From the NCBI GenBank assembly GCA_026169195.1, contig JAPFEH010000081.1:1-45955 (forward strand): a stretch of DNA of 45,955 bases, given 5' to 3'. Each line of letters begins with the position of its first letter. Position 1 is the stretch's first letter. The notes under the pieces are model-generated. The model did no database searches, was not told the DNA's origin, and was given only the letters and a program-made list of their open reading frames with translations. The position numbers and the translations under genes were made by a program. Source of the stretch: Dysosmobacter sp. GTDB lineage: Bacteria; Bacillota; Clostridia; Oscillospirales; Oscillospiraceae. Shown here in pieces: positions 1 to 45,955 of the stretch.

Positions 1-78
1 TATATTTATTTCTACAACCATGAGCGTATCCAGTTAAAAACTGGAGTGGCACCGCTTACGCTGCGCCACTCCACTTAA
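1..78 (+). CDS. IS3-family transposase (OrfB), C-terminal 25 residues, cut by the contig end
   Basis: Frame 1 reads straight from the first base to a TAA at 76-78. It gives a 25-residue tail that includes YFYNHERIQLKTG. The FYNxERIQ motif is the typical C-terminus of the IS3-family DDE transposase (rve integrase domain), just after the catalytic glutamate region. The rest of the gene would lie outside the window. The same tail is encoded in reverse at 45878-45955. A short inverted repeat (GGAGTGGC with GCCACTCC) lies at the 3' end of the reading frame. Family assignment rests only on these 25 residues plus the TG/CA-type terminal repeat that follows. Confidence 0.82.
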   Translation, partial: YIYFYNHERIQLKTGVAPLTLRHST

Positions 79-139
79 AACTTCAATATTTTCCTATCAG
101 GGGGCTTTTTGTGCTGTCCGTACAATCTGGGGCAGTACA
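1..139 (+). mobile_element. Right end of an IS3-family insertion sequence (copy 1)
   Basis: Bases 1-139 are an exact reverse complement of 45817-45955. The segment holds the transposase 3' end, a short non-coding stretch, and a terminal inverted repeat (114-139) ending in ...GGGGCAGTACA. A terminal CA (TG on the other strand) is what IS3-family elements have. Identity to the other copy stops within two bases past 139, which fixes the element edge. The target duplication cannot be verified because the other end of the element is absent. Confidence 0.8.
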
Positions 140-229
140 TTCAGTATACCATACTGTCTAACAAATGGGGGGCAGTTCAACGGCAGTCCCTGTTTCTTTC
201 TATCAGCTTCCGGACGCGGAAAGCCGTTC

Positions 230-3200
230 CTATTTCACTACCACATTCTCCGGCCCAAGGGTCTCTCTGGCTTCTTCCACCAGCGCTCGATGCAGCAAGA
301 CTTGGGTGGCATAAACCTTGCGGGTGTCCGCCATGACCATTTTCACCGGTACCGTGCCGGGAAACATCTGAAATACCAGCTTCATATGACGCATCGCCGG
401 ATCCTGCAGGCTGGGAAATTTCAAAAACAGCGTCTCCCCCGCCAAGATCTTTTCCCCGCGGGGCTGCTCGGACAGCTGCGCCGGAAGCCCTCCCTCCGCC
501 GTAGTCAGCGGATAAGCGGAATCGCACAGGATCTGCGGCGCCTTTTCATCCCGAACAGACAGTTTTCCCTTGATGATGACCGCCTGATTTTCCCGCAGAT
601 ACGCTCCGCAGGTATCCAGCACTCTGGAAAAGCACAGCAGCTCCATGGCAGCCGTGTCATCCTCCACGGTCACATAAGCCATGAGACTGTTATTTTTTGT
701 GGTCTTTGTTTTGCTGGAGGTCACAACGCCCGCAATGGTCACGCGCTGGTTGTCCGCAAAGCGGGTCTGTCCCCCCTCCTGCGCAAAGTCCTCCAGAATC
801 GAAGCGATGCTGGAGGCGTTCAGCCGGCGGACGGTATCCCGATAGGCGTCCATCGGATGACCGGAGAGGTACAATCCGGTGGTCTCTTTCTCCATCGTCA
901 TCAATTCCTGCGGTGTAAACTCCGGAATATCCGGCAAGGGAATTTCCTTTACCGATTCTGATTTCTCTCCGTTTTCACTTCCCATGGAGAAAAAGTCCAG
1001 CTGTCCCTCCAGATTCTGCTTCTGCTGGTCCGCAATGGAATTCATCACGCTTTCATAGACCTTCAGCAGCTGGGAACGGCGGGCTCCCGTACTGTCGAAC
1101 GCTCCTGCGCGGATCAGATTCTCCACAGCCCGCTTATTCATATCGCTGCCCATCATACGGCTGCAAAAATCGTGGAGCGACGAAAAGGCTCCATACTCCC
1201 GCTCCCGCATGACTGCCTGAATAAATCCTCTGCCGATGTTTTTGATGGCCACCAGACCAAAGCGGATCCCGCCCTCCTCCACGGTAAAGCGGTCTGCGGA
1301 GCGGTTGATGTCCGGCGGCAGCAAAGCGATGCCGCAGTCCTTGCACTCGCTGATATATCCCGCCACCTTATCGGAGTTATCCAACACGCTTGTCAGCAGC
1401 GCCGCCATATATTCCCGGGGAAAGTGGCACTTGAAATAAGCGGTTTGATACGCAACGACCGCATAGGAAACCGCATGAGCCTTGTTGAACGCATAGTTGG
1501 CAAAATCATAGATCTCCTGATAGATCGCCTCCGCAGTTGTCTCCGGTATTCCGTTTGCTACGCACCCTGTAATGTTTCTTTCCTTGTCACCATGAATGAA
1601 GGCTTCCTTTTCCTTCTGAATCTGTGCGGCCTTTTTTTTGGAGATGGCACGACGCACCATATCCGCCTGTCCCAGAGAATAGCCGCCCAGCTGCTGGAAA
1701 ATCTGAATCACCTGCTCCTGATAGACGATGCAGCCATAGGTGATGGAAAGGATCGGTTCCAATGCAGGATGCTTGTACCGGATGCGGCTTGGATCCTGCT
1801 TGCAGGCAATGAATCTGGGAATGGAATCCATGGGACCGGGACGATACAATGCGATGATTGCCGTGATATCCTCGATATTCTGCGGTTTCAGTCCCACGCA
1901 TACGCCTGTCATACCGGAGGATTCCATCTGAAACACGCCGCTGGTCTGTCCCCGTGAGATCATCTCAAAGGTTTCCGGATCATCCTCCGGAATGTTTTCC
2001 AAGGAAAACTCCGGCTGGCGCATCTGCACCATTTTCACTGCGTCATCCAAAACCGTCAGGTTCCGCAGCCCCAGAAAATCCATCTTCAAAAGCCCCAGCT
2101 CTTCCAAGGTTGTCATCACATACTGACAGACCACGGCTTCGTCATTGCGGGCAAGGGGCACATACTCATAAACCGGCCGCTTCGTAATGACCACACCCGC
2201 GGCATGGGTGGACGCATGGCGCGGCATTCCCTCCAGCGCCTTGGCCGTGTCGATGAGCTTTTTGATTTGCGGATCCCGTTCATAGAGGTCGGAAAGCGGC
2301 TTGCTCAGCCGCAGAGCATCCTCCAGTGTGATATGGAGGGTATTCGGCACCTGCTTTGCGATCTGATCGACTTCCGCATAGGGAATGTTCATGACCCGTC
2401 CTACATCCCGGATGACCCCGCGGGCCGCCATGGTGCCGAAGGTCACGATCTGCGCCACATGATCGTCGCCATATTTGCGGCGGACATAATCCACCACCTC
2501 TCCCCGGCGGGTATCTCCGAAATCCATATCAATATCCGGCATACTGACCCGCTCCGGGTTCAAAAACCGCTCAAAATACAGCCGGTACTGCATGGGATCA
2601 ATGTCGGTGATCTCCAGACAATAGCTGACCATGGAGCCTGCCGCACTGCCGCGGCCCGGTCCCACAGGGATCCCCACACTTTTGGCATAACGGACGAAAT
2701 CGGAAACAATGAGAAAATAATCGGTAAAGCCCATTTTCTCAATCATGTCCTGCTCATATTTCAGCTGTCCGCGGTATTGCTCATCCTCTCCGTACCGCAT
2801 CCGGTAGCCTTCGTCACAAAGCTTTTTCAGATAAGAAAAGCTGTCATATCCCGGCGGCAGCTGGAATTCCGGCAGATGATACCTTCCAAACGTGAATTCC
2901 AGCCGGCACATTGCGGCGATCTTTTCCGTGTTTTCCAGCGCACCTTCATAGTCCGCAAAGAGATCCGCCATTTCCGCTTCGCTGCGGAGATAAAAATTCC
3001 GCGGTTCATACCGCATCCGGTTTTCATCATCCAGCGTCTTACCGGTCTGGATGCACAGCAGCACATCATGCGCCTCGGCGTCTTCCTTGCGGAGATAGTG
3101 CGCATCATTGGTGCAGACCATGGGGATCCCCGTTTCCTGATGGATCCGCAGGATTCCGCGGTTCACACCTGCCTGATCCCGAATCCCATGATCCTGAAGT

Positions 3201-3724
3201 TCCAGATAAAAATGATCCTGCCCGAAAATTTCCTCCATCTGCAGCGCATACTGCTTGGCATTTTCGTATTCTCCGTTTCGCAGCATCCTCGGGATCTCTC
3301 CGGCCAGACAGGCGGAAAGCGCGATCAATCCCCCGCTGTGCTCCCGCAAAAGCGCGAGGTCCACCCGCGGTTTGATGTAAAATCCTTCGGTCCACGCCAT
3401 GGAAACCATGTAGGAGAGATTGCGGTATCCCTCCTCATTTTCACACAGCAGCACCAAATGACGGCTTTCTGCATCAAACTCATGCTGCTTGTCAAAGCGG
3501 GACCGCCCCTTGGGGGACACATAGACCTCACAGCCGATGATCGGCTTGACCCCCTCTGCCTTGCAGGCCCGGTAAAAGTCAATGGCACCGTACATGACGC
3601 CGTGGTCGGTAATGGCGCAGGCATCCTGCCCCATGGCCTTCACCACCTTTGGCAGATCCTTGATGCGGCAGGCGCCGTCCAGCAAGCTGTATTCCGTATG
3701 GACATGTAAATGGGTAAAGGGCAT
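230..3724 (-). CDS. dnaE: DNA polymerase III subunit alpha (DnaE)
   Basis: Replicative DNA polymerase alpha subunit of the DnaE type, 1164 residues, a normal family length. An N-terminal PHP domain opens with HLHVHTEYSLLDG. The C-family polymerase palm has GPGRGSAAGS (about residue 353) and the catalytic aspartates in PDIDMDFGD (about 393-401). A THAAGVV motif lies near 506. A C-terminal OB fold begins near residue 993 (VTIAGVVTSSKTKTTKNN). The start at 3724 is chosen because AAGGAAGG sits just upstream of it; an in-frame ATG at 3745 lacks such a site. It is the last gene of the hprK-glcK-murB-rapZ-yvcK-whiA run. In Firmicutes DnaE usually works beside PolC, which is not in this window. No terminator is obvious between its stop and the IS end. 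Confidence 0.96.
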   Translation of the reverse strand: MPFTHLHVHTEYSLLDGACRIKDLPKVVKAMGQDACAITDHGVMYGAIDFYRACKAEGVKPIIGCEVYVSPKGRSRFDKQHEFDAESRHLVLLCENEEGYRNLSYMVSMAWTEGFYIKPRVDLALLREHSGGLIALSACLAGEIPRMLRNGEYENAKQYALQMEEIFGQDHFYLELQDHGIRDQAGVNRGILRIHQETGIPMVCTNDAHYLRKEDAEAHDVLLCIQTGKTLDDENRMRYEPRNFYLRSEAEMADLFADYEGALENTEKIAAMCRLEFTFGRYHLPEFQLPPGYDSFSYLKKLCDEGYRMRYGEDEQYRGQLKYEQDMIEKMGFTDYFLIVSDFVRYAKSVGIPVGPGRGSAAGSMVSYCLEITDIDPMQYRLYFERFLNPERVSMPDIDMDFGDTRRGEVVDYVRRKYGDDHVAQIVTFGTMAARGVIRDVGRVMNIPYAEVDQIAKQVPNTLHITLEDALRLSKPLSDLYERDPQIKKLIDTAKALEGMPRHASTHAAGVVITKRPVYEYVPLARNDEAVVCQYVMTTLEELGLLKMDFLGLRNLTVLDDAVKMVQMRQPEFSLENIPEDDPETFEMISRGQTSGVFQMESSGMTGVCVGLKPQNIEDITAIIALYRPGPMDSIPRFIACKQDPSRIRYKHPALEPILSITYGCIVYQEQVIQIFQQLGGYSLGQADMVRRAISKKKAAQIQKEKEAFIHGDKERNITGCVANGIPETTAEAIYQEIYDFANYAFNKAHAVSYAVVAYQTAYFKCHFPREYMAALLTSVLDNSDKVAGYISECKDCGIALLPPDINRSADRFTVEEGGIRFGLVAIKNIGRGFIQAVMREREYGAFSSLHDFCSRMMGSDMNKRAVENLIRAGAFDSTGARRSQLLKVYESVMNSIADQQKQNLEGQLDFFSMGSENGEKSESVKEIPLPDIPEFTPQELMTMEKETTGLYLSGHPMDAYRDTVRRLNASSIASILEDFAQEGGQTRFADNQRVTIAGVVTSSKTKTTKNNSLMAYVTVEDDTAAMELLCFSRVLDTCGAYLRENQAVIIKGKLSVRDEKAPQILCDSAYPLTTAEGGLPAQLSEQPRGEKILAGETLFLKFPSLQDPAMRHMKLVFQMFPGTVPVKMVMADTRKVYATQVLLHRALVEEARETLGPENVVVK

Positions 3725-3855
3725 AGACGCCTTCCTTTCAAACATCGTTTACCGCTGCTTGCCGCAGCAGGGACGCCGCACATCCGGCTATGCCGCCGAA
3801 ACGTTCTGACGCCGGCGGCGTCCGCGTCTCTTTTGGCTTCCTGCGGCGGGTGGTC

Positions 3856-4296
3856 TCAGCCCCGTTCCGCCAGAATCTCCTCTACCAGCTCCACGGCGGT
3901 GACGATCATAATGTCGCAGTGCTCCGTCAGTCCCATGGCCTTGGCGGCAGGTGTACTGTCATCGGGCTGGAACTTCTTTTGCAGCAGTTCCCGGCACCGA
4001 AGGGCGCCGAATTTTTCAGAAAACCGCTTTTGCAGCTCCTTCCCCAGCGCCATCGTGCGGCGTTTGCTGCCGACCGGATCCGCAGTGTCGACCGGCGTTA
4101 CGAGTCCAAGGGTCATCACCGCCCCTGCAATGGCGCCGCACAGCTCACCGGAACCAGCACCGGCGCCGAATCCGGCACCGATGTCAAAGCTCTGCTGCGC
4201 AGAAAGTCCGGTCAAATCAGAAAACGCTGCCACCACGCTCTGGCAGCAGTTATAGCCTTGATGATGGTAAGCAAACGCCTGCTCGGTATGGATCAT
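3856..4296 (-). CDS. C_GCAxxG_C_C family putative redox protein
   Basis: A 146-residue protein matching the C_GCAxxG_C_C family. It has an early Cys pair (YNCCQSVVAAFSD), a glycine-rich loop with the central motif (GELCGAIAGAVM) and a late Cys (ALRCRELL). Family members are thought to be redox-active or metal-binding through these cysteines, but the biochemical role is not established. Its ATG overlaps the whiA stop in ATGA (4293-4296), so the two are probably translationally coupled. No signal peptide or membrane helix is visible, so it should be cytoplasmic. The family call is firm; any function is inference. Confidence 0.85.
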   Translation of the reverse strand: MIHTEQAFAYHHQGYNCCQSVVAAFSDLTGLSAQQSFDIGAGFGAGAGSGELCGAIAGAVMTLGLVTPVDTADPVGSKRRTMALGKELQKRFSEKFGALRCRELLQKKFQPDDSTPAAKAMGLTEHCDIMIVTAVELVEEILAERG

Positions 4297-5225
4297 ATTT
4301 GATTCTCCTTTTCCTGTATGCCTTCTTCTGTATTCCTTGCCAGCTCCACCAGCTTTCTCAGGCGGTGGTTCAGGCAGGATTTCGTCACGGGAGGAATGAA
4401 TTCCTCCGCCAGCTCGCTGAGGGTCAATTCCGGACAGGCCACCCGCAGCGCCGCCGTCTGCTGCAATTTCTGCGGCAGGTTTTCCAGTGTTCCCGCTTTT
4501 TCCAAGCGGTGAATGGCTTCGATCTGCTCCTGTGCTGCCAGAACCGCTTTATCCAGATTGGCGCTGTCGCAATTCAGCCTGCGGTTCACACTGTTGCGCA
4601 GATCCTTTTCCAGCTTGGCCGACATGATCTTCATGGCAGCCACCGGCGCTCCGATCATGGTGAGAAAGTCCTCGATCTGATCGCTCTGCTTGAAATAGGT
4701 GATAAAGCTGCCGTTGCGGCTGAGAGCCTTCGGCGGGTAGCCGCACTCCCGCAGCAGCACTTCCAGTTCCCGACTGACCTGCAAATGCGAGGTGGTCAAT
4801 TCCAGATGGTACCGCTTCAGCGGATCTGTACTGCTGCCTCCGGCAAAAAATGCCCCCCGCAGAAACGAAGCCCGGCAGCAGCTCTCCTCCAGCAGCCCGA
4901 AGTTGATGTGCAGCACCAGATTCTGCCGCAGATCATAGCCCAAAATATTGATGATGTGCTCCAGCTTTCCCGGGTCTGTAATGCCGAAAACCTGTTTTCC
5001 CTCCTGTTCGGGTACAGGCTGGCGGTCAAAGTGCAGACCAAACGCCTTGAGAAACAGCCGTGGCAGCCGTGCTGCAAAATTCGGATTTTCCGTAATGATC
5101 CGGATCTCCGTGGAATGAAAGGTATTGCAATAGAGCAGGATCCCGTAGGCCTCCGCTCTGGCACAGCACAGCTTTTGTACCGGCAGCTTGCATAATTCGT
5201 TTTTGGTATCAAATGAAAATGACAT
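4293..5225 (-). CDS. whiA: DNA-binding protein WhiA
   Basis: WhiA homologue, 310 residues, normal length. The N-terminal half resembles the degenerate LAGLIDADG homing-endonuclease fold (CARAEAYGILLYC near residue 22, ASFLRGAFFAGGS near 120). The C-terminus is the helix-turn-helix WhiA domain (LTLSELAEEFIPPVTKSCLN, about 270-290). In Streptomyces WhiA controls sporulation septation; in Bacillus it affects chromosome segregation and division. The ribosome site AAGGAG lies just before ATG at 5225. The rapZ-yvcK-whiA order is the widely conserved Firmicute and actinobacterial cluster. Here it is followed by a GCAxxG protein and dnaE. Confidence 0.95.
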   Translation of the reverse strand: MSFSFDTKNELCKLPVQKLCCARAEAYGILLYCNTFHSTEIRIITENPNFAARLPRLFLKAFGLHFDRQPVPEQEGKQVFGITDPGKLEHIINILGYDLRQNLVLHINFGLLEESCCRASFLRGAFFAGGSSTDPLKRYHLELTTSHLQVSRELEVLLRECGYPPKALSRNGSFITYFKQSDQIEDFLTMIGAPVAAMKIMSAKLEKDLRNSVNRRLNCDSANLDKAVLAAQEQIEAIHRLEKAGTLENLPQKLQQTAALRVACPELTLSELAEEFIPPVTKSCLNHRLRKLVELARNTEEGIQEKENQI

Positions 5226-5233
5226 GATTCTCC

Positions 5234-6295
5234 TTATGATTCTACCCGGTACGTATCGTCCCGATAATCGAAGGTATTGCCTGCAATGCGGACGCTCCGT
5301 TCCGCATGCAGTAAGATCAGCTCCCGCGCCAGATGTCCGGGGTGATGCCGGACATACCCGTTTTCCACGGTCGCCACAGGGCGGCGCACCACTTCCACGC
5401 CCAGAGCGGCGCAGCGCGCACTGTCACACTGCAGCAATTCCGCCCCTTCCTCTGCATACCGGGCGGCAACCCCCTTTGGAATGGGGGAGGAGTTGGCAAG
5501 ACACAGGGAAAACAGCCCTTCCGCCGAATGCTGGAAAAGGGCCTGAATATGATCGGCGGCAGTATAGCCCTCCGTCTCCCCTTCCTGTGTCATCACATTG
5601 GCTACATATACCTTCAGCGCATCCGACTGCCGGATCGCCTCCACGATACCGTCCACCAGCAGATTCGGAATGATACTGGTATAAAGGCTTCCGGGGCCAA
5701 GCACCAGCATATCCGCCTCCCCGATGGCGGCCAGCGCCGCCGGCAGCGCCCGCGGATGCTCCGGCAGCAGCCGAACCCGCGTGATGCGGCAGTTTTCCTG
5801 CTTCTTGCAATAGAAGATTTTGGACTCCCCGATCACGGATGCGCCGTTTTCAAATTCCGCTTCCAGCTGCACGTCCGCCGTAGTGACCGGCAGCACCCGC
5901 CCCGTAATGGCCAGCACCTGACTCATTCGTTCCACCGCTGTGTCAAAAGAGGGGGAGATCCCGTTGAGCGCTGCCAGCAGCAAATTGCCGAAGCTCTGTC
6001 CCGCCAGCGAGCCTTCCGTGAAGCGATAGTGCATCAGCTCCCGCATCAGCGGCTCCGTATTGGCCAGCGCCTCCATGCAGTTGCGAATATCACCCGGCGG
6101 CGGCATCCCCAGATCCTGCCGCAGCATTCCGCTGCCGCCGCCGTCATCCGCCACCGTCACAATGGCTGAAAGATTTTCCGTATAACATTTGAGTCCCCGC
6201 AGCATATTGGAGAGCCCGTGGCCGCCACCGATGACCACCACCTTCGGCCCATGCTCTCTGGGAACACGATAAGATGTACGCCGTTTTCCGCTCAT
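5234..6295 (-). CDS. yvcK: YvcK family gluconeogenesis/cell-envelope factor
   Basis: 353 residues of the YvcK/CofD-like family. The Rossmann-like nucleotide-sugar binding site shows GGGHGLSNMLRGL (about 22-34) and VADDGGGSGMLR (about 48-59), followed by the conserved NLLLAALNG. Family members bind UDP-GlcNAc and support peptidoglycan synthesis and cell shape, mainly on gluconeogenic carbon sources. A short basic N-terminal extension (GKRRTSYRVPREHGPK) precedes the domain. GAGGAGG lies 5' of the ATG at 6295. It sits 10 bases after rapZ and 8 bases before whiA, so the three are probably one transcript. Confidence 0.95.
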   Translation of the reverse strand: MSGKRRTSYRVPREHGPKVVVIGGGHGLSNMLRGLKCYTENLSAIVTVADDGGGSGMLRQDLGMPPPGDIRNCMEALANTEPLMRELMHYRFTEGSLAGQSFGNLLLAALNGISPSFDTAVERMSQVLAITGRVLPVTTADVQLEAEFENGASVIGESKIFYCKKQENCRITRVRLLPEHPRALPAALAAIGEADMLVLGPGSLYTSIIPNLLVDGIVEAIRQSDALKVYVANVMTQEGETEGYTAADHIQALFQHSAEGLFSLCLANSSPIPKGVAARYAEEGAELLQCDSARCAALGVEVVRRPVATVENGYVRHHPGHLARELILLHAERSVRIAGNTFDYRDDTYRVES

Positions 6296-6305
6296 GGAGA
6301 CCTCC

Positions 6306-7166
6306 TCAGCTTCGGTCGATGTCCCGATGGGACTCCGTCACCTGATACCCCTTACCGCGAATAAACTCCGCCAGCGCATGGCACACCGCCACGGAGCGGT
6401 GGTGCCCGCCGGTGCACCCCACAGCGATGACCAGTCCGGTCTTTCCCTCTTCCGCGTAAAGCGGCAGAGAAAAAGCCAGAAGCTCCTCCAGACGCCGGAG
6501 ATATTCCGTGGTTTCCCGGAAGCTCATCACATATCGGGCGACCGGTTCATCCAGACCGGTGTGATTTCTCAGTTCCTCCATGTAAAAGGGATTCGGCATG
6601 AACCGCACGTCAAATACCAGATCCGCATCCAGCGGCAGCCCGTACTTGAAGCCAAAGGAGAGCACGCTCACCGCCATGCTTCCCTGCAGGCTTTCCGAAC
6701 TGAAGTGGTGCAGCAGCAGCGTCCGCAGCTGCGCCGTACTGGTACGGGTGGTATCCAGAATCAGATCCGCCCTGCGGCGCACCGGAGCCATCAGCATCCG
6801 TTCCTGTTGAACTGCTTCCTCCAGCGAATCCGTCCGGTCCGCCAGCGGATGCCGGCGGCGGGTCTCCTTATACCGCTGGATGATGGTTTCCGGCGAAGCC
6901 TCCAGAAACAGCATCCGGCAGGCTCCCTGCATGGCTTTCAGCTTATCCAGCACCTGAAACAGCTCGTCAAAGGAACTGGCAGTCCGCACATCGTAAACCA
7001 GCGCCACCCGGTCATAGCGCCCGCTGCCGCCTGCGCAGAATTCCGCAAATTTCAAAATCATGGCCGCCGGCATATTGTCCACAATATAAAAGCCCATATC
7101 TTCCAAAAAGGAGGCCGCTTTGCTTTTGCCGGCACCGGAAAGGCCGGAAATAATCAAAATCTCCAT
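6306..7166 (-). CDS. rapZ: RNase adapter / nucleotide-binding protein RapZ (YvcJ)
   Basis: 286 residues, the usual length. The N-terminal P-loop GLSGAGKS (residues 9-16) and the C-terminal GCTGGHHRSVAV motif are both family hallmarks. In Enterobacteria RapZ senses glucosamine-6-phosphate and targets the sRNA GlmZ to RNase E. In Firmicutes (YvcJ) it is a nucleotide-binding protein whose RNA partner is less clear. The location next to yvcK and murB fits a link to amino-sugar and cell-wall precursor supply. The ribosome site upstream of ATG 7166 is weak (GAGAAAGCGGGCG), suggesting translation partly coupled to murB, which ends 17 bases before. Confidence 0.94.
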   Translation of the reverse strand: MEILIISGLSGAGKSKAASFLEDMGFYIVDNMPAAMILKFAEFCAGGSGRYDRVALVYDVRTASSFDELFQVLDKLKAMQGACRMLFLEASPETIIQRYKETRRRHPLADRTDSLEEAVQQERMLMAPVRRRADLILDTTRTSTAQLRTLLLHHFSSESLQGSMAVSVLSFGFKYGLPLDADLVFDVRFMPNPFYMEELRNHTGLDEPVARYVMSFRETTEYLRRLEELLAFSLPLYAEEGKTGLVIAVGCTGGHHRSVAVCHALAEFIRGKGYQVTESHRDIDRS

Positions 7167-7182
7167 GGATACGCCCGCTTTC

Positions 7183-8103
7183 TCAGGATTCTATGAGCTT
7201 GACCTCCGGCTCCAGACGGACGCCGGTCTCCTCCAGCACCCGCTGCCGCACCTGTTCCATCACTGCAAGCACGTCGGCACAGGTTGCTCCGCCGGTGTTG
7301 ATGACAAACCCCGCGTGCTTGGGGCTCACCTGCGCGCCGCCCACTGTGAATCCCTTCAGCCCGCACTGGTCAATGAGCGTCCCTGCAAACTGACCCACGG
7401 GCCGCTTGAACGTACTGCCGGCGCTGGGATATTCCAGCGGCTGGCTGGCTTTGCGGCGGGCCATCAATGCCCGCATCGTCTCCCGGATCTTCTCCGGTTC
7501 CCCCGCTTCCAATTGCAGCACGGCGGAAAGGACTACGGCCTCCGGCCGGTCTGTCAACAGGCTGCGGCGATATCCAAACTCCATCTCCGCTCCGGAAACG
7601 GTTCGGATCCCTTCCTCCGGCAGCAGCAGCGTGACCTGTTTCACCACCTGCTTCATTTCCCCGTCATACGCTCCTGCGTTCATGCAGACCGCTCCTCCCA
7701 GCGTACCGGGAATGCCATGGGCAAATTCCAGTCCCGCCAGTCCCTGCCTGCAGGCATAGTCCGCCAGCCGCGCCAACGATACGCCGGCTTCCGCCGTGAC
7801 GGTCTGAGGCTCCGGTCCCAACGCCATGGATGCCATGCCGGATGTGTTGACCACCAACCGGTCCACCCCCTGATCGGGAGCCAGCAGGTTGGTGCCGTTG
7901 CCGATCACCAGCGGCCGCGCGCCGCACGATTCCGCAAAGCTCAGCAGCAGTACCAGCTGCTCCCCACGCTCCGGAAACGCCATACGGCGGGCAGGACCGC
8001 CGATCCGGAAGGAGGTATGGCGGCTCATCGGCTCCTCACATACCACCTTTAGATCCGGAAGATAGTCCGCGATTTGTTTGTCAAGCTGTCTATACCAGTC
8101 CAT
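7183..8103 (-). CDS. murB: UDP-N-acetylmuramate dehydrogenase (MurB)
   Basis: Reduces UDP-GlcNAc-enolpyruvate to UDP-MurNAc with NADPH and FAD in the cytoplasm. The protein has 306 residues. The FAD/PCMH fold shows IGNGTNLLAPD near residue 76 and GLEFAHGIPGTLGGAVCMNA near 121. The catalytic serine lies in YPSAGSTFKRP. The C-terminal GLKGFTVGGAQVSPKHAGF block and a late Glu (LEPEVKL) are present. The start at 8103 is chosen because AAGGAGG precedes that ATG at the right distance; the longer frame to 8148 has no ribosome site and would run into the glucokinase gene. Confidence 0.95.
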   Translation of the reverse strand: MDWYRQLDKQIADYLPDLKVVCEEPMSRHTSFRIGGPARRMAFPERGEQLVLLLSFAESCGARPLVIGNGTNLLAPDQGVDRLVVNTSGMASMALGPEPQTVTAEAGVSLARLADYACRQGLAGLEFAHGIPGTLGGAVCMNAGAYDGEMKQVVKQVTLLLPEEGIRTVSGAEMEFGYRRSLLTDRPEAVVLSAVLQLEAGEPEKIRETMRALMARRKASQPLEYPSAGSTFKRPVGQFAGTLIDQCGLKGFTVGGAQVSPKHAGFVINTGGATCADVLAVMEQVRQRVLEETGVRLEPEVKLIES

Positions 8104-8119
8104 ATCAGGACCTCCTTGC

Positions 8120-9058
8120 TCAGATTGCCCGCCCCAGCAGCGCCGCACCGATCATGCCGGCATCGTTGCCCAGTTCCGCCCGCAGGATCCGGGTAGTCAT
8201 GCCGCCGTGTCTGGCGAACGATTCACGGGCCACGATCTCCCGCAGCGGCTCCAGCAGCAGCTGCTCCGGCGCCGCTGCCACACCCCCGCCAATGGCGATC
8301 ACCTCCGGCCGCAGGATGTTGATGAGGCTGACGGTCCCATCCGCCAGATATTCCACATATTTCCGGCACACCGCAAGCGCCGTCTCATCTCTCGCCTGTG
8401 CGGCGGAAAAAACCGTGCGCCCCTCTACCGTACCGCCGTTTTCTGCCGCATAATCATGCAGCAAACTCTCCGGATGGGACTGCATCGCCGCCTGCGCCTG
8501 CTGGATCAAAGCGGTTGCAGAGGCATAGCGTTCCCAGCATCCGCGCCTTCCGCAGTTACACGGCTCTCCGCCATGACAGATGACCAGATGCCCCGCTTCA
8601 CTGGAGGACTGTCCTCCGTGCAATTTTCCTCCCAGCAGCAGCCCGCAGCCGATTCCGGTTCCCAGTGTTACCACGGCAAAATCCCGGGTCCCCCTGCCGG
8701 CGCCGCAGAAATATTCCCCCACAGCGGCACAGTCCGCATCATTCCCCAAAAAAACAGGCAGATCCAGCCGGCGGCGGAACAGCCGCTCAAGGGGCACGTT
8801 CTTCATGGGGATATTGGTGGTAAACAAAACGTCTCCTCCGGATACGGCGCCGGGCAGTCCAATACCCACATATGCCGGAGACTCAGGAGACACCCCTCCT
8901 TTTCGGGAAACAGAAACTGCCAGTGAAGCCAACGTCTCCGTAAACTGCTCAGGTCCCTGAAAATTCAGCGGACACCGCTCCACCGCTGTGATCGCGCCCG
9001 TTTCATCCACAAGACCGGCTTTCAAATTGGTGCCGCCTACATCAATCCCAATATACAA
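8120..9058 (-). CDS. ROK family glucokinase-like sugar kinase
   Basis: 312 residues. The ATP phosphate-binding motif DVGGTN is at 5-10, GNDADCAAVGE (near residue 100) carries the catalytic aspartate, and TLGTGIGCGLL follows. The ROK zinc motif CNCGRRGCWE is at about 165-175 and AIGGGVA lies towards the end. ROK kinases phosphorylate glucose, N-acetylmannosamine or related sugars with ATP. Glucose is the likeliest substrate given hprK upstream, but sequence alone does not settle it. The start is a TTG at 9058 with GGGAGGG ahead of it. Confidence 0.88.
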   Translation of the reverse strand: MYIGIDVGGTNLKAGLVDETGAITAVERCPLNFQGPEQFTETLASLAVSVSRKGGVSPESPAYVGIGLPGAVSGGDVLFTTNIPMKNVPLERLFRRRLDLPVFLGNDADCAAVGEYFCGAGRGTRDFAVVTLGTGIGCGLLLGGKLHGGQSSSEAGHLVICHGGEPCNCGRRGCWERYASATALIQQAQAAMQSHPESLLHDYAAENGGTVEGRTVFSAAQARDETALAVCRKYVEYLADGTVSLINILRPEVIAIGGGVAAAPEQLLLEPLREIVARESFARHGGMTTRILRAELGNDAGMIGAALLGRAI

Positions 9059-9093
9059 TCGGTTCCCTCCCAGTATGTTCCATCACAGATTTC

Positions 9094-10032
9094 TTATCCT
9101 TTTTTGCTGCCCATATCAGCCCGCAGATCCACCCGGCGTGCCAGCTCCTGTGCGGCGTTATAGCCAAATTTCCGGTGGCGGTTATTCATTGCGGCCACCT
9201 CCACGATGCTGGCCAGATTTCGTCCCGGACGCACCGGAATGGTGACAATGGGGACCTGAACATCCAAAATGTCGGTAAAATGATCCTCAATGCCCAGACG
9301 GTCATAAAATTTGGTCTGATCCCACGGCTCAAAATGGACCACCAGATCCAGCTGTGACTCCACCTTGATGGCGCGCATGCCAAACAGCTGCCGCACATCG
9401 ATCACGCCGATGCCCCGCAGCTCAATATAATGGCGGATCACTTCAGGAGCGGTTCCCACCAGCTGGTTGGAAATGCGCCGCAACTCCACCGCGTCATCCG
9501 CTACCAGCCGATGGCCCCGCATAATCAGTTCAATGGCCGCCTCGCTCTTGCCAACGCCGGAATCGCCGGTAATCATGACACCTTCGCCGTAAATGTCCAG
9601 CAAAACACCATGGCGGGTAACGCAGGGCGCCAACGCCTGATTGAGATATTCAATGGTGTGGCTGGTAAACTCCACCGTGGTCTCGCAGCTGCGCAGCAGC
9701 GTTTTCTCATGTTCAACGGCGCTTTCCAGACACTCCGGAAAACACTCCAGTCCCCGACTGAGAACCAGCGCCGGAATGTCATACAGGAACAGGTCGTCAA
9801 AGCACTTGCGGCGTCCTTCTGAGGTCAGGCCGTTCAAATAGGTGTCCTCAGCTTTGCCGATCACCTGCAGGCGGCGGGGGTCAAAATAGTCATAAAAATC
9901 ATGAAACTGCAATCCCGGACGGTTTACATCCGTGATGGTCAGCATTGCGCTTTCAAAGTCTCCTCCCCGGTTCAGGACTTCCAACCCGAATTCCTGAACA
10001 AAGGTTGTAATTTTCACTCCATTTTCGCTCAT
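9094..10032 (-). CDS. hprK: HPr kinase/phosphorylase (HprK)
   Basis: Bifunctional enzyme that phosphorylates and dephosphorylates HPr on Ser46, the master switch of Firmicute carbon catabolite repression. The protein has 312 residues. The P-loop GDSGVGKSEA is at about 155-164 and the family signature ELRGIGVIDVRQLFG near 200. The N-terminal domain carries SHTIEYL. The start at 10032 (MSENGVKI) has GAGGAG upstream; the frame extending to 10083 lacks a site. It is the first gene of the minus-strand run, with its own promoter at 10139-10167. Confidence 0.96.
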   Translation of the reverse strand: MSENGVKITTFVQEFGLEVLNRGGDFESAMLTITDVNRPGLQFHDFYDYFDPRRLQVIGKAEDTYLNGLTSEGRRKCFDDLFLYDIPALVLSRGLECFPECLESAVEHEKTLLRSCETTVEFTSHTIEYLNQALAPCVTRHGVLLDIYGEGVMITGDSGVGKSEAAIELIMRGHRLVADDAVELRRISNQLVGTAPEVIRHYIELRGIGVIDVRQLFGMRAIKVESQLDLVVHFEPWDQTKFYDRLGIEDHFTDILDVQVPIVTIPVRPGRNLASIVEVAAMNNRHRKFGYNAAQELARRVDLRADMGSKKG

Positions 10033-10138
10033 GGTGCTCTCCTCATCTTTCCGCCCGCCACCAAAGCCGGGCTTTCCTGCCAACCGTGCGAACGCCCGGC
10101 TCAGCGGTCAAATGCTCCGCAGGCGCAGTTCTTTTTTT

Positions 10139-10167
10139 ATTATATATGAATCTGCATAATTCCGCAA
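10139..10167 (-). promoter_or_regulatory. Sigma-A promoter of the hprK operon
   Basis: On the minus strand, TTGCGG (-35, 10167-10162), a 17-base spacer and a perfect TATAAT (-10, 10144-10139). It is divergent from the rpmB promoter about 75 bases away and lies about 107 bases upstream of the hprK start. Confidence 0.7.
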
Positions 10168-10242
10168 CACCTTCCCGATCTGCCCCCGGAAAAACAGAAG
10201 CCGCGCCCATAAAAAATCTTTCAATTTTTTTGAAAAATCTGC

Positions 10243-10271
10243 TTGCATTTTCAGAACAATTCTGTTATCAT
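10243..10271 (+). promoter_or_regulatory. Sigma-A promoter of rpmB
   Basis: TTGCAT (-35, 10243-10248), a 17-base spacer, then TATCAT (-10, 10266-10271). It is followed about 58 bases later by the rpmB start. Confidence 0.65.
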
Positions 10272-10329
10272 ATCAGACGTGCCTATGAAAGCAGGCGCGG
10301 AAGTACGCAACAGCAAGGAGGTGCAACGG

Positions 10330-10518
10330 ATGGCAAAGTGCGAGTTCTGCGACAAGGGCGTGACCTTCGGTATTCAGGTTTCCCACTCTCACCGGCGTTC
10401 CAATCGGACTTGGAAGCCCAATGTGAAGCGTGTGAAGGCGATCGTCAATGGTTCCCCCCGCCATGTGTATGTTTGTACCCGGTGTATGCGTTCCGGTAAG
10501 GTCACCAGAGCGGTCTGA
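10330..10518 (+). CDS. rpmB: 50S ribosomal protein L28
   Basis: 62 residues, MAKCEFCDKGVTFGIQVSHS to the end. This is the zinc-ribbon (C+) form of L28, with CEFC near the N-terminus and CTRC near the C-terminus. The start at 10330 is fixed by AAGGAGGTG seven bases upstream; the frame upstream of this ATG is not coding. It is a single-gene transcript between its own promoter and a UUCG-loop terminator. The C+ form suggests a Zn-replete paralogue; no C- copy is in this window. Confidence 0.96.
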   Translation: MAKCEFCDKGVTFGIQVSHSHRRSNRTWKPNVKRVKAIVNGSPRHVYVCTRCMRSGKVTRAV

Positions 10519-10530
10519 TTGTACAAACAA

Positions 10531-10563
10531 AAATCCCGGACTTCGGTCCGGGATTTCTTTTTT
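10531..10563 (+). terminator. Rho-independent terminator of rpmB
   Basis: An 11-bp perfect stem (AAATCCCGGAC / GTCCGGGATTT, 10531-10541 and 10546-10556) closed by a stable C(UUCG)G tetraloop and followed by a T-rich run. Confidence 0.93.
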
Positions 10564-10564
10564 C

Positions 10565-10607
10565 AAAAAAAGCCGTGCCGGAACTCTCGTGTCCGGCATG
10601 GCTTTTC
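10565..10607 (-). terminator. Terminator of the der-plsY-gpsA run
   Basis: Inverted repeat GCCGTGCCGGA / TCCGGCATGGC, with one G-U pair, flanked by A's on the left (a U-run on the minus strand) and TTTT on the right. It sits immediately after the 10609 stop, so it ends minus-strand transcripts and may also back up the rpmB terminator. Confidence 0.85.
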
Positions 10608-10608
10608 T

Positions 10609-11016
10609 TTATTTCATTTCCGATTCCTCAAGGGAGACAGCCGGAACCGCAGACACCTCCGCAGCAGCCGGCCGCTGCTCTTCCCGCTTTTCCTCCCGTT
10701 CTTTTTTTCCACGAACCATTACCGCACTGACGGCGCTCAAAACAAAGATCTCACTGAGCGCCCACGAAATGCCGAACAGGGCGAATAAACCAGAGCCGTT
10801 CCGGACATCCCCATCGGATGTAGGACGCGGTATGAACAGCAAAAAGCCCAGACAGAAACAGGTAATCAGAAGACAGATCACATGCCCCACCATCATCCGG
10901 CGTCCGGCTGTGCGGCGCCGCAGCACCAGCATGGAAAAGATCAGCTCCACCAGAACAACCAGCAGCACGCCTGCGAGAAACAGCGGCAGCACCTCCGACT
11001 CCAGAGCAACCTTCAT
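10609..11016 (-). CDS. Small membrane protein of unknown function
   Basis: 135 residues with three predicted membrane helices (about 8-30, 42-62 and 78-98). A highly charged cytoplasmic-type tail follows (RGKKEREEKREEQR, then an Ala/Val/Glu-rich end). I do not recognise a family. GGAGGGGGAGAC precedes ATG 11016. It lies 18 bases downstream of gpsA and is the last gene before a terminator, so it is probably co-transcribed with der, plsY and gpsA. That placement suggests, but does not prove, an envelope role. Confidence 0.7.
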   Translation of the reverse strand: MKVALESEVLPLFLAGVLLVVLVELIFSMLVLRRRTAGRRMMVGHVICLLITCFCLGFLLFIPRPTSDGDVRNGSGLFALFGISWALSEIFVLSAVSAVMVRGKKEREEKREEQRPAAAEVSAVPAVSLEESEMK

Positions 11017-11034
11017 ATCCGTCTCCCCCTCCGG

Positions 11035-12039
11035 TCACAGCCAAGTGCGCTCCAGCAGCTCGTCCTTCTTCGCCCGGGTCATCAGCTCCGACACCACATC
11101 CCGCGCATGCTTGCCCTGATACAACACCTCATAGGCACACTGACAGATGGGCATTTCGACATCTTCCCGCTGCGCCAGCTGGTGGATGCTCTCCGCGGCA
11201 TAGTAGCCTTCCACCACTGCGCCGACCTCCTGCATTGCTTCCTGCACGCTCTTTCCCTGTCCGATCAGCATACCGGCCCGATTGTTGCGGGAGTGCAGAG
11301 AGGTGCAGGTGACGATCAGATCGCCCATACCCGCAAGGCCGCCGAAGGTGCGGCGGGTGCCGCCCAGCTGCTCTCCCAGACGGGTCAGCTCCGCCATGGC
11401 GCGGGTCATCAAAAGCGCCTTCGTATTGTCCTGATACCCCAGTCCCGCAATCACGCCGCAGCTGAGGGCCACCACATTTTTCAGCGCTGCCGCCAGCTCC
11501 ACCCCGATGATGTCATAGCTGGTGTAGACACGGAAATAGTCGTTCATAAAGGCGTCCTGCACAAAGCGGGCCGCCGCCCGATCCGGACAGGCAGACACGC
11601 AGCCAGTGGGCATCCGGATGCCCACCTCCTCTGCATGAGAAGGTCCAGAAAGTGCAACCACTTTACAGATATTGCCTGTCGCTTCCTGCAAGACCTGACT
11701 CATGCGAAGGTTGGTATCCCGCTCGATCCCCTTGGACACCGTGACCAGCACGGTCTCCGGACGCAGGTAGGGTGCAATGTTTTCTCCGGTCTTCCGCACC
11801 GCAAAGGAGGGCGGCGCAGACACCACCATGTCCGCATCCTTCAGGCAGTCCAGATCAGAGGTGATCCGCAGGCTTTCCGGAAGTTCCACACTGCTCAGCA
11901 GCGGATTCCGCCGGCTCTCCGCCATCTCCGCCGCCTTTGCGGGGTTATGGGACCACAGCCACGTCTCATGCCCGTTATCGCAGAGAACCAGACTCAAGGC
12001 CGTGCCCCAGCCGCCGCTACCCACAACAACTGCTTTCAT
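11035..12039 (-). CDS. gpsA: Glycerol-3-phosphate dehydrogenase [NAD(P)+]
   Basis: Reduces dihydroxyacetone phosphate to sn-glycerol-3-phosphate for phospholipid synthesis. The protein has 334 residues. The N-terminal Rossmann motif is GSGGWGTALSLVL (residues 7-19). The catalytic-lysine region is GVELAAALKNVVALSCG, and GLAGMGDLIVTCTS is the conserved C-terminal domain motif. AAGGAG lies before ATG 12039. It directly follows plsY, whose substrate it makes, a classic Firmicute pairing. Confidence 0.96.
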   Translation of the reverse strand: MKAVVVGSGGWGTALSLVLCDNGHETWLWSHNPAKAAEMAESRRNPLLSSVELPESLRITSDLDCLKDADMVVSAPPSFAVRKTGENIAPYLRPETVLVTVSKGIERDTNLRMSQVLQEATGNICKVVALSGPSHAEEVGIRMPTGCVSACPDRAAARFVQDAFMNDYFRVYTSYDIIGVELAAALKNVVALSCGVIAGLGYQDNTKALLMTRAMAELTRLGEQLGGTRRTFGGLAGMGDLIVTCTSLHSRNNRAGMLIGQGKSVQEAMQEVGAVVEGYYAAESIHQLAQREDVEMPICQCAYEVLYQGKHARDVVSELMTRAKKDELLERTWL

Positions 12040-12055
12040 GGGAACCCACTCCTTT

Positions 12056-12724
12056 TCAATGTTTGCGCCGGAGACTGAATTTGTTCTCCGTGCCGCTCAA
12101 AAGCCGTTTGATATTGGTCCGGTGCTGCCATACCACCAATCCGCCCAGCAAAAAGGCAAGGACTACGATCACAGGATCAGGATAGCAGTACCATGAAATA
12201 AAGGGAAAGCTCGCCCCTGCCCAGAGAGAGCCAAGGGAGACATACTTCGTCAGGACCGTCAGAAGCAGGAAGCCTCCCCAGACCACCAGCGCAATGCGCC
12301 AGTCGATCATGATGGCGACCGTGCCGCCGGACAGGATGCCCTTGCCGCCCTTGAAATGGAACATGCAGGGGAACATATGCCCCAGCAGACAGAAAAGACC
12401 TGCCCAGTATTTGGCAAAGACCAGCACTGCCGCCTCATCCAGAAGCATTCCACGGAACAGCGCCACACCTGCCAAAATGGCAATAACAGCCTTCAGAACA
12501 TCACACAAAATGACAACCAGTGTCAGCATCCCGCCAAACGTCCGGTGGAAATTGGTAAGACCCGCATTGCCGCTGCCATGACTCCGTACATCATCCCGCA
12601 GAATATATTTGGAAACAATGACAGCACCGTTGAAGCAGCCGCAGAAATAGGCGATTGCCGCCGCAAGCAGAGCCGGAATGCAGAAGTCCAGCCCCTGCTC
12701 CGTCAAAAAATGCCAAAGGCTCAT
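12056..12724 (-). CDS. plsY: Glycerol-3-phosphate acyltransferase PlsY
   Basis: Integral membrane enzyme that moves an acyl group from acyl-phosphate to glycerol-3-phosphate. The protein has 222 residues with five or more hydrophobic segments. The loop motifs of the family are present in slightly divergent form: GSGNAGLTNFHRTFG (usually SGNPGATN) and FKGGKGILSGG. The C-terminal cytoplasmic end carries NIKRLLSGTENKFSLRRKH. The ribosome site AAGGAGGAG lies inside the end of der, so translation is probably coupled. Confidence 0.93.
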   Translation of the reverse strand: MSLWHFLTEQGLDFCIPALLAAAIAYFCGCFNGAVIVSKYILRDDVRSHGSGNAGLTNFHRTFGGMLTLVVILCDVLKAVIAILAGVALFRGMLLDEAAVLVFAKYWAGLFCLLGHMFPCMFHFKGGKGILSGGTVAIMIDWRIALVVWGGFLLLTVLTKYVSLGSLWAGASFPFISWYCYPDPVIVVLAFLLGGLVVWQHRTNIKRLLSGTENKFSLRRKH

Positions 12725-12727
12725 TCC

Positions 12728-14053
12728 TTACTCCTCCTTATCGCCTCTTTGACGGATGGACAGCACAATGGGCGTGCCCTCCAGCCCAAAGGTGTTCCGA
12801 ATGCAGTTTTCCAGATACCGCTGATAGGAGAAGTGGAACAGCCGTGCGTCATTGCAGAATACCACAAAATGAGGCGGCCGGATCCCCACCTGTGTCATAT
12901 AGTAGATTTTCAGTCTCCGGCCTTTGTCGGTGGGCGGCTGCACCCGGGTCTGGGCATCTGCCAAAACGGTATTGAGCATTCCGGTGGTGATCCGCATGGA
13001 CGCCTGATTGGAGACCTGATCGATCAGCGCAAAGAGCTTATCCACCCGCTGACCGGTCTTGGCAGAAATAAAGAGGATGGGCGCGTAGGGCATATAGGCC
13101 AGACTCTGGCGGACTTCTTCCCGCATCCGGTCCATGGTCTTGCCGTCCTTTTCAACCAGATCCCATTTGTTCACCACAATGATACTGGCCTTCCCCGCTT
13201 CGTGAGCAAGACCCGCCACCTTGGTATCCTGCTCGGTCACGCCCTCGGTCGCGTCAATCATAATCAGGCACACATCACTGCGCTCAATCGCCATGGTCGC
13301 CCGCAGGACACTGTATTTTTCAATGTCCTCCTCCACCTTGGACTTTTTGCGGATACCGGCCGTGTCGATAAAAACAAAGCTGCCTTGGTCGTTGGTAAAC
13401 CGGGAGTCGATAGCGTCCCGGGTGGTCCCTGCCACGTTGGAAACGATCACCCGTTCTTCCCCTAAGATCTTATTGACCAGCGAAGATTTTCCGGCGTTCG
13501 GCTTTCCGATGACGGCCACCTTGATGGCGTCATCCTCCTCTTCCTCCTCGTCCTCAGGAGGGAAATACCGGACGCAGGCATCCAGCAAGTCGCCGGTACC
13601 ATGACCATGGACGGCAGAAACCGCAATGGGATCTCCCAGCCCCAGATTATAGAATTCATAAAAATCCGGATCCACCGTACCGGTAGAGTCCATTTTATTG
13701 ACCGCCAGAACAATGGGCTTCCCGCTGCGCAGCAGCATATTCGCGACCTCGTGGTCAGAAGCGGTAAGACCGGTTTTAATATCCGTCAGGAAAATAATGA
13801 CATTGGCATTGTCAATGGCAATTTGCGCCTGATCCCGCATAAACTCCAAAATCATGTTATCTGTACGGGGCTCAATACCACCGGTATCGATCAGGGTAAA
13901 TTTCCGCCCGTTCCAGTCGGTCTCTCCGTAAATACGGTCCCGGGTAACGCCGGGCGTATCCTCCACAATGGAAAGACGTCTGCCGATCAGCTTGTTGAAC
14001 AGCATGGACTTGCCCACATTGGGACGGCCCACAATGGCAACGATGGGTTTCAT
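12728..14053 (-). CDS. der: Ribosome biogenesis GTPase Der (EngA)
   Basis: 441 residues with two tandem GTPase domains and a KH-like C-terminus. Domain 1 has GRPNVGKS, DTPGVTRD, DTGGI and NKMD. Domain 2 has GKPNAGKS, AGTTRD, DTAGI and NKWD. An acidic linker (EDEEEEEDD) separates them. Der acts in 50S subunit maturation. AAGGAAGTG lies before ATG 14053, and a clear promoter is at 14156-14184. It is first in the der-plsY-gpsA run. Confidence 0.97.
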   Translation of the reverse strand: MKPIVAIVGRPNVGKSMLFNKLIGRRLSIVEDTPGVTRDRIYGETDWNGRKFTLIDTGGIEPRTDNMILEFMRDQAQIAIDNANVIIFLTDIKTGLTASDHEVANMLLRSGKPIVLAVNKMDSTGTVDPDFYEFYNLGLGDPIAVSAVHGHGTGDLLDACVRYFPPEDEEEEEDDAIKVAVIGKPNAGKSSLVNKILGEERVIVSNVAGTTRDAIDSRFTNDQGSFVFIDTAGIRKKSKVEEDIEKYSVLRATMAIERSDVCLIMIDATEGVTEQDTKVAGLAHEAGKASIIVVNKWDLVEKDGKTMDRMREEVRQSLAYMPYAPILFISAKTGQRVDKLFALIDQVSNQASMRITTGMLNTVLADAQTRVQPPTDKGRRLKIYYMTQVGIRPPHFVVFCNDARLFHFSYQRYLENCIRNTFGLEGTPIVLSIRQRGDKEE

Positions 14054-14155
14054 CGGCGCTCACTTCCTTTCTGATGTTTCATTGGATCCGGCAGAAGCGC
14101 GGTGACACAGCGTCTCCCGCGTTTTTCTGCACTTCTCTTTGAATGTTCCGCCTGT

Positions 14156-14184
14156 ATTATACCCGTTCCAAACGGGATGCGCAA
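14156..14184 (-). promoter_or_regulatory. Sigma-A promoter of the der operon
   Basis: Minus strand: TTGCGC (-35, 14184-14179), 17-base spacer, TATAAT (-10, 14161-14156). It is about 100 bases upstream of the der start, in the gap after the nucleotidyltransferase gene. Confidence 0.72.
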
Positions 14185-14199
14185 GCAAAAAGCGCACGA

Positions 14200-14859
14200 T
14201 CAGCTCCCCCGGCGGATCAGGGCTCCGGTCCAAGACAGCAAGGCACCGGACGCCGAATCAAAGGGAACCGCTTCTCCGCGCCGCAGCGCCTCACCGGTTT
14301 GCAAAATCGAGAGATCCTCTCCCTCCAGCGCCTCCGCCAGCTCCCTGCCGGCAGAACAATAGACGCCCTTTTCTGCGTAACATTTGGCCCGCAGGGTAAA
14401 TCCCGCGCTCTTATAGAGTTCCCGCAGCACTTCCGGATCCCGCCCGTGCAGGAAATTATGGGCGCAGGCATGATACAGCGCGCAGGCACCGGTATGAACC
14501 GCTTCCGCCGCTCCGCTCCTGCCGGCTGCGAACCGCAAAAACTCCAGATCTCCGATCAGCGGTCTGGTATCATGGTAAAACTGGAACAGCTCCCCCTGTG
14601 TCCACTGTGCCAGTTCCTCCCGGCCGGAAACAAATCCGCAGAGGAGCTCCCGCTCCGGAAGGTCCGCCACCGCCATGCGGTAATGCTCCAGATCCTCCGG
14701 AGTCAAACGGTCCAAGATCAGGACCATGTCCACATCGCTGTTCGGTCCGGCCTCTCCTCTGGCCCGGCTTCCCTGAATCCCCAGACAGCAGATTCTGCCG
14801 CCGAAGGCGCGTTCCACAGCCTTCCGGTATGTCTGAATCCAGACAGCAAACTCTTCCAT
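14200..14859 (-). CDS. Nucleotidyltransferase-domain protein with helical C-terminal region
   Basis: 219 residues. The N-terminal third has the Pol-beta-type nucleotidyltransferase signature GSRARGEAGPNSDVDMVLIL (about 29-48), with both Asp ligands of the DxD pair. The remaining part looks all-helical with many His and Arg residues (HTGACALYHACAHNFLHGRD), as in substrate-binding or HEPN-like domains fused to such enzymes. The acceptor is unknown; candidates include small molecules (aminoglycoside-type) or a protein or RNA target. GAGAGGAGG lies before ATG 14859. It follows the rpmF terminator by only 24 bases, so it depends on read-through or a weak promoter of its own. I do not assign a precise function. 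Confidence 0.78.
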   Translation of the reverse strand: MEEFAVWIQTYRKAVERAFGGRICCLGIQGSRARGEAGPNSDVDMVLILDRLTPEDLEHYRMAVADLPERELLCGFVSGREELAQWTQGELFQFYHDTRPLIGDLEFLRFAAGRSGAAEAVHTGACALYHACAHNFLHGRDPEVLRELYKSAGFTLRAKCYAEKGVYCSAGRELAEALEGEDLSILQTGEALRRGEAVPFDSASGALLSWTGALIRRGS

Positions 14860-14882
14860 CTCCGCCTCCTCTCATTCACGCA

Positions 14883-14914
14883 AAAAGGAAGGAGGGAAGA
14901 ATCTCTTCCCTCCT
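14883..14914 (-). terminator. Terminator downstream of rpmF
   Basis: An 11-bp perfect stem AGGAGGGAAGA / TCTTCCCTCCT with a 3-base loop (14890-14914), followed on the minus strand by TCCTTTTTGCG. Confidence 0.82.
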
Positions 14915-14933
14915 AAAGCATGCATGCAAATCC

Positions 14934-15128
14934 TTATTTCGCGACCACGGACTTGACAACCTTGACCTCGCGGCCATTGTAGTAACCGCACTCCTGGCAC
15001 ATTCTGTGAGGCAGGTGCAGCGCACCGCATTTCGGGCATGCGACGAGACCGGGAACCGCCAGCTTCCAGTGAGAGCTGCGGCGCTTGTCGCGTCTTGCTT
15101 TGGATACTTTTCCCTTAGGTACTGCCAT
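14934..15128 (-). CDS. rpmF: 50S ribosomal protein L32
   Basis: 64 residues starting [20 protein letters not shown]. The zinc ribbon CPKC...CQEC marks the C+ form. The start at 15128 is set by AAGGAGGTG upstream; the frame reaching 15152 is not the real N-terminus. It lies downstream of a DUF177 gene, the near-universal DUF177-rpmF pair, and ends at a terminator. Confidence 0.97.
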
Positions 15129-15186
15129 TGTGACACCTCCTTGATCTTTCAAAGGCCCGGGAGTGTGGCCCGTCCTTATTGTTCTT

Positions 15187-15684
15187 TTATTTGTTCTCCA
15201 AAAGTTTTGCCAGAGCTGCGAGCCGGGGGTCGACTTCCTTCTTACAGGAACACGGTCCCAAATTCAGGTCGGCACCGCACCGGGAGCACAAGCCCTTGCA
15301 ATCTTCCGAACACAATGTTTTTGTGTCCATCCCTAAGATGAACGCCGTGCGGGCCAGATCACCCGCATCTACTTTTCCCTCTTCCAGCAGGACGATCTCA
15401 TCATTGTCCTCATTCTGGAGCTCCTCCGCCAGCATACAGCGGAACGGAACGGTCTTTTCCTGCGGGAACGCCTTGCCGCAACGGTCGCAGACTGCATCCA
15501 GCGTCGTTCCGGCAGTCATCTCAAGCCAGAGCACATCGGCGTTGTTGGTGATGCTTCCCTCCACCGCAACTGGGCGGCTGATGGGGCAGCGGCCGGCAAA
15601 CTCCACATCAGAAAGATCCAGCTCAAACCGGAATTCCAGTGTTTTACCGGGCGTTCGCAGGATTGGTCTTACATCAATCAGCAT
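15187..15684 (-). CDS. DUF177 (YceD) family protein
   Basis: 165 residues from [18 protein letters not shown]. It is a DUF177/YceD protein; in bacteria and plastids it is tied to 23S rRNA accumulation and is almost always encoded before rpmF, as here. Four Cys lie in two clusters typical of the Firmicute form (CDRCGKAF and [16 protein letters not shown]), suggesting metal binding. The start at 15684 follows GAGGT; the much longer frame to 15978 overlaps the promoter and the next gene and is spurious. Its own strong promoter lies just upstream. Confidence 0.93.
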
Positions 15685-15711
15685 AACATACCTCGCAATG
15701 ACACGGTTAGT

Positions 15712-15740
15712 ATTATAATAGCTGGTGCTCCCGTTGTCAA
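15712..15740 (-). promoter_or_regulatory. Strong sigma-A promoter of the DUF177-rpmF operon
   Basis: Minus strand: consensus TTGACA (15740-15735), 17-base spacer, consensus TATAAT (15717-15712). It is the best promoter in the window, about 28 bases upstream of the start codon, in keeping with ribosomal protein expression. Confidence 0.88.
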
Positions 15741-15769
15741 ATAGTTTTTTCAAAATTCCGCCACTTTTT

Positions 15770-16240
15770 TTACCGGTCCCGTTTCCGGTCCAAATGCTTC
15801 CCCGCCAGATCGATGCCCATGATGGCATTCCGGAAGCCGTCCTGCAGGACCTCTGCCGTCGTGATCTGATATCCGTCCTTCGGCCACCGCTCAATCCACG
15901 CCTGCCGGAGCATCCCCGCAAACCGGCTGCACATGGGATCCGGCTGACGGAGCAGCATGGGGGAAAGGAAACTGACAATGACCTGTTTTTCCTCTACGCG
16001 GGCAGCTCCCCGCTCCCAGAAAAAACGGCGTTTTCCGGCAGCTTCCAGACGGTTCAGGATCTCCTCGGCCAGTGCCTGCAAGGCAGCCGGATCCTCCCCT
16101 CTCTCCGCCACCGCCCGAACATACGCTGGGCCGAATCGGGCCTCATACTCCCGCAGAGCCTTGGCGTATTCATTGCGCCGAAACCGCGGCAGCCAGTCTC
16201 CGGCTTCCCGGATCGCGGCGCACAGATCTTCAATCCCCAT
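15770..16240 (-). CDS. Conserved-looking cytoplasmic protein of unknown function
   Basis: 156 residues from MGIEDLCAAIREAGDW, soluble and mostly helical, with no signal peptide. I recognise no family motif. A hydrophobic stretch KQVIVSFLSPMLLRQ is followed by a tail rich in Arg, Lys and Asp. The start at 16240 is preferred because GGAGAGGGAGAGG precedes it; an in-frame ATG at 16267 lies deeper in the upstream gene. It overlaps the end of the 16230-16502 gene by 11 bases, suggesting coupling. It is called real on codon bias, ribosome site and tight overlap. Confidence 0.65.
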   Translation of the reverse strand: MGIEDLCAAIREAGDWLPRFRRNEYAKALREYEARFGPAYVRAVAERGEDPAALQALAEEILNRLEAAGKRRFFWERGAARVEEKQVIVSFLSPMLLRQPDPMCSRFAGMLRQAWIERWPKDGYQITTAEVLQDGFRNAIMGIDLAGKHLDRKRDR

Positions 16241-16502
16241 GGTCCTCTCCCTCTCCGGACTCCTCATCAGACCATGTGCTGGGGTCGTTAATGTGGTCCA
16301 TGCCGAACTTGTAGGCCCGCCACTCCCGCCACATCAATCCGGCGCCGATGACCGTAAAAACCACGCCGCCGCCAATGCCCAGCGCCGGAGAATCGGAAGT
16401 TCCTCGAAACACATTGATAAACAGCTGCGCCGCCAGATACAGCAGATAACCGCCTGCCAGCACCCAAACAAAATTGACCTTGCCGGTCTGCTTCCTTTTC
16501 AT
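16230..16502 (-). CDS. Small two-helix membrane protein, unknown function
   Basis: 90 residues. A positively charged start (MKRKQTGK) is followed by two membrane helices (about 10-30 and 40-58), then a charged, acidic tail ending EESGEGEDHGD. The inside-positive rule suggests both ends are cytoplasmic. GGGGAG precedes ATG 16502. It overlaps the next gene and may form a two-gene unit with it. No family is recognised. Confidence 0.65.
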   Translation of the reverse strand: MKRKQTGKVNFVWVLAGGYLLYLAAQLFINVFRGTSDSPALGIGGGVVFTVIGAGLMWREWRAYKFGMDHINDPSTWSDEESGEGEDHGD

Positions 16503-16544
16503 GAAAAAGTCTCCCCTGCTTCCTTCAAAATCTGATGCCCTGCC

Positions 16545-16573
16545 TTTACAAGCGTCCCGAAAACAGGTATGAT
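16545..16573 (+). promoter_or_regulatory. Promoter of the RluA-type gene
   Basis: TTTACA (16545-16550), 17-base spacer, TATGAT (16568-16573), 36 bases upstream of the ATG at 16609. Confidence 0.65.
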
Positions 16574-16608
16574 ACTGTCAATCCGAAACATGCCACAGGA
16601 GGGCCGTT

Positions 16609-17580
16609 ATGCGAGAATTCACCATTGGAAAAAATGATGCCGGACAGCGGCTGGATCGCTTCGTATCCAAGAATCTGCCGCTGCTCCCCCCCGCCCTGCT
16701 GCAAAAGTACATCCGCCTCAAACGCATTAAGGTCAACGGAAAAGGCTCCAAGCGGGACGCCCGCCTCCAGACCGGGGATATTTTACAATTATATATCAAC
16801 GATGAGTTCTTTGACAAGCCCAATGAAGAAAATCTGTTTCTCACCCTGTTCAAACCACAGCTGACCATCGTTTACGAAGACGAAAATCTTCTGTTGGCGG
16901 ACAAACGGCCGGGGCTTGTGGTTCATGCGGACGAGACAGAGAAGGTCAACACCCTCATCAACCACATTCAGGCTTATCTCTATCAGAAAAAAGAGTGGAA
17001 TCCCAAGTGGGAAAACGCCTTTGCTCCGGCCCTGTGCAACCGCATCGACCGCAATACCGGCGGCATCGTCATTGCCGCGAAAAACGCAGAGACCCTGCGG
17101 ATCATCAACGAGAAGATTCGGGATCACGAGCTGGAAAAAAGCTATCTTTGTGTTACGGTCGGCCGTCCCAAAAAGCCGGAAGGCCGGATTGAGGGATTTT
17201 TATGGAAGGACGAGGTAAAAAAGCAAGTCTACTTCCATCATAAGCCCGTCGCCGGCGCCAAGACTGCCGTGACCCTCTACAAAACGCTGGAGACACGGGG
17301 CGAATTGTCTCTGGTGGAGTGCCGTCTTCTGACCGGCCGCACCCACCAGATCCGCGTTTCCATGGCAGAGCTGGGCTGTCCGCTGCTGGGAGACGGCAAG
17401 TATGGACGCGGCGATGTGAACCGGCGGTATCATGAGACCCGTCAGGCCCTTTATTCCTATCAGCTCCACTTCGATTTTCCCACGGATGCCGGTATGCTGA
17501 ACTACCTGCGGGGCAAGACTTTCACCGTGGAAAACGTACCGTTTCGGGAGAAATATTTTTCCCACGATAAAAACGGGTAA
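16609..17580 (+). CDS. RluA-family pseudouridine synthase
   Basis: 323 residues. An N-terminal S4 RNA-binding domain (AGQRLDRFVSKNLPLLP, then YIRLKRIKVNGK) is followed by the RluA catalytic domain. The catalytic aspartate is in CNRIDRNTGGIVIAAK (a variant of HRLDxxTSG), and the late motif LLTGRTHQIRVSMAELGCPL is intact. It isomerises uridine in rRNA or tRNA. The exact site cannot be told from sequence; RluC/RluD-type 23S targets are most likely. GGAGGGCC precedes ATG 16609. It is probably monocistronic, since potA has its own promoter immediately after the stop. Confidence 0.92.
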   Translation: MREFTIGKNDAGQRLDRFVSKNLPLLPPALLQKYIRLKRIKVNGKGSKRDARLQTGDILQLYINDEFFDKPNEENLFLTLFKPQLTIVYEDENLLLADKRPGLVVHADETEKVNTLINHIQAYLYQKKEWNPKWENAFAPALCNRIDRNTGGIVIAAKNAETLRIINEKIRDHELEKSYLCVTVGRPKKPEGRIEGFLWKDEVKKQVYFHHKPVAGAKTAVTLYKTLETRGELSLVECRLLTGRTHQIRVSMAELGCPLLGDGKYGRGDVNRRYHETRQALYSYQLHFDFPTDAGMLNYLRGKTFTVENVPFREKYFSHDKNG

Positions 17581-17585
17581 TTCCC

Positions 17586-17614
17586 TTGACATTTAGAGGT
17601 ACTTCCTATATAGT
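17586..17614 (+). promoter_or_regulatory. Strong sigma-A promoter of potABCD
   Basis: TTGACA (17586-17591), 17-base spacer, TATAGT (17609-17614). The leader to the potA start is about 85 bases; I see no recognised riboswitch in it. Confidence 0.8.
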
Positions 17615-17706
17615 TCAAAGTGCTGAATTTCGACGGTAAGGTCCCCCCAACAGAGAAAAGAAGCACATCATTTTCGAAAAAATAGACAGGAAATGGGGGA
17701 GGATAC

Positions 17707-18891
17707 ATGTCCAGAGAGTTGATTCGCCTGCGGGATGTCTGCATGGCTTTCGACGACGAGCTGGTTCTCGATCACTTAAACCTTTATTTTAATGACAAAG
17801 AGTTCCTCACACTGCTTGGTCCCAGCGGGTGCGGCAAAACCACCACCCTCCGGATCATCGGCGGCTTCGCGACACCTACGTCCGGAGACGTCCTTTTTGA
17901 CGGTGTGAGGATCAATGATGTCCCGCCCTATAAGCGGCAGATCAATACCGTCTTTCAAAAGTATGCCTTGTTCCCGCACCTGAATGTGTTTGAAAACATC
18001 GCGTTCGGTCTGCGGATGCAGAAGCGTCCCGATCCCAAAGATCCCACCGGAAAAAAGATGGTGAAGATTCCGGAGGACGAGATCCGGGAGCGGGTCATGG
18101 AAATGCTGGAGGTTGTAAGCCTCAAGGGCTTTGAACACCGCAAGCCCGACGCTCTTTCCGGCGGTCAGCAGCAGCGGGTCGCCATTGCCCGCGCTCTGGT
18201 CAACAAGCCCAAGGTATTGCTGCTGGACGAGCCTTTGGCGGCTCTGGATCTGAAACTGCGCAAGGATATGCAGATCGAGCTCAAGCGTATCCAGCAGCAG
18301 GTGGGCATCACTTTTATTTACGTAACGCACGATCAGGAAGAGGCCCTGACCATGTCCGATACCATCGTGGTCATGGATAAGGGGTCCATCCAGCAGATCG
18401 GCACTCCCGAGGATATCTACAATGAGCCGAAAAACGCGTTTGTGGCGGACTTCATCGGCGAATCCAACATCATTGACGGCATCATGCTGCAGGATAAGCT
18501 GGTTCAGATGTACGGCAAAACCTTCCCCTGTCTGGACGGCGGCTTTGCTCCCAATGAACCGGTGGATGTGGTCATCCGCCCCGAGGACATCGATATCGTC
18601 CCTGTGGAACAGGGGCAGCTGATCGGTACTGTTACCACCGTGACCTTCAAGGGGATGCAGTATGACATTATTGTGGATTTCAAGGGCTTCAAGTGGCTGA
18701 TCCAGACCACGGATCACTGCCCGGAAGGCTCCCGCATCGGGATCAAAATTGATCCTGACGGCATCCACATCATGAAAAAGAGCCAGTACTCCGGAATGTT
18801 CGGCGACTATTCCTCCTTCTCCGAGGAATATGACGAACTGGACGACGCCAGCCTCTCGCTGGACGAGGAGGAGAGCGGGGATGAAGCGTAA
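17707..18891 (+). CDS. potA: Spermidine/putrescine ABC transporter ATP-binding protein PotA
   Basis: 394 residues. It has a Walker [17 protein letters not shown], the Q-loop region [12 protein letters not shown], the signature [15 protein letters not shown], Walker [13 protein letters not shown] and the H-loop [10 protein letters not shown]-terminal TOBE-type regulatory region ([16 protein letters not shown]) is typical of PotA/MalK ATPases. An insertion around [15 protein letters not shown] sits between Walker A and the signature. An unusually acidic tail ([20 protein letters not shown]) ends the protein. It powers the PotBC permease. GGGGGAGG precedes the ATG. The potA stop overlaps the potB start. 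Confidence 0.95.
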
Positions 18892-19735
18892 ACTGTCTTT
18901 TCTGTCCATCCCCTATGTGATCTGGATGGCGCTGTTCGTAGTGGCTCCCATCATTATGGTGGTCATCTACGCGTTCTCCACCGCCGACGGCGGATTTACT
19001 CTGGCCAACTTTGCCAGAATGGGCACCTATACCGTGGTGTTCACCCGCTCTTTCAAGCTGGCGCTGATCGCCACCTTGATCTGTCTGGTGATCGGCTACC
19101 CCGTCTCCTATCTGATGAGCCGGGAAGGTCCCCGCTTCCAGCGGATCGCCATGGTGCTGATTATGCTGCCCATGTGGATGAACTTCCTGCTCCGGACCTA
19201 CTCATGGATGGCTCTTTTGGAAAACAACGGTCTTTTGAACCAGCTGTTCCAGAACATCGGGCTGATCGATTTGTATAACCGGATCTTCGGTACAAATCTC
19301 ACGTTCTTCCGCATGATTAATACGCAGGGAGCCGTGGTACTGGGCATGGTATACAACTATCTGCCCTTCATGATCCTCCCTATTTACTCTGTTATTGTAA
19401 AGCTGGACCACAACCTTTTGGAAGCGGCGCGGGATCTGGGCGCCAACTCGTTTCAGGTGTTCCGGCGGGTCATTCTGCCCCTTTCCCTGCCCGGTGTGCT
19501 TTCCGGCATCACCATGGTGTTCGTCCCCTCCGTGTCCACCTTCGCCATCAGCAAAATGCTGGGCGGCGGCACAGAGCTGCTGCTGGGCGATCTCATTGAA
19601 CAGCAGTTCCTTGGCGGAGCCTACAACCCGCAGCTGGGCGCGGCCATTTCGCTGGTGATGATGGTGATTGTCGTGATCTGCATGTGGATCATGAACCGTT
19701 TCGGTGAAGGCGAAGAACAGGCGGTGATGATGTGA
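18881..19735 (+). CDS. potB: Spermidine/putrescine ABC transporter permease PotB
   Basis: 284 residues, about six membrane helices. The BPD_transp_1 loop that docks on PotA reads [20 protein letters not shown]. The start at 18881 ([13 protein letters not shown]) overlaps the potA end by 11 bases and has GAGGAGGAGAG ahead of it. A frame opening at 18830 is inside potA and not used. It forms a heterodimer with PotC. Confidence 0.94.
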
Positions 19736-20592
19736 AAAGAAACAATTCTCTGATGAACCGCCTGCTGATGCTGCTGGTATTTCTGTTCCTGTATGCCCCT
19801 ATTTTTCTGCTGATTATCTTTTCTTTTAACGCAGGCAACAGCAACATGATCTGGAAGGGCTTTTCTCTGGACTGGTACGCCAAGCTCTTCCACAACCGTC
19901 TCATTATGGAAAGCGTTTATACCACGCTGCTGGTGTCTCTGCTGGCCACCGTCATCGCTACCATTGCCGGCACCTTTGCGTCCATTGGTTTTTATGCCAT
20001 GCGGCGCCGGATCCGGACTCCGCTGATGACCGTCAACAACATTCCCATGATGAATGCCGACATTGTGACCGGCGTTTCCATGTGTCTGCTGTTTGTGGCA
20101 TTTTTCAACGGCTGGGAAAACTTTTCCGTATGGTTCAACTCTCTGGGCCTTTTTCAGCTGCCCACCCGTCTCACCATGGGCTTTGGAACGCTGCTGATCG
20201 CTCATATCACCTTCAATATCCCCTATGTCATTCTTGCCATCGGCCCCAAGCTGCGGCAGATGGACAAGCATCTCGTGGACGCCGCTATGGATCTGGGCTG
20301 CACCTGGATGCAGGCCTTCCGGAAGGTGATCCTGCCGGAAATCAAGCCCGGTATTGTTTCCGGCGCCCTCACGGCGTTCACCATGAGCATTGATGACTTC
20401 GTCATCAGCTATTTTACCGCAGGCTCCGGCTCTTCGACTCTGGCTATGACCATCTATGGTATGACCAAGAAGCGGGTCACCCCGGAAATCAACGCCATTT
20501 CCACGCTGCTGTTCGTGACGGTTTTGCTTCTGCTGGCCGTCATCAACATCCGGGAAGCCCGGCAGGAGCGCGCCGCGCTGCGGCGGAAATAA
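19732..20592 (+). CDS. potC: Spermidine/putrescine ABC transporter permease PotC
   Basis: 286 residues, about six membrane helices, with the docking loop DAAMDLGCTWMQAFRKVILP. It starts with GTG at 19732, overlapping the potB stop (GTGA), a coupled start. It pairs with PotB to form the channel. The N-terminus [20 protein letters not shown] is the usual positive cap and first helix. Confidence 0.94.
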   Translation: MKRNNSLMNRLLMLLVFLFLYAPIFLLIIFSFNAGNSNMIWKGFSLDWYAKLFHNRLIMESVYTTLLVSLLATVIATIAGTFASIGFYAMRRRIRTPLMTVNNIPMMNADIVTGVSMCLLFVAFFNGWENFSVWFNSLGLFQLPTRLTMGFGTLLIAHITFNIPYVILAIGPKLRQMDKHLVDAAMDLGCTWMQAFRKVILPEIKPGIVSGALTAFTMSIDDFVISYFTAGSGSSTLAMTIYGMTKKRVTPEINAISTLLFVTVLLLLAVINIREARQERAALRRK

Positions 20593-20653
20593 ACGGTCCC
20601 ACGGCCCATTGGGCCTTGAGATAACATCTAATTTTTACTGGAGGAATGATCAA

Positions 20654-21763
20654 TTGAAAAAAACAGTAGCCTGTGCCATTTTGATGGCCCTGTTCCTGAC
20701 CGGATGCGGCGGCAATTCCAGCCCAGCCGATGATGGCAGCACCGGCAGCGGAGACGGCGGCGGCAAGCGCGTGGTAAACGTGTGCAGCTGGGGTGAATAC
20801 ATTGATGAGGACCTGATCTATCAATTTGAGGAAGAGACCGGCATCAAAGTCAACTACCAGACCGCAGAAAGCAACGAAGCTCTCTATTCCCTGCTGAAAA
20901 CCGGCGCCGGTGACTATGATGTAATCGTCCCCTCTGACTATATGATCGCGCGTCTGATCGAAGAAGATATGCTGGCGGAGCTGAATTACGACAACATCCC
21001 CAACTATGCCAAAATCGACGATCAGTACAAGGGGTTGAGCTATGACCCCGAAAACCGATATACCGTCCCCTATACGTGGGGCACGCTGGGGATCATCTAT
21101 AATTCCACGATGGTGGATGAGGAGATCACCAGCTGGGACGCGATGTTTGATGAAAAGTATGCCGGGCAGGTCCTGATGATCCGCAATTCCCGCGACGCAC
21201 TGGCCGCCGCTTTGCTGGATCTCGGGTATGACATCAATACCACGGACGAGGCCCAGATCCGGGAAGCCTATGAACTGCTGGCAGACGCCAAGGAAAAGGG
21301 CGTGTATCAGGCATTCGTGATGGACGAGATCTTCGGCAAGATGGAAGGCGGCAACGCTGCCATCTCCATGTATTACGCCGGAGACTACCTGACCATGCTG
21401 GAAAACAATCCCGATCTGAAGTTCGTGGTGCCCGAGGAAGGTTCCAACTGGTTTGTGGACGCCATGTGCGTGCTCAAGAGTGCGCAGCACAAGGAAGAAG
21501 CCGAGGCTTGGATCAACTTCATTGCCGGCACGGAGGCAAACCTTGCCAACATGGACTATATCTGGTATGCCTCTCCCAACGCGGAGGCTCTGGAGCAATA
21601 TCCGGCCTATTATGAGGAGACCTACGGCGAGCCTCTGGACGAAGAGCTGTATAACATCATGGCCGCTCCCAAGGACGTTCTGGACCGCTGCACGCTGTAT
21701 GAAAACCTCCCTGCGGAGACTCTGACGCTGTACAACGATCTCTGGACAGAACTGGGAATCTGA
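20654..21763 (+). CDS. potD: Spermidine/putrescine-binding lipoprotein PotD
   Basis: 369 residues. The start is TTG at 20654, chosen because GGAGG lies just upstream and it gives a clean lipoprotein signal: MKKTVACAILMALFLTGCGG, with lipobox LTGC. A Gly/Ser/Asp-rich linker follows. The periplasmic-binding fold starts at VVNVCSWGEYIDEDLIYQFE, which carries the conserved aromatic W and Y of polyamine-binding proteins. It is the last gene of potABCD and is followed by a terminator. Whether spermidine or putrescine is preferred cannot be read from the sequence. Confidence 0.95.
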   Translation: MKKTVACAILMALFLTGCGGNSSPADDGSTGSGDGGGKRVVNVCSWGEYIDEDLIYQFEEETGIKVNYQTAESNEALYSLLKTGAGDYDVIVPSDYMIARLIEEDMLAELNYDNIPNYAKIDDQYKGLSYDPENRYTVPYTWGTLGIIYNSTMVDEEITSWDAMFDEKYAGQVLMIRNSRDALAAALLDLGYDINTTDEAQIREAYELLADAKEKGVYQAFVMDEIFGKMEGGNAAISMYYAGDYLTMLENNPDLKFVVPEEGSNWFVDAMCVLKSAQHKEEAEAWINFIAGTEANLANMDYIWYASPNAEALEQYPAYYEETYGEPLDEELYNIMAAPKDVLDRCTLYENLPAETLTLYNDLWTELGI

Positions 21764-21774
21764 TCCATGCAGCA

Positions 21775-21812
21775 AGCAAGCCTGCACCATAACATGCAGG
21801 CTTGCTTTTTTA
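21775..21812 (+). terminator. Terminator of potABCD
   Basis: A 12-bp perfect stem AGCAAGCCTGCA / TGCAGGCTTGCT (21775-21786, 21795-21806) followed by a T-rich run. Confidence 0.95.
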
Positions 21813-21896
21813 TTTTTTCTGCACGCCCACTTGAAAAAACGCTCCAATTCCAGTAAACTGGTCAAGAGCGATCAAACACATAAGGAGGTCATTTCC

Positions 21897-22289
21897 ATGA
21901 TCCTGATTGGAACCAAATGCCGTCTTGAAGAAACCGTTACCGAAGAACTGACTGCCGCCGCCGTTGGCTCGGGTCTCCTCAGCGTCTTCGGCACCCCCTT
22001 CATGCTGGCTCTGATGGAAAACGCCGCGCAGACGGCGCTGCAAAGCTTTCTGGAGGAAGGTCAGGGCAGCGTGGGCACCCATCTGGATGTCAGCCACACC
22101 GCTCCCACTCCCGTTGGCATGAAGGTCACGGTCGAGGCGGAAATCGTTTCCGTTTCCGAAAACGGCAAAATGGTGGATTTTCGTGTCACCGCTTGGGATG
22201 AAAAGGGTCCCATCGGCGAAGGCACGCACACCCGGGCGATCATCAACAACGAGCGATTCCTCAGCAAATGCAACGCCAAGCTGGCCTGA
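21897..22289 (+). CDS. FlK-like hotdog-fold thioesterase family protein
   Basis: 130 residues. It matches the fluoroacetyl-CoA-thioesterase-like hotdog family: an N-terminal strand with TVTEELTAAAVGSG, a long helix with FMLALMENAAQTALQSFL, then GTHLDVSHTAPTPVGMKVTV and a Gly-rich GEGTHTRAII end. The conserved His and Glu of such enzymes are present. The natural substrate is unknown in most hosts; an acyl-CoA is expected. AAGGAGG precedes ATG 21897. It is monocistronic between two terminators. Confidence 0.88.
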   Translation: MILIGTKCRLEETVTEELTAAAVGSGLLSVFGTPFMLALMENAAQTALQSFLEEGQGSVGTHLDVSHTAPTPVGMKVTVEAEIVSVSENGKMVDFRVTAWDEKGPIGEGTHTRAIINNERFLSKCNAKLA

Positions 22290-22297
22290 GATACGAT

Positions 22298-22334
22298 AAA
22301 AAAGCACCTGAAGCAGAGCTTCAGGTGCTTTTTT
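22298..22334. terminator. Bidirectional terminator between the thioesterase and NFACT genes
   Basis: A 17-base perfect inverted repeat, GCACCTGAAGC / GCTTCAGGTGC with AAAAAA and TTTTTT on the two sides and a 3-base loop. It suits both the plus-strand thioesterase and the minus-strand NFACT gene. Confidence 0.95.
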
Positions 22335-22381
22335 GAATCATCCGAATCCTCAGAATCCATGCAGGTTGCAAGATCACCGCT

Positions 22382-24133
22382 CTATTGGACCCGCAGATTT
22401 TTTACCACAGTCTCATCCGGTGTCACATGGACTGTGCGGCAGGTATGATAGATCACCATACCGGGACGGGCGCCAGAGGGCTTTTTCACATGCTTCACCA
22501 TGGTATAATCCACCGGTACATTTCCGCTTTCCCGCGCCTGAGAATACCACGCGGCCAGTTTTGCAGCTTCCACGATGGTATCATCATCTACGCTCTGCCC
22601 GCCGGAGCAGAGAATCACATGGGCGCCATGGATCTTCTGCGTATGGAACCACAAATCCCGATGATCCGCTTCTTTACAGGTCAGCTGGTCATTCTGCCGG
22701 TTGTTCCTGCCCACCAGTACCCGGAAGCCGCTGGTAGTCCGGAACTCCCAAGGCCGCGCCGTCCGTTTCAGCTCTTTTTTCCCCTTCGTCTGTTTGCGCA
22801 AAAAACCTGTATCCCGCAGTTCATTCCGAATCTCTATGAAATCCTGCTCCGTTTCTCCTCGCTGGATCTCTTCCAACACGCTCTCCAAATAAGCCAGATC
22901 CCGCCGCGCGATCTCCATTTGCTCTCCCAGATACTTTTCCGCCGTTTTTGCCTTGGTATACCGCTTATAATATTTGGCGGCATTCTGCTGAGGAGACAAC
23001 AGCGGATCCAGCCGGATCGTTATTTCCGCGCACTCTTCATCGTAAAAATTTTCGCAGATCAGCCGGTCTGCGCCCCGCTCCATGCGGTAAAGATTGGCAG
23101 TAATCAGATCACCGCAGATCCGCAGCCGGTCCCGGTCCTGCGTCGCCTCATAATCCTTTTCCTGCATCGCCAGCTTTCTCCGCAGGCGATCCCGCGCCGT
23201 TGTGACCGCGCGGATGAGATCTGCGCCCCGCTGCCGTACCCGTTCCTGCCGTTCCCGTGCCTCATAAAAAGTATCCAGCAAAGCGGAAAAGCTCTCAAAC
23301 CGCTCCGCTGTCACCAAATCGCCATACTGACCGATGGGGAAGCAGGAAAATTCAAAGGGTCGTCCTTCCTTATTCAAGCAAATCGGTGTGAAGTTATTCT
23401 GCTTTACAGATTTCGAAAAATCAAGGATAATATTCCACAACTTCTCTGTTCCGCCTTCGCCCAAGGAAAACAGGCGCCCATCGGTCTCCCCTGCCGCTTG
23501 AAATGCCAGTTCCCGCGCCATGAGCGGCGAAATTCCGAAATAGCTGTCCAGCAGGAACGCATCGATCTGCCGGTCCGGATTGGCATGCTCCAGTTTTTCT
23601 CTAAACCCGTCTTCTGTCTCCTCAGTGAAGGGAAGCCGGCCGGCAGCTGCCGGCGGCTCATAGTAAAGTCCGGGAAGCACCTGCCGGGCGGCGGACATAT
23701 CCGCATCTACACGGCGCATACAGTCGATGATGCGCCCCTCTCCGTCCAGCAAAATCAAATTGGACCGGCGGCCCATGGCCTCCAGTATCAACGTCCGTCT
23801 TCCCGGCTGTCCGAAATCATCGGTCACGTCCAGCTCGATCCGCACCAGCCGCTCCAAAGGCGGCTGCACCAATGCCGCCACTCTGGCGCCGACCAGATGC
23901 TTGCGCAGCAGCATACAGAACATGGGCGGTTCCGCCGGATTATCGCGGGATAACTCCGTCAGCTGAAGTCTGGGCGCATTGGCGCCGGCGTTCAGCAGCA
24001 GCCGTTGATTCCCTCTCAGCAGCAGGATCACCTGATCTCTGGAGGGCTGCTGCACCTTATCGATCCTCAGTCCCAGCAGCCGGGGCCGCAGCTCCTCTAC
24101 GACCGCCTGTAAACAGATGGCATCCAATGGCAT
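22382..24133 (-). CDS. rqcH: NFACT family protein, RqcH (Rqc2-like) ribosome quality-control factor
   Basis: 583 residues from MPLDAICLQAVVEELR. It is the FbpA/RqcH family: an NFACT-N domain (about 1-200, with FCMLLRKHLVGARVAAL and LILEAMGRRSNLILLD), a helix-hairpin and coiled-coil middle rich in Arg and Glu, and an NFACT-R domain at the end (GFRVLVGRNNRQNDQL, then DLWFHTQKIHGAHVIL). RqcH binds stalled 50S subunits and adds alanine tails. The DR motif needed for tRNA binding appears here as ER (PLERLVRIE). The start at 24133 has GGAGGAGGCGG ahead of it and overlaps the mrnC stop by one base (TGATG). Confidence 0.9.
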   Translation of the reverse strand: MPLDAICLQAVVEELRPRLLGLRIDKVQQPSRDQVILLLRGNQRLLLNAGANAPRLQLTELSRDNPAEPPMFCMLLRKHLVGARVAALVQPPLERLVRIELDVTDDFGQPGRRTLILEAMGRRSNLILLDGEGRIIDCMRRVDADMSAARQVLPGLYYEPPAAAGRLPFTEETEDGFREKLEHANPDRQIDAFLLDSYFGISPLMARELAFQAAGETDGRLFSLGEGGTEKLWNIILDFSKSVKQNNFTPICLNKEGRPFEFSCFPIGQYGDLVTAERFESFSALLDTFYEARERQERVRQRGADLIRAVTTARDRLRRKLAMQEKDYEATQDRDRLRICGDLITANLYRMERGADRLICENFYDEECAEITIRLDPLLSPQQNAAKYYKRYTKAKTAEKYLGEQMEIARRDLAYLESVLEEIQRGETEQDFIEIRNELRDTGFLRKQTKGKKELKRTARPWEFRTTSGFRVLVGRNNRQNDQLTCKEADHRDLWFHTQKIHGAHVILCSGGQSVDDDTIVEAAKLAAWYSQARESGNVPVDYTMVKHVKKPSGARPGMVIYHTCRTVHVTPDETVVKNLRVQ

Positions 24134-24540
24134 CAGACCGCCTCCTCCATCATGACGCAAAACAGCTCGTTGACCCGTTCTCTCCGTCCCAGCAGCCACA
24201 GCCAGCCCAGCAGCGCTTCCAGCGCCGTGGCTTCCCCATACTGCGCGCGGCTGGCATGTCCGGGAATGGAATGGACCTGCGCATTGCGCCCCCGCTTAAA
24301 GACCGCCAGTTCCTCCTCTGTCAGCAGCGGCAGGATCCGCCGCGCTTTCTCCGACTGGCTTTCCGCACACACAAGACGAATCGTGGCCTGATGCAGCCCC
24401 TTTCCCGTGGCCTTCCCATGGGCGCACAGCCAGGTGCGCACCAGAATCTCGAAAACCGCATCCCCCATGTGGGCAAGACCGATCGAGCTGACTGCCCGAA
24501 GCTGGTCCTCCGTCATGGTGATCGCAAAATAATTTTCCAT
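24133..24540 (-). CDS. mrnC: Mini-ribonuclease 3 (MrnC)
   Basis: 135 residues from MENYFAITMTEDQLRAVSSI. A lone RNase III catalytic domain without the dsRNA-binding domain, as in Firmicute MrnC, which trims 23S rRNA ends. The catalytic motif is GLAHMGDAVFEILVRTWL. RGRNAQVHS and YGEATALEALLGWLWL follow. GGAGG precedes ATG 24540; an in-frame ATG at 24567 has no such site. In many Firmicutes it sits beside cysS; here it pairs with rqcH, and both deal with the ribosome. Confidence 0.92.
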   Translation of the reverse strand: MENYFAITMTEDQLRAVSSIGLAHMGDAVFEILVRTWLCAHGKATGKGLHQATIRLVCAESQSEKARRILPLLTEEELAVFKRGRNAQVHSIPGHASRAQYGEATALEALLGWLWLLGRRERVNELFCVMMEEAV

Positions 24541-24576
24541 AGGGTCCTCCCTTGGTACCGTTCTCAATTGACAGCA

Positions 24577-24605
24577 ATTATATCACAGTTTTCTCTGTTT
24601 GTCAC
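24577..24605 (-). promoter_or_regulatory. Promoter of mrnC-rqcH
   Basis: Minus strand: GTGACA (24605-24600), 17-base spacer, TATAAT (24582-24577). It is 37 bases upstream of the mrnC start. Confidence 0.68.
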
Positions 24606-24621
24606 CCTGCTGCCGGTTCCG

Positions 24622-24650
24622 TTGACTTGCATCCTACAGTATGATAATAT
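24622..24650 (+). promoter_or_regulatory. Promoter of the small exported protein gene
   Basis: TTGACT (24622-24627), 17-base spacer, TAATAT (24645-24650), 36 bases before ATG 24686. It diverges from the mrnC promoter. Confidence 0.68.
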
Positions 24651-24685
24651 CATAGCACAAGTTCAGGACAAAGAGGTGTGTCACG

Positions 24686-25057
24686 ATGAAGAAAACCGCC
24701 GCAGCCTGTCTATGCGCCGCCATTCTCGCAGCAATTGCCCTCTCCTTTTCCGCGGGACGCCGTCTGGAAATGCAGAACAATCTGGATGCGAGAATCCAGC
24801 AATGCCGCGCGGAGCTCTCCTTTGCTGTCGACCATGCGGAAAAGTATGATCTGTCCGATCCGGGCACGTTGGAAACGGTCACCAGCCATGTCTATGCCGC
24901 CTATGGACTTTGCGACGATCCGGGTCTGGCAGGAGCTTTGTACGTGCTCTGGAATGATCTGCTCTTTCGGGGAGAAACGTTCCTTGATCACGAAGATCTG
25001 CTGATCGTTCGGCTGAATGCTATTCAGGAAGCACTGCACACACAAACCAGCTCCTGA
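24686..25057 (+). CDS. Small exported or membrane-anchored protein, unknown function
   Basis: 123 residues. The N-terminus MKKTAAACLCAAILAAIALS is a signal peptide or anchor. The mature part is helical and acidic with no known motif (LDARIQQCRAELSFAVDHAE, then LWNDLLFRGETFLDHEDLL). GAGGTGTG precedes ATG 24686. Transcribed alone from its own promoter, it converges on the Cys-rich microprotein gene across a palindrome. Confidence 0.75.
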   Translation: MKKTAAACLCAAILAAIALSFSAGRRLEMQNNLDARIQQCRAELSFAVDHAEKYDLSDPGTLETVTSHVYAAYGLCDDPGLAGALYVLWNDLLFRGETFLDHEDLLIVRLNAIQEALHTQTSS

Positions 25058-25091
25058 TGCTTCCAGAGCTCCCCTTTCCCTTGCATCATAA

Positions 25092-25125
25092 AACATACGC
25101 CGGGGCAATTGCCCCGGCGTATGTT
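25092..25125. terminator. Perfect 34-base palindrome between convergent genes, probable terminator
   Basis: The two halves are exact reverse complements centred on CAATTG, with GCCGGGGC / GCCCCGGC in the core. It sits between the stops of the plus-strand 24686 gene and the minus-strand microprotein. There is no long T-run, so termination is likely but less certain than for the others. Confidence 0.6.
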
Positions 25126-25135
25126 CTGCGAGCGG

Positions 25136-25276
25136 TCAGCAGCAGCTGTTATTATTGCTGCAGCCGCAGCTGTTTCCACAGCCGCCCCAGCTGCCATTTC
25201 CGCAGCAGCACCAAATGATGATCAGCAGAATGATGATCCAGCAGCAGTTGCCGCCACCAAAACCGTTATTGCACAT
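25136..25276 (-). CDS. Cys-rich one-helix microprotein (paralogue A)
   Basis: 46 residues, too short for most gene finders. The head MCNNGFGGGNCC is followed by a short hydrophobic run (WIIILLIIIW), CCCG, and a Gly/Asn/Cys tail ending NNNSCC. AGGAGG stands before ATG 25276, which argues strongly for translation. About a quarter of the residues are Cys. A paralogue with the same plan lies at 32971-33129. It resembles small Gly- or Cys-rich proteins of spore-forming Firmicutes (YjcZ-type sporulation peptides, or 'high-cysteine' proteins) in style only; function unknown. Confidence 0.78.
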   Translation of the reverse strand: MCNNGFGGGNCCWIIILLIIIWCCCGNGSWGGCGNSCGCSNNNSCC

Positions 25277-25357
25277 ACAAGGACCTCCTAAAAGTGTTGA
25301 TCGTCAAAGCGATCTCAACACATCTTATGCGCTCCCTGTCTCAGTGTTCCCAAAATC

Positions 25358-26437
25358 TCACAAGCGATTGCCGGTAACCAGATCCCGGGCGTCCATCCAC
25401 TCTCTCCGGCTGAACACGTCCTTTTCCATCAGCACCTCAGCCAAGGTCTCCTCACGATCGGAAAGATGCGCCTCCAGCGCATAATAGGAGATATACACCA
25501 GATCCGCCCGCAAAAACTTCTGCGTCTGCAAGGAGGCCGTTTCTCCGGCAGTCAAAACACCGGCAGATTCCGCCCGCTGCATCACATCCGACAAATCCGT
25601 ATTCGCCGCAGAACTGTATCCCAAAGCCCGCAGCACAAATTCCGTGTACTGTCCGGCTGTCACCTGACCGCCCGGCTTGAACTGCGTGGCAGTATATCCA
25701 TTGGTATAGCCATGCTCATAGGCATATCCCACGTACTGTTCTGCCTGCGATCCTCTTTCCAAGTCCGTAAAGGGCTGTTCTCCGGTCCATGAAAGCGCCT
25801 GTTCCTCCTCGCCCAAAACGCGGATAAACATGATCAGCGCCTGCAGGCGGGTCGGCGCCAATTCCAGATCGAATCCTTCTCCATATCCGGTCAAGCTGCC
25901 CCGGAAGAGGTGCAAAGACTTCAACGCCGCAGCCATTGCATTATAATCCACCGCGTCAGAGGTCATAAACGAACACGTCCCCTGATAGTCCGCCACGGCA
26001 GTTTGAGAAGTGATTTCAAAAACCGCGCTGGTATCCTCTGCTACCAAATACCGGTGATTCACAGCCAATGTCCCCCCGCTGGGCAGCACTGTCCCTGTGG
26101 TGACATCCACCACAGCACCGCCGCCATAGCTGACGCGGCCGCTTCCTGCCAGCAGCAGCACACTGGTCCCCGTCTCTCCGGTCAGCAGGTCTCCCCGCTT
26201 CATTCGGGTTTCCCTCCAAGATACGGCTGTCACAGCCCCCGCTTCTCCGTGGTTCGATCCCCCCAGAATCACCTCATCCGAGCGGTCCAATGCCCGATCG
26301 ACCCGATCTTCCACCTGTCCGAAAAAAGTTTCCTTCAAATAAGTGAGCGAAACCAAAGAATTCTCCCCACTCGCGGCATACGCGCCTGCCGCCAGCAGAA
26401 GACAGGCGGCCAGCAAGCAAATCAGTTTTTTCTTCAT
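25358..26437 (-). CDS. SLH-domain surface protein with an N-terminal beta-rich (FecR-like) domain
   Basis: 359 residues. The signal peptide is MKKKLICLLAACLLLAAGAY, cleaved near AYA-A. Residues about 60-155 form a beta-rich region (RMKRGDLLTGETGTSVLLL, GRVSYGGGAVVDV), similar in style to FecR-like domains. Three S-layer-homology-like repeats follow: about 163-215 (weak), 223-275 (FTDLERGSQAEQYVGYAYEH, then GYTATQFKPGGQVT) and 283-325 (weak). SLH repeats bind pyruvylated wall polymers, so the protein should sit on the cell surface. GAGGATATAGGG precedes ATG 26437. It follows rex by 47 bases and may share its transcript. Confidence 0.85.
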   Translation of the reverse strand: MKKKLICLLAACLLLAAGAYAASGENSLVSLTYLKETFFGQVEDRVDRALDRSDEVILGGSNHGEAGAVTAVSWRETRMKRGDLLTGETGTSVLLLAGSGRVSYGGGAVVDVTTGTVLPSGGTLAVNHRYLVAEDTSAVFEITSQTAVADYQGTCSFMTSDAVDYNAMAAALKSLHLFRGSLTGYGEGFDLELAPTRLQALIMFIRVLGEEEQALSWTGEQPFTDLERGSQAEQYVGYAYEHGYTNGYTATQFKPGGQVTAGQYTEFVLRALGYSSAANTDLSDVMQRAESAGVLTAGETASLQTQKFLRADLVYISYYALEAHLSDREETLAEVLMEKDVFSRREWMDARDLVTGNRL

Positions 26438-26484
26438 AGAATCCCTATATCCTCTCGTCAGTCCGGCATCAAAGCCGGGCGGCG

Positions 26485-27123
26485 TCAGCGATTGGCAATG
26501 CGGTAACTGAGCGTCAGCAGGCTGTCCGCAAAATGAATATTTTCAAACTTCACATTGGGGTTGACACTGGAAAGCTCAATATTGGTAAAATTCCAAAAGC
26601 CATGGACGCCCAGTTCAACCAGATGGTCTGCCATGCTCTGCGCCACAGATTGCGGAACTGTCATCACAACGACATCCACCGTATGTTCCCGAATGTATGT
26701 ATCCAGCTCTTCCATGGAGTAAACAGGAACCCCGTTGACTGTGGAGCCGATCACCGCCGGAGATATATCAAAAGCGCCGTCCACAGTAAAGCCGGTATCA
26801 GAAAATGGAAAATTGTGCAGCAGGGCGCGGCCCAGATTTCCAACGCCGATCATAACCAGATGATGATGATTGTCCACTCCCAAAATATGACCGATCTCCG
26901 TTCGCAATTCCTCTACATTATATCCGTATCCCTGCTGGCCGAACTCGCCAAAGCAGCTGAAATCCTGCCGGATCTGCGAAGCAGTAATATTCATTTCCTG
27001 TCCCAGTGAATGAGACGAAATTCGCACAACGCCACGATTGCACAAATCCGTAAGCTGCCGGTAATAACGGGGCAGACGACGGATCACAGCATCGGAAATA
27101 TTTTCTTTCTTCAAGACACTCAC
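26485..27123 (-). CDS. rex: Redox-sensing transcriptional repressor Rex
   Basis: 212 residues. The N-terminal winged helix (ISDAVIRRLPRYYRQLTDLC, then SHSLGQEMNITASQIRQDFS) is followed by a Rossmann NAD(H)-binding domain with GVGNLGRALLHNF. Rex lifts repression of fermentation genes when the NADH/NAD+ ratio rises. The nominal start is GTG 27123 with AGAGG five bases away; TTG 27114, eight bases after GGAG, is an equal alternative. A promoter and a candidate Rex operator lie just upstream, indicating autoregulation. Confidence 0.95.
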   Translation of the reverse strand: MSVLKKENISDAVIRRLPRYYRQLTDLCNRGVVRISSHSLGQEMNITASQIRQDFSCFGEFGQQGYGYNVEELRTEIGHILGVDNHHHLVMIGVGNLGRALLHNFPFSDTGFTVDGAFDISPAVIGSTVNGVPVYSMEELDTYIREHTVDVVVMTVPQSVAQSMADHLVELGVHGFWNFTNIELSSVNPNVKFENIHFADSLLTLSYRIANR

Positions 27124-27137
27124 TCCTACCTCTTATA

Positions 27138-27155
27138 TTGTTATATCATTCACAT
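27138..27155. promoter_or_regulatory. Candidate Rex operator over the rex transcription start
   Basis: The 18-base sequence TTGTTATATCATTCACAT fits the Rex consensus TTGTKAANNNNTTMACAA with two mismatches, both at edge positions of a half-site. It lies just downstream of the rex -10, where a bound repressor would block initiation. Confidence 0.6.
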
Positions 27156-27158
27156 AAT

Positions 27159-27187
27159 AGTTTAGCGCAAACCGATTAACTTGTCAA
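27159..27187 (-). promoter_or_regulatory. Sigma-A promoter of rex
   Basis: Minus strand: TTGACA (27187-27182), 17-base spacer, TAAACT (27164-27159). The expected start site falls inside the candidate Rex operator. Confidence 0.75.
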
Positions 27188-27230
27188 TTTTTTTAACAAT
27201 CTTTTTTGTGTTTTTTTTTGAAAAAAAAGC

Positions 27231-27259
27231 TTTACACGCGCGAAAAAGTTTGCTATACT
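27231..27259 (+). promoter_or_regulatory. Promoter of the tRNA-Arg gene
   Basis: TTTACA (27231-27236), 17-base spacer, TATACT (27254-27259), 54 bases before the mature tRNA 5' end. Confidence 0.78.
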
Positions 27260-27312
27260 ATCATGGCACCCATCAGTGGGGCGTTCACTGAAAACATTTA
27301 TATTGCTTGTAC

Positions 27313-27389
27313 GCGCCCGTGGCGCAGTTGGATAGCGCGTCAGACTCCGACTCTGAAGGCCGCTGGTTCGAATCCAGTCGGGCGTACCA
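27313..27389 (+). tRNA. tRNA-Arg, anticodon CCG
   Basis: A 77-base cloverleaf with encoded CCA. The acceptor arms are GCGCCCG and CGGGCGT, giving six Watson-Crick pairs and a G1-U72 wobble. The D-arm is GCGC-AGTTGGATA-GCGC. The anticodon stem is TCAGA/TCTGA with loop CTCCGAC, so the anticodon is CCG, reading CGG. The T-arm contains GGTTCGAATCC. It is a single-gene transcript with its own promoter and terminator. Confidence 0.96.
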
Positions 27390-27423
27390 AAAAGAAGGAC
27401 ATCCTATGGATGTCCTTCTTTTT
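27389..27423 (+). terminator. Terminator of tRNA-Arg
   Basis: A 16-base perfect inverted repeat AAAAAGAAGGACATCC / GGATGTCCTTCTTTTT with a TAT loop, starting directly at the CCA end. From here to 27644 I see only a weak possible promoter (TACAAT at 27576). Confidence 0.95.
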
Positions 27424-27644
27424 GATTTCTTGCAGATTCATGGGGGTCCTTTGTCAAGAAAGCAAGTGCCGCCCCCTCTTTTTTCCACCTCAGATAAAAG
27501 AAAACTGCCAAAAAACAATCGGGCAGTTTCCAGCAGTTCGTACAAAATCATGCTTGTAAATTCGTAAAAAAAGGCTACAATATGGGTCTGATTCAAAACA
27601 AGCAGCCGAGACGGCCTCAGGTCTTCCCGGGGAGGGAGTATCTT

Positions 27645-28943
27645 ATGTCTTATCATTTTTTAATGGATCTGGCTCTGATCTTATTGAGCACCAAGCTGCT
27701 GGGGCTCATTACGCAACGGTTTCAGATGCCACAGGTGGTCGGTGCGCTTCTGGCCGGACTGGTTCTTGGACCGGCAGGCTTCAATCTGCTTACAGAAACA
27801 GAATTTCTGTCCCAGCTCAGCGAGCTGGGCGTGATCGTGCTGATGTTCTCCGCCGGCATGGGAACCGATATTCAAGAATTGAAAAACAGCGGAAAAGCAG
27901 GATTCCTCGTTGCTTTACTGGGCGTTTTGGTTCCGCTTTTGATGGGTACGGGACTGGCTTGGGTCTGCAATCAGCTGCAATTGATCAAAAGTACCAGCTT
28001 TTTGGAAGACCTCTTCATCGGCACCATCCTCACCGCCACCTCCGTCAGCATCACGGTAGAGACCTTAAAAGAAATGGGAAAGCTGGATACACAAGTCGGC
28101 AACACCATTTTGGCAGCAGCCTTGATCGATGACGTGCTGGGACTCATTGCACTGACTTTGGTCAGCAGTGTAGCTGGCGGCAGCGAAAGCATCTGGCTGG
28201 TATTGGGCAAAATTGCAGGATTCTTCTTGTTTGCCGCCACAGCAGGATATGCCGCCTACCGCCTGTTTTCCTGGATGCTGGAACGCCAGCATGGCTGGGC
28301 CAGTCATCGAAACACTGTGCTCGCCTTTGTGCTGTGTCTGGTAATGGCCTATTGTGCGGAAGAATTTTTCGGCGTGGCGGATATCACCGGCGCTTATGCC
28401 GCCGGTCTGGTCATTGCCTGTACACCCAAGGCAGCCTATATCCAGTCTAAATACAATCCTCTGGGATATCTGCTGCTCACACCGATTTTTTTCGCCAGCA
28501 TCGGGATCAATGTTCAGTTGACCTCCATGAGCCGCGGACTGGTGCTGTTTTCCCTGCTGCTTCTGGCCGCATCCGTAGTTTCCAAGCTGCTCGGCTGCGG
28601 TCTGGGCGCTAAGCTTTGCGGATTTACGGTGCCGGAAAGCATACAGGTCGGCGTTGGCATGGTGTGCCGCGGCGAGGTGGCTTTGATCGTTGCCAACCGC
28701 GGATTATCTATGGGGATTTTAAGCGAAGACTTGATGACTCCCGTCATCATCACTGTGGTCGGCGGCACCATTCTGACCCCGATCCTGCTGAAGCTGGCTT
28801 TCCACGGTCAGAAAGATACCAGACTGGCCGTCAGCGGAAATCTCAGTGATCGCTATGAAAAAACGGAACAGTTGGATATTGTTGCTCAGCAGCTGCTGGA
28901 TGCAGATCAAAGTATGATGCAGGGCAAGTCCGAAAAGGACTGA
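27645..28943 (+). CDS. Cation/proton antiporter (CPA2, Kef/NapA type)
   Basis: 432 residues, about 12 membrane helices. The family opening MPQVVGALLAGLVLGPAGFN is at about 26-45, LGVIVLMFSAGMGTDIQEL follows near 60, and the core motif AALIDDVLGLIALTL carries the paired Asp typical of electrogenic CPA2 transporters. A second half-channel motif GVGMVCRGEVALIVANRGL follows. No TrkA-N/RCK domain is attached; the C-terminus is a short charged tail. Na+ or K+ is the likely cation exchanged for protons. GGGGAGGGAG precedes ATG 27645. Confidence 0.9.
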   Translation: MSYHFLMDLALILLSTKLLGLITQRFQMPQVVGALLAGLVLGPAGFNLLTETEFLSQLSELGVIVLMFSAGMGTDIQELKNSGKAGFLVALLGVLVPLLMGTGLAWVCNQLQLIKSTSFLEDLFIGTILTATSVSITVETLKEMGKLDTQVGNTILAAALIDDVLGLIALTLVSSVAGGSESIWLVLGKIAGFFLFAATAGYAAYRLFSWMLERQHGWASHRNTVLAFVLCLVMAYCAEEFFGVADITGAYAAGLVIACTPKAAYIQSKYNPLGYLLLTPIFFASIGINVQLTSMSRGLVLFSLLLLAASVVSKLLGCGLGAKLCGFTVPESIQVGVGMVCRGEVALIVANRGLSMGILSEDLMTPVIITVVGGTILTPILLKLAFHGQKDTRLAVSGNLSDRYEKTEQLDIVAQQLLDADQSMMQGKSEKD

Positions 28944-28981
28944 TTCCCCCCTTCAACCGTTCCGGATACAACACAACTGCA

Positions 28982-29016
28982 AAATGCCGCCGAAGGAATC
29001 TCCTTCGGCGGCATTT
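28982..29016. terminator. Bidirectional terminator between antiporter and FAD dehydrogenase genes
   Basis: A 16-base perfect inverted repeat with core GCCGCCGAAGGA / TCCTTCGGCGGC, edged by AAAT and ATTT, loop ATC. It lies between two convergent genes. Confidence 0.9.
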
Positions 29017-29027
29017 CAAATCGTTAA

Positions 29028-30425
29028 TCAACCCTCTTCGGCAATTTTGCGGCCCATGAGAACACCCATGATGGATGCCATCATCAAACCGCGGGTCCAG
29101 CCGGAACTGTCTCCCAAACAGTGCAGCCCTTTCAAGCTGGTATTGAAATCCGTGTCCATCTTCACACGGTTGGAGTAGAATTTCAGCTCCGGAGAATAAA
29201 GCAGCGTTTCATAAGCAGCAAATCCGGGAACCACATGATCCATGGCCTGAATAAACCCAATGATATTGGTCATGGCCCGATAGGGCATGGCGGCAGTAAT
29301 ATCGCCGGCAACAGCGTCCGGCAGCGTAGGCCGGATGTTGGATTGTGCAAGCTCCTTCTGCCATGTCCGCTTACCGTCCAGAATATCTCCGAACCGCTGC
29401 ACCAGAATCTGGCCGTTTGCCAGCATATTGGTCAGCTCGCCCACCTTCTGTGCATAGGCAATGGGCTGGTTGAAGGGAACGGAGAAATTATGGGAACAGA
29501 GGATGGAGAGGTTTGTATTATCGCTCTTCATCTCCTTATAGGAATGCCCGTTCACTACGGCCAGATTGTTGTCATAGTTCTCCTGACTGACAAAGCCGCC
29601 GGGATTCTGGCAGAAGGTGCGGACCTTGTTCTTAAAGGGACGGGGATAGCCTACCAGCTTGGACTCATACAGCACCCGGTTCACCATCTCCATGACCTCA
29701 TTGCGGACCTCGACCCGAACGCCGATATCCACGGTGCCGGGAGCATGGGCGATATTATGTTCGGCGCAGAGCTTTTCCAGCCAGTCGGCCCCGCGGCGTC
29801 CGGTGGCTACCACGGTATGCTTGGCATAGATCTCCAGATCCGTCTTCCCGTTGGTGATGGAAACGCCCTTGCAGACCTCTTCTTCCAGAATCAGGTTCCG
29901 GCACTCGTATCCGAAATACATCTCCACGCCATTTTCCTGCAAATACCGCTCGATCGCCAGATAGATGTCCTGCGCCTTTTCCGTGCCCATATGGCGGATC
30001 GGACAGTCTACCAGCTTCAGTCCCGCATGGATCGCCCGTTTACGGATCTCCTTCCGCTCTTCCTCGTGTTCCAAGCCTTCAATATGGGTATCCGCACCGA
30101 ACTCCAGATAGATCCGGTCCGCATAGTTGATCGTCTCCTGCGCCAGATCCTCCCCGATCAGAGTCGGCAGGTCTCCGCCCACTTCATAGCTCAAAGAAAG
30201 CTTTCCGTCAGAAAACGCACCGGCACCGGAAAAGCCCGTGGTAATATGGCAGTACGGCTTACAATTGACGCACTTGTGCGTTTTATCCTTGGGGCAATGG
30301 CGGTTTTCAATGGCCTGCCCCTTCTCCACCATGACGATTTTCTGGTGGCTCCCTTTTTTGATCATTTCCAACGCGGTGAAAATACCGGCCGGGCCGGCGC
30401 CGACGATCACAACATCTGTGTTCAT
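29028..30425 (-). CDS. Uncharacterised FAD-dependent dehydrogenase (COG2509 type)
   Basis: 465 residues. The N-terminal FAD Rossmann motif is VVIVGAGPAGIFTALEMIKK. A Cys cluster follows (HCPKDKTHKCVNCKPYCH), then GFSGAGAFSDGKLSLS, both typical of this family. A second dinucleotide-type motif (HTVVATGRRGADWLEKL) and a late GDSSGWTRGLMMAS near the C-terminus complete the fold. The substrate is not known; members are often listed simply as NAD(P)/FAD-dependent oxidoreductases. The four-Cys cluster could hold a metal or take part in disulfide chemistry. It lies upstream of a shared terminator and 26 bases downstream of the U32 gene. Confidence 0.9.
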   Translation of the reverse strand: MNTDVVIVGAGPAGIFTALEMIKKGSHQKIVMVEKGQAIENRHCPKDKTHKCVNCKPYCHITTGFSGAGAFSDGKLSLSYEVGGDLPTLIGEDLAQETINYADRIYLEFGADTHIEGLEHEEERKEIRKRAIHAGLKLVDCPIRHMGTEKAQDIYLAIERYLQENGVEMYFGYECRNLILEEEVCKGVSITNGKTDLEIYAKHTVVATGRRGADWLEKLCAEHNIAHAPGTVDIGVRVEVRNEVMEMVNRVLYESKLVGYPRPFKNKVRTFCQNPGGFVSQENYDNNLAVVNGHSYKEMKSDNTNLSILCSHNFSVPFNQPIAYAQKVGELTNMLANGQILVQRFGDILDGKRTWQKELAQSNIRPTLPDAVAGDITAAMPYRAMTNIIGFIQAMDHVVPGFAAYETLLYSPELKFYSNRVKMDTDFNTSLKGLHCLGDSSGWTRGLMMASIMGVLMGRKIAEEG

Positions 30426-30451
30426 ACCATGTTCTCCTTCTCAATTTCCGT

Positions 30452-31672
30452 TTACCGGGCGGATAATTCCACCGCATGCCGCACCAGCGTAAAGGGCGGC
30501 ACCGGCCGGGGCAATTTCATATGGAACGTCATCTGAGGGGTGCGCGGCTCTGTCAGCAAAGCGCCCTCGCCGTCTGTCATCTCCGGCACGGTCATGGCAA
30601 AAGGCCGAAGATCCGGCCCGACCAGTTCCACAGAATCTCCGGTGCGGAACTTATTCCGCAGTGATAGTGTCGCATGTCCCTCTGCATCACACGCGGTCAC
30701 AAGCGCAACCACCTGCCACTTCCGGATATAGCGGGAATTGTCATAATACTGGCCGGGCGGCCCGTAATAGAACCCTGTGGCATAAGGCCGGTGGCTCACA
30801 TGATCCACCTCGTTCCGCCAGACCGGATCCAGCGGCTCTCCAGCCGCCGCACTGTCCAGGCAGTGGCGGTAGGCACCGGTAACAATGGCGGCGTAATAAG
30901 CCGATTTTGCCCGTCCTTCGATCTTCAGGCTGGAAACACCGGCATCCATCAAATCATCCAGATGATCGATCATGCACATGTCTCTGGAATTCAAAATGTA
31001 GGACCCCTGCTGATCCTCCTCAATGGGAAAATATTCGCCGGGTCGTTTTTCTTCCATCAGAGCGTATTGATACCGGCAGGGCTGGGCGCAGGCGCCGCGG
31101 CTGGCGTCCCGCCCTGTCATATAATTACTCAGCAGACACCGTCCGGAATAGCTGACACACATGGCGCCGTGAACAAAGGTCTCCAGTTCCAATTCCGGCG
31201 GGATCTTTTCCCGGATGGTACGGATCTCCTCCAAGCTCAGTTCCCGCGCAAGCACGACCCGGGTGGCCCCCAGATCATACCAGACACGGGCCGTCTCATA
31301 ATTGCAGACGCTGGCCTGCGTAGATACGTGGCGGTGGCAGCGGGGCGCATACTTCCCCGCCAAGGTGAAGGTGCCTAAGTCCGCCGCAATCACTGCATCC
31401 ACGCCAGCATCGTTCAACAGCTCCAAGTGCTCCGGAAGACGGGAAACCTCGTCATTCCGTGGCATGGTATTGATGGTACAATATGTGCGAACGCCGTGAC
31501 TGTGGGCAAACTGTACCGCCTGCCGCAATTCTTCCGGGGTAAAATTCCCGGCAAAAGCCCGCATTCCGAAGTCCGTTCCAGCCAGATATACTGCGTCAGC
31601 ACCGTATAAAACAGCCATACGCAGACGTTCCATGTCTCCCGCGGGCGCTAAAATCTCAGGTTTTTTTCTCAT
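30452..31672 (-). CDS. Peptidase U32 family protein (probable RNA-hydroxylation factor, TrhP-like)
   Basis: 406 residues. It opens with PEILAPAGDMERLRMAVLYG, the usual U32 N-terminus. The U32 signature is present as ETFVHGAMCVSYSGRCLLS, followed by CAQPCRYQYAL, whose cysteines are thought to hold an Fe-S cluster. U32 members TrhP and RlhA hydroxylate tRNA uridine-34 and 23S rRNA cytidine, so a proteolytic role is doubtful. Its place three bases after mltG recalls the Bacillus mltG(yrrL)-yrrM-yrrN-yrrO group, supporting a TrhP-like call. Start ATG 31672. Confidence 0.88.
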   Translation of the reverse strand: MRKKPEILAPAGDMERLRMAVLYGADAVYLAGTDFGMRAFAGNFTPEELRQAVQFAHSHGVRTYCTINTMPRNDEVSRLPEHLELLNDAGVDAVIAADLGTFTLAGKYAPRCHRHVSTQASVCNYETARVWYDLGATRVVLARELSLEEIRTIREKIPPELELETFVHGAMCVSYSGRCLLSNYMTGRDASRGACAQPCRYQYALMEEKRPGEYFPIEEDQQGSYILNSRDMCMIDHLDDLMDAGVSSLKIEGRAKSAYYAAIVTGAYRHCLDSAAAGEPLDPVWRNEVDHVSHRPYATGFYYGPPGQYYDNSRYIRKWQVVALVTACDAEGHATLSLRNKFRTGDSVELVGPDLRPFAMTVPEMTDGEGALLTEPRTPQMTFHMKLPRPVPPFTLVRHAVELSAR

Positions 31673-31675
31673 AAA

Positions 31676-32830
31676 TCAATTTCCAATATAATTGCTGCTG
31701 TTGACAAAATTCAAATGATCCTTGTAGTTGGTGAAGAACTGATGCTTGTGGTCCTTCCCCAGCGCGTAGTAATAGTATCCGGTGCTCTCCGGCTCCAGCG
31801 CAGCCTGAATGGACGCAAGTCCCGGATTTGCAATCGGGGTGGGGGGCAGTCCCGCATTCTTATAAAGGTTGTATGGGGATGCCGTCTCCTTGTCGCTGTT
31901 GGTGATGGCCCCCTGATGGTTGGGCAGGGCATAAAGCAGCGCCGCGTCGATCTGCAGCATTCCGTAAGTGCCGCCCTTATCACCGGGACCTTCCAGACGG
32001 TTATAAATGACCGAGGCAATCTTGCCATGATCCGTTCCATCGGTCTCCTTTTCAATCAAAGACGCAATGGTGACAATATCCTCCAAATCATAACCCCGGC
32101 TCTTCGCCTGCGCCAACAGGTCATCGTCCAGTTTGCTGTTAAAAGTGGCGATCATTTTGTTGAGCGCGTCTGCCGCCTTGCCATCTACATAAAACTCATA
32201 GGTATCCGGGAACAGATATCCCTCCAGACGGCTGATGTCCTCCGACTCATTGTCAATGAAATCGTACTTGAAATTGTAGGTCTGCGCAGCTTTCAGCAGG
32301 TCCTCCTTACTGCTGACATTGTTTTTCGCCAGCAGCTCGATGGTCTCTGAAACCGTGTAGCCCTCTGGGATCGTGACCCAAACCGTTTCCACCGTCATAT
32401 TGCCGGAAGCGCTGCGCATTCCGACAATGAGCGCCCGGTAATCCATCTCCGTATTTAAGGTATACGTTCCCATCCCGATTTTTTCTTCCGCATTGGCAAA
32501 GTTTGCAAACAGACGGAAAAACCAGCGGTACTTGATCAATCCCGCATCTTCCAGCTTCTTTGCCACCGTGCGCACGGTATCCTCCGATGTGATCTGTACC
32601 GTAGCCTCCTTGTATTCCTTATTAAAGGCACACAAATCGCAGGCCAGCAGCCAACCCACGCTGGCAAGAATGGCAGAAGCTGCCAGCACAAACAGAAGAT
32701 ACAGCAGCGGATTGATCCGCTTCCTTCTTTTTCTTTGATAACTTTTTCGGGATACCTGCCGGGTCTGCTCGCTTTTGCGGACCTGCTGGGCATCCCAGCT
32801 GGCAGTATCGCCGCGTTTATAATCAGCCAT
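31676..32830 (-). CDS. mltG: Endolytic murein transglycosylase MltG
   Basis: 384 residues from MADYKRGDTASWDAQQVRKS. A basic cytoplasmic head (SYQRKRRKRINPLL) leads to one membrane helix, then the LysM-like YceG subdomain (IPEGYTVSETIELLAKNNV). The catalytic glutamate is in DIVTIASLIEKET, followed by ASVIYNRL. It cuts nascent glycan strands outside the membrane. The start at 32830 follows GGAGGG; in-frame ATGs further upstream have no ribosome site. Confidence 0.94.
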   Translation of the reverse strand: MADYKRGDTASWDAQQVRKSEQTRQVSRKSYQRKRRKRINPLLYLLFVLAASAILASVGWLLACDLCAFNKEYKEATVQITSEDTVRTVAKKLEDAGLIKYRWFFRLFANFANAEEKIGMGTYTLNTEMDYRALIVGMRSASGNMTVETVWVTIPEGYTVSETIELLAKNNVSSKEDLLKAAQTYNFKYDFIDNESEDISRLEGYLFPDTYEFYVDGKAADALNKMIATFNSKLDDDLLAQAKSRGYDLEDIVTIASLIEKETDGTDHGKIASVIYNRLEGPGDKGGTYGMLQIDAALLYALPNHQGAITNSDKETASPYNLYKNAGLPPTPIANPGLASIQAALEPESTGYYYYALGKDHKHQFFTNYKDHLNFVNSSNYIGN

Positions 32831-32970
32831 GGAACCCTCCATTTCCCTTCGCCGGATTCCGGCGAAGTCACTCGAATTTTTCTTTCTCATTTTCCGGGAA
32901 AATTTCAAATGGTCAGGCTCCATCCAAGCTCCCGGCGCATAGAATGTGTTGAAAAAGTGAGGTGACAATC

Positions 32971-33129
32971 ATGTGGTTTAACAACAACGGAAATAATGAC
33001 TGCTCCTGCCTGTGGCTCATTCTGATCGTCATTCTGCTGTGCTGCTGCTGCGGCTCCGGCGGCGGCAGCCACTGCTGCTGCAGCCATGAATGCGACCATA
33101 ACTGCGGACACGGAGACAGCTGCTGCTGA
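32971..33129 (+). CDS. Cys-rich one-helix microprotein (paralogue B)
   Basis: 52 residues: head MWFNNNGNNDCSC, short hydrophobic run LWLILIVILL, CCCCG, then a Gly/Ser stretch and a Cys/His tail (SHECDHNCGHGDSCC). The ribosome site is GTGAGGTGA. It shares head-helix-CCC-tail order with paralogue A (25136-25276). The His and Cys tail suggests metal binding or disulfide cross-linking. It is divergent from mltG and ends at a terminator. Function unknown. Confidence 0.8.
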   Translation: MWFNNNGNNDCSCLWLILIVILLCCCCGSGGGSHCCCSHECDHNCGHGDSCC

Positions 33130-33142
33130 CAGCCATGGGAAA

Positions 33143-33166
33143 GCGGGGCGCGCAGCGTCCCGTTTT
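33143..33166 (+). terminator. Terminator of microprotein B
   Basis: A 9-bp stem GCGGGGCGC / GCGTCCCGT with two G-U pairs, a 3-base loop, then TTTTCTCTT. Confidence 0.7.
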
Positions 33167-33192
33167 CTCTTCCGCCGCAAGGGACAAGCCTC

Positions 33193-33858
33193 TTATTTCA
33201 GTGTCTCCACCAGACGAAGGACCTCCTGATGGATCTCTTCCGGCGGCCGGACAGCGCCGTCTCTGGCGCAATGGATCACAGACCAGCCGCACGCTCCGGC
33301 AATCTCACGGGCACTTTCCCGACACCGCTGCAGATACGCCCCATCCTGCTCGTGGATATCCGCTGTTGTATGGCGGTCCCGTTCCCGACGGCGCATCATC
33401 TGCTCCGTGATCTCTGTCGGCAGATCCAGATAGAGCACCAGATCCGGTTCCGGCAGCCCCAGCTTCGCGTATTCCAGATCAAACAGCCAGTCCAAAAACG
33501 CCTTTCGTTCCCCTTCGGGGAGTTTGGAGGCCTGATGAACGGCATTGGACGTGGTATACCGGTCCGCTACGATCAGTCCCCCGTTTTCGTAAAACGTGCC
33601 CCAATCCTCCTTGTAGGAAGCAAACCGGTCCACAGCGTACAGTGTGGAAGCGGCGTAAGCATTCACGTCACCGGGCTGGTTGCCCAAGGCTCCGTGGAGA
33701 TAGAGATTGGCGGGTTCGGCAAAGGGATTGCCGTACCGTGGAAAATCAATTTCCCGAAAAGGGACTCCCTCTTCTTCCAGACGGCGGCACAGCAGGCGGG
33801 TCTGGGTAGCTTTTCCGGAACCATCCGTCCCTTCAAATACGATCAGTTTTCCGCTCAT
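33193..33858 (-). CDS. tmk: Thymidylate kinase (dTMP kinase)
   Basis: 221 residues from MSGKLIVFEGTDGSGKATQT. It phosphorylates dTMP to dTDP. The P-loop is EGTDGSGKATQ, with Ala where Thr or Ser is common after the Lys. The DR motif is DRYTTSNAVHQASKL, and the lid region (RRRERDRHTTADIHEQD) is Arg-rich. The ATG overlaps the stop of the upstream TagA-type gene (ATGA), so the long upstream frame extension is false. Pairing tmk with a wall glycosyltransferase is unusual. Confidence 0.92.
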   Translation of the reverse strand: MSGKLIVFEGTDGSGKATQTRLLCRRLEEEGVPFREIDFPRYGNPFAEPANLYLHGALGNQPGDVNAYAASTLYAVDRFASYKEDWGTFYENGGLIVADRYTTSNAVHQASKLPEGERKAFLDWLFDLEYAKLGLPEPDLVLYLDLPTEITEQMMRRRERDRHTTADIHEQDGAYLQRCRESAREIAGACGWSVIHCARDGAVRPPEEIHQEVLRLVETLK

Positions 33859-34574
33859 TTCTTTCGTTTCTCCTGTTTGACATGCACCAAAAACAACGGC
33901 AGCTTCATCATACGGCCAATGCGCCTTGGTTCCTTGCACAGCCGGTAAAGCCACTCCAGCCCGTGCTCTCTCCAGAATCGGGGCGCCCGCTCCACAGCTC
34001 CGGCAAACACGTCCAGACTGCCTCCCAGTCCGCAAAGCAGGTGTGCGCCTGTGGCGGGCCCGTTTTCCCGAATCCACAGCTCCTGTCTGGGCGCTCCCAG
34101 ACACACAAACACACAATCCGCGCCGCTGGCGGCAATGGCCTGCGTCACGGGACCGTCTTCCTGAAAATAACCGTCATGGGTTCCGGCGATCCGCAGTCCG
34201 GGATACTGTTCGGCAAGGCGGACAGCAGCCTGCTGGGCGATCCCCGGCTTGGCTCCCAGCAAAAAGAGGGACAACCCCTCCTCTGCCATTTTTCCCATCA
34301 GATGTGCGGCAAATTCGATGCCGGGGGTCTTTTCTTTCAGAGGCGTCCCCAGCATGGCGGCGCCCTTGATGACGCCCACACCGTCAGGAAGCACCAGATC
34401 CGCGCCATTGACCGCCTCTCTGGCAGCCGGATTTTCCCGACAGACCTCCACGATCTCGGGATTCGGCGTCACCACGGAATGGACGCCCGGTTCCCGAACC
34501 AGTTCCATTGCCCGGTTCACCGCTTCTTGCATGGTCAGGTTGTCGAATCCGACTCCCAGCACATTGATCCGCAT
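33855..34574 (-). CDS. WecG/TagA/CpsF family glycosyltransferase (GT26)
   Basis: 239 residues from MRINVLGVGFDNLTMQEAVN. The family core is here: VTPNPEIVEVCRENPAAREA, then ADLVLPDGVGVIKGA, which contains the catalytic Asp. CVFVCLGAPRQELWI and GGSLDVFAGAVERAP follow. TagA adds N-acetylmannosamine to lipid-linked GlcNAc for wall teichoic acid; others build capsule or ECA. The C-terminus is basic (MKLPLFLVHVKQEKRKK), as in membrane-docking TagA forms. GAGGTGA precedes ATG 34574. No other teichoic genes are nearby. Confidence 0.9.
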   Translation of the reverse strand: MRINVLGVGFDNLTMQEAVNRAMELVREPGVHSVVTPNPEIVEVCRENPAAREAVNGADLVLPDGVGVIKGAAMLGTPLKEKTPGIEFAAHLMGKMAEEGLSLFLLGAKPGIAQQAAVRLAEQYPGLRIAGTHDGYFQEDGPVTQAIAASGADCVFVCLGAPRQELWIRENGPATGAHLLCGLGGSLDVFAGAVERAPRFWREHGLEWLYRLCKEPRRIGRMMKLPLFLVHVKQEKRKK

Positions 34575-34607
34575 GAAATCACCTCGCACATACTTACACA
34601 GTTTGAT

Positions 34608-34637
34608 AGTATAGCACAAAGGTCCGCCTCTGTCCAA
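34608..34637 (-). promoter_or_regulatory. Promoter of the TagA-tmk pair
   Basis: Minus strand: TTGGAC (34637-34632), 18-base spacer, TATACT (34613-34608), 34 bases upstream of the start. Confidence 0.65.
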
Positions 34638-34670
34638 TCCAAATTGTAAACAAATCCCGTCTCCAAAAGA

Positions 34671-34705
34671 AAAAACGGGAGAGACATTGTGTCTCTCCCG
34701 TTTTT
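34671..34705 (-). terminator. Terminator of the giant SLH protein gene
   Basis: A 16-base perfect inverted repeat AAAAACGGGAGAGACA / TGTCTCTCCCGTTTTT with a 3-base loop, 11 bases after the stop codon. Confidence 0.94.
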
Positions 34706-34715
34706 GGGGGGATTC

Positions 34716-37700
34716 TTACAGAACGTTGCCGCAGAACCGGTACAGGATCACCGCGAACTGAGCACGATTGGCGGTGCCGGCGGGGTTCAGAGTCCCCTGC
34801 GCCGTGCCGCCCACGATCTCGTTCTTCACAGACCATGCCATGGCTTCCTTGGCGTAGTCCGCCACAGAAGCGTGGTCGGGGAAGGCGGTCAGATCCGCGG
34901 AGCCGGTGACGTCATAGCCCATCAGCTTGGCGTAGCGATACAGGATCGCCACCATCTGCTGGCGGGTCAGGGCGCCGCCGGGGTTGCTGCCGTCGGATAC
35001 GCCGTTCTCCACGGCCCACTTGCGGGCTGCGGTCATGTCAGCAGGCTGCTCGCCGGCCAGACGGGCCAGCACCATCCACAGCTGCTGACGGGTCACGGTG
35101 CGGCCGGGGGCAAACTGGTCGGCGCTGACGCCGTTCATGTAGCCCTTGCCGTAAGCCCACGTGATCTCCTTCACGGCCCAGAAATCTTCGGGGATGTCCG
35201 CGAAGGGCAGCGTCTCTTCCTTCTCGGCAGTGAAGGTGGCCTCCACGGTCACATCGGAGGCGGGCATGGTGAAGGTAAACTTGGTGTCGCTCTTGGACTT
35301 GACCTTCACGGTGTCGCCGTCCTTGTCGGTGACGGTCAGCTCGTCCAGAACGTAACCCTTGTCGGGATCCACGGTGATGGTGATGGTGTCACCCTTGTCC
35401 GCCCACTTGGAGCTGACCTTGACCTCGCCGTGCTTACCGCTGTCCACCTTCACGGTGTAACGGCCGCTGGAACTGCTGGAACCGCTGGAGGAGGAACCGC
35501 CGCCCACATAGGTCACGGTGTAGGTGCCGTCCTTCTCGCTGACGCTGTACCGATAACCGGCTTCAATCTTTCCGGTAAAGTTTACGCCAGCTGCCTTTTC
35601 CAGCTTGAAGCTGATCTCCCAGCTGATGGTAACGGTCTCATTGCAGTCCTTCAGCAGTTTGATGGTATCGTTGTCCTTTGCCGCATCGATGGCAGCTTTC
35701 AGCGTCGGATAGCCGATCTCACCGATCTCAGCCACTGCCTCATTGGCGGTGGAGAAGGTGAAGGGGCTGAAGCCATGATGAGAGGTAAAGGTGATTGTGC
35801 CATCAGCTGCAGCCGTTGCCTTGTAGAAGTAAGTGCCCTTGGAAGCATCGTGCTTGATGAACACAGCCTTATCACCGAATGTCGCTTCCGGCAGCTGGAC
35901 CGTGACCACAGTCGGACCACTTATGGTAAGCTCCTCAGGGTTTCCGTACGTCACCGCGTTTTTCTGATCGCCCTCGAGAACGATACCGTCGCCGGTCTTG
36001 GCGGTCGAAGCCACCAGCTGGACCTTGGGGGTAATGTCCATCGTGACGGAAACATTTTCACCGGTCTTTTCATAGCCGGTCGTCACGATGTCCAGATAAG
36101 CCTGCGTGTAAACAATAATGTCATCCTTCTTATCTTCTCCCAGTACCTTCACAGCCGCATCAACAGCCGCGGTCTTTTCGCCATCACTGACGGCAACCTT
36201 GGCGGCTTCTGCGCCCAGCGCAGGGACTTCCACAGACTTGGCGGCCGCTTCGATTGCTTGCTTCGTAGCCTCGTCATCGATTTGGATCTCGGTCGTGACC
36301 TCCGGCTCCTTGACAGCGGGCTTCACAGGGGTCTCATCCTCTGCTGCCACTACCTTGTAGATGTAACGAGCGTCATCATTCGATACTGCGGCATAACCGT
36401 CCGCCACATAAGCGCCGGGGTCGGAGGTGAAGTAGCCGGCAGAGATGCTTACATCCGCAGCTTCGTTAGCCGGATTAAAATACGGATTTTGTGTACCAAC
36501 TTTGAATGTGCCATTGACATAGGGAACAGCGCCGTTATTCCCCTGCTGAATCTTTACAATTGGCTTATTGGTAACATTTGCACCATATTGCACAGCCTGA
36601 ATCTCGCCCTCAATGGTTCCACCGCTGATCGTTGTGGTGGCATTGGTACTATTATATGTCCACGTAGTAATCTCACCGGTCAGATGGCCACCGGAAATGT
36701 TGGCTGTTGCCCAGTTCTGAACGGCCTGCGTCTTGGAGCTGATCGTGCCGCCGGTGATATTCAACACACCGCCATATTCGTCATTCTTGACAGCAATAAA
36801 GTTATCCTGAGCGATGACACCGCCCTCAATGTTCAGTACTGCGTTGCTGCCAGATGTAACGGCACTGGCGATCAGGGAAGAACCAGCCCAATCAGGCGGC
36901 AGCTTACCGGAGCCATTGGTTACCGTACCAGCTTGAATCGTCATGGTACCTTCATTTTGAATGGTATAATAGCTACCAGTCTCTTTGGTATCCTCACGCT
37001 TGATGGTACCGGCATTGGTTCCGCTGCTGTCCTGAATCACCACAGTACCGTGATTGGTCAGCGCAGCTTTGCTCTTAACCGTACCGCCGTTCAGCGTCTT
37101 GCCGTTCAGGTCCAGCGTGATGGTCTTGCCTGCGCTGATGGTCACATTTTCACTGGTATCCTTTATCAGCTTTACGCTCTCGACATTTTCCGCATCCACG
37201 GCTTCCTGCAAGGTTAAATACTTGCCAGTGCTTCCGTCAGACAGGGTAGCCTCAGCCACAGCCGCGGCGTCCTTGGACACTACTTCATAAAAGTCGCCGT
37301 TTTTCACAGTGACATAGCCCGCTGCGCAGAAGTTCGTATCTTTTCCCTCTGCCAGACAGTCAGCCGGATTAAACTTCTTGAAGGTACCGCCGCTGACCAC
37401 AATGGACGCAGTTTCATTCTCGTAATTCTCATCAAGGCAATTCAGCGTATAGCGTTCTCCATCTGCGCCGCTTTCCTTCTGCTGAATGGAGAAGGAGCCA
37501 CCCTTTACTGTCAGTTCGCCCGTGTGGACATACACTGCGGAAATGTTTCCAACAAATGTGCCGTTCTCAATTGTACACTTAGCACCCTCGGCGCTGAGGT
37601 CAATCGCGTAGCAGTCATTTTCCTTGGCATGAATCGTTCCGTTTCCGGTGATGGTCAGGTTGCCCTTCTCCCCCACGCGGATGTGGGACCAAGCTCCGCC

Positions 37701-39059
37701 ATCGCCACCCCAAATGTCTTTTGTATTGGTGGTGGTCTTGCCATTCAGGTTCAGCGTAATGGTCTTGTTTGCCACCGTAACGCAGGCGTCCAGAACGACA
37801 TTGTCCAGAAGCTTCACGGTACCGCCGTCCACCGCCGCATCCACAGCATCTTTCAGGGTTGCATACTTTTTTGTCCCCTCTGCAGTGGTAGCTTCGGCAA
37901 CGGCTACCTCATCCAGCCTGCCGACCTCGCCGTTGGCATTCTGCACATAGCCCTCTGCCAGATACTTTTCATCGATCTTGCTGGAGAATGTACCGCCGGA
38001 AATGGCAATTTCCCGCTTAACATCCGCAGCTTCGCCCTTTTTAATAAACATCTGGACAGCCAGACTGTTCTTACTCTCAAAGGTTCCGCCGGTGATCGCC
38101 ACACTGATATCACGGTCATTATAGCCGCTTTCTACATAGATCGCATCGCCAGTTGTAACAAGATCACCAGATCCCTGATAGTACTCTTCCGGAACAACCT
38201 TTTCCCCGTATCCGGTAATTTTTGTTTGATTGCCGCCGATCTCCACGGAGCCACCCTTGATTGTTACTCCGGTCGGTGCTGTGATATCGCTATTTTCGAT
38301 CACCAGCTTACCGCTCTTCGGCGGGAAGTAGATTGCCAACGTTCCGGATTTGATCGTGGAATTTCTGACCGTCAGATTGTTGTCTGTATTATTACCCTGT
38401 ACACCCAGCGTCTGATCGGTCACCTCCATCGTCACACCATCCAATGTTACATTGACATGATCGTAGCCTTTATTCTCTACTTTGTTGTGATAAACATACA
38501 GACCGTATGTCTCTTTTCCTGTTCCCTTGATGGTGCCATTGACGATCTGTAAGTCCAGATCGCCAGCCTTTATCATAATAACATCGTACTGATTGCTACA
38601 GGTGTACGTACAGTTATTCAGATTCAGCAAATACTTGCCGCTCTGGTCAAATGTCACCGCATCGGCGGTTTTGATATTATCCAGCAGCTTGATTTCTGCG
38701 CGTTCGCCCCCTTTAGCTGCTTCCTCAGCGGCATCAATAGCCTGTTGCAGCGTCTCAAACTGCTGCCCATTGACCTCCGCCACCTTTGTCGCGTTTGCCA
38801 CGGGGGCTGCTTCCGTCAGAAGCGCGGCGGGAATACTCTCCCCATTCTCCGCAGGAGTCTCCGGTGCGGTCTCCTCCGTCGGAGTTTCCGTCTGTTCCGG
38901 TGTCTCCGGTGCCGGGGTCTCCGGCGTTTGGTTCTGCGTCTCTTCTACGGAATTCTGAGTCTCATCGACCGGTTCTTCCGCAAACGCGCCTACAGTCATC
39001 ACGCTCATGGTCATGACTACCGCCAGAAACAGAGCCAATAATTTTTTGCCTGTTTTCAT
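34716..39059 (-). CDS. Giant modular SLH-domain surface protein
   Basis: 1447 residues. The signal peptide is MKTGKKLLALFLAVVMTMSV, cleaved near AFA-E. A Pro/Thr/Glu-rich stalk (about 28-75) follows. Four related modules open with VAE...TL..A.DAA...KLL: near 93, 386, 600 and 1109. Between them lie Gly/Thr/Ile-rich beta-helix-type turns (ISGGTF, ITGGTI, IEGGVI and the like), as in pectate-lyase-fold adhesins, but no lyase catalytic residues that I recognise. A Ser linker (GGGSSSSGSSSSSG, about 1183-1196) leads to an InlB-B/bacterial-repeat domain (about 1199-1275), then three SLH repeats to the end, the first with FADIPEDFWAVKEITWAYGK. It is probably a wall-anchored adhesin or surface-layer-associated protein. 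AAAGGAGAAG precedes ATG 39059. Confidence 0.9.
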   Translation of the reverse strand: MKTGKKLLALFLAVVMTMSVMTVGAFAEEPVDETQNSVEETQNQTPETPAPETPEQTETPTEETAPETPAENGESIPAALLTEAAPVANATKVAEVNGQQFETLQQAIDAAEEAAKGGERAEIKLLDNIKTADAVTFDQSGKYLLNLNNCTYTCSNQYDVIMIKAGDLDLQIVNGTIKGTGKETYGLYVYHNKVENKGYDHVNVTLDGVTMEVTDQTLGVQGNNTDNNLTVRNSTIKSGTLAIYFPPKSGKLVIENSDITAPTGVTIKGGSVEIGGNQTKITGYGEKVVPEEYYQGSGDLVTTGDAIYVESGYNDRDISVAITGGTFESKNSLAVQMFIKKGEAADVKREIAISGGTFSSKIDEKYLAEGYVQNANGEVGRLDEVAVAEATTAEGTKKYATLKDAVDAAVDGGTVKLLDNVVLDACVTVANKTITLNLNGKTTTNTKDIWGGDGGAWSHIRVGEKGNLTITGNGTIHAKENDCYAIDLSAEGAKCTIENGTFVGNISAVYVHTGELTVKGGSFSIQQKESGADGERYTLNCLDENYENETASIVVSGGTFKKFNPADCLAEGKDTNFCAAGYVTVKNGDFYEVVSKDAAAVAEATLSDGSTGKYLTLQEAVDAENVESVKLIKDTSENVTISAGKTITLDLNGKTLNGGTVKSKAALTNHGTVVIQDSSGTNAGTIKREDTKETGSYYTIQNEGTMTIQAGTVTNGSGKLPPDWAGSSLIASAVTSGSNAVLNIEGGVIAQDNFIAVKNDEYGGVLNITGGTISSKTQAVQNWATANISGGHLTGEITTWTYNSTNATTTISGGTIEGEIQAVQYGANVTNKPIVKIQQGNNGAVPYVNGTFKVGTQNPYFNPANEAADVSISAGYFTSDPGAYVADGYAAVSNDDARYIYKVVAAEDETPVKPAVKEPEVTTEIQIDDEATKQAIEAAAKSVEVPALGAEAAKVAVSDGEKTAAVDAAVKVLGEDKKDDIIVYTQAYLDIVTTGYEKTGENVSVTMDITPKVQLVASTAKTGDGIVLEGDQKNAVTYGNPEELTISGPTVVTVQLPEATFGDKAVFIKHDASKGTYFYKATAAADGTITFTSHHGFSPFTFSTANEAVAEIGEIGYPTLKAAIDAAKDNDTIKLLKDCNETVTISWEISFKLEKAAGVNFTGKIEAGYRYSVSEKDGTYTVTYVGGGSSSSGSSSSSGRYTVKVDSGKHGEVKVSSKWADKGDTITITVDPDKGYVLDELTVTDKDGDTVKVKSKSDTKFTFTMPASDVTVEATFTAEKEETLPFADIPEDFWAVKEITWAYGKGYMNGVSADQFAPGRTVTRQQLWMVLARLAGEQPADMTAARKWAVENGVSDGSNPGGALTRQQMVAILYRYAKLMGYDVTGSADLTAFPDHASVADYAKEAMAWSVKNEIVGGTAQGTLNPAGTANRAQFAVILYRFCGNVL

Positions 39060-39099
39060 GCTGTCTTCTCCTTTTCTTTGAAATCACTCAATCCACTTT

Positions 39100-39139
39100 C
39101 ATTTCCGTTGTACGGAAATGAGCACAGCGATCGCTGTGC
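39100..39139. promoter_or_regulatory. Two adjacent inverted repeats in the giant protein gene leader
   Basis: CATTTCCGT-TGT-ACGGAAATG (39100-39120) and the perfect 18-base palindrome GCACAGCGATCGCTGTGC (39122-39139) sit 41-80 bases upstream of the start codon. They could be operators or leader RNA hairpins. A/T-rich sequence beyond them (to 39215) may hold the promoter, but no clear -35/-10 pair stands out. Confidence 0.55.
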
Positions 39140-39222
39140 CTGTTTTGAGTATTTTTATTTTATTCTATCTTCCGGTAAAACGCAAGCTGAAAACCGGATA
39201 TTTTTTACATTTTTTACATAGA

Positions 39223-39248
39223 AACGGCGGGGCCGTCGCCCCGCCGTT
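39223..39248. terminator. Possible terminator after the LysO C-part gene
   Basis: A 10-bp perfect G+C-rich stem AACGGCGGGG / CCCCGCCGTT with a 6-base loop, 7 bases after the stop. There is no good T-run on either side, so the call is tentative. Confidence 0.5.
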
Positions 39249-39254
39249 CCCCGA

Positions 39255-39857
39255 TCACACCATTTTCAAGCATGCGGAAATCAAAACCGGTACCATCATC
39301 GAGCAGATGATCCCGTTGAACACAGACATCACTACCGTTTCCTCATTGGTATATTTCAATATGATCGGCAAGGTCGTGTCTTCGCTGGTGGCTCCTGCCG
39401 AAGCAATGCACGCAAAGGAATTAAAACGGGTGGCGAGAAACGGGATCACCATGAAGGAAGCGATTTCCCGCATCAGATTGCTCAAAAAAGCAATGCTCCC
39501 CATCTGCGCATTGGCAAGACTGCCGATGGTCACTCCCGCCAGACTATACCAGCCCAGCCCGCTGGTGATGGCAGTCCCATATCCAACAGGAATGTCCAGA
39601 ATCAGCGAGCACACCACTCCCCCGACAAAGGAGCCGACAATAATTCCAATCGGAATCACAAATATTTTGAAGTGGTATTCCTTTATTTTTGAAAAAATGC
39701 CCCTCTGCGTTCCGATGCTGATTCCAATGAAGAACATCAACAGATATAAAATGAGATCGCTATGCCGGCTCACAACATCGATCAGGCCCCATTCAGCGCC
39801 GGACAGGCCATACAGCAAACCGAGCACCAAGGCGCAGATCATACACAAGACCATCAT
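39255..39857 (-). CDS. LysO-family exporter, C-terminal part as a separate protein
   Basis: 200 residues, about five to six membrane helices. It matches the larger C-terminal half of E. coli LysO (YbjE, lysine exporter), with LMFFIGISIGTQRGIF, then GLGWYSLAGVTIGSL and GATSEDTTLPIILKYTNEE. It starts at 39857 immediately after the stop of the N-terminal part, whose last codons form the ribosome site (GGGGGAG). Both parts are needed to make one transporter in the family. Lysine as substrate is inferred from family. Confidence 0.87.
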   Translation of the reverse strand: MMVLCMICALVLGLLYGLSGAEWGLIDVVSRHSDLILYLLMFFIGISIGTQRGIFSKIKEYHFKIFVIPIGIIVGSFVGGVVCSLILDIPVGYGTAITSGLGWYSLAGVTIGSLANAQMGSIAFLSNLMREIASFMVIPFLATRFNSFACIASAGATSEDTTLPIILKYTNEETVVMSVFNGIICSMMVPVLISACLKMV

Positions 39858-40148
39858 TCACTCCCCCGCCCTTTCCTGACCGGTCTCTTTTTTCGTCATT
39901 TTTCTTGTCAAAAGGTAAACGATTACAACAGAAAGGGCCGTCGGCACCAAGAAAAACAGCAAGCTGGAGAAGCCGAGTGCAGATAACTCGTCCAAAAAGT
40001 TCTCATTTCCGCCCAAGGTCACTCCCATGGAAAAAATCAGCAAAACCGTACACATAACGGAGATCGTTTCACTTGCTTTCTTGATACGAGGCGTTAAAAA
40101 AAGACGTCCAACAAGAATCCCCAGACACATGATGATTATGACATCCAT
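39858..40148 (-). CDS. LysO-family exporter, N-terminal part as a separate protein (DUF340)
   Basis: 96 residues from MDVIIIMCLGILVGRLFLTP, three membrane helices, then a basic tail (TRKMTKKETGQERAGE). It corresponds to the N-terminal DUF340-like third of LysO (LLIFSMGVTLGGNENFLDEL). GAGAGGGAG precedes ATG 40148. The stop TGA is directly followed by the ATG of the C-terminal part. The intact ribosome site, basic tail and clean junction look like a true two-gene form rather than a recent frameshift. Confidence 0.82.
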   Translation of the reverse strand: MDVIIIMCLGILVGRLFLTPRIKKASETISVMCTVLLIFSMGVTLGGNENFLDELSALGFSSLLFFLVPTALSVVIVYLLTRKMTKKETGQERAGE

Positions 40149-40208
40149 CGCTGCTGCTCCCTCTCTATTGATCAAATTCATCCCAAATCCAATCGGCTCT
40201 CATTTTTC

Positions 40209-40237
40209 TTGCTCCGTGTTCGCTTCCATGGTATACT
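40209..40237 (+). promoter_or_regulatory. Promoter of the glycosylase-HAD-transglutaminase operon
   Basis: TTGCTC (40209-40214), 17-base spacer, TATACT (40232-40237), about 68 bases before the first start codon. Confidence 0.7.
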
Positions 40238-40305
40238 GATTGAACACCCTTCGCGCGGCAGCAAAAAAGCCGCAATAGATTGAAGTGTAGCACAGAGGTA
40301 AAAAA

Positions 40306-40926
40306 ATGGCAAGGCTTTCTCTTGAATTCTATATGGGCGATACCGTGGAAACCGCCCGTGCTCTGCTGGGAAAATATCTGGTGCGCCGCCTGCCGGACGG
40401 CTCCGTGCTGGCGGGGCGGCTGACAGAAACCGAAGCCTATGTGGGACGGTGCGACAAGGCCTGTCATGCATACAACTACCGCCGCACCAGCCGCACAGAA
40501 ATCCTGTTCGGCCCCCCGGGACGGGCTTATATTTACCTGATTTACGGCATGTATCACTGCATGAATGTGGTGACAGAGCCGGAGGGCGAGCCTGCCGCCG
40601 TGCTGCTGCGGGCAATGGAGCCTATCGCCGGCATAGAGACCATCCGTACCCTGCGGTTCGGGGACAAGCCCCTGACCCCGTACCGCCGCAGGAATTTCAT
40701 GAACGGCCCCGGCAAGATCTGCAAGGGGCTGTCCCTCACCACGGCAGAAAACGGGCTGGACCTGACGGGAGACGTCCTGTATCTCTGCGACGACCCCGCG
40801 GATTTCGGCGCGCAGCCCCGAAGCACACCGCGGGAGCGGATCTGCTCCGGCCCCCGCATCGGCATCGACTACGCTCAGGAGGCTCAGGAATTCCCTTGGC
40901 GCTTCTGGCTGGAACGGGAGGAATGA
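40306..40926 (+). CDS. DNA-3-methyladenine glycosylase (AAG/MPG type)
   Basis: 206 residues. It excises alkylated purines such as 3-methyladenine and hypoxanthine. The conserved opening LARALLGKYLVRR (here ARALLGKYLVRR), the catalytic-region ETEAYVGRCDKACHAYN, TEILFGPPGRAYIYLIYGMY, NFMNGPGKICKGLSL and late GPRIGIDYAQEA are all family motifs. GAGGT precedes ATG 40306. It is first of three plus-strand genes. Confidence 0.94.
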   Translation: MARLSLEFYMGDTVETARALLGKYLVRRLPDGSVLAGRLTETEAYVGRCDKACHAYNYRRTSRTEILFGPPGRAYIYLIYGMYHCMNVVTEPEGEPAAVLLRAMEPIAGIETIRTLRFGDKPLTPYRRRNFMNGPGKICKGLSLTTAENGLDLTGDVLYLCDDPADFGAQPRSTPRERICSGPRIGIDYAQEAQEFPWRFWLEREE

Positions 40927-40928
40927 CC

Positions 40929-41582
40929 ATGTTTTTCTTTGATCTGGACGGGACCCTGATCGACTCCAACGGCATCTGGAAACAGGTGGATCAGGACTTT
41001 CTCGCCCGCCGCGGGATCCCCTATTCCCGCGCATATTATGAAGGGGTGGCACACACCGCCCTGCCTATGGCGGCGGAATTCACCAAAAGCTTCTGCCATC
41101 TGGAGGAATCCTGCGAGGAGATCATCGCCGAGTGGATGGAGCTGTCCCGCGACCAGTACGCCCATGTGGCTCTCAAGCCCGGTGTGCGGGCATATCTCAA
41201 GCAGTGCAAAGCCGAAGGCCGGAGAATGGCAGTGGTGACCTCCAGCGTACCGGAGCACTGCTTTACCGCCCTGAAAAAGCTGGAGCTGGAAAAGTATTTC
41301 GAAAACGTCACCTTTGCCCAGCAAGCGGGGATGCACAAGCGGGACGCCCGCGTCTGGCTCACCGCCGCAGAAAAAAACGGCGTCCGGCCGGAGGACTGTA
41401 CCGTATTTGACGACAGTCTGGCCGCCTGTCTGGGAGCCAGAGCCGCCAGAATGCGGGTCATTGGCGTTCACGATGATTTTTTCAATCGGGATGCGGCGGA
41501 AATGCGGGCGTTTTGCGACGTATACATTGAGAGCTTTGAAGAGTTGCTGTATCCGCCGGCGCAAAAAGCCCGCAGGAAATAA
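40929..41582 (+). CDS. HAD-superfamily phosphatase
   Basis: 217 residues from MFFFDLDGTLIDSNGIWKQV. Motif I is FDLDGTL with the nucleophile and acid aspartates, motif II is VVTSSVP, a Lys follows in the mid-region, and motif IV is TVFDDSLAACLGARAARM. The cap is helical, as in beta-phosphoglucomutase or phosphoglycolate phosphatase relatives. The natural substrate is unknown. The start at 40929 follows GGAGG at good spacing and overlaps nothing; ATG 40923 is less well placed. Confidence 0.88.
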   Translation: MFFFDLDGTLIDSNGIWKQVDQDFLARRGIPYSRAYYEGVAHTALPMAAEFTKSFCHLEESCEEIIAEWMELSRDQYAHVALKPGVRAYLKQCKAEGRRMAVVTSSVPEHCFTALKKLELEKYFENVTFAQQAGMHKRDARVWLTAAEKNGVRPEDCTVFDDSLAACLGARAARMRVIGVHDDFFNRDAAEMRAFCDVYIESFEELLYPPAQKARRK

Positions 41583-41585
41583 GCG

Positions 41586-42611
41586 ATGGAAGCCTATTAT
41601 TATCAGCAGATGCCAAAGCTCCGGCAGGCGGCTTACCACGCAATGAAATCCGGTATCACAGCCCTCTCCCCCGCCTTTTCCGTTCCCATGCTGGACAAGC
41701 AGGCCCTCTCCGACATTTTCTTTCAGCTGCGTTTGGACTGCCCTGAGATTTTTTATGTCACAGGCTTTTCCTACCGGTTCTATCCCGGCGCTGCCCACGC
41801 GGAGCTGATTCCGGAGTACCTCTTTGAAAAGGGAAAGATCCGCGAGCATCAGAAAGCTCTGTCTGCCCGCGTGGAAAAGCTGGCGCGTCCCGCTTTGTCC
41901 ATGTCTCCCGCGGAAAAAGAACGCTACATCCACGATTTTATCTGTCAAAATGTCCGGTATGACAAGCTGAAAAAGCCGTATTCCCATGAGATCATCGGGC
42001 CGCTGGGGCAGGGCGTCGGCGTCTGTGAAGGCATTGCCAAGTCTGTAAAAATCCTCTGCGACCGGCTGGGTCTGCGGTGCATCATCGCCATCTCCGAAGC
42101 AAATCCGGCGCTGGGGATCCAATACCGCCACGCATGGAACATCCTGCAGATCGACGGTCAATATGTCCATCTGGATGCTACCTTTGACCTTTCCCTGAGC
42201 CAAAACGGGGTGATCCGCTATGACTATTTCAATCTGGATGACACCCGCCTGTTTCGGGATCATCAGCCGGTGATCGCTCCCGTCCCCGCCTGCACCGCCA
42301 AAGACCGGTTTTATTATCGGGAGCAAAAGCTCTCCTTCACCAGAATCGAAGATGTCTGCAAGCGGGCACAGATGCCTGTCCGCAAAGGGCTTCCCTTCGT
42401 GTTCCACTGGCGGGGAGGCCCCCTGACCCGTGAGGTTTTAACGGAACTGGTACAGGCTTTGGAGGAGACTGCACGCGGAAAGGGAAAGCACGCGCTGGTC
42501 TCTTACAATATGCCGCAGGCAGTGCTGTGCGTCCGCTTCCCCACCGAACTTCCCACACAAGGCCCCACCGCTGAAGATGCCAATGAAGGCGAGCTTTCCT
42601 CCGACGAATAA
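41586..42611 (+). CDS. Transglutaminase-like domain protein
   Basis: 341 residues. A transglutaminase/protease core has its Cys in GVGVCEGIAKSVKILCDRLG, His in YRHAWNILQIDGQYVHLDAT and Asp in the same block (LDATFDLS), the expected Cys-His-Asp triad. No signal peptide is apparent, which is odd for a family often found outside the cell. The C-terminal third is unassigned. It starts three bases after the HAD stop and ends at a strong terminator. Enzyme activity is likely from the triad but the target is unknown. Confidence 0.85.
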   Translation: MEAYYYQQMPKLRQAAYHAMKSGITALSPAFSVPMLDKQALSDIFFQLRLDCPEIFYVTGFSYRFYPGAAHAELIPEYLFEKGKIREHQKALSARVEKLARPALSMSPAEKERYIHDFICQNVRYDKLKKPYSHEIIGPLGQGVGVCEGIAKSVKILCDRLGLRCIIAISEANPALGIQYRHAWNILQIDGQYVHLDATFDLSLSQNGVIRYDYFNLDDTRLFRDHQPVIAPVPACTAKDRFYYREQKLSFTRIEDVCKRAQMPVRKGLPFVFHWRGGPLTREVLTELVQALEETARGKGKHALVSYNMPQAVLCVRFPTELPTQGPTAEDANEGELSSDE

Positions 42612-42614
42612 GAA

Positions 42615-42652
42615 AATCCGTCCGAAGCGCAACGAACCGCTTCGGACGGATT
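42615..42652. terminator. Bidirectional terminator between transglutaminase and pcrA genes
   Basis: A 15-base perfect inverted repeat AATCCGTCCGAAGCG / CGCTTCGGACGGATT with an 8-base loop, then TCTTTATT on the plus side. Confidence 0.92.
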
Positions 42653-42654
42653 CT

Positions 42655-45120
42655 TTATTGCTTTTTCATATGAGCACCGGCAGATTTCAGCATCAGCTTT
42701 TTGGTGCCGACCTTGTCGAACGCCACCTCTACCAACGCGTCGCCGCCCATGGGCCGGACGGAGAGAACCATCCCCTGCCCGAACGCGGTATGCTCCACCA
42801 TGTCTCCCTGCTTCAGCTGCATCAAAACCGTTCCGGACGATGCAGTCCGACGGGTCGCTGACGATGCAAGGGGCTTTACAGGCGCGGTTTTTCCGCCATC
42901 CCGATAGCTGTGAACACCGCCGCTGCTCCAAGAGCCGCCGTAAGCGGCAGACCTTTCATACCGGTCGCCGCCAAAGGCGCCATCGCCCTCCATCCCGCCA
43001 AAACGGGGCGCAGGCTTGCTCTCCCAGCGCAGATTTTCCTCCGGAATCTCCTCCAGAAAGCGGGAGGCCCGATTGGCGCTGGTCCGGCCGTACAGCATCC
43101 GCTGGCGGCAATTGGTCAAGGTCAGCTTTTCCTTGGCGCGGGTCATGGCTACATAGCAAAGCCGCCGCTCCTCCTCCAGTTCCTCCGGATCGTACTGGGC
43201 AGAGGAGCCGGGAAAAACGCCCTCTTCCATGCCCACCACGTAAACCACCGGAAACTCCAGCCCCTTGGCGGAATGAATGGTCATCAGGGTGACGCAGTTG
43301 TCATCCGCCTCCATGGAGTCCAGATCTGTATACAAGGCGATCTCATTCAGGAATCCGGAGAGGGTCGCATCCTCCGGCTCCTGTTCCAGAAATCCCAGAA
43401 TGTTGGACTTGAGTTCCTGCACGTTCTCGATCCGTCCCCGACTTTCCATATCATCCTTATCTTCCAGCGCCTTGACATAACCGGTCTGGTCGCAGACTGC
43501 GTCATAAAACTCCGGCAGCGCCAGATGCGCTCCCTGCCGCCGCAGCCCGTCGATCAGATCCGCAAACTTCAGCAGCTTGGCGCCGGCGCTTTTCAGCTCC
43601 GGAAACAGATCCGCATTCCGGATGATCTCATAAAGGGACGCTCCCTGACTCTCTGCCAGCAGCGCCACCTTGTCCATCGTGGTGGCACCGATCCCGCGGG
43701 GTGGTTGATTCACGATGCGGCGCAGCCGGAGATCATCCAGCGGATTGTTCAATACGCAAAGATACGCCAGCATATCCTTGATCTCGGCACGGTCAAAGAA
43801 CTTCATGCCGCCTACGACCTTATACGGAACGCCATTGCGCTTCATGGCATATTCCAGCGCGTTGGACTGGGCATTCATGCGATAAAGCACCGCCGTGTCC
43901 CGGAAATTCCGACCGCGGTTGACCCCCATCAAAAGATCTCCCACCACATAGTTTGCCTCATCACCTTCATTGAAGGTGGTTTTGACCGTCACCACATCCC
44001 CACTGCCATTCTGCGTCCACAGCGTTTTTCCCTTGCGGCCCTGATTGTGTTTGATCACCGCATTGGCGGCATCCAGAATATTCTGCGTAGAACGATAATT
44101 CTGCTCCAAACGAATGGTACGGGCCTTGGGATACTGCTGCTCAAAATTCAGAATATTCTCAATATTTGCGCCCCGGAACCGGTAAATGGACTGGTCGTCA
44201 TCGCCCACCACGCAGAGGTTGTTCCGGCCGCCTGCCAGCAGGGCTGTCAGCAGGTACTGCATATGGTTGGTATCCTGATATTCGTCCACCAGCACATAGC
44301 GGAACTGCTTCTGGTAATGCGCCAGAACCTCCGGCTCCTGCTGCAAAAGTGTGACCGTGTGGTAAATGATATCATCGAAATCCAAGGCATTTGCCGCTCT
44401 GAGCTTCTGCGCGTAGCGGGCATAGACCTTGGCATAGCGCGCCATCTTCCAATCCGCTTCCCCGCTGTGCAGCTTTGCAAAGGCTTCCGGACTGAGGTAC
44501 TGGTCCTTGGCATGGCTGATGGCCGCCAGCACGCTGCGGGGCTGAAAGGTTTTCTCATCCAGATTCAATTCCTTCAAAATATCCCGGATGACCCGCTTGG
44601 AATCGTCCGTATCATAAATGGTAAAGTCCTTGTCAAAGCCGATCCGGTCAATGTCCCGCCGCAAAATCCGGACGCAGGCGGAGTGAAACGTGGACGCCCA
44701 GATATCATTTGCCACCGGACCCAGCCGTGCCGCCAGACGCTCCTTCAATTCCCCCGCAGCCTTGTTGGTAAAGGTAATGGCGATGATCTCCCACGGCCGG
44801 GGACGATCTACGGCGCACAAGCGGTGCATCCGGTCAATTTCCGCATCTGTGGGGCAGTCCGGAAACTGCTCCAGAAACGTCAGGTCCTCTTCTGTGACCC
44901 AGTCAGGGACAACATCGGAATCGCTGCCGTTTCCATAGGTCAGCAGATTATAGACCCTTTGGATCAAAACCGTGGTCTTTCCGCTTCCGGCGCCTGCCAA
45001 GAGAAGAAGCGGGCCTTCCGTTGCCATGGCAGCCTTGCGCTGCATCGGGTTGAGCTTTGCCAGATCCCGGGCGATGACCGCCTGCCGGGCCGCTGTGTAA
45101 CGCTTGTTGAAATCAGTCAT
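42655..45120 (-). CDS. pcrA: ATP-dependent DNA helicase PcrA/UvrD
   Basis: 821 residues, SF1A helicase. The motifs are LNPMQRKAAMATEGPLLLLA (Q motif), AGAGSGKTT (Walker A), VLVDEYQDTN (II), VGDDDQSIYRFRGA (III), LEQNYRS (IV), VTLMTIHSAKGLEFPVVYVV (V) and VAMTRAKEKL (VI). The C-terminus (MEHTAFGQGMVLSVRPMGGD, then VGTKKLMLKSAGAH) is the PcrA-type Tudor fold that contacts RNA polymerase. A long insert after the Walker A region (DWVTEEDLTFLEQFPDCPTD) is seen in many Clostridial forms. Start ATG 45120; a GTG at 45147 is possible. Confidence 0.95.
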   Translation of the reverse strand: MTDFNKRYTAARQAVIARDLAKLNPMQRKAAMATEGPLLLLAGAGSGKTTVLIQRVYNLLTYGNGSDSDVVPDWVTEEDLTFLEQFPDCPTDAEIDRMHRLCAVDRPRPWEIIAITFTNKAAGELKERLAARLGPVANDIWASTFHSACVRILRRDIDRIGFDKDFTIYDTDDSKRVIRDILKELNLDEKTFQPRSVLAAISHAKDQYLSPEAFAKLHSGEADWKMARYAKVYARYAQKLRAANALDFDDIIYHTVTLLQQEPEVLAHYQKQFRYVLVDEYQDTNHMQYLLTALLAGGRNNLCVVGDDDQSIYRFRGANIENILNFEQQYPKARTIRLEQNYRSTQNILDAANAVIKHNQGRKGKTLWTQNGSGDVVTVKTTFNEGDEANYVVGDLLMGVNRGRNFRDTAVLYRMNAQSNALEYAMKRNGVPYKVVGGMKFFDRAEIKDMLAYLCVLNNPLDDLRLRRIVNQPPRGIGATTMDKVALLAESQGASLYEIIRNADLFPELKSAGAKLLKFADLIDGLRRQGAHLALPEFYDAVCDQTGYVKALEDKDDMESRGRIENVQELKSNILGFLEQEPEDATLSGFLNEIALYTDLDSMEADDNCVTLMTIHSAKGLEFPVVYVVGMEEGVFPGSSAQYDPEELEEERRLCYVAMTRAKEKLTLTNCRQRMLYGRTSANRASRFLEEIPEENLRWESKPAPRFGGMEGDGAFGGDRYERSAAYGGSWSSGGVHSYRDGGKTAPVKPLASSATRRTASSGTVLMQLKQGDMVEHTAFGQGMVLSVRPMGGDALVEVAFDKVGTKKLMLKSAGAHMKKQ

Positions 45121-45152
45121 ATGTTCACCAGTTTTCTTCAATCTCACGAATC

Positions 45153-45181
45153 ATTTTAGGACAAAAGCCGAAGCAGGTCAA
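45153..45181 (-). promoter_or_regulatory. Promoter of pcrA
   Basis: Minus strand: TTGACC (45181-45176), 17-base spacer, TAAAAT (45158-45153), 33 bases upstream of the start at 45120. Confidence 0.72.
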
Positions 45182-45233
45182 GGGTTGCTTCTGATCTCCA
45201 TGTTTGCATTCGGCGTAATTTCAGGGATAAGAA

Positions 45234-45264
45234 ATCTCCCTCCGCCAAACGAACGGAGGGAGAT
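45234..45264 (-). terminator. Terminator after the tiny membrane protein pair
   Basis: An 11-bp perfect stem ATCTCCCTCCG / CGGAGGGAGAT with a 9-base loop, followed on the minus strand by TTCTTA. Confidence 0.7.
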
Positions 45265-45299
45265 CTGTTCCAAAGTCCCACAGGGTGATCGACCGGAAT

Positions 45300-45464
45300 T
45301 CAGCTGTCTTTTCCCAAAAATCCTATAGCCGCCATCATAAAACCCACCGGTATCAAAAAAAACGACGCCCACATCATTCCCACATATATCAACTCTAAGC
45401 CTGCAAGAATCATCATCGCAATGCCCAAGAGCATAAGACTGTTCCCAAACATGATTTTTTTCAT
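45300..45464 (-). CDS. Tiny membrane protein (54 residues), unknown function
   Basis: MKKIMFGNSLMLLGIAMMIL and onward: two hydrophobic helices (about 8-28 and 32-50) with a short polar end GKDS. The start at 45464 follows GGAGAGAAAG; ATG 45479 is in frame but has no site. It is preceded 26 bases upstream by another tiny membrane gene with the same MKKI start and two-helix plan. No family recognised. Confidence 0.6.
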   Translation of the reverse strand: MKKIMFGNSLMLLGIAMMILAGLELIYVGMMWASFFLIPVGFMMAAIGFLGKDS

Positions 45465-45490
45465 CAGCTTTCTCTCCATATCCCATTCAT

Positions 45491-45679
45491 TTATTTTTGA
45501 TTCTGTATCTTTTTCCAGACAAATGACACAGCAAGATCAACCGCGATCACCACCGCGGTTATCATCAGCATGACGCCTGCTTCCCGCGCCGACGTCAGCC
45601 ATCCGATTTTCCAGAAAAGGAGGCAGAGTATGCTTACTATCACAACAGTAATCAAAATCTGCTGGATGATCTTTTTCAT
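45491..45679 (-). CDS. Tiny two-helix membrane protein (62 residues), unknown function
   Basis: MKKIIQQILITVVIVSILCL opens the first helix. A short loop (WLTSAREAG) and a second helix follow, ending with the basic SFVWKKIQNQK. GGTGAGG precedes ATG 45679. It has its own promoter and is followed by a second tiny membrane gene. The pair lies between pcrA and the IS end. No family recognised. Confidence 0.65.
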   Translation of the reverse strand: MKKIIQQILITVVIVSILCLLFWKIGWLTSAREAGVMLMITAVVIAVDLAVSFVWKKIQNQK

Positions 45680-45732
45680 ATTTCCTCACCTTGATCATCT
45701 TATGGTTTTTAACCGGAACCATCTTTTGACCC

Positions 45733-45761
45733 ATCTTATCATATTCTCCTGCTTTCATCAA
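45733..45761 (-). promoter_or_regulatory. Promoter of the tiny membrane protein pair
   Basis: Minus strand: TTGATG (45761-45756), 17-base spacer, TAAGAT (45738-45733). It lies 56 bases from the IS edge, so it belongs to the chromosome, not the IS. Confidence 0.6.
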
Positions 45762-45816
45762 TCGGAAAACGGGTGTTCTGCGCTTCTCCAAACGTGAAAG
45801 CCCCGGGAAAACGCAA

Positions 45817-45955
45817 TGTACTGCCCCAGATTGTACGGACAGCACAAAAAGCCCCCTGATAGGAAAATATTGAAGTTTTAAGTGGAGTGGCGCAGCGTAA
45901 GCGGTGCCACTCCAGTTTTTAACTGGATACGCTCATGGTTGTAGAAATAAATATA
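45817..45955 (-). mobile_element. Right end of an IS3-family insertion sequence (copy 2, inverted)
   Basis: An exact reverse complement of 1-139. The edge is at 45817, where TGTACTGCCCCAGATTG begins the terminal repeat. The transposase 3' end points into the window, as in copy 1. Confidence 0.8.
45878..45955 (-). CDS. IS3-family transposase (OrfB), C-terminal 25 residues, cut by the contig end
   Basis: Identical to the 25-residue tail at 1-78, read on the minus strand from the last base, with its TAA at 45878-45880. The tail carries YFYNHERIQLKTG. The rest of the gene lies beyond the contig end. Confidence 0.82.
   Translation of the reverse strand, partial: YIYFYNHERIQLKTGVAPLTLRHST

Follow-up and report, generated by a model that had tools for sequence, protein, structure and literature searches.

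The 45,955-nt stretch of Dysosmobacter DNA analyzed here (the window) contains two very short, cysteine-rich reading frames, A and B, which raise the question of whether they are genuine genes, whether they descend from a common ancestor and what their products might do. A previous sequence-only reading had described them as dispersed paralogs for membrane-tethered peptides that cross-link or bind metal, perhaps at the spore or envelope, and our results partly supported that interpretation. Its basic description of two genes of 46 and 52 residues on opposite strands, 7.7 kb apart, was borne out by the coordinates. Gene A lies in the following context:

25090..25127, no strand assigned: strong hairpin 3′ of A and also 3′ of a convergent 123-aa ORF (folding)
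25136..25276, minus strand: microprotein gene A, 46 aa (coordinates, strand, length and start codon checked)
25284..25289, minus strand: ribosome-binding site AGGAGG of A (sequence)
25299..25314, minus strand: small leader stem-loop of A, GAUCG-N6-CGAUC (weak evidence)
25321..25329, minus strand: −10 element CATAAGATG in the sigma-K-type A promoter (matrix rank 1)
25346..25350, minus strand: −35 element of the A promoter, GGAAC, separated from CATA by 16 nt
25358..26437, minus strand: SLH-domain protein gene, directly upstream of A and on the same strand
26485..27123, minus strand: Rex-like regulator lying 5′ of the SLH gene (Put_DNA-bind_N and CoA_binding domains; presumably Rex)

Gene B is placed as follows:

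31676..32848, minus strand: mltG (YceG family, PF02618), head-to-head with B; the start at 32848 is our choice
32919..32922, plus strand: correctly spaced TCCA of B, a weak match to a −35 element (consensus AACC/A)
32938..32946, plus strand: −10 element CATAGAATG in the sigma-K-type B promoter (matrix rank 2)
32957..32965 (approximate ends), plus strand: ribosome-binding site GTGAGGTGA of B (sequence)
32971..33129, plus strand: microprotein gene B, 52 aa (coordinates, strand, length and start codon checked)
33137..33169, plus strand: hairpin 3′ of B with a U-run within its 3′ arm (folding)

The product of A, MCNNGFGGGNCCWIIILLIIIWCCCGNGSWGGCGNSCGCSNNNSCC, comprises a Gly/Asn head, CCW, an Ile/Leu run, WCCCG and a Cys-rich tail. 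That of B, MWFNNNGNNDCSCLWLILIVILLCCCCGSGGGSHCCCSHECDHNCGHGDSCC when read from the ATG at 32971 (the ORF tool places the start three codons further 5′, at a GTG), has an Asn/Gly head, CSCLW, an Ile/Leu/Val run, CCCCG and a Cys/His tail with the four histidines already noted from the sequence. A hydrophobic run accompanied by Trp, previously described as Trp-flanked and about ten residues long, is present in both, but it spans eight residues in each and has Trp at both ends in A and at one end only in B. Ribosome-binding sites and 3′ hairpins had also been reported for both genes and were recovered; the hairpin after A folds at −38 kcal/mol (z −5.9 in a 70-nt stretch) and that after B at −28 kcal/mol (z −2.3), while a scan for T-run terminators found none at either gene. 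The sigma-70 and T-run terminator scans returned nothing upstream of A or B, and the one weak sigma-70-like match lies inside A. An Rfam scan of the window yielded a single tRNA and nothing else. Stems in a position similar to that of A, whose own leader has a z of −0.7, were seen in the leaders of relatives. Such stems recur, but a conserved RNA element was rejected because the mean z was only −1.4 across the 54 leaders of at least 35 nt (50 shorter leaders lie outside this set), with 9 of the 54 below −2.

Both microgenes were confirmed as real. Coding selection in A, homologs of the same plan and a shared promoter together place them beyond chance. In A, purifying selection acts strongly on the head, the hydrophobic run and CCCG (pS 0.29, pN 0.007; 26 codons, 14 loci), as computed from the 13 of 16 close pairs that passed a similarity filter, some of which have a common member. 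A profile of the core matched 146 of the 295 genomes sampled from the order Oscillospirales (E ≤ 0.1) and 10 of 398 genomes in a phylum sample (E ≤ 0.001), five of which lie outside Oscillospirales; at two of these outside matches (G489 and G339), no gene was found by peptide pattern, and the G489 match crosses a stop. Some genomes carry more than one copy, and one locus (L064) has two family genes. The search for homologs with conserved cysteines in related genomes, proposed with the sequence-only reading, was thus successful, with Cys flanking the run at either end in 115 of 121 distinct members. In the same set, Cys makes up 23.8% of residues, and 99 members lack Lys and Arg. Family members range from 26 to 77 aa and share one Ile/Val-rich run, between 8 and about 11 residues long, within a CxW...CCC core, with tails of variable length. 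A tail-less form of 26–33 residues exists, indicating that the conserved function sits in the core. Pfam and NCBIfam scans produced only noise (best E 0.02), and we found no literature on the family in open-licence PMC; subscription work, such as the large small-protein catalogues, might list it. By these sequence searches, the family is un-named, with no Pfam or NCBIfam name.

Whether A and B are paralogs, as previously proposed, was less straightforward. They are two dispersed members of one family, but BLASTP gave no direct alignment between them, and the A-type profile did not find B in its own genome at E ≤ 0.01, nor did the reverse search find A. Profiles of both types matched the same mltG-linked copies in four genomes (G055, G085, G139 and G214). 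For each of the 22 mltG-linked members, the A-type profile score exceeded those of all 50 full shuffles, and for 17 of the 22 it also exceeded those of all 50 shuffles that preserved blocks; B by itself, at 47.1 against a block-shuffle maximum of 48.1, did not exceed all of them. On the basis of the shuffle tests and shared profile matches, common descent of A and B is likely, not proven.

In Clostridioides difficile, according to the portion of the source available, sigma-E and sigma-K promoters share the −10 element and differ at −35, with ATA for sigma-E and AC for sigma-K (PMC3789822). The pattern AC-N15-18-CATAnnnTR occurred in 95 of 122 upstream regions of family genes compared to 0.97 in shuffles (maximum 7), a comparison that overstates independence because the regions come from related genomes; 22 of 141 loci, where the gene was not found by peptide pattern, are outside these promoter counts. 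The stricter AAC-N15-17-CATAnnATR was present in 55 of 122 regions (0.15 in shuffles), 5 of 666 neighboring ORFs and none of the 122 reverse strands. CATAnnATR alone was found in 87 of 122 (2.3 in shuffles, 22 of 666 neighboring ORFs) and, being near-palindromic, also on the reverse strand in 35 of 122. The neighboring ORFs were chosen mechanically (at least 200 aa), and their starts may be wrong. The sigma-E form, in 4 of 122 regions versus 4.6 in shuffles, was at background. Spacing in the 93 sites used to train a weight matrix was 16 (49 sites), 17 (43) or 15 (1). Trained without A and B, although including close relatives of A, this matrix ranked the A site first and the B site second of 91,846 window positions, in line with the earlier suggestion of a spore connection. 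A carries AAC-N16, consistent with the AC-type −35, whereas B fails the AC pattern, its TCCA being weak.

The looser pattern was missing from 27 of 122 regions. The motif spanned gene neighborhoods: 15 of 15 SLH loci, 20 of 26 ctsR/clpC-group loci, 14 of 22 mltG loci and 44 of 56 others. The SLH gene is a conserved neighbor of A-type genes (15 loci), and relatives keep the order of Rex-like regulator, SLH gene and A-type gene. Control genes of the same order gave, for spoIVA, K in 1 and E in 8 of 20 and, for dpaA, K in 13 (9 within the last 120 nt) and E in 3 of 30; these controls were sampled from the matches listed (20 of 257 and 30 of 74 genomes, respectively) using 160-nt windows and starts that were either guesses based on a ribosome site close by or the match start itself. 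Across the Dysosmobacter genome itself, GGAAC-N15-17-CATAnnATR occurred at four sites versus three for a reversed control; thus, the short pattern alone defines no regulon. Assignment of the family promoter to the sigma-K type, K over E, is well supported by these sequence patterns.

The genome encodes the corresponding machinery. Its SigK scored 283 bits with NF004471, above the subfamily cutoff of 252, and 281 with the stricter TIGR02846, below the cutoff of 298.65. SigE exceeded both its own cutoffs and just passed NF004471 (253.9); the GIS(R/Q)SY motif has R in SigK and Q in SigE. Spo0A and SpoIVA are also present. SpoIVA was recorded in 108 of 112 genomes with a family match (E ≤ 1e−3) and 149 of 183 others, but, with SpoIVA found almost throughout the order (257 of 295) and genome completeness as a confounder, this co-occurrence is nearly uninformative and was rejected as sporulation evidence; family presence tracks sporulation weakly.

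Given the sigma-K-type promoter and the SigK homolog, A- and B-type genes are probably late mother-cell sporulation genes, with products that probably serve as small structural or anchoring components in the outer layers of the spore. We regard the following scenario as reasonably probable. Sigma-K RNA polymerase would transcribe A and B late in sporulation in the mother cell. Within the developing spore, the Ile/Leu/Val run would insert or pack into a membrane or a hydrophobic layer, most plausibly the outer forespore membrane or the coat interface. After mother-cell lysis, when the spore meets oxidant, the flanking Cys blocks, together with the C/G/N tail where present, would become linked by disulfides, both among themselves and to further proteins of the envelope. 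The short run, with no charged flanks, argues against a membrane segment. A bolder version, in which these are membrane peptides of mother-cell origin that act throughout Oscillospirales as late-sporulation rivets, locked by disulfides on oxidation and linking the outer spore membrane covalently to coat or exosporium, is less likely.

Several alternatives were weighed against this scenario. The peptides might instead self-assemble in the coat or exosporium, with the Ile-rich run acting as a β-strand or amyloid-like zipper and the cysteines locking the assembly. The short Ile/Val-rich run with Gly/Asn/Cys flanks and almost no charge would suit this idea, as would the precedent of the self-assembling Cys-rich spore-surface proteins CdeC, CsxA and CotY described in excerpts of the literature, but a conserved Trp beside a polar-flanked hydrophobic run also suits a membrane segment, and we consider this alternative rather unlikely. 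Somewhat more doubtful is a metallothionein-like role in which C-x-C tails (for example, CGCSCGGCNCGGCNCGGCNCGGCNCGC at locus L068) and the Cys/His tail of B, with its four His, would coordinate Zn, Cu or Fe at the membrane of the spore. Its proposed ligands are poorly conserved; His accounts for 0.2% of residues in the 121 distinct members, so the tail-B histidines are not a family feature, and 38 of 120 member rows have at most seven residues after the run. As 32 of these 38 keep the sigma-K pattern, the tail is dispensable. No metallothionein model was among the Pfam and NCBIfam matches.

The neighborhood of B points to another option, a small membrane regulator of the divergent neighbor MltG or of cortex synthesis. 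Among the matches listed (150 for mltG, with a core profile built partly from mltG-linked members), 43 genomes had both genes; in 24 of them mltG was divergent to a family gene (families f1, f2, f9, f12, f15 and f17), and none of the 43 had the pair in another orientation within 1.5 kb. The remaining 19 genomes lack the pairing among these matches, and other members adjoin ctsR/mcsA/mcsB/clpC or Rex–SLH genes under the same promoter, making such a regulator improbable. Least credible is a vegetative toxic peptide (type I toxin, holin or bacteriocin); small size, hydrophobicity and multiple copies in some genomes would fit, but the late-sporulation promoter, conserved chromosomal neighborhoods and strong purifying selection all speak against it. 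In addition, a scan of viral contigs gave 147 pattern matches, none confirmed, and A, as the only query, had no match in phage or plasmid records, a weak test with the low-complexity filter on.

Spores carry many dominant gut anaerobes between hosts, and to our knowledge the proteins of their envelope have been little characterized except in Bacillus and C. difficile. The spore peptides favored here would be of use as a candidate structural component of the envelope and as a marker with no Pfam or NCBIfam name, while the order-specific sigma-K promoter matrix could help find late spore genes.

Among known systems, CdeC/CdeM, CsxA and CotY/ExsY originate in the mother cell, have a cross-linking role, are larger and are not known to share the family plan. 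The available parts of four papers describe them as Cys-rich spore surface proteins of Clostridia and Bacilli (PMC7677010, PMC6101409, PMC7333573 and PMC8546674). Our family resembles them in its richness in Cys and, putatively, in spore-envelope location, mother-cell origin and cross-linking, and differs in its length of 26–77 aa, single hydrophobic run and CxW...CCC core. Sequence membership in the CotY/CotZ, CdeC or CsxA families, which presumably have models in Pfam or NCBIfam, was not supported, the best E in those scans being 0.02. The tail-less members look closest to the YjcZ/tiny transmembrane proteins and SscA, spore-associated proteins of ~25–30 aa with a Gly-rich head and one hydrophobic run; SscA is a small sigma-K-dependent coat-assembly protein, for which no paper was found in open-licence PMC. 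We know of no Cys blocks in these Bacillus proteins. PF09680, which we take to represent YjcZ/tiny transmembrane proteins of Bacillus and to have been in the searched library, was not matched by any of 29 core sequences at E ≤ 10, a search in which HMMER filters hide most matches above ~0.1. SpoVM, a 26-aa amphipathic coat-anchoring peptide, is made early under sigma-E and forms an amphipathic helix that is charged. As a tiny mother-cell peptide at the forespore surface (PMC5607322, in the part available), it parallels the location proposed for our family, which differs in being nearly uncharged and apparently of the sigma-K type.

Sequence comparisons indicate that two small genes in the window, here called A and B, belong to a real, conserved and un-named family of microproteins with late-sporulation promoters. 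Inspection of the reading frames and sequence confirmed their existence, lengths, strands and ribosome sites.

25136-25276, minus strand: gene A, a 46-residue frame with a good ribosome site, from the sequence
32971-33129, plus strand: gene B, a 52-residue frame with a good ribosome site, from the sequence

The plan proposed for both in the sequence-only reading held for the head, the hydrophobic Ile/Leu/Val run, the CCC(C)G block and the Cys-rich tail, but not for Trp on both flanks, as Trp borders the run of B on one side only. Folding recovered the reported hairpin 3' of each gene, while a scan requiring a T-run found no terminator at A or B. The hairpin after A also lies downstream of a convergent 123-residue ORF (24686-25057, plus strand), whose start resembles a signal peptide and which Pfam does not match. 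A stem-loop at 25299-25314 lies near the predicted transcript start of A, with similar structures in leaders of relatives (for example, loci L063, L066-L068 and L097). These leader stem-loops, GACCG...CGGTC and variants, are statistically weak overall and perhaps act as mRNA-stabilising 5' hairpins.

Database searches at E<=1 matched 34 proteins for A and 4 for B, and a mixed profile matched 513 at E<=0.01 among 8000 candidates scored; the few named proteins among the 120 matches listed were all 'hypothetical protein'. Pfam and NCBIfam scans of the family gave nothing better than E 0.02. The profile search for homologues suggested alongside the original proposal returned matches across the order, with Cys on both flanks of the run in 115 of 121 distinct members. 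A profile of the core (head, run and CCC block) matched 146 of 295 sampled genomes of the order (88 of 149 genera) at E<=0.1 and 112 of 295 at E<=1e-3. Ten of the 398 genomes in a phylum-wide sample had a match at E<=0.001; half of them fall within the same order. The five from beyond the order include three of one family, f124, whose inspected peptides share the plan of A and B (for example, MTDAKFIGSFGGCWWIIFIIIIICCCCGRF); for the other two, no gene was found by peptide pattern. The f124 loci L297, L299, L300 and L306-L308 encode tail-less relatives, several with CATA-type -10 elements by eye, and match counts were two in genome G604 and three in G665. Across the distinct members, Cys (23.8%), Gly (19.5%) and Asn (15.5%) are abundant, and 99 of 121 contain neither Lys nor Arg. 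Lengths range from 26 to 77 residues. A tail-less form of 26-33 residues (38 of 120 rows) stops within a few residues of CCC(C), so the constant portion comprises head, run and CCC. The promoter counts below cover 119 of 141 loci; at the other 22 the peptide pattern found no gene.

Coding selection was assessed in A-type loci and in close pairs from other groups; B has no close DNA relatives. Over the first 26 codons of 14 A-type loci from Oscillibacter-like genomes, the window included, differences were almost all synonymous (pS 0.29, pN 0.007). This bias was missing from both shifted sense frames and from two of the antisense frames, and the remaining antisense frame showed a weaker one (pS 0.24, pN 0.022), as expected since third positions are shared. 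Thirteen close pairs kept out of 16 tried, some with a member in common, gave pooled values of pS 0.32 and pN 0.014. Tails vary freely in length and sequence.

Genomic positions are also conserved. A-type genes lie downstream of an SLH-domain protein gene on the same strand at 15 loci, 13 of them with a Rex-like gene before the SLH gene. The window also contains a 1447-residue ORF (34716-39059, minus strand) in which Gly/Thr-rich stretches recur; by eye, its C-terminal part resembles SLH repeats. B-type genes stand head-to-head with mltG: among the matches listed, 24 of 43 genomes with both genes had the microgene no more than 1.5 kb from the YceG domain, and every such pair was divergent. Gaps between the two frames, measured from first possible starts, were 18-218 bp at 20 loci (families f1, f2, f12, f15 and f17). 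Other members, in f23, f26, f9 and several further loci known by record title, face genes from the ctsR-mcsA-mcsB-clpC group head-to-head. The f23/f26 loci beside this group are L140, L142, L147, L148, L168, L183, L192, L203-L205, L207 and L213, and at most f26 loci the relative directly faces clpC. Genome G008 (f9) carries one copy at the ctsR place; beside mltG, the A-type profile gives a weaker match (E 1.6e-5) that crosses a stop codon.

The claim that A and B are paralogues fared less uniformly. BLASTP gave no direct alignment, and one-sided profiles did not find the other gene in the same genome at E<=0.01. Both A-type and B-type profiles nevertheless match the same mltG-linked copies in G055, G085, G139 and G214. 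With compositional correction off, the A-type profile scored 22 of 22 mltG-linked members above all 50 full shuffles and 17 of 22 above all 50 block-layout-keeping shuffles, a test that B itself narrowly fails. Judged from these profiles, common descent is likely, leaving a small residual probability for convergence on a simple plan.

For A, B and 120 further genes at 119 loci, the 120-nt upstream regions (122 in all) share the element AAC, 16-17 nt, CATAnnATR in otherwise unrelated flanks; coming from related genomes, they are not independent. Of the 122 regions, 55 contain the strict form; dinucleotide shuffles give 0.15, neighbouring ORFs 5 of 666 and the reverse strands 0 of 122. For the near-palindromic -10 alone, the values were 87 of 122, 2.3, 22 of 666 and 35 of 122. 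A looser sigma-K-type form, AC-N15-18-CATAnnnTR, was present in 95 of 122 against 0.97 in shuffles (mltG 14/22, ctsR/clpC group 20/26, SLH 15/15, other 44/56). A weight matrix run over both strands of the window (91,846 positions) ranked the sites of A (20.9) and B (15.9) first and second, the third scoring 11.7; its 93 training sites excluded A and B but included close relatives of A. The -35 of B is poor. As the strict pattern gave 4 sites in the own genome and 3 in a reversed control, specificity rests on the matrix and conservation.

Such a promoter would place A- and B-type genes in the late mother cell. The predicted product is a small, nearly uncharged peptide with a Cys-flanked hydrophobic run, and its simplest role would be as a spore-envelope part, with the run serving to anchor or pack it and disulfides to lock it. 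The earlier structural reading, a membrane-tethered peptide that cross-links or binds metal, is thus far plausible. Rival roles are a beta-type self-assembling coat peptide, a metal-binding spore peptide and a regulator of MltG, the partner in the head-to-head pairs. A vegetative toxin is unlikely because of the sigma-K-type promoter and the conserved chromosomal places.

The own genome encodes both a SigK and a SigE. SigE exceeds both its cut-offs; SigK exceeds that of the NF004471 subfamily (283 versus 252) and falls below the stricter TIGR02846 value (281 versus 298.65). Their GIS(R/Q)SY motifs carry R in SigK and Q in SigE, probably at the residue, discussed in PMC3789822, that reads the -35 element. 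DpaA_N (PF16924) had no match in this genome (95.6% complete), although Spo0A, SpoIVA, SigE and SigK are present; an assembly gap and a different dipicolinate route are candidate readings. SpoIVA, found in 257 of 295 genomes, is too common in the order for co-occurrence with the microgenes to be informative; it is absent from four of the 112 genomes with a core match at E<=1e-3 (G039, G154, G165 and G263).

A passage of PMC3789822 describes Clostridioides difficile sigma-E and sigma-K promoters as having the -10 in common and differing at -35, ATA for sigma-E and AC for sigma-K; the paper also gives dpaA as a sigma-K gene. Given this distinction, both the sigma-K form and a sigma-E counterpart with ATA at -35 were tried on control genes of the same order, and dpaA gave 13 of 30 for the former and 3 of 30 for the latter. 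For spoIVA, taken as a sigma-E gene, the values were 1 of 20 and 8 of 20. The microgenes gave 95 and 4 of 122, the sigma-E form being at shuffle level (4.6).
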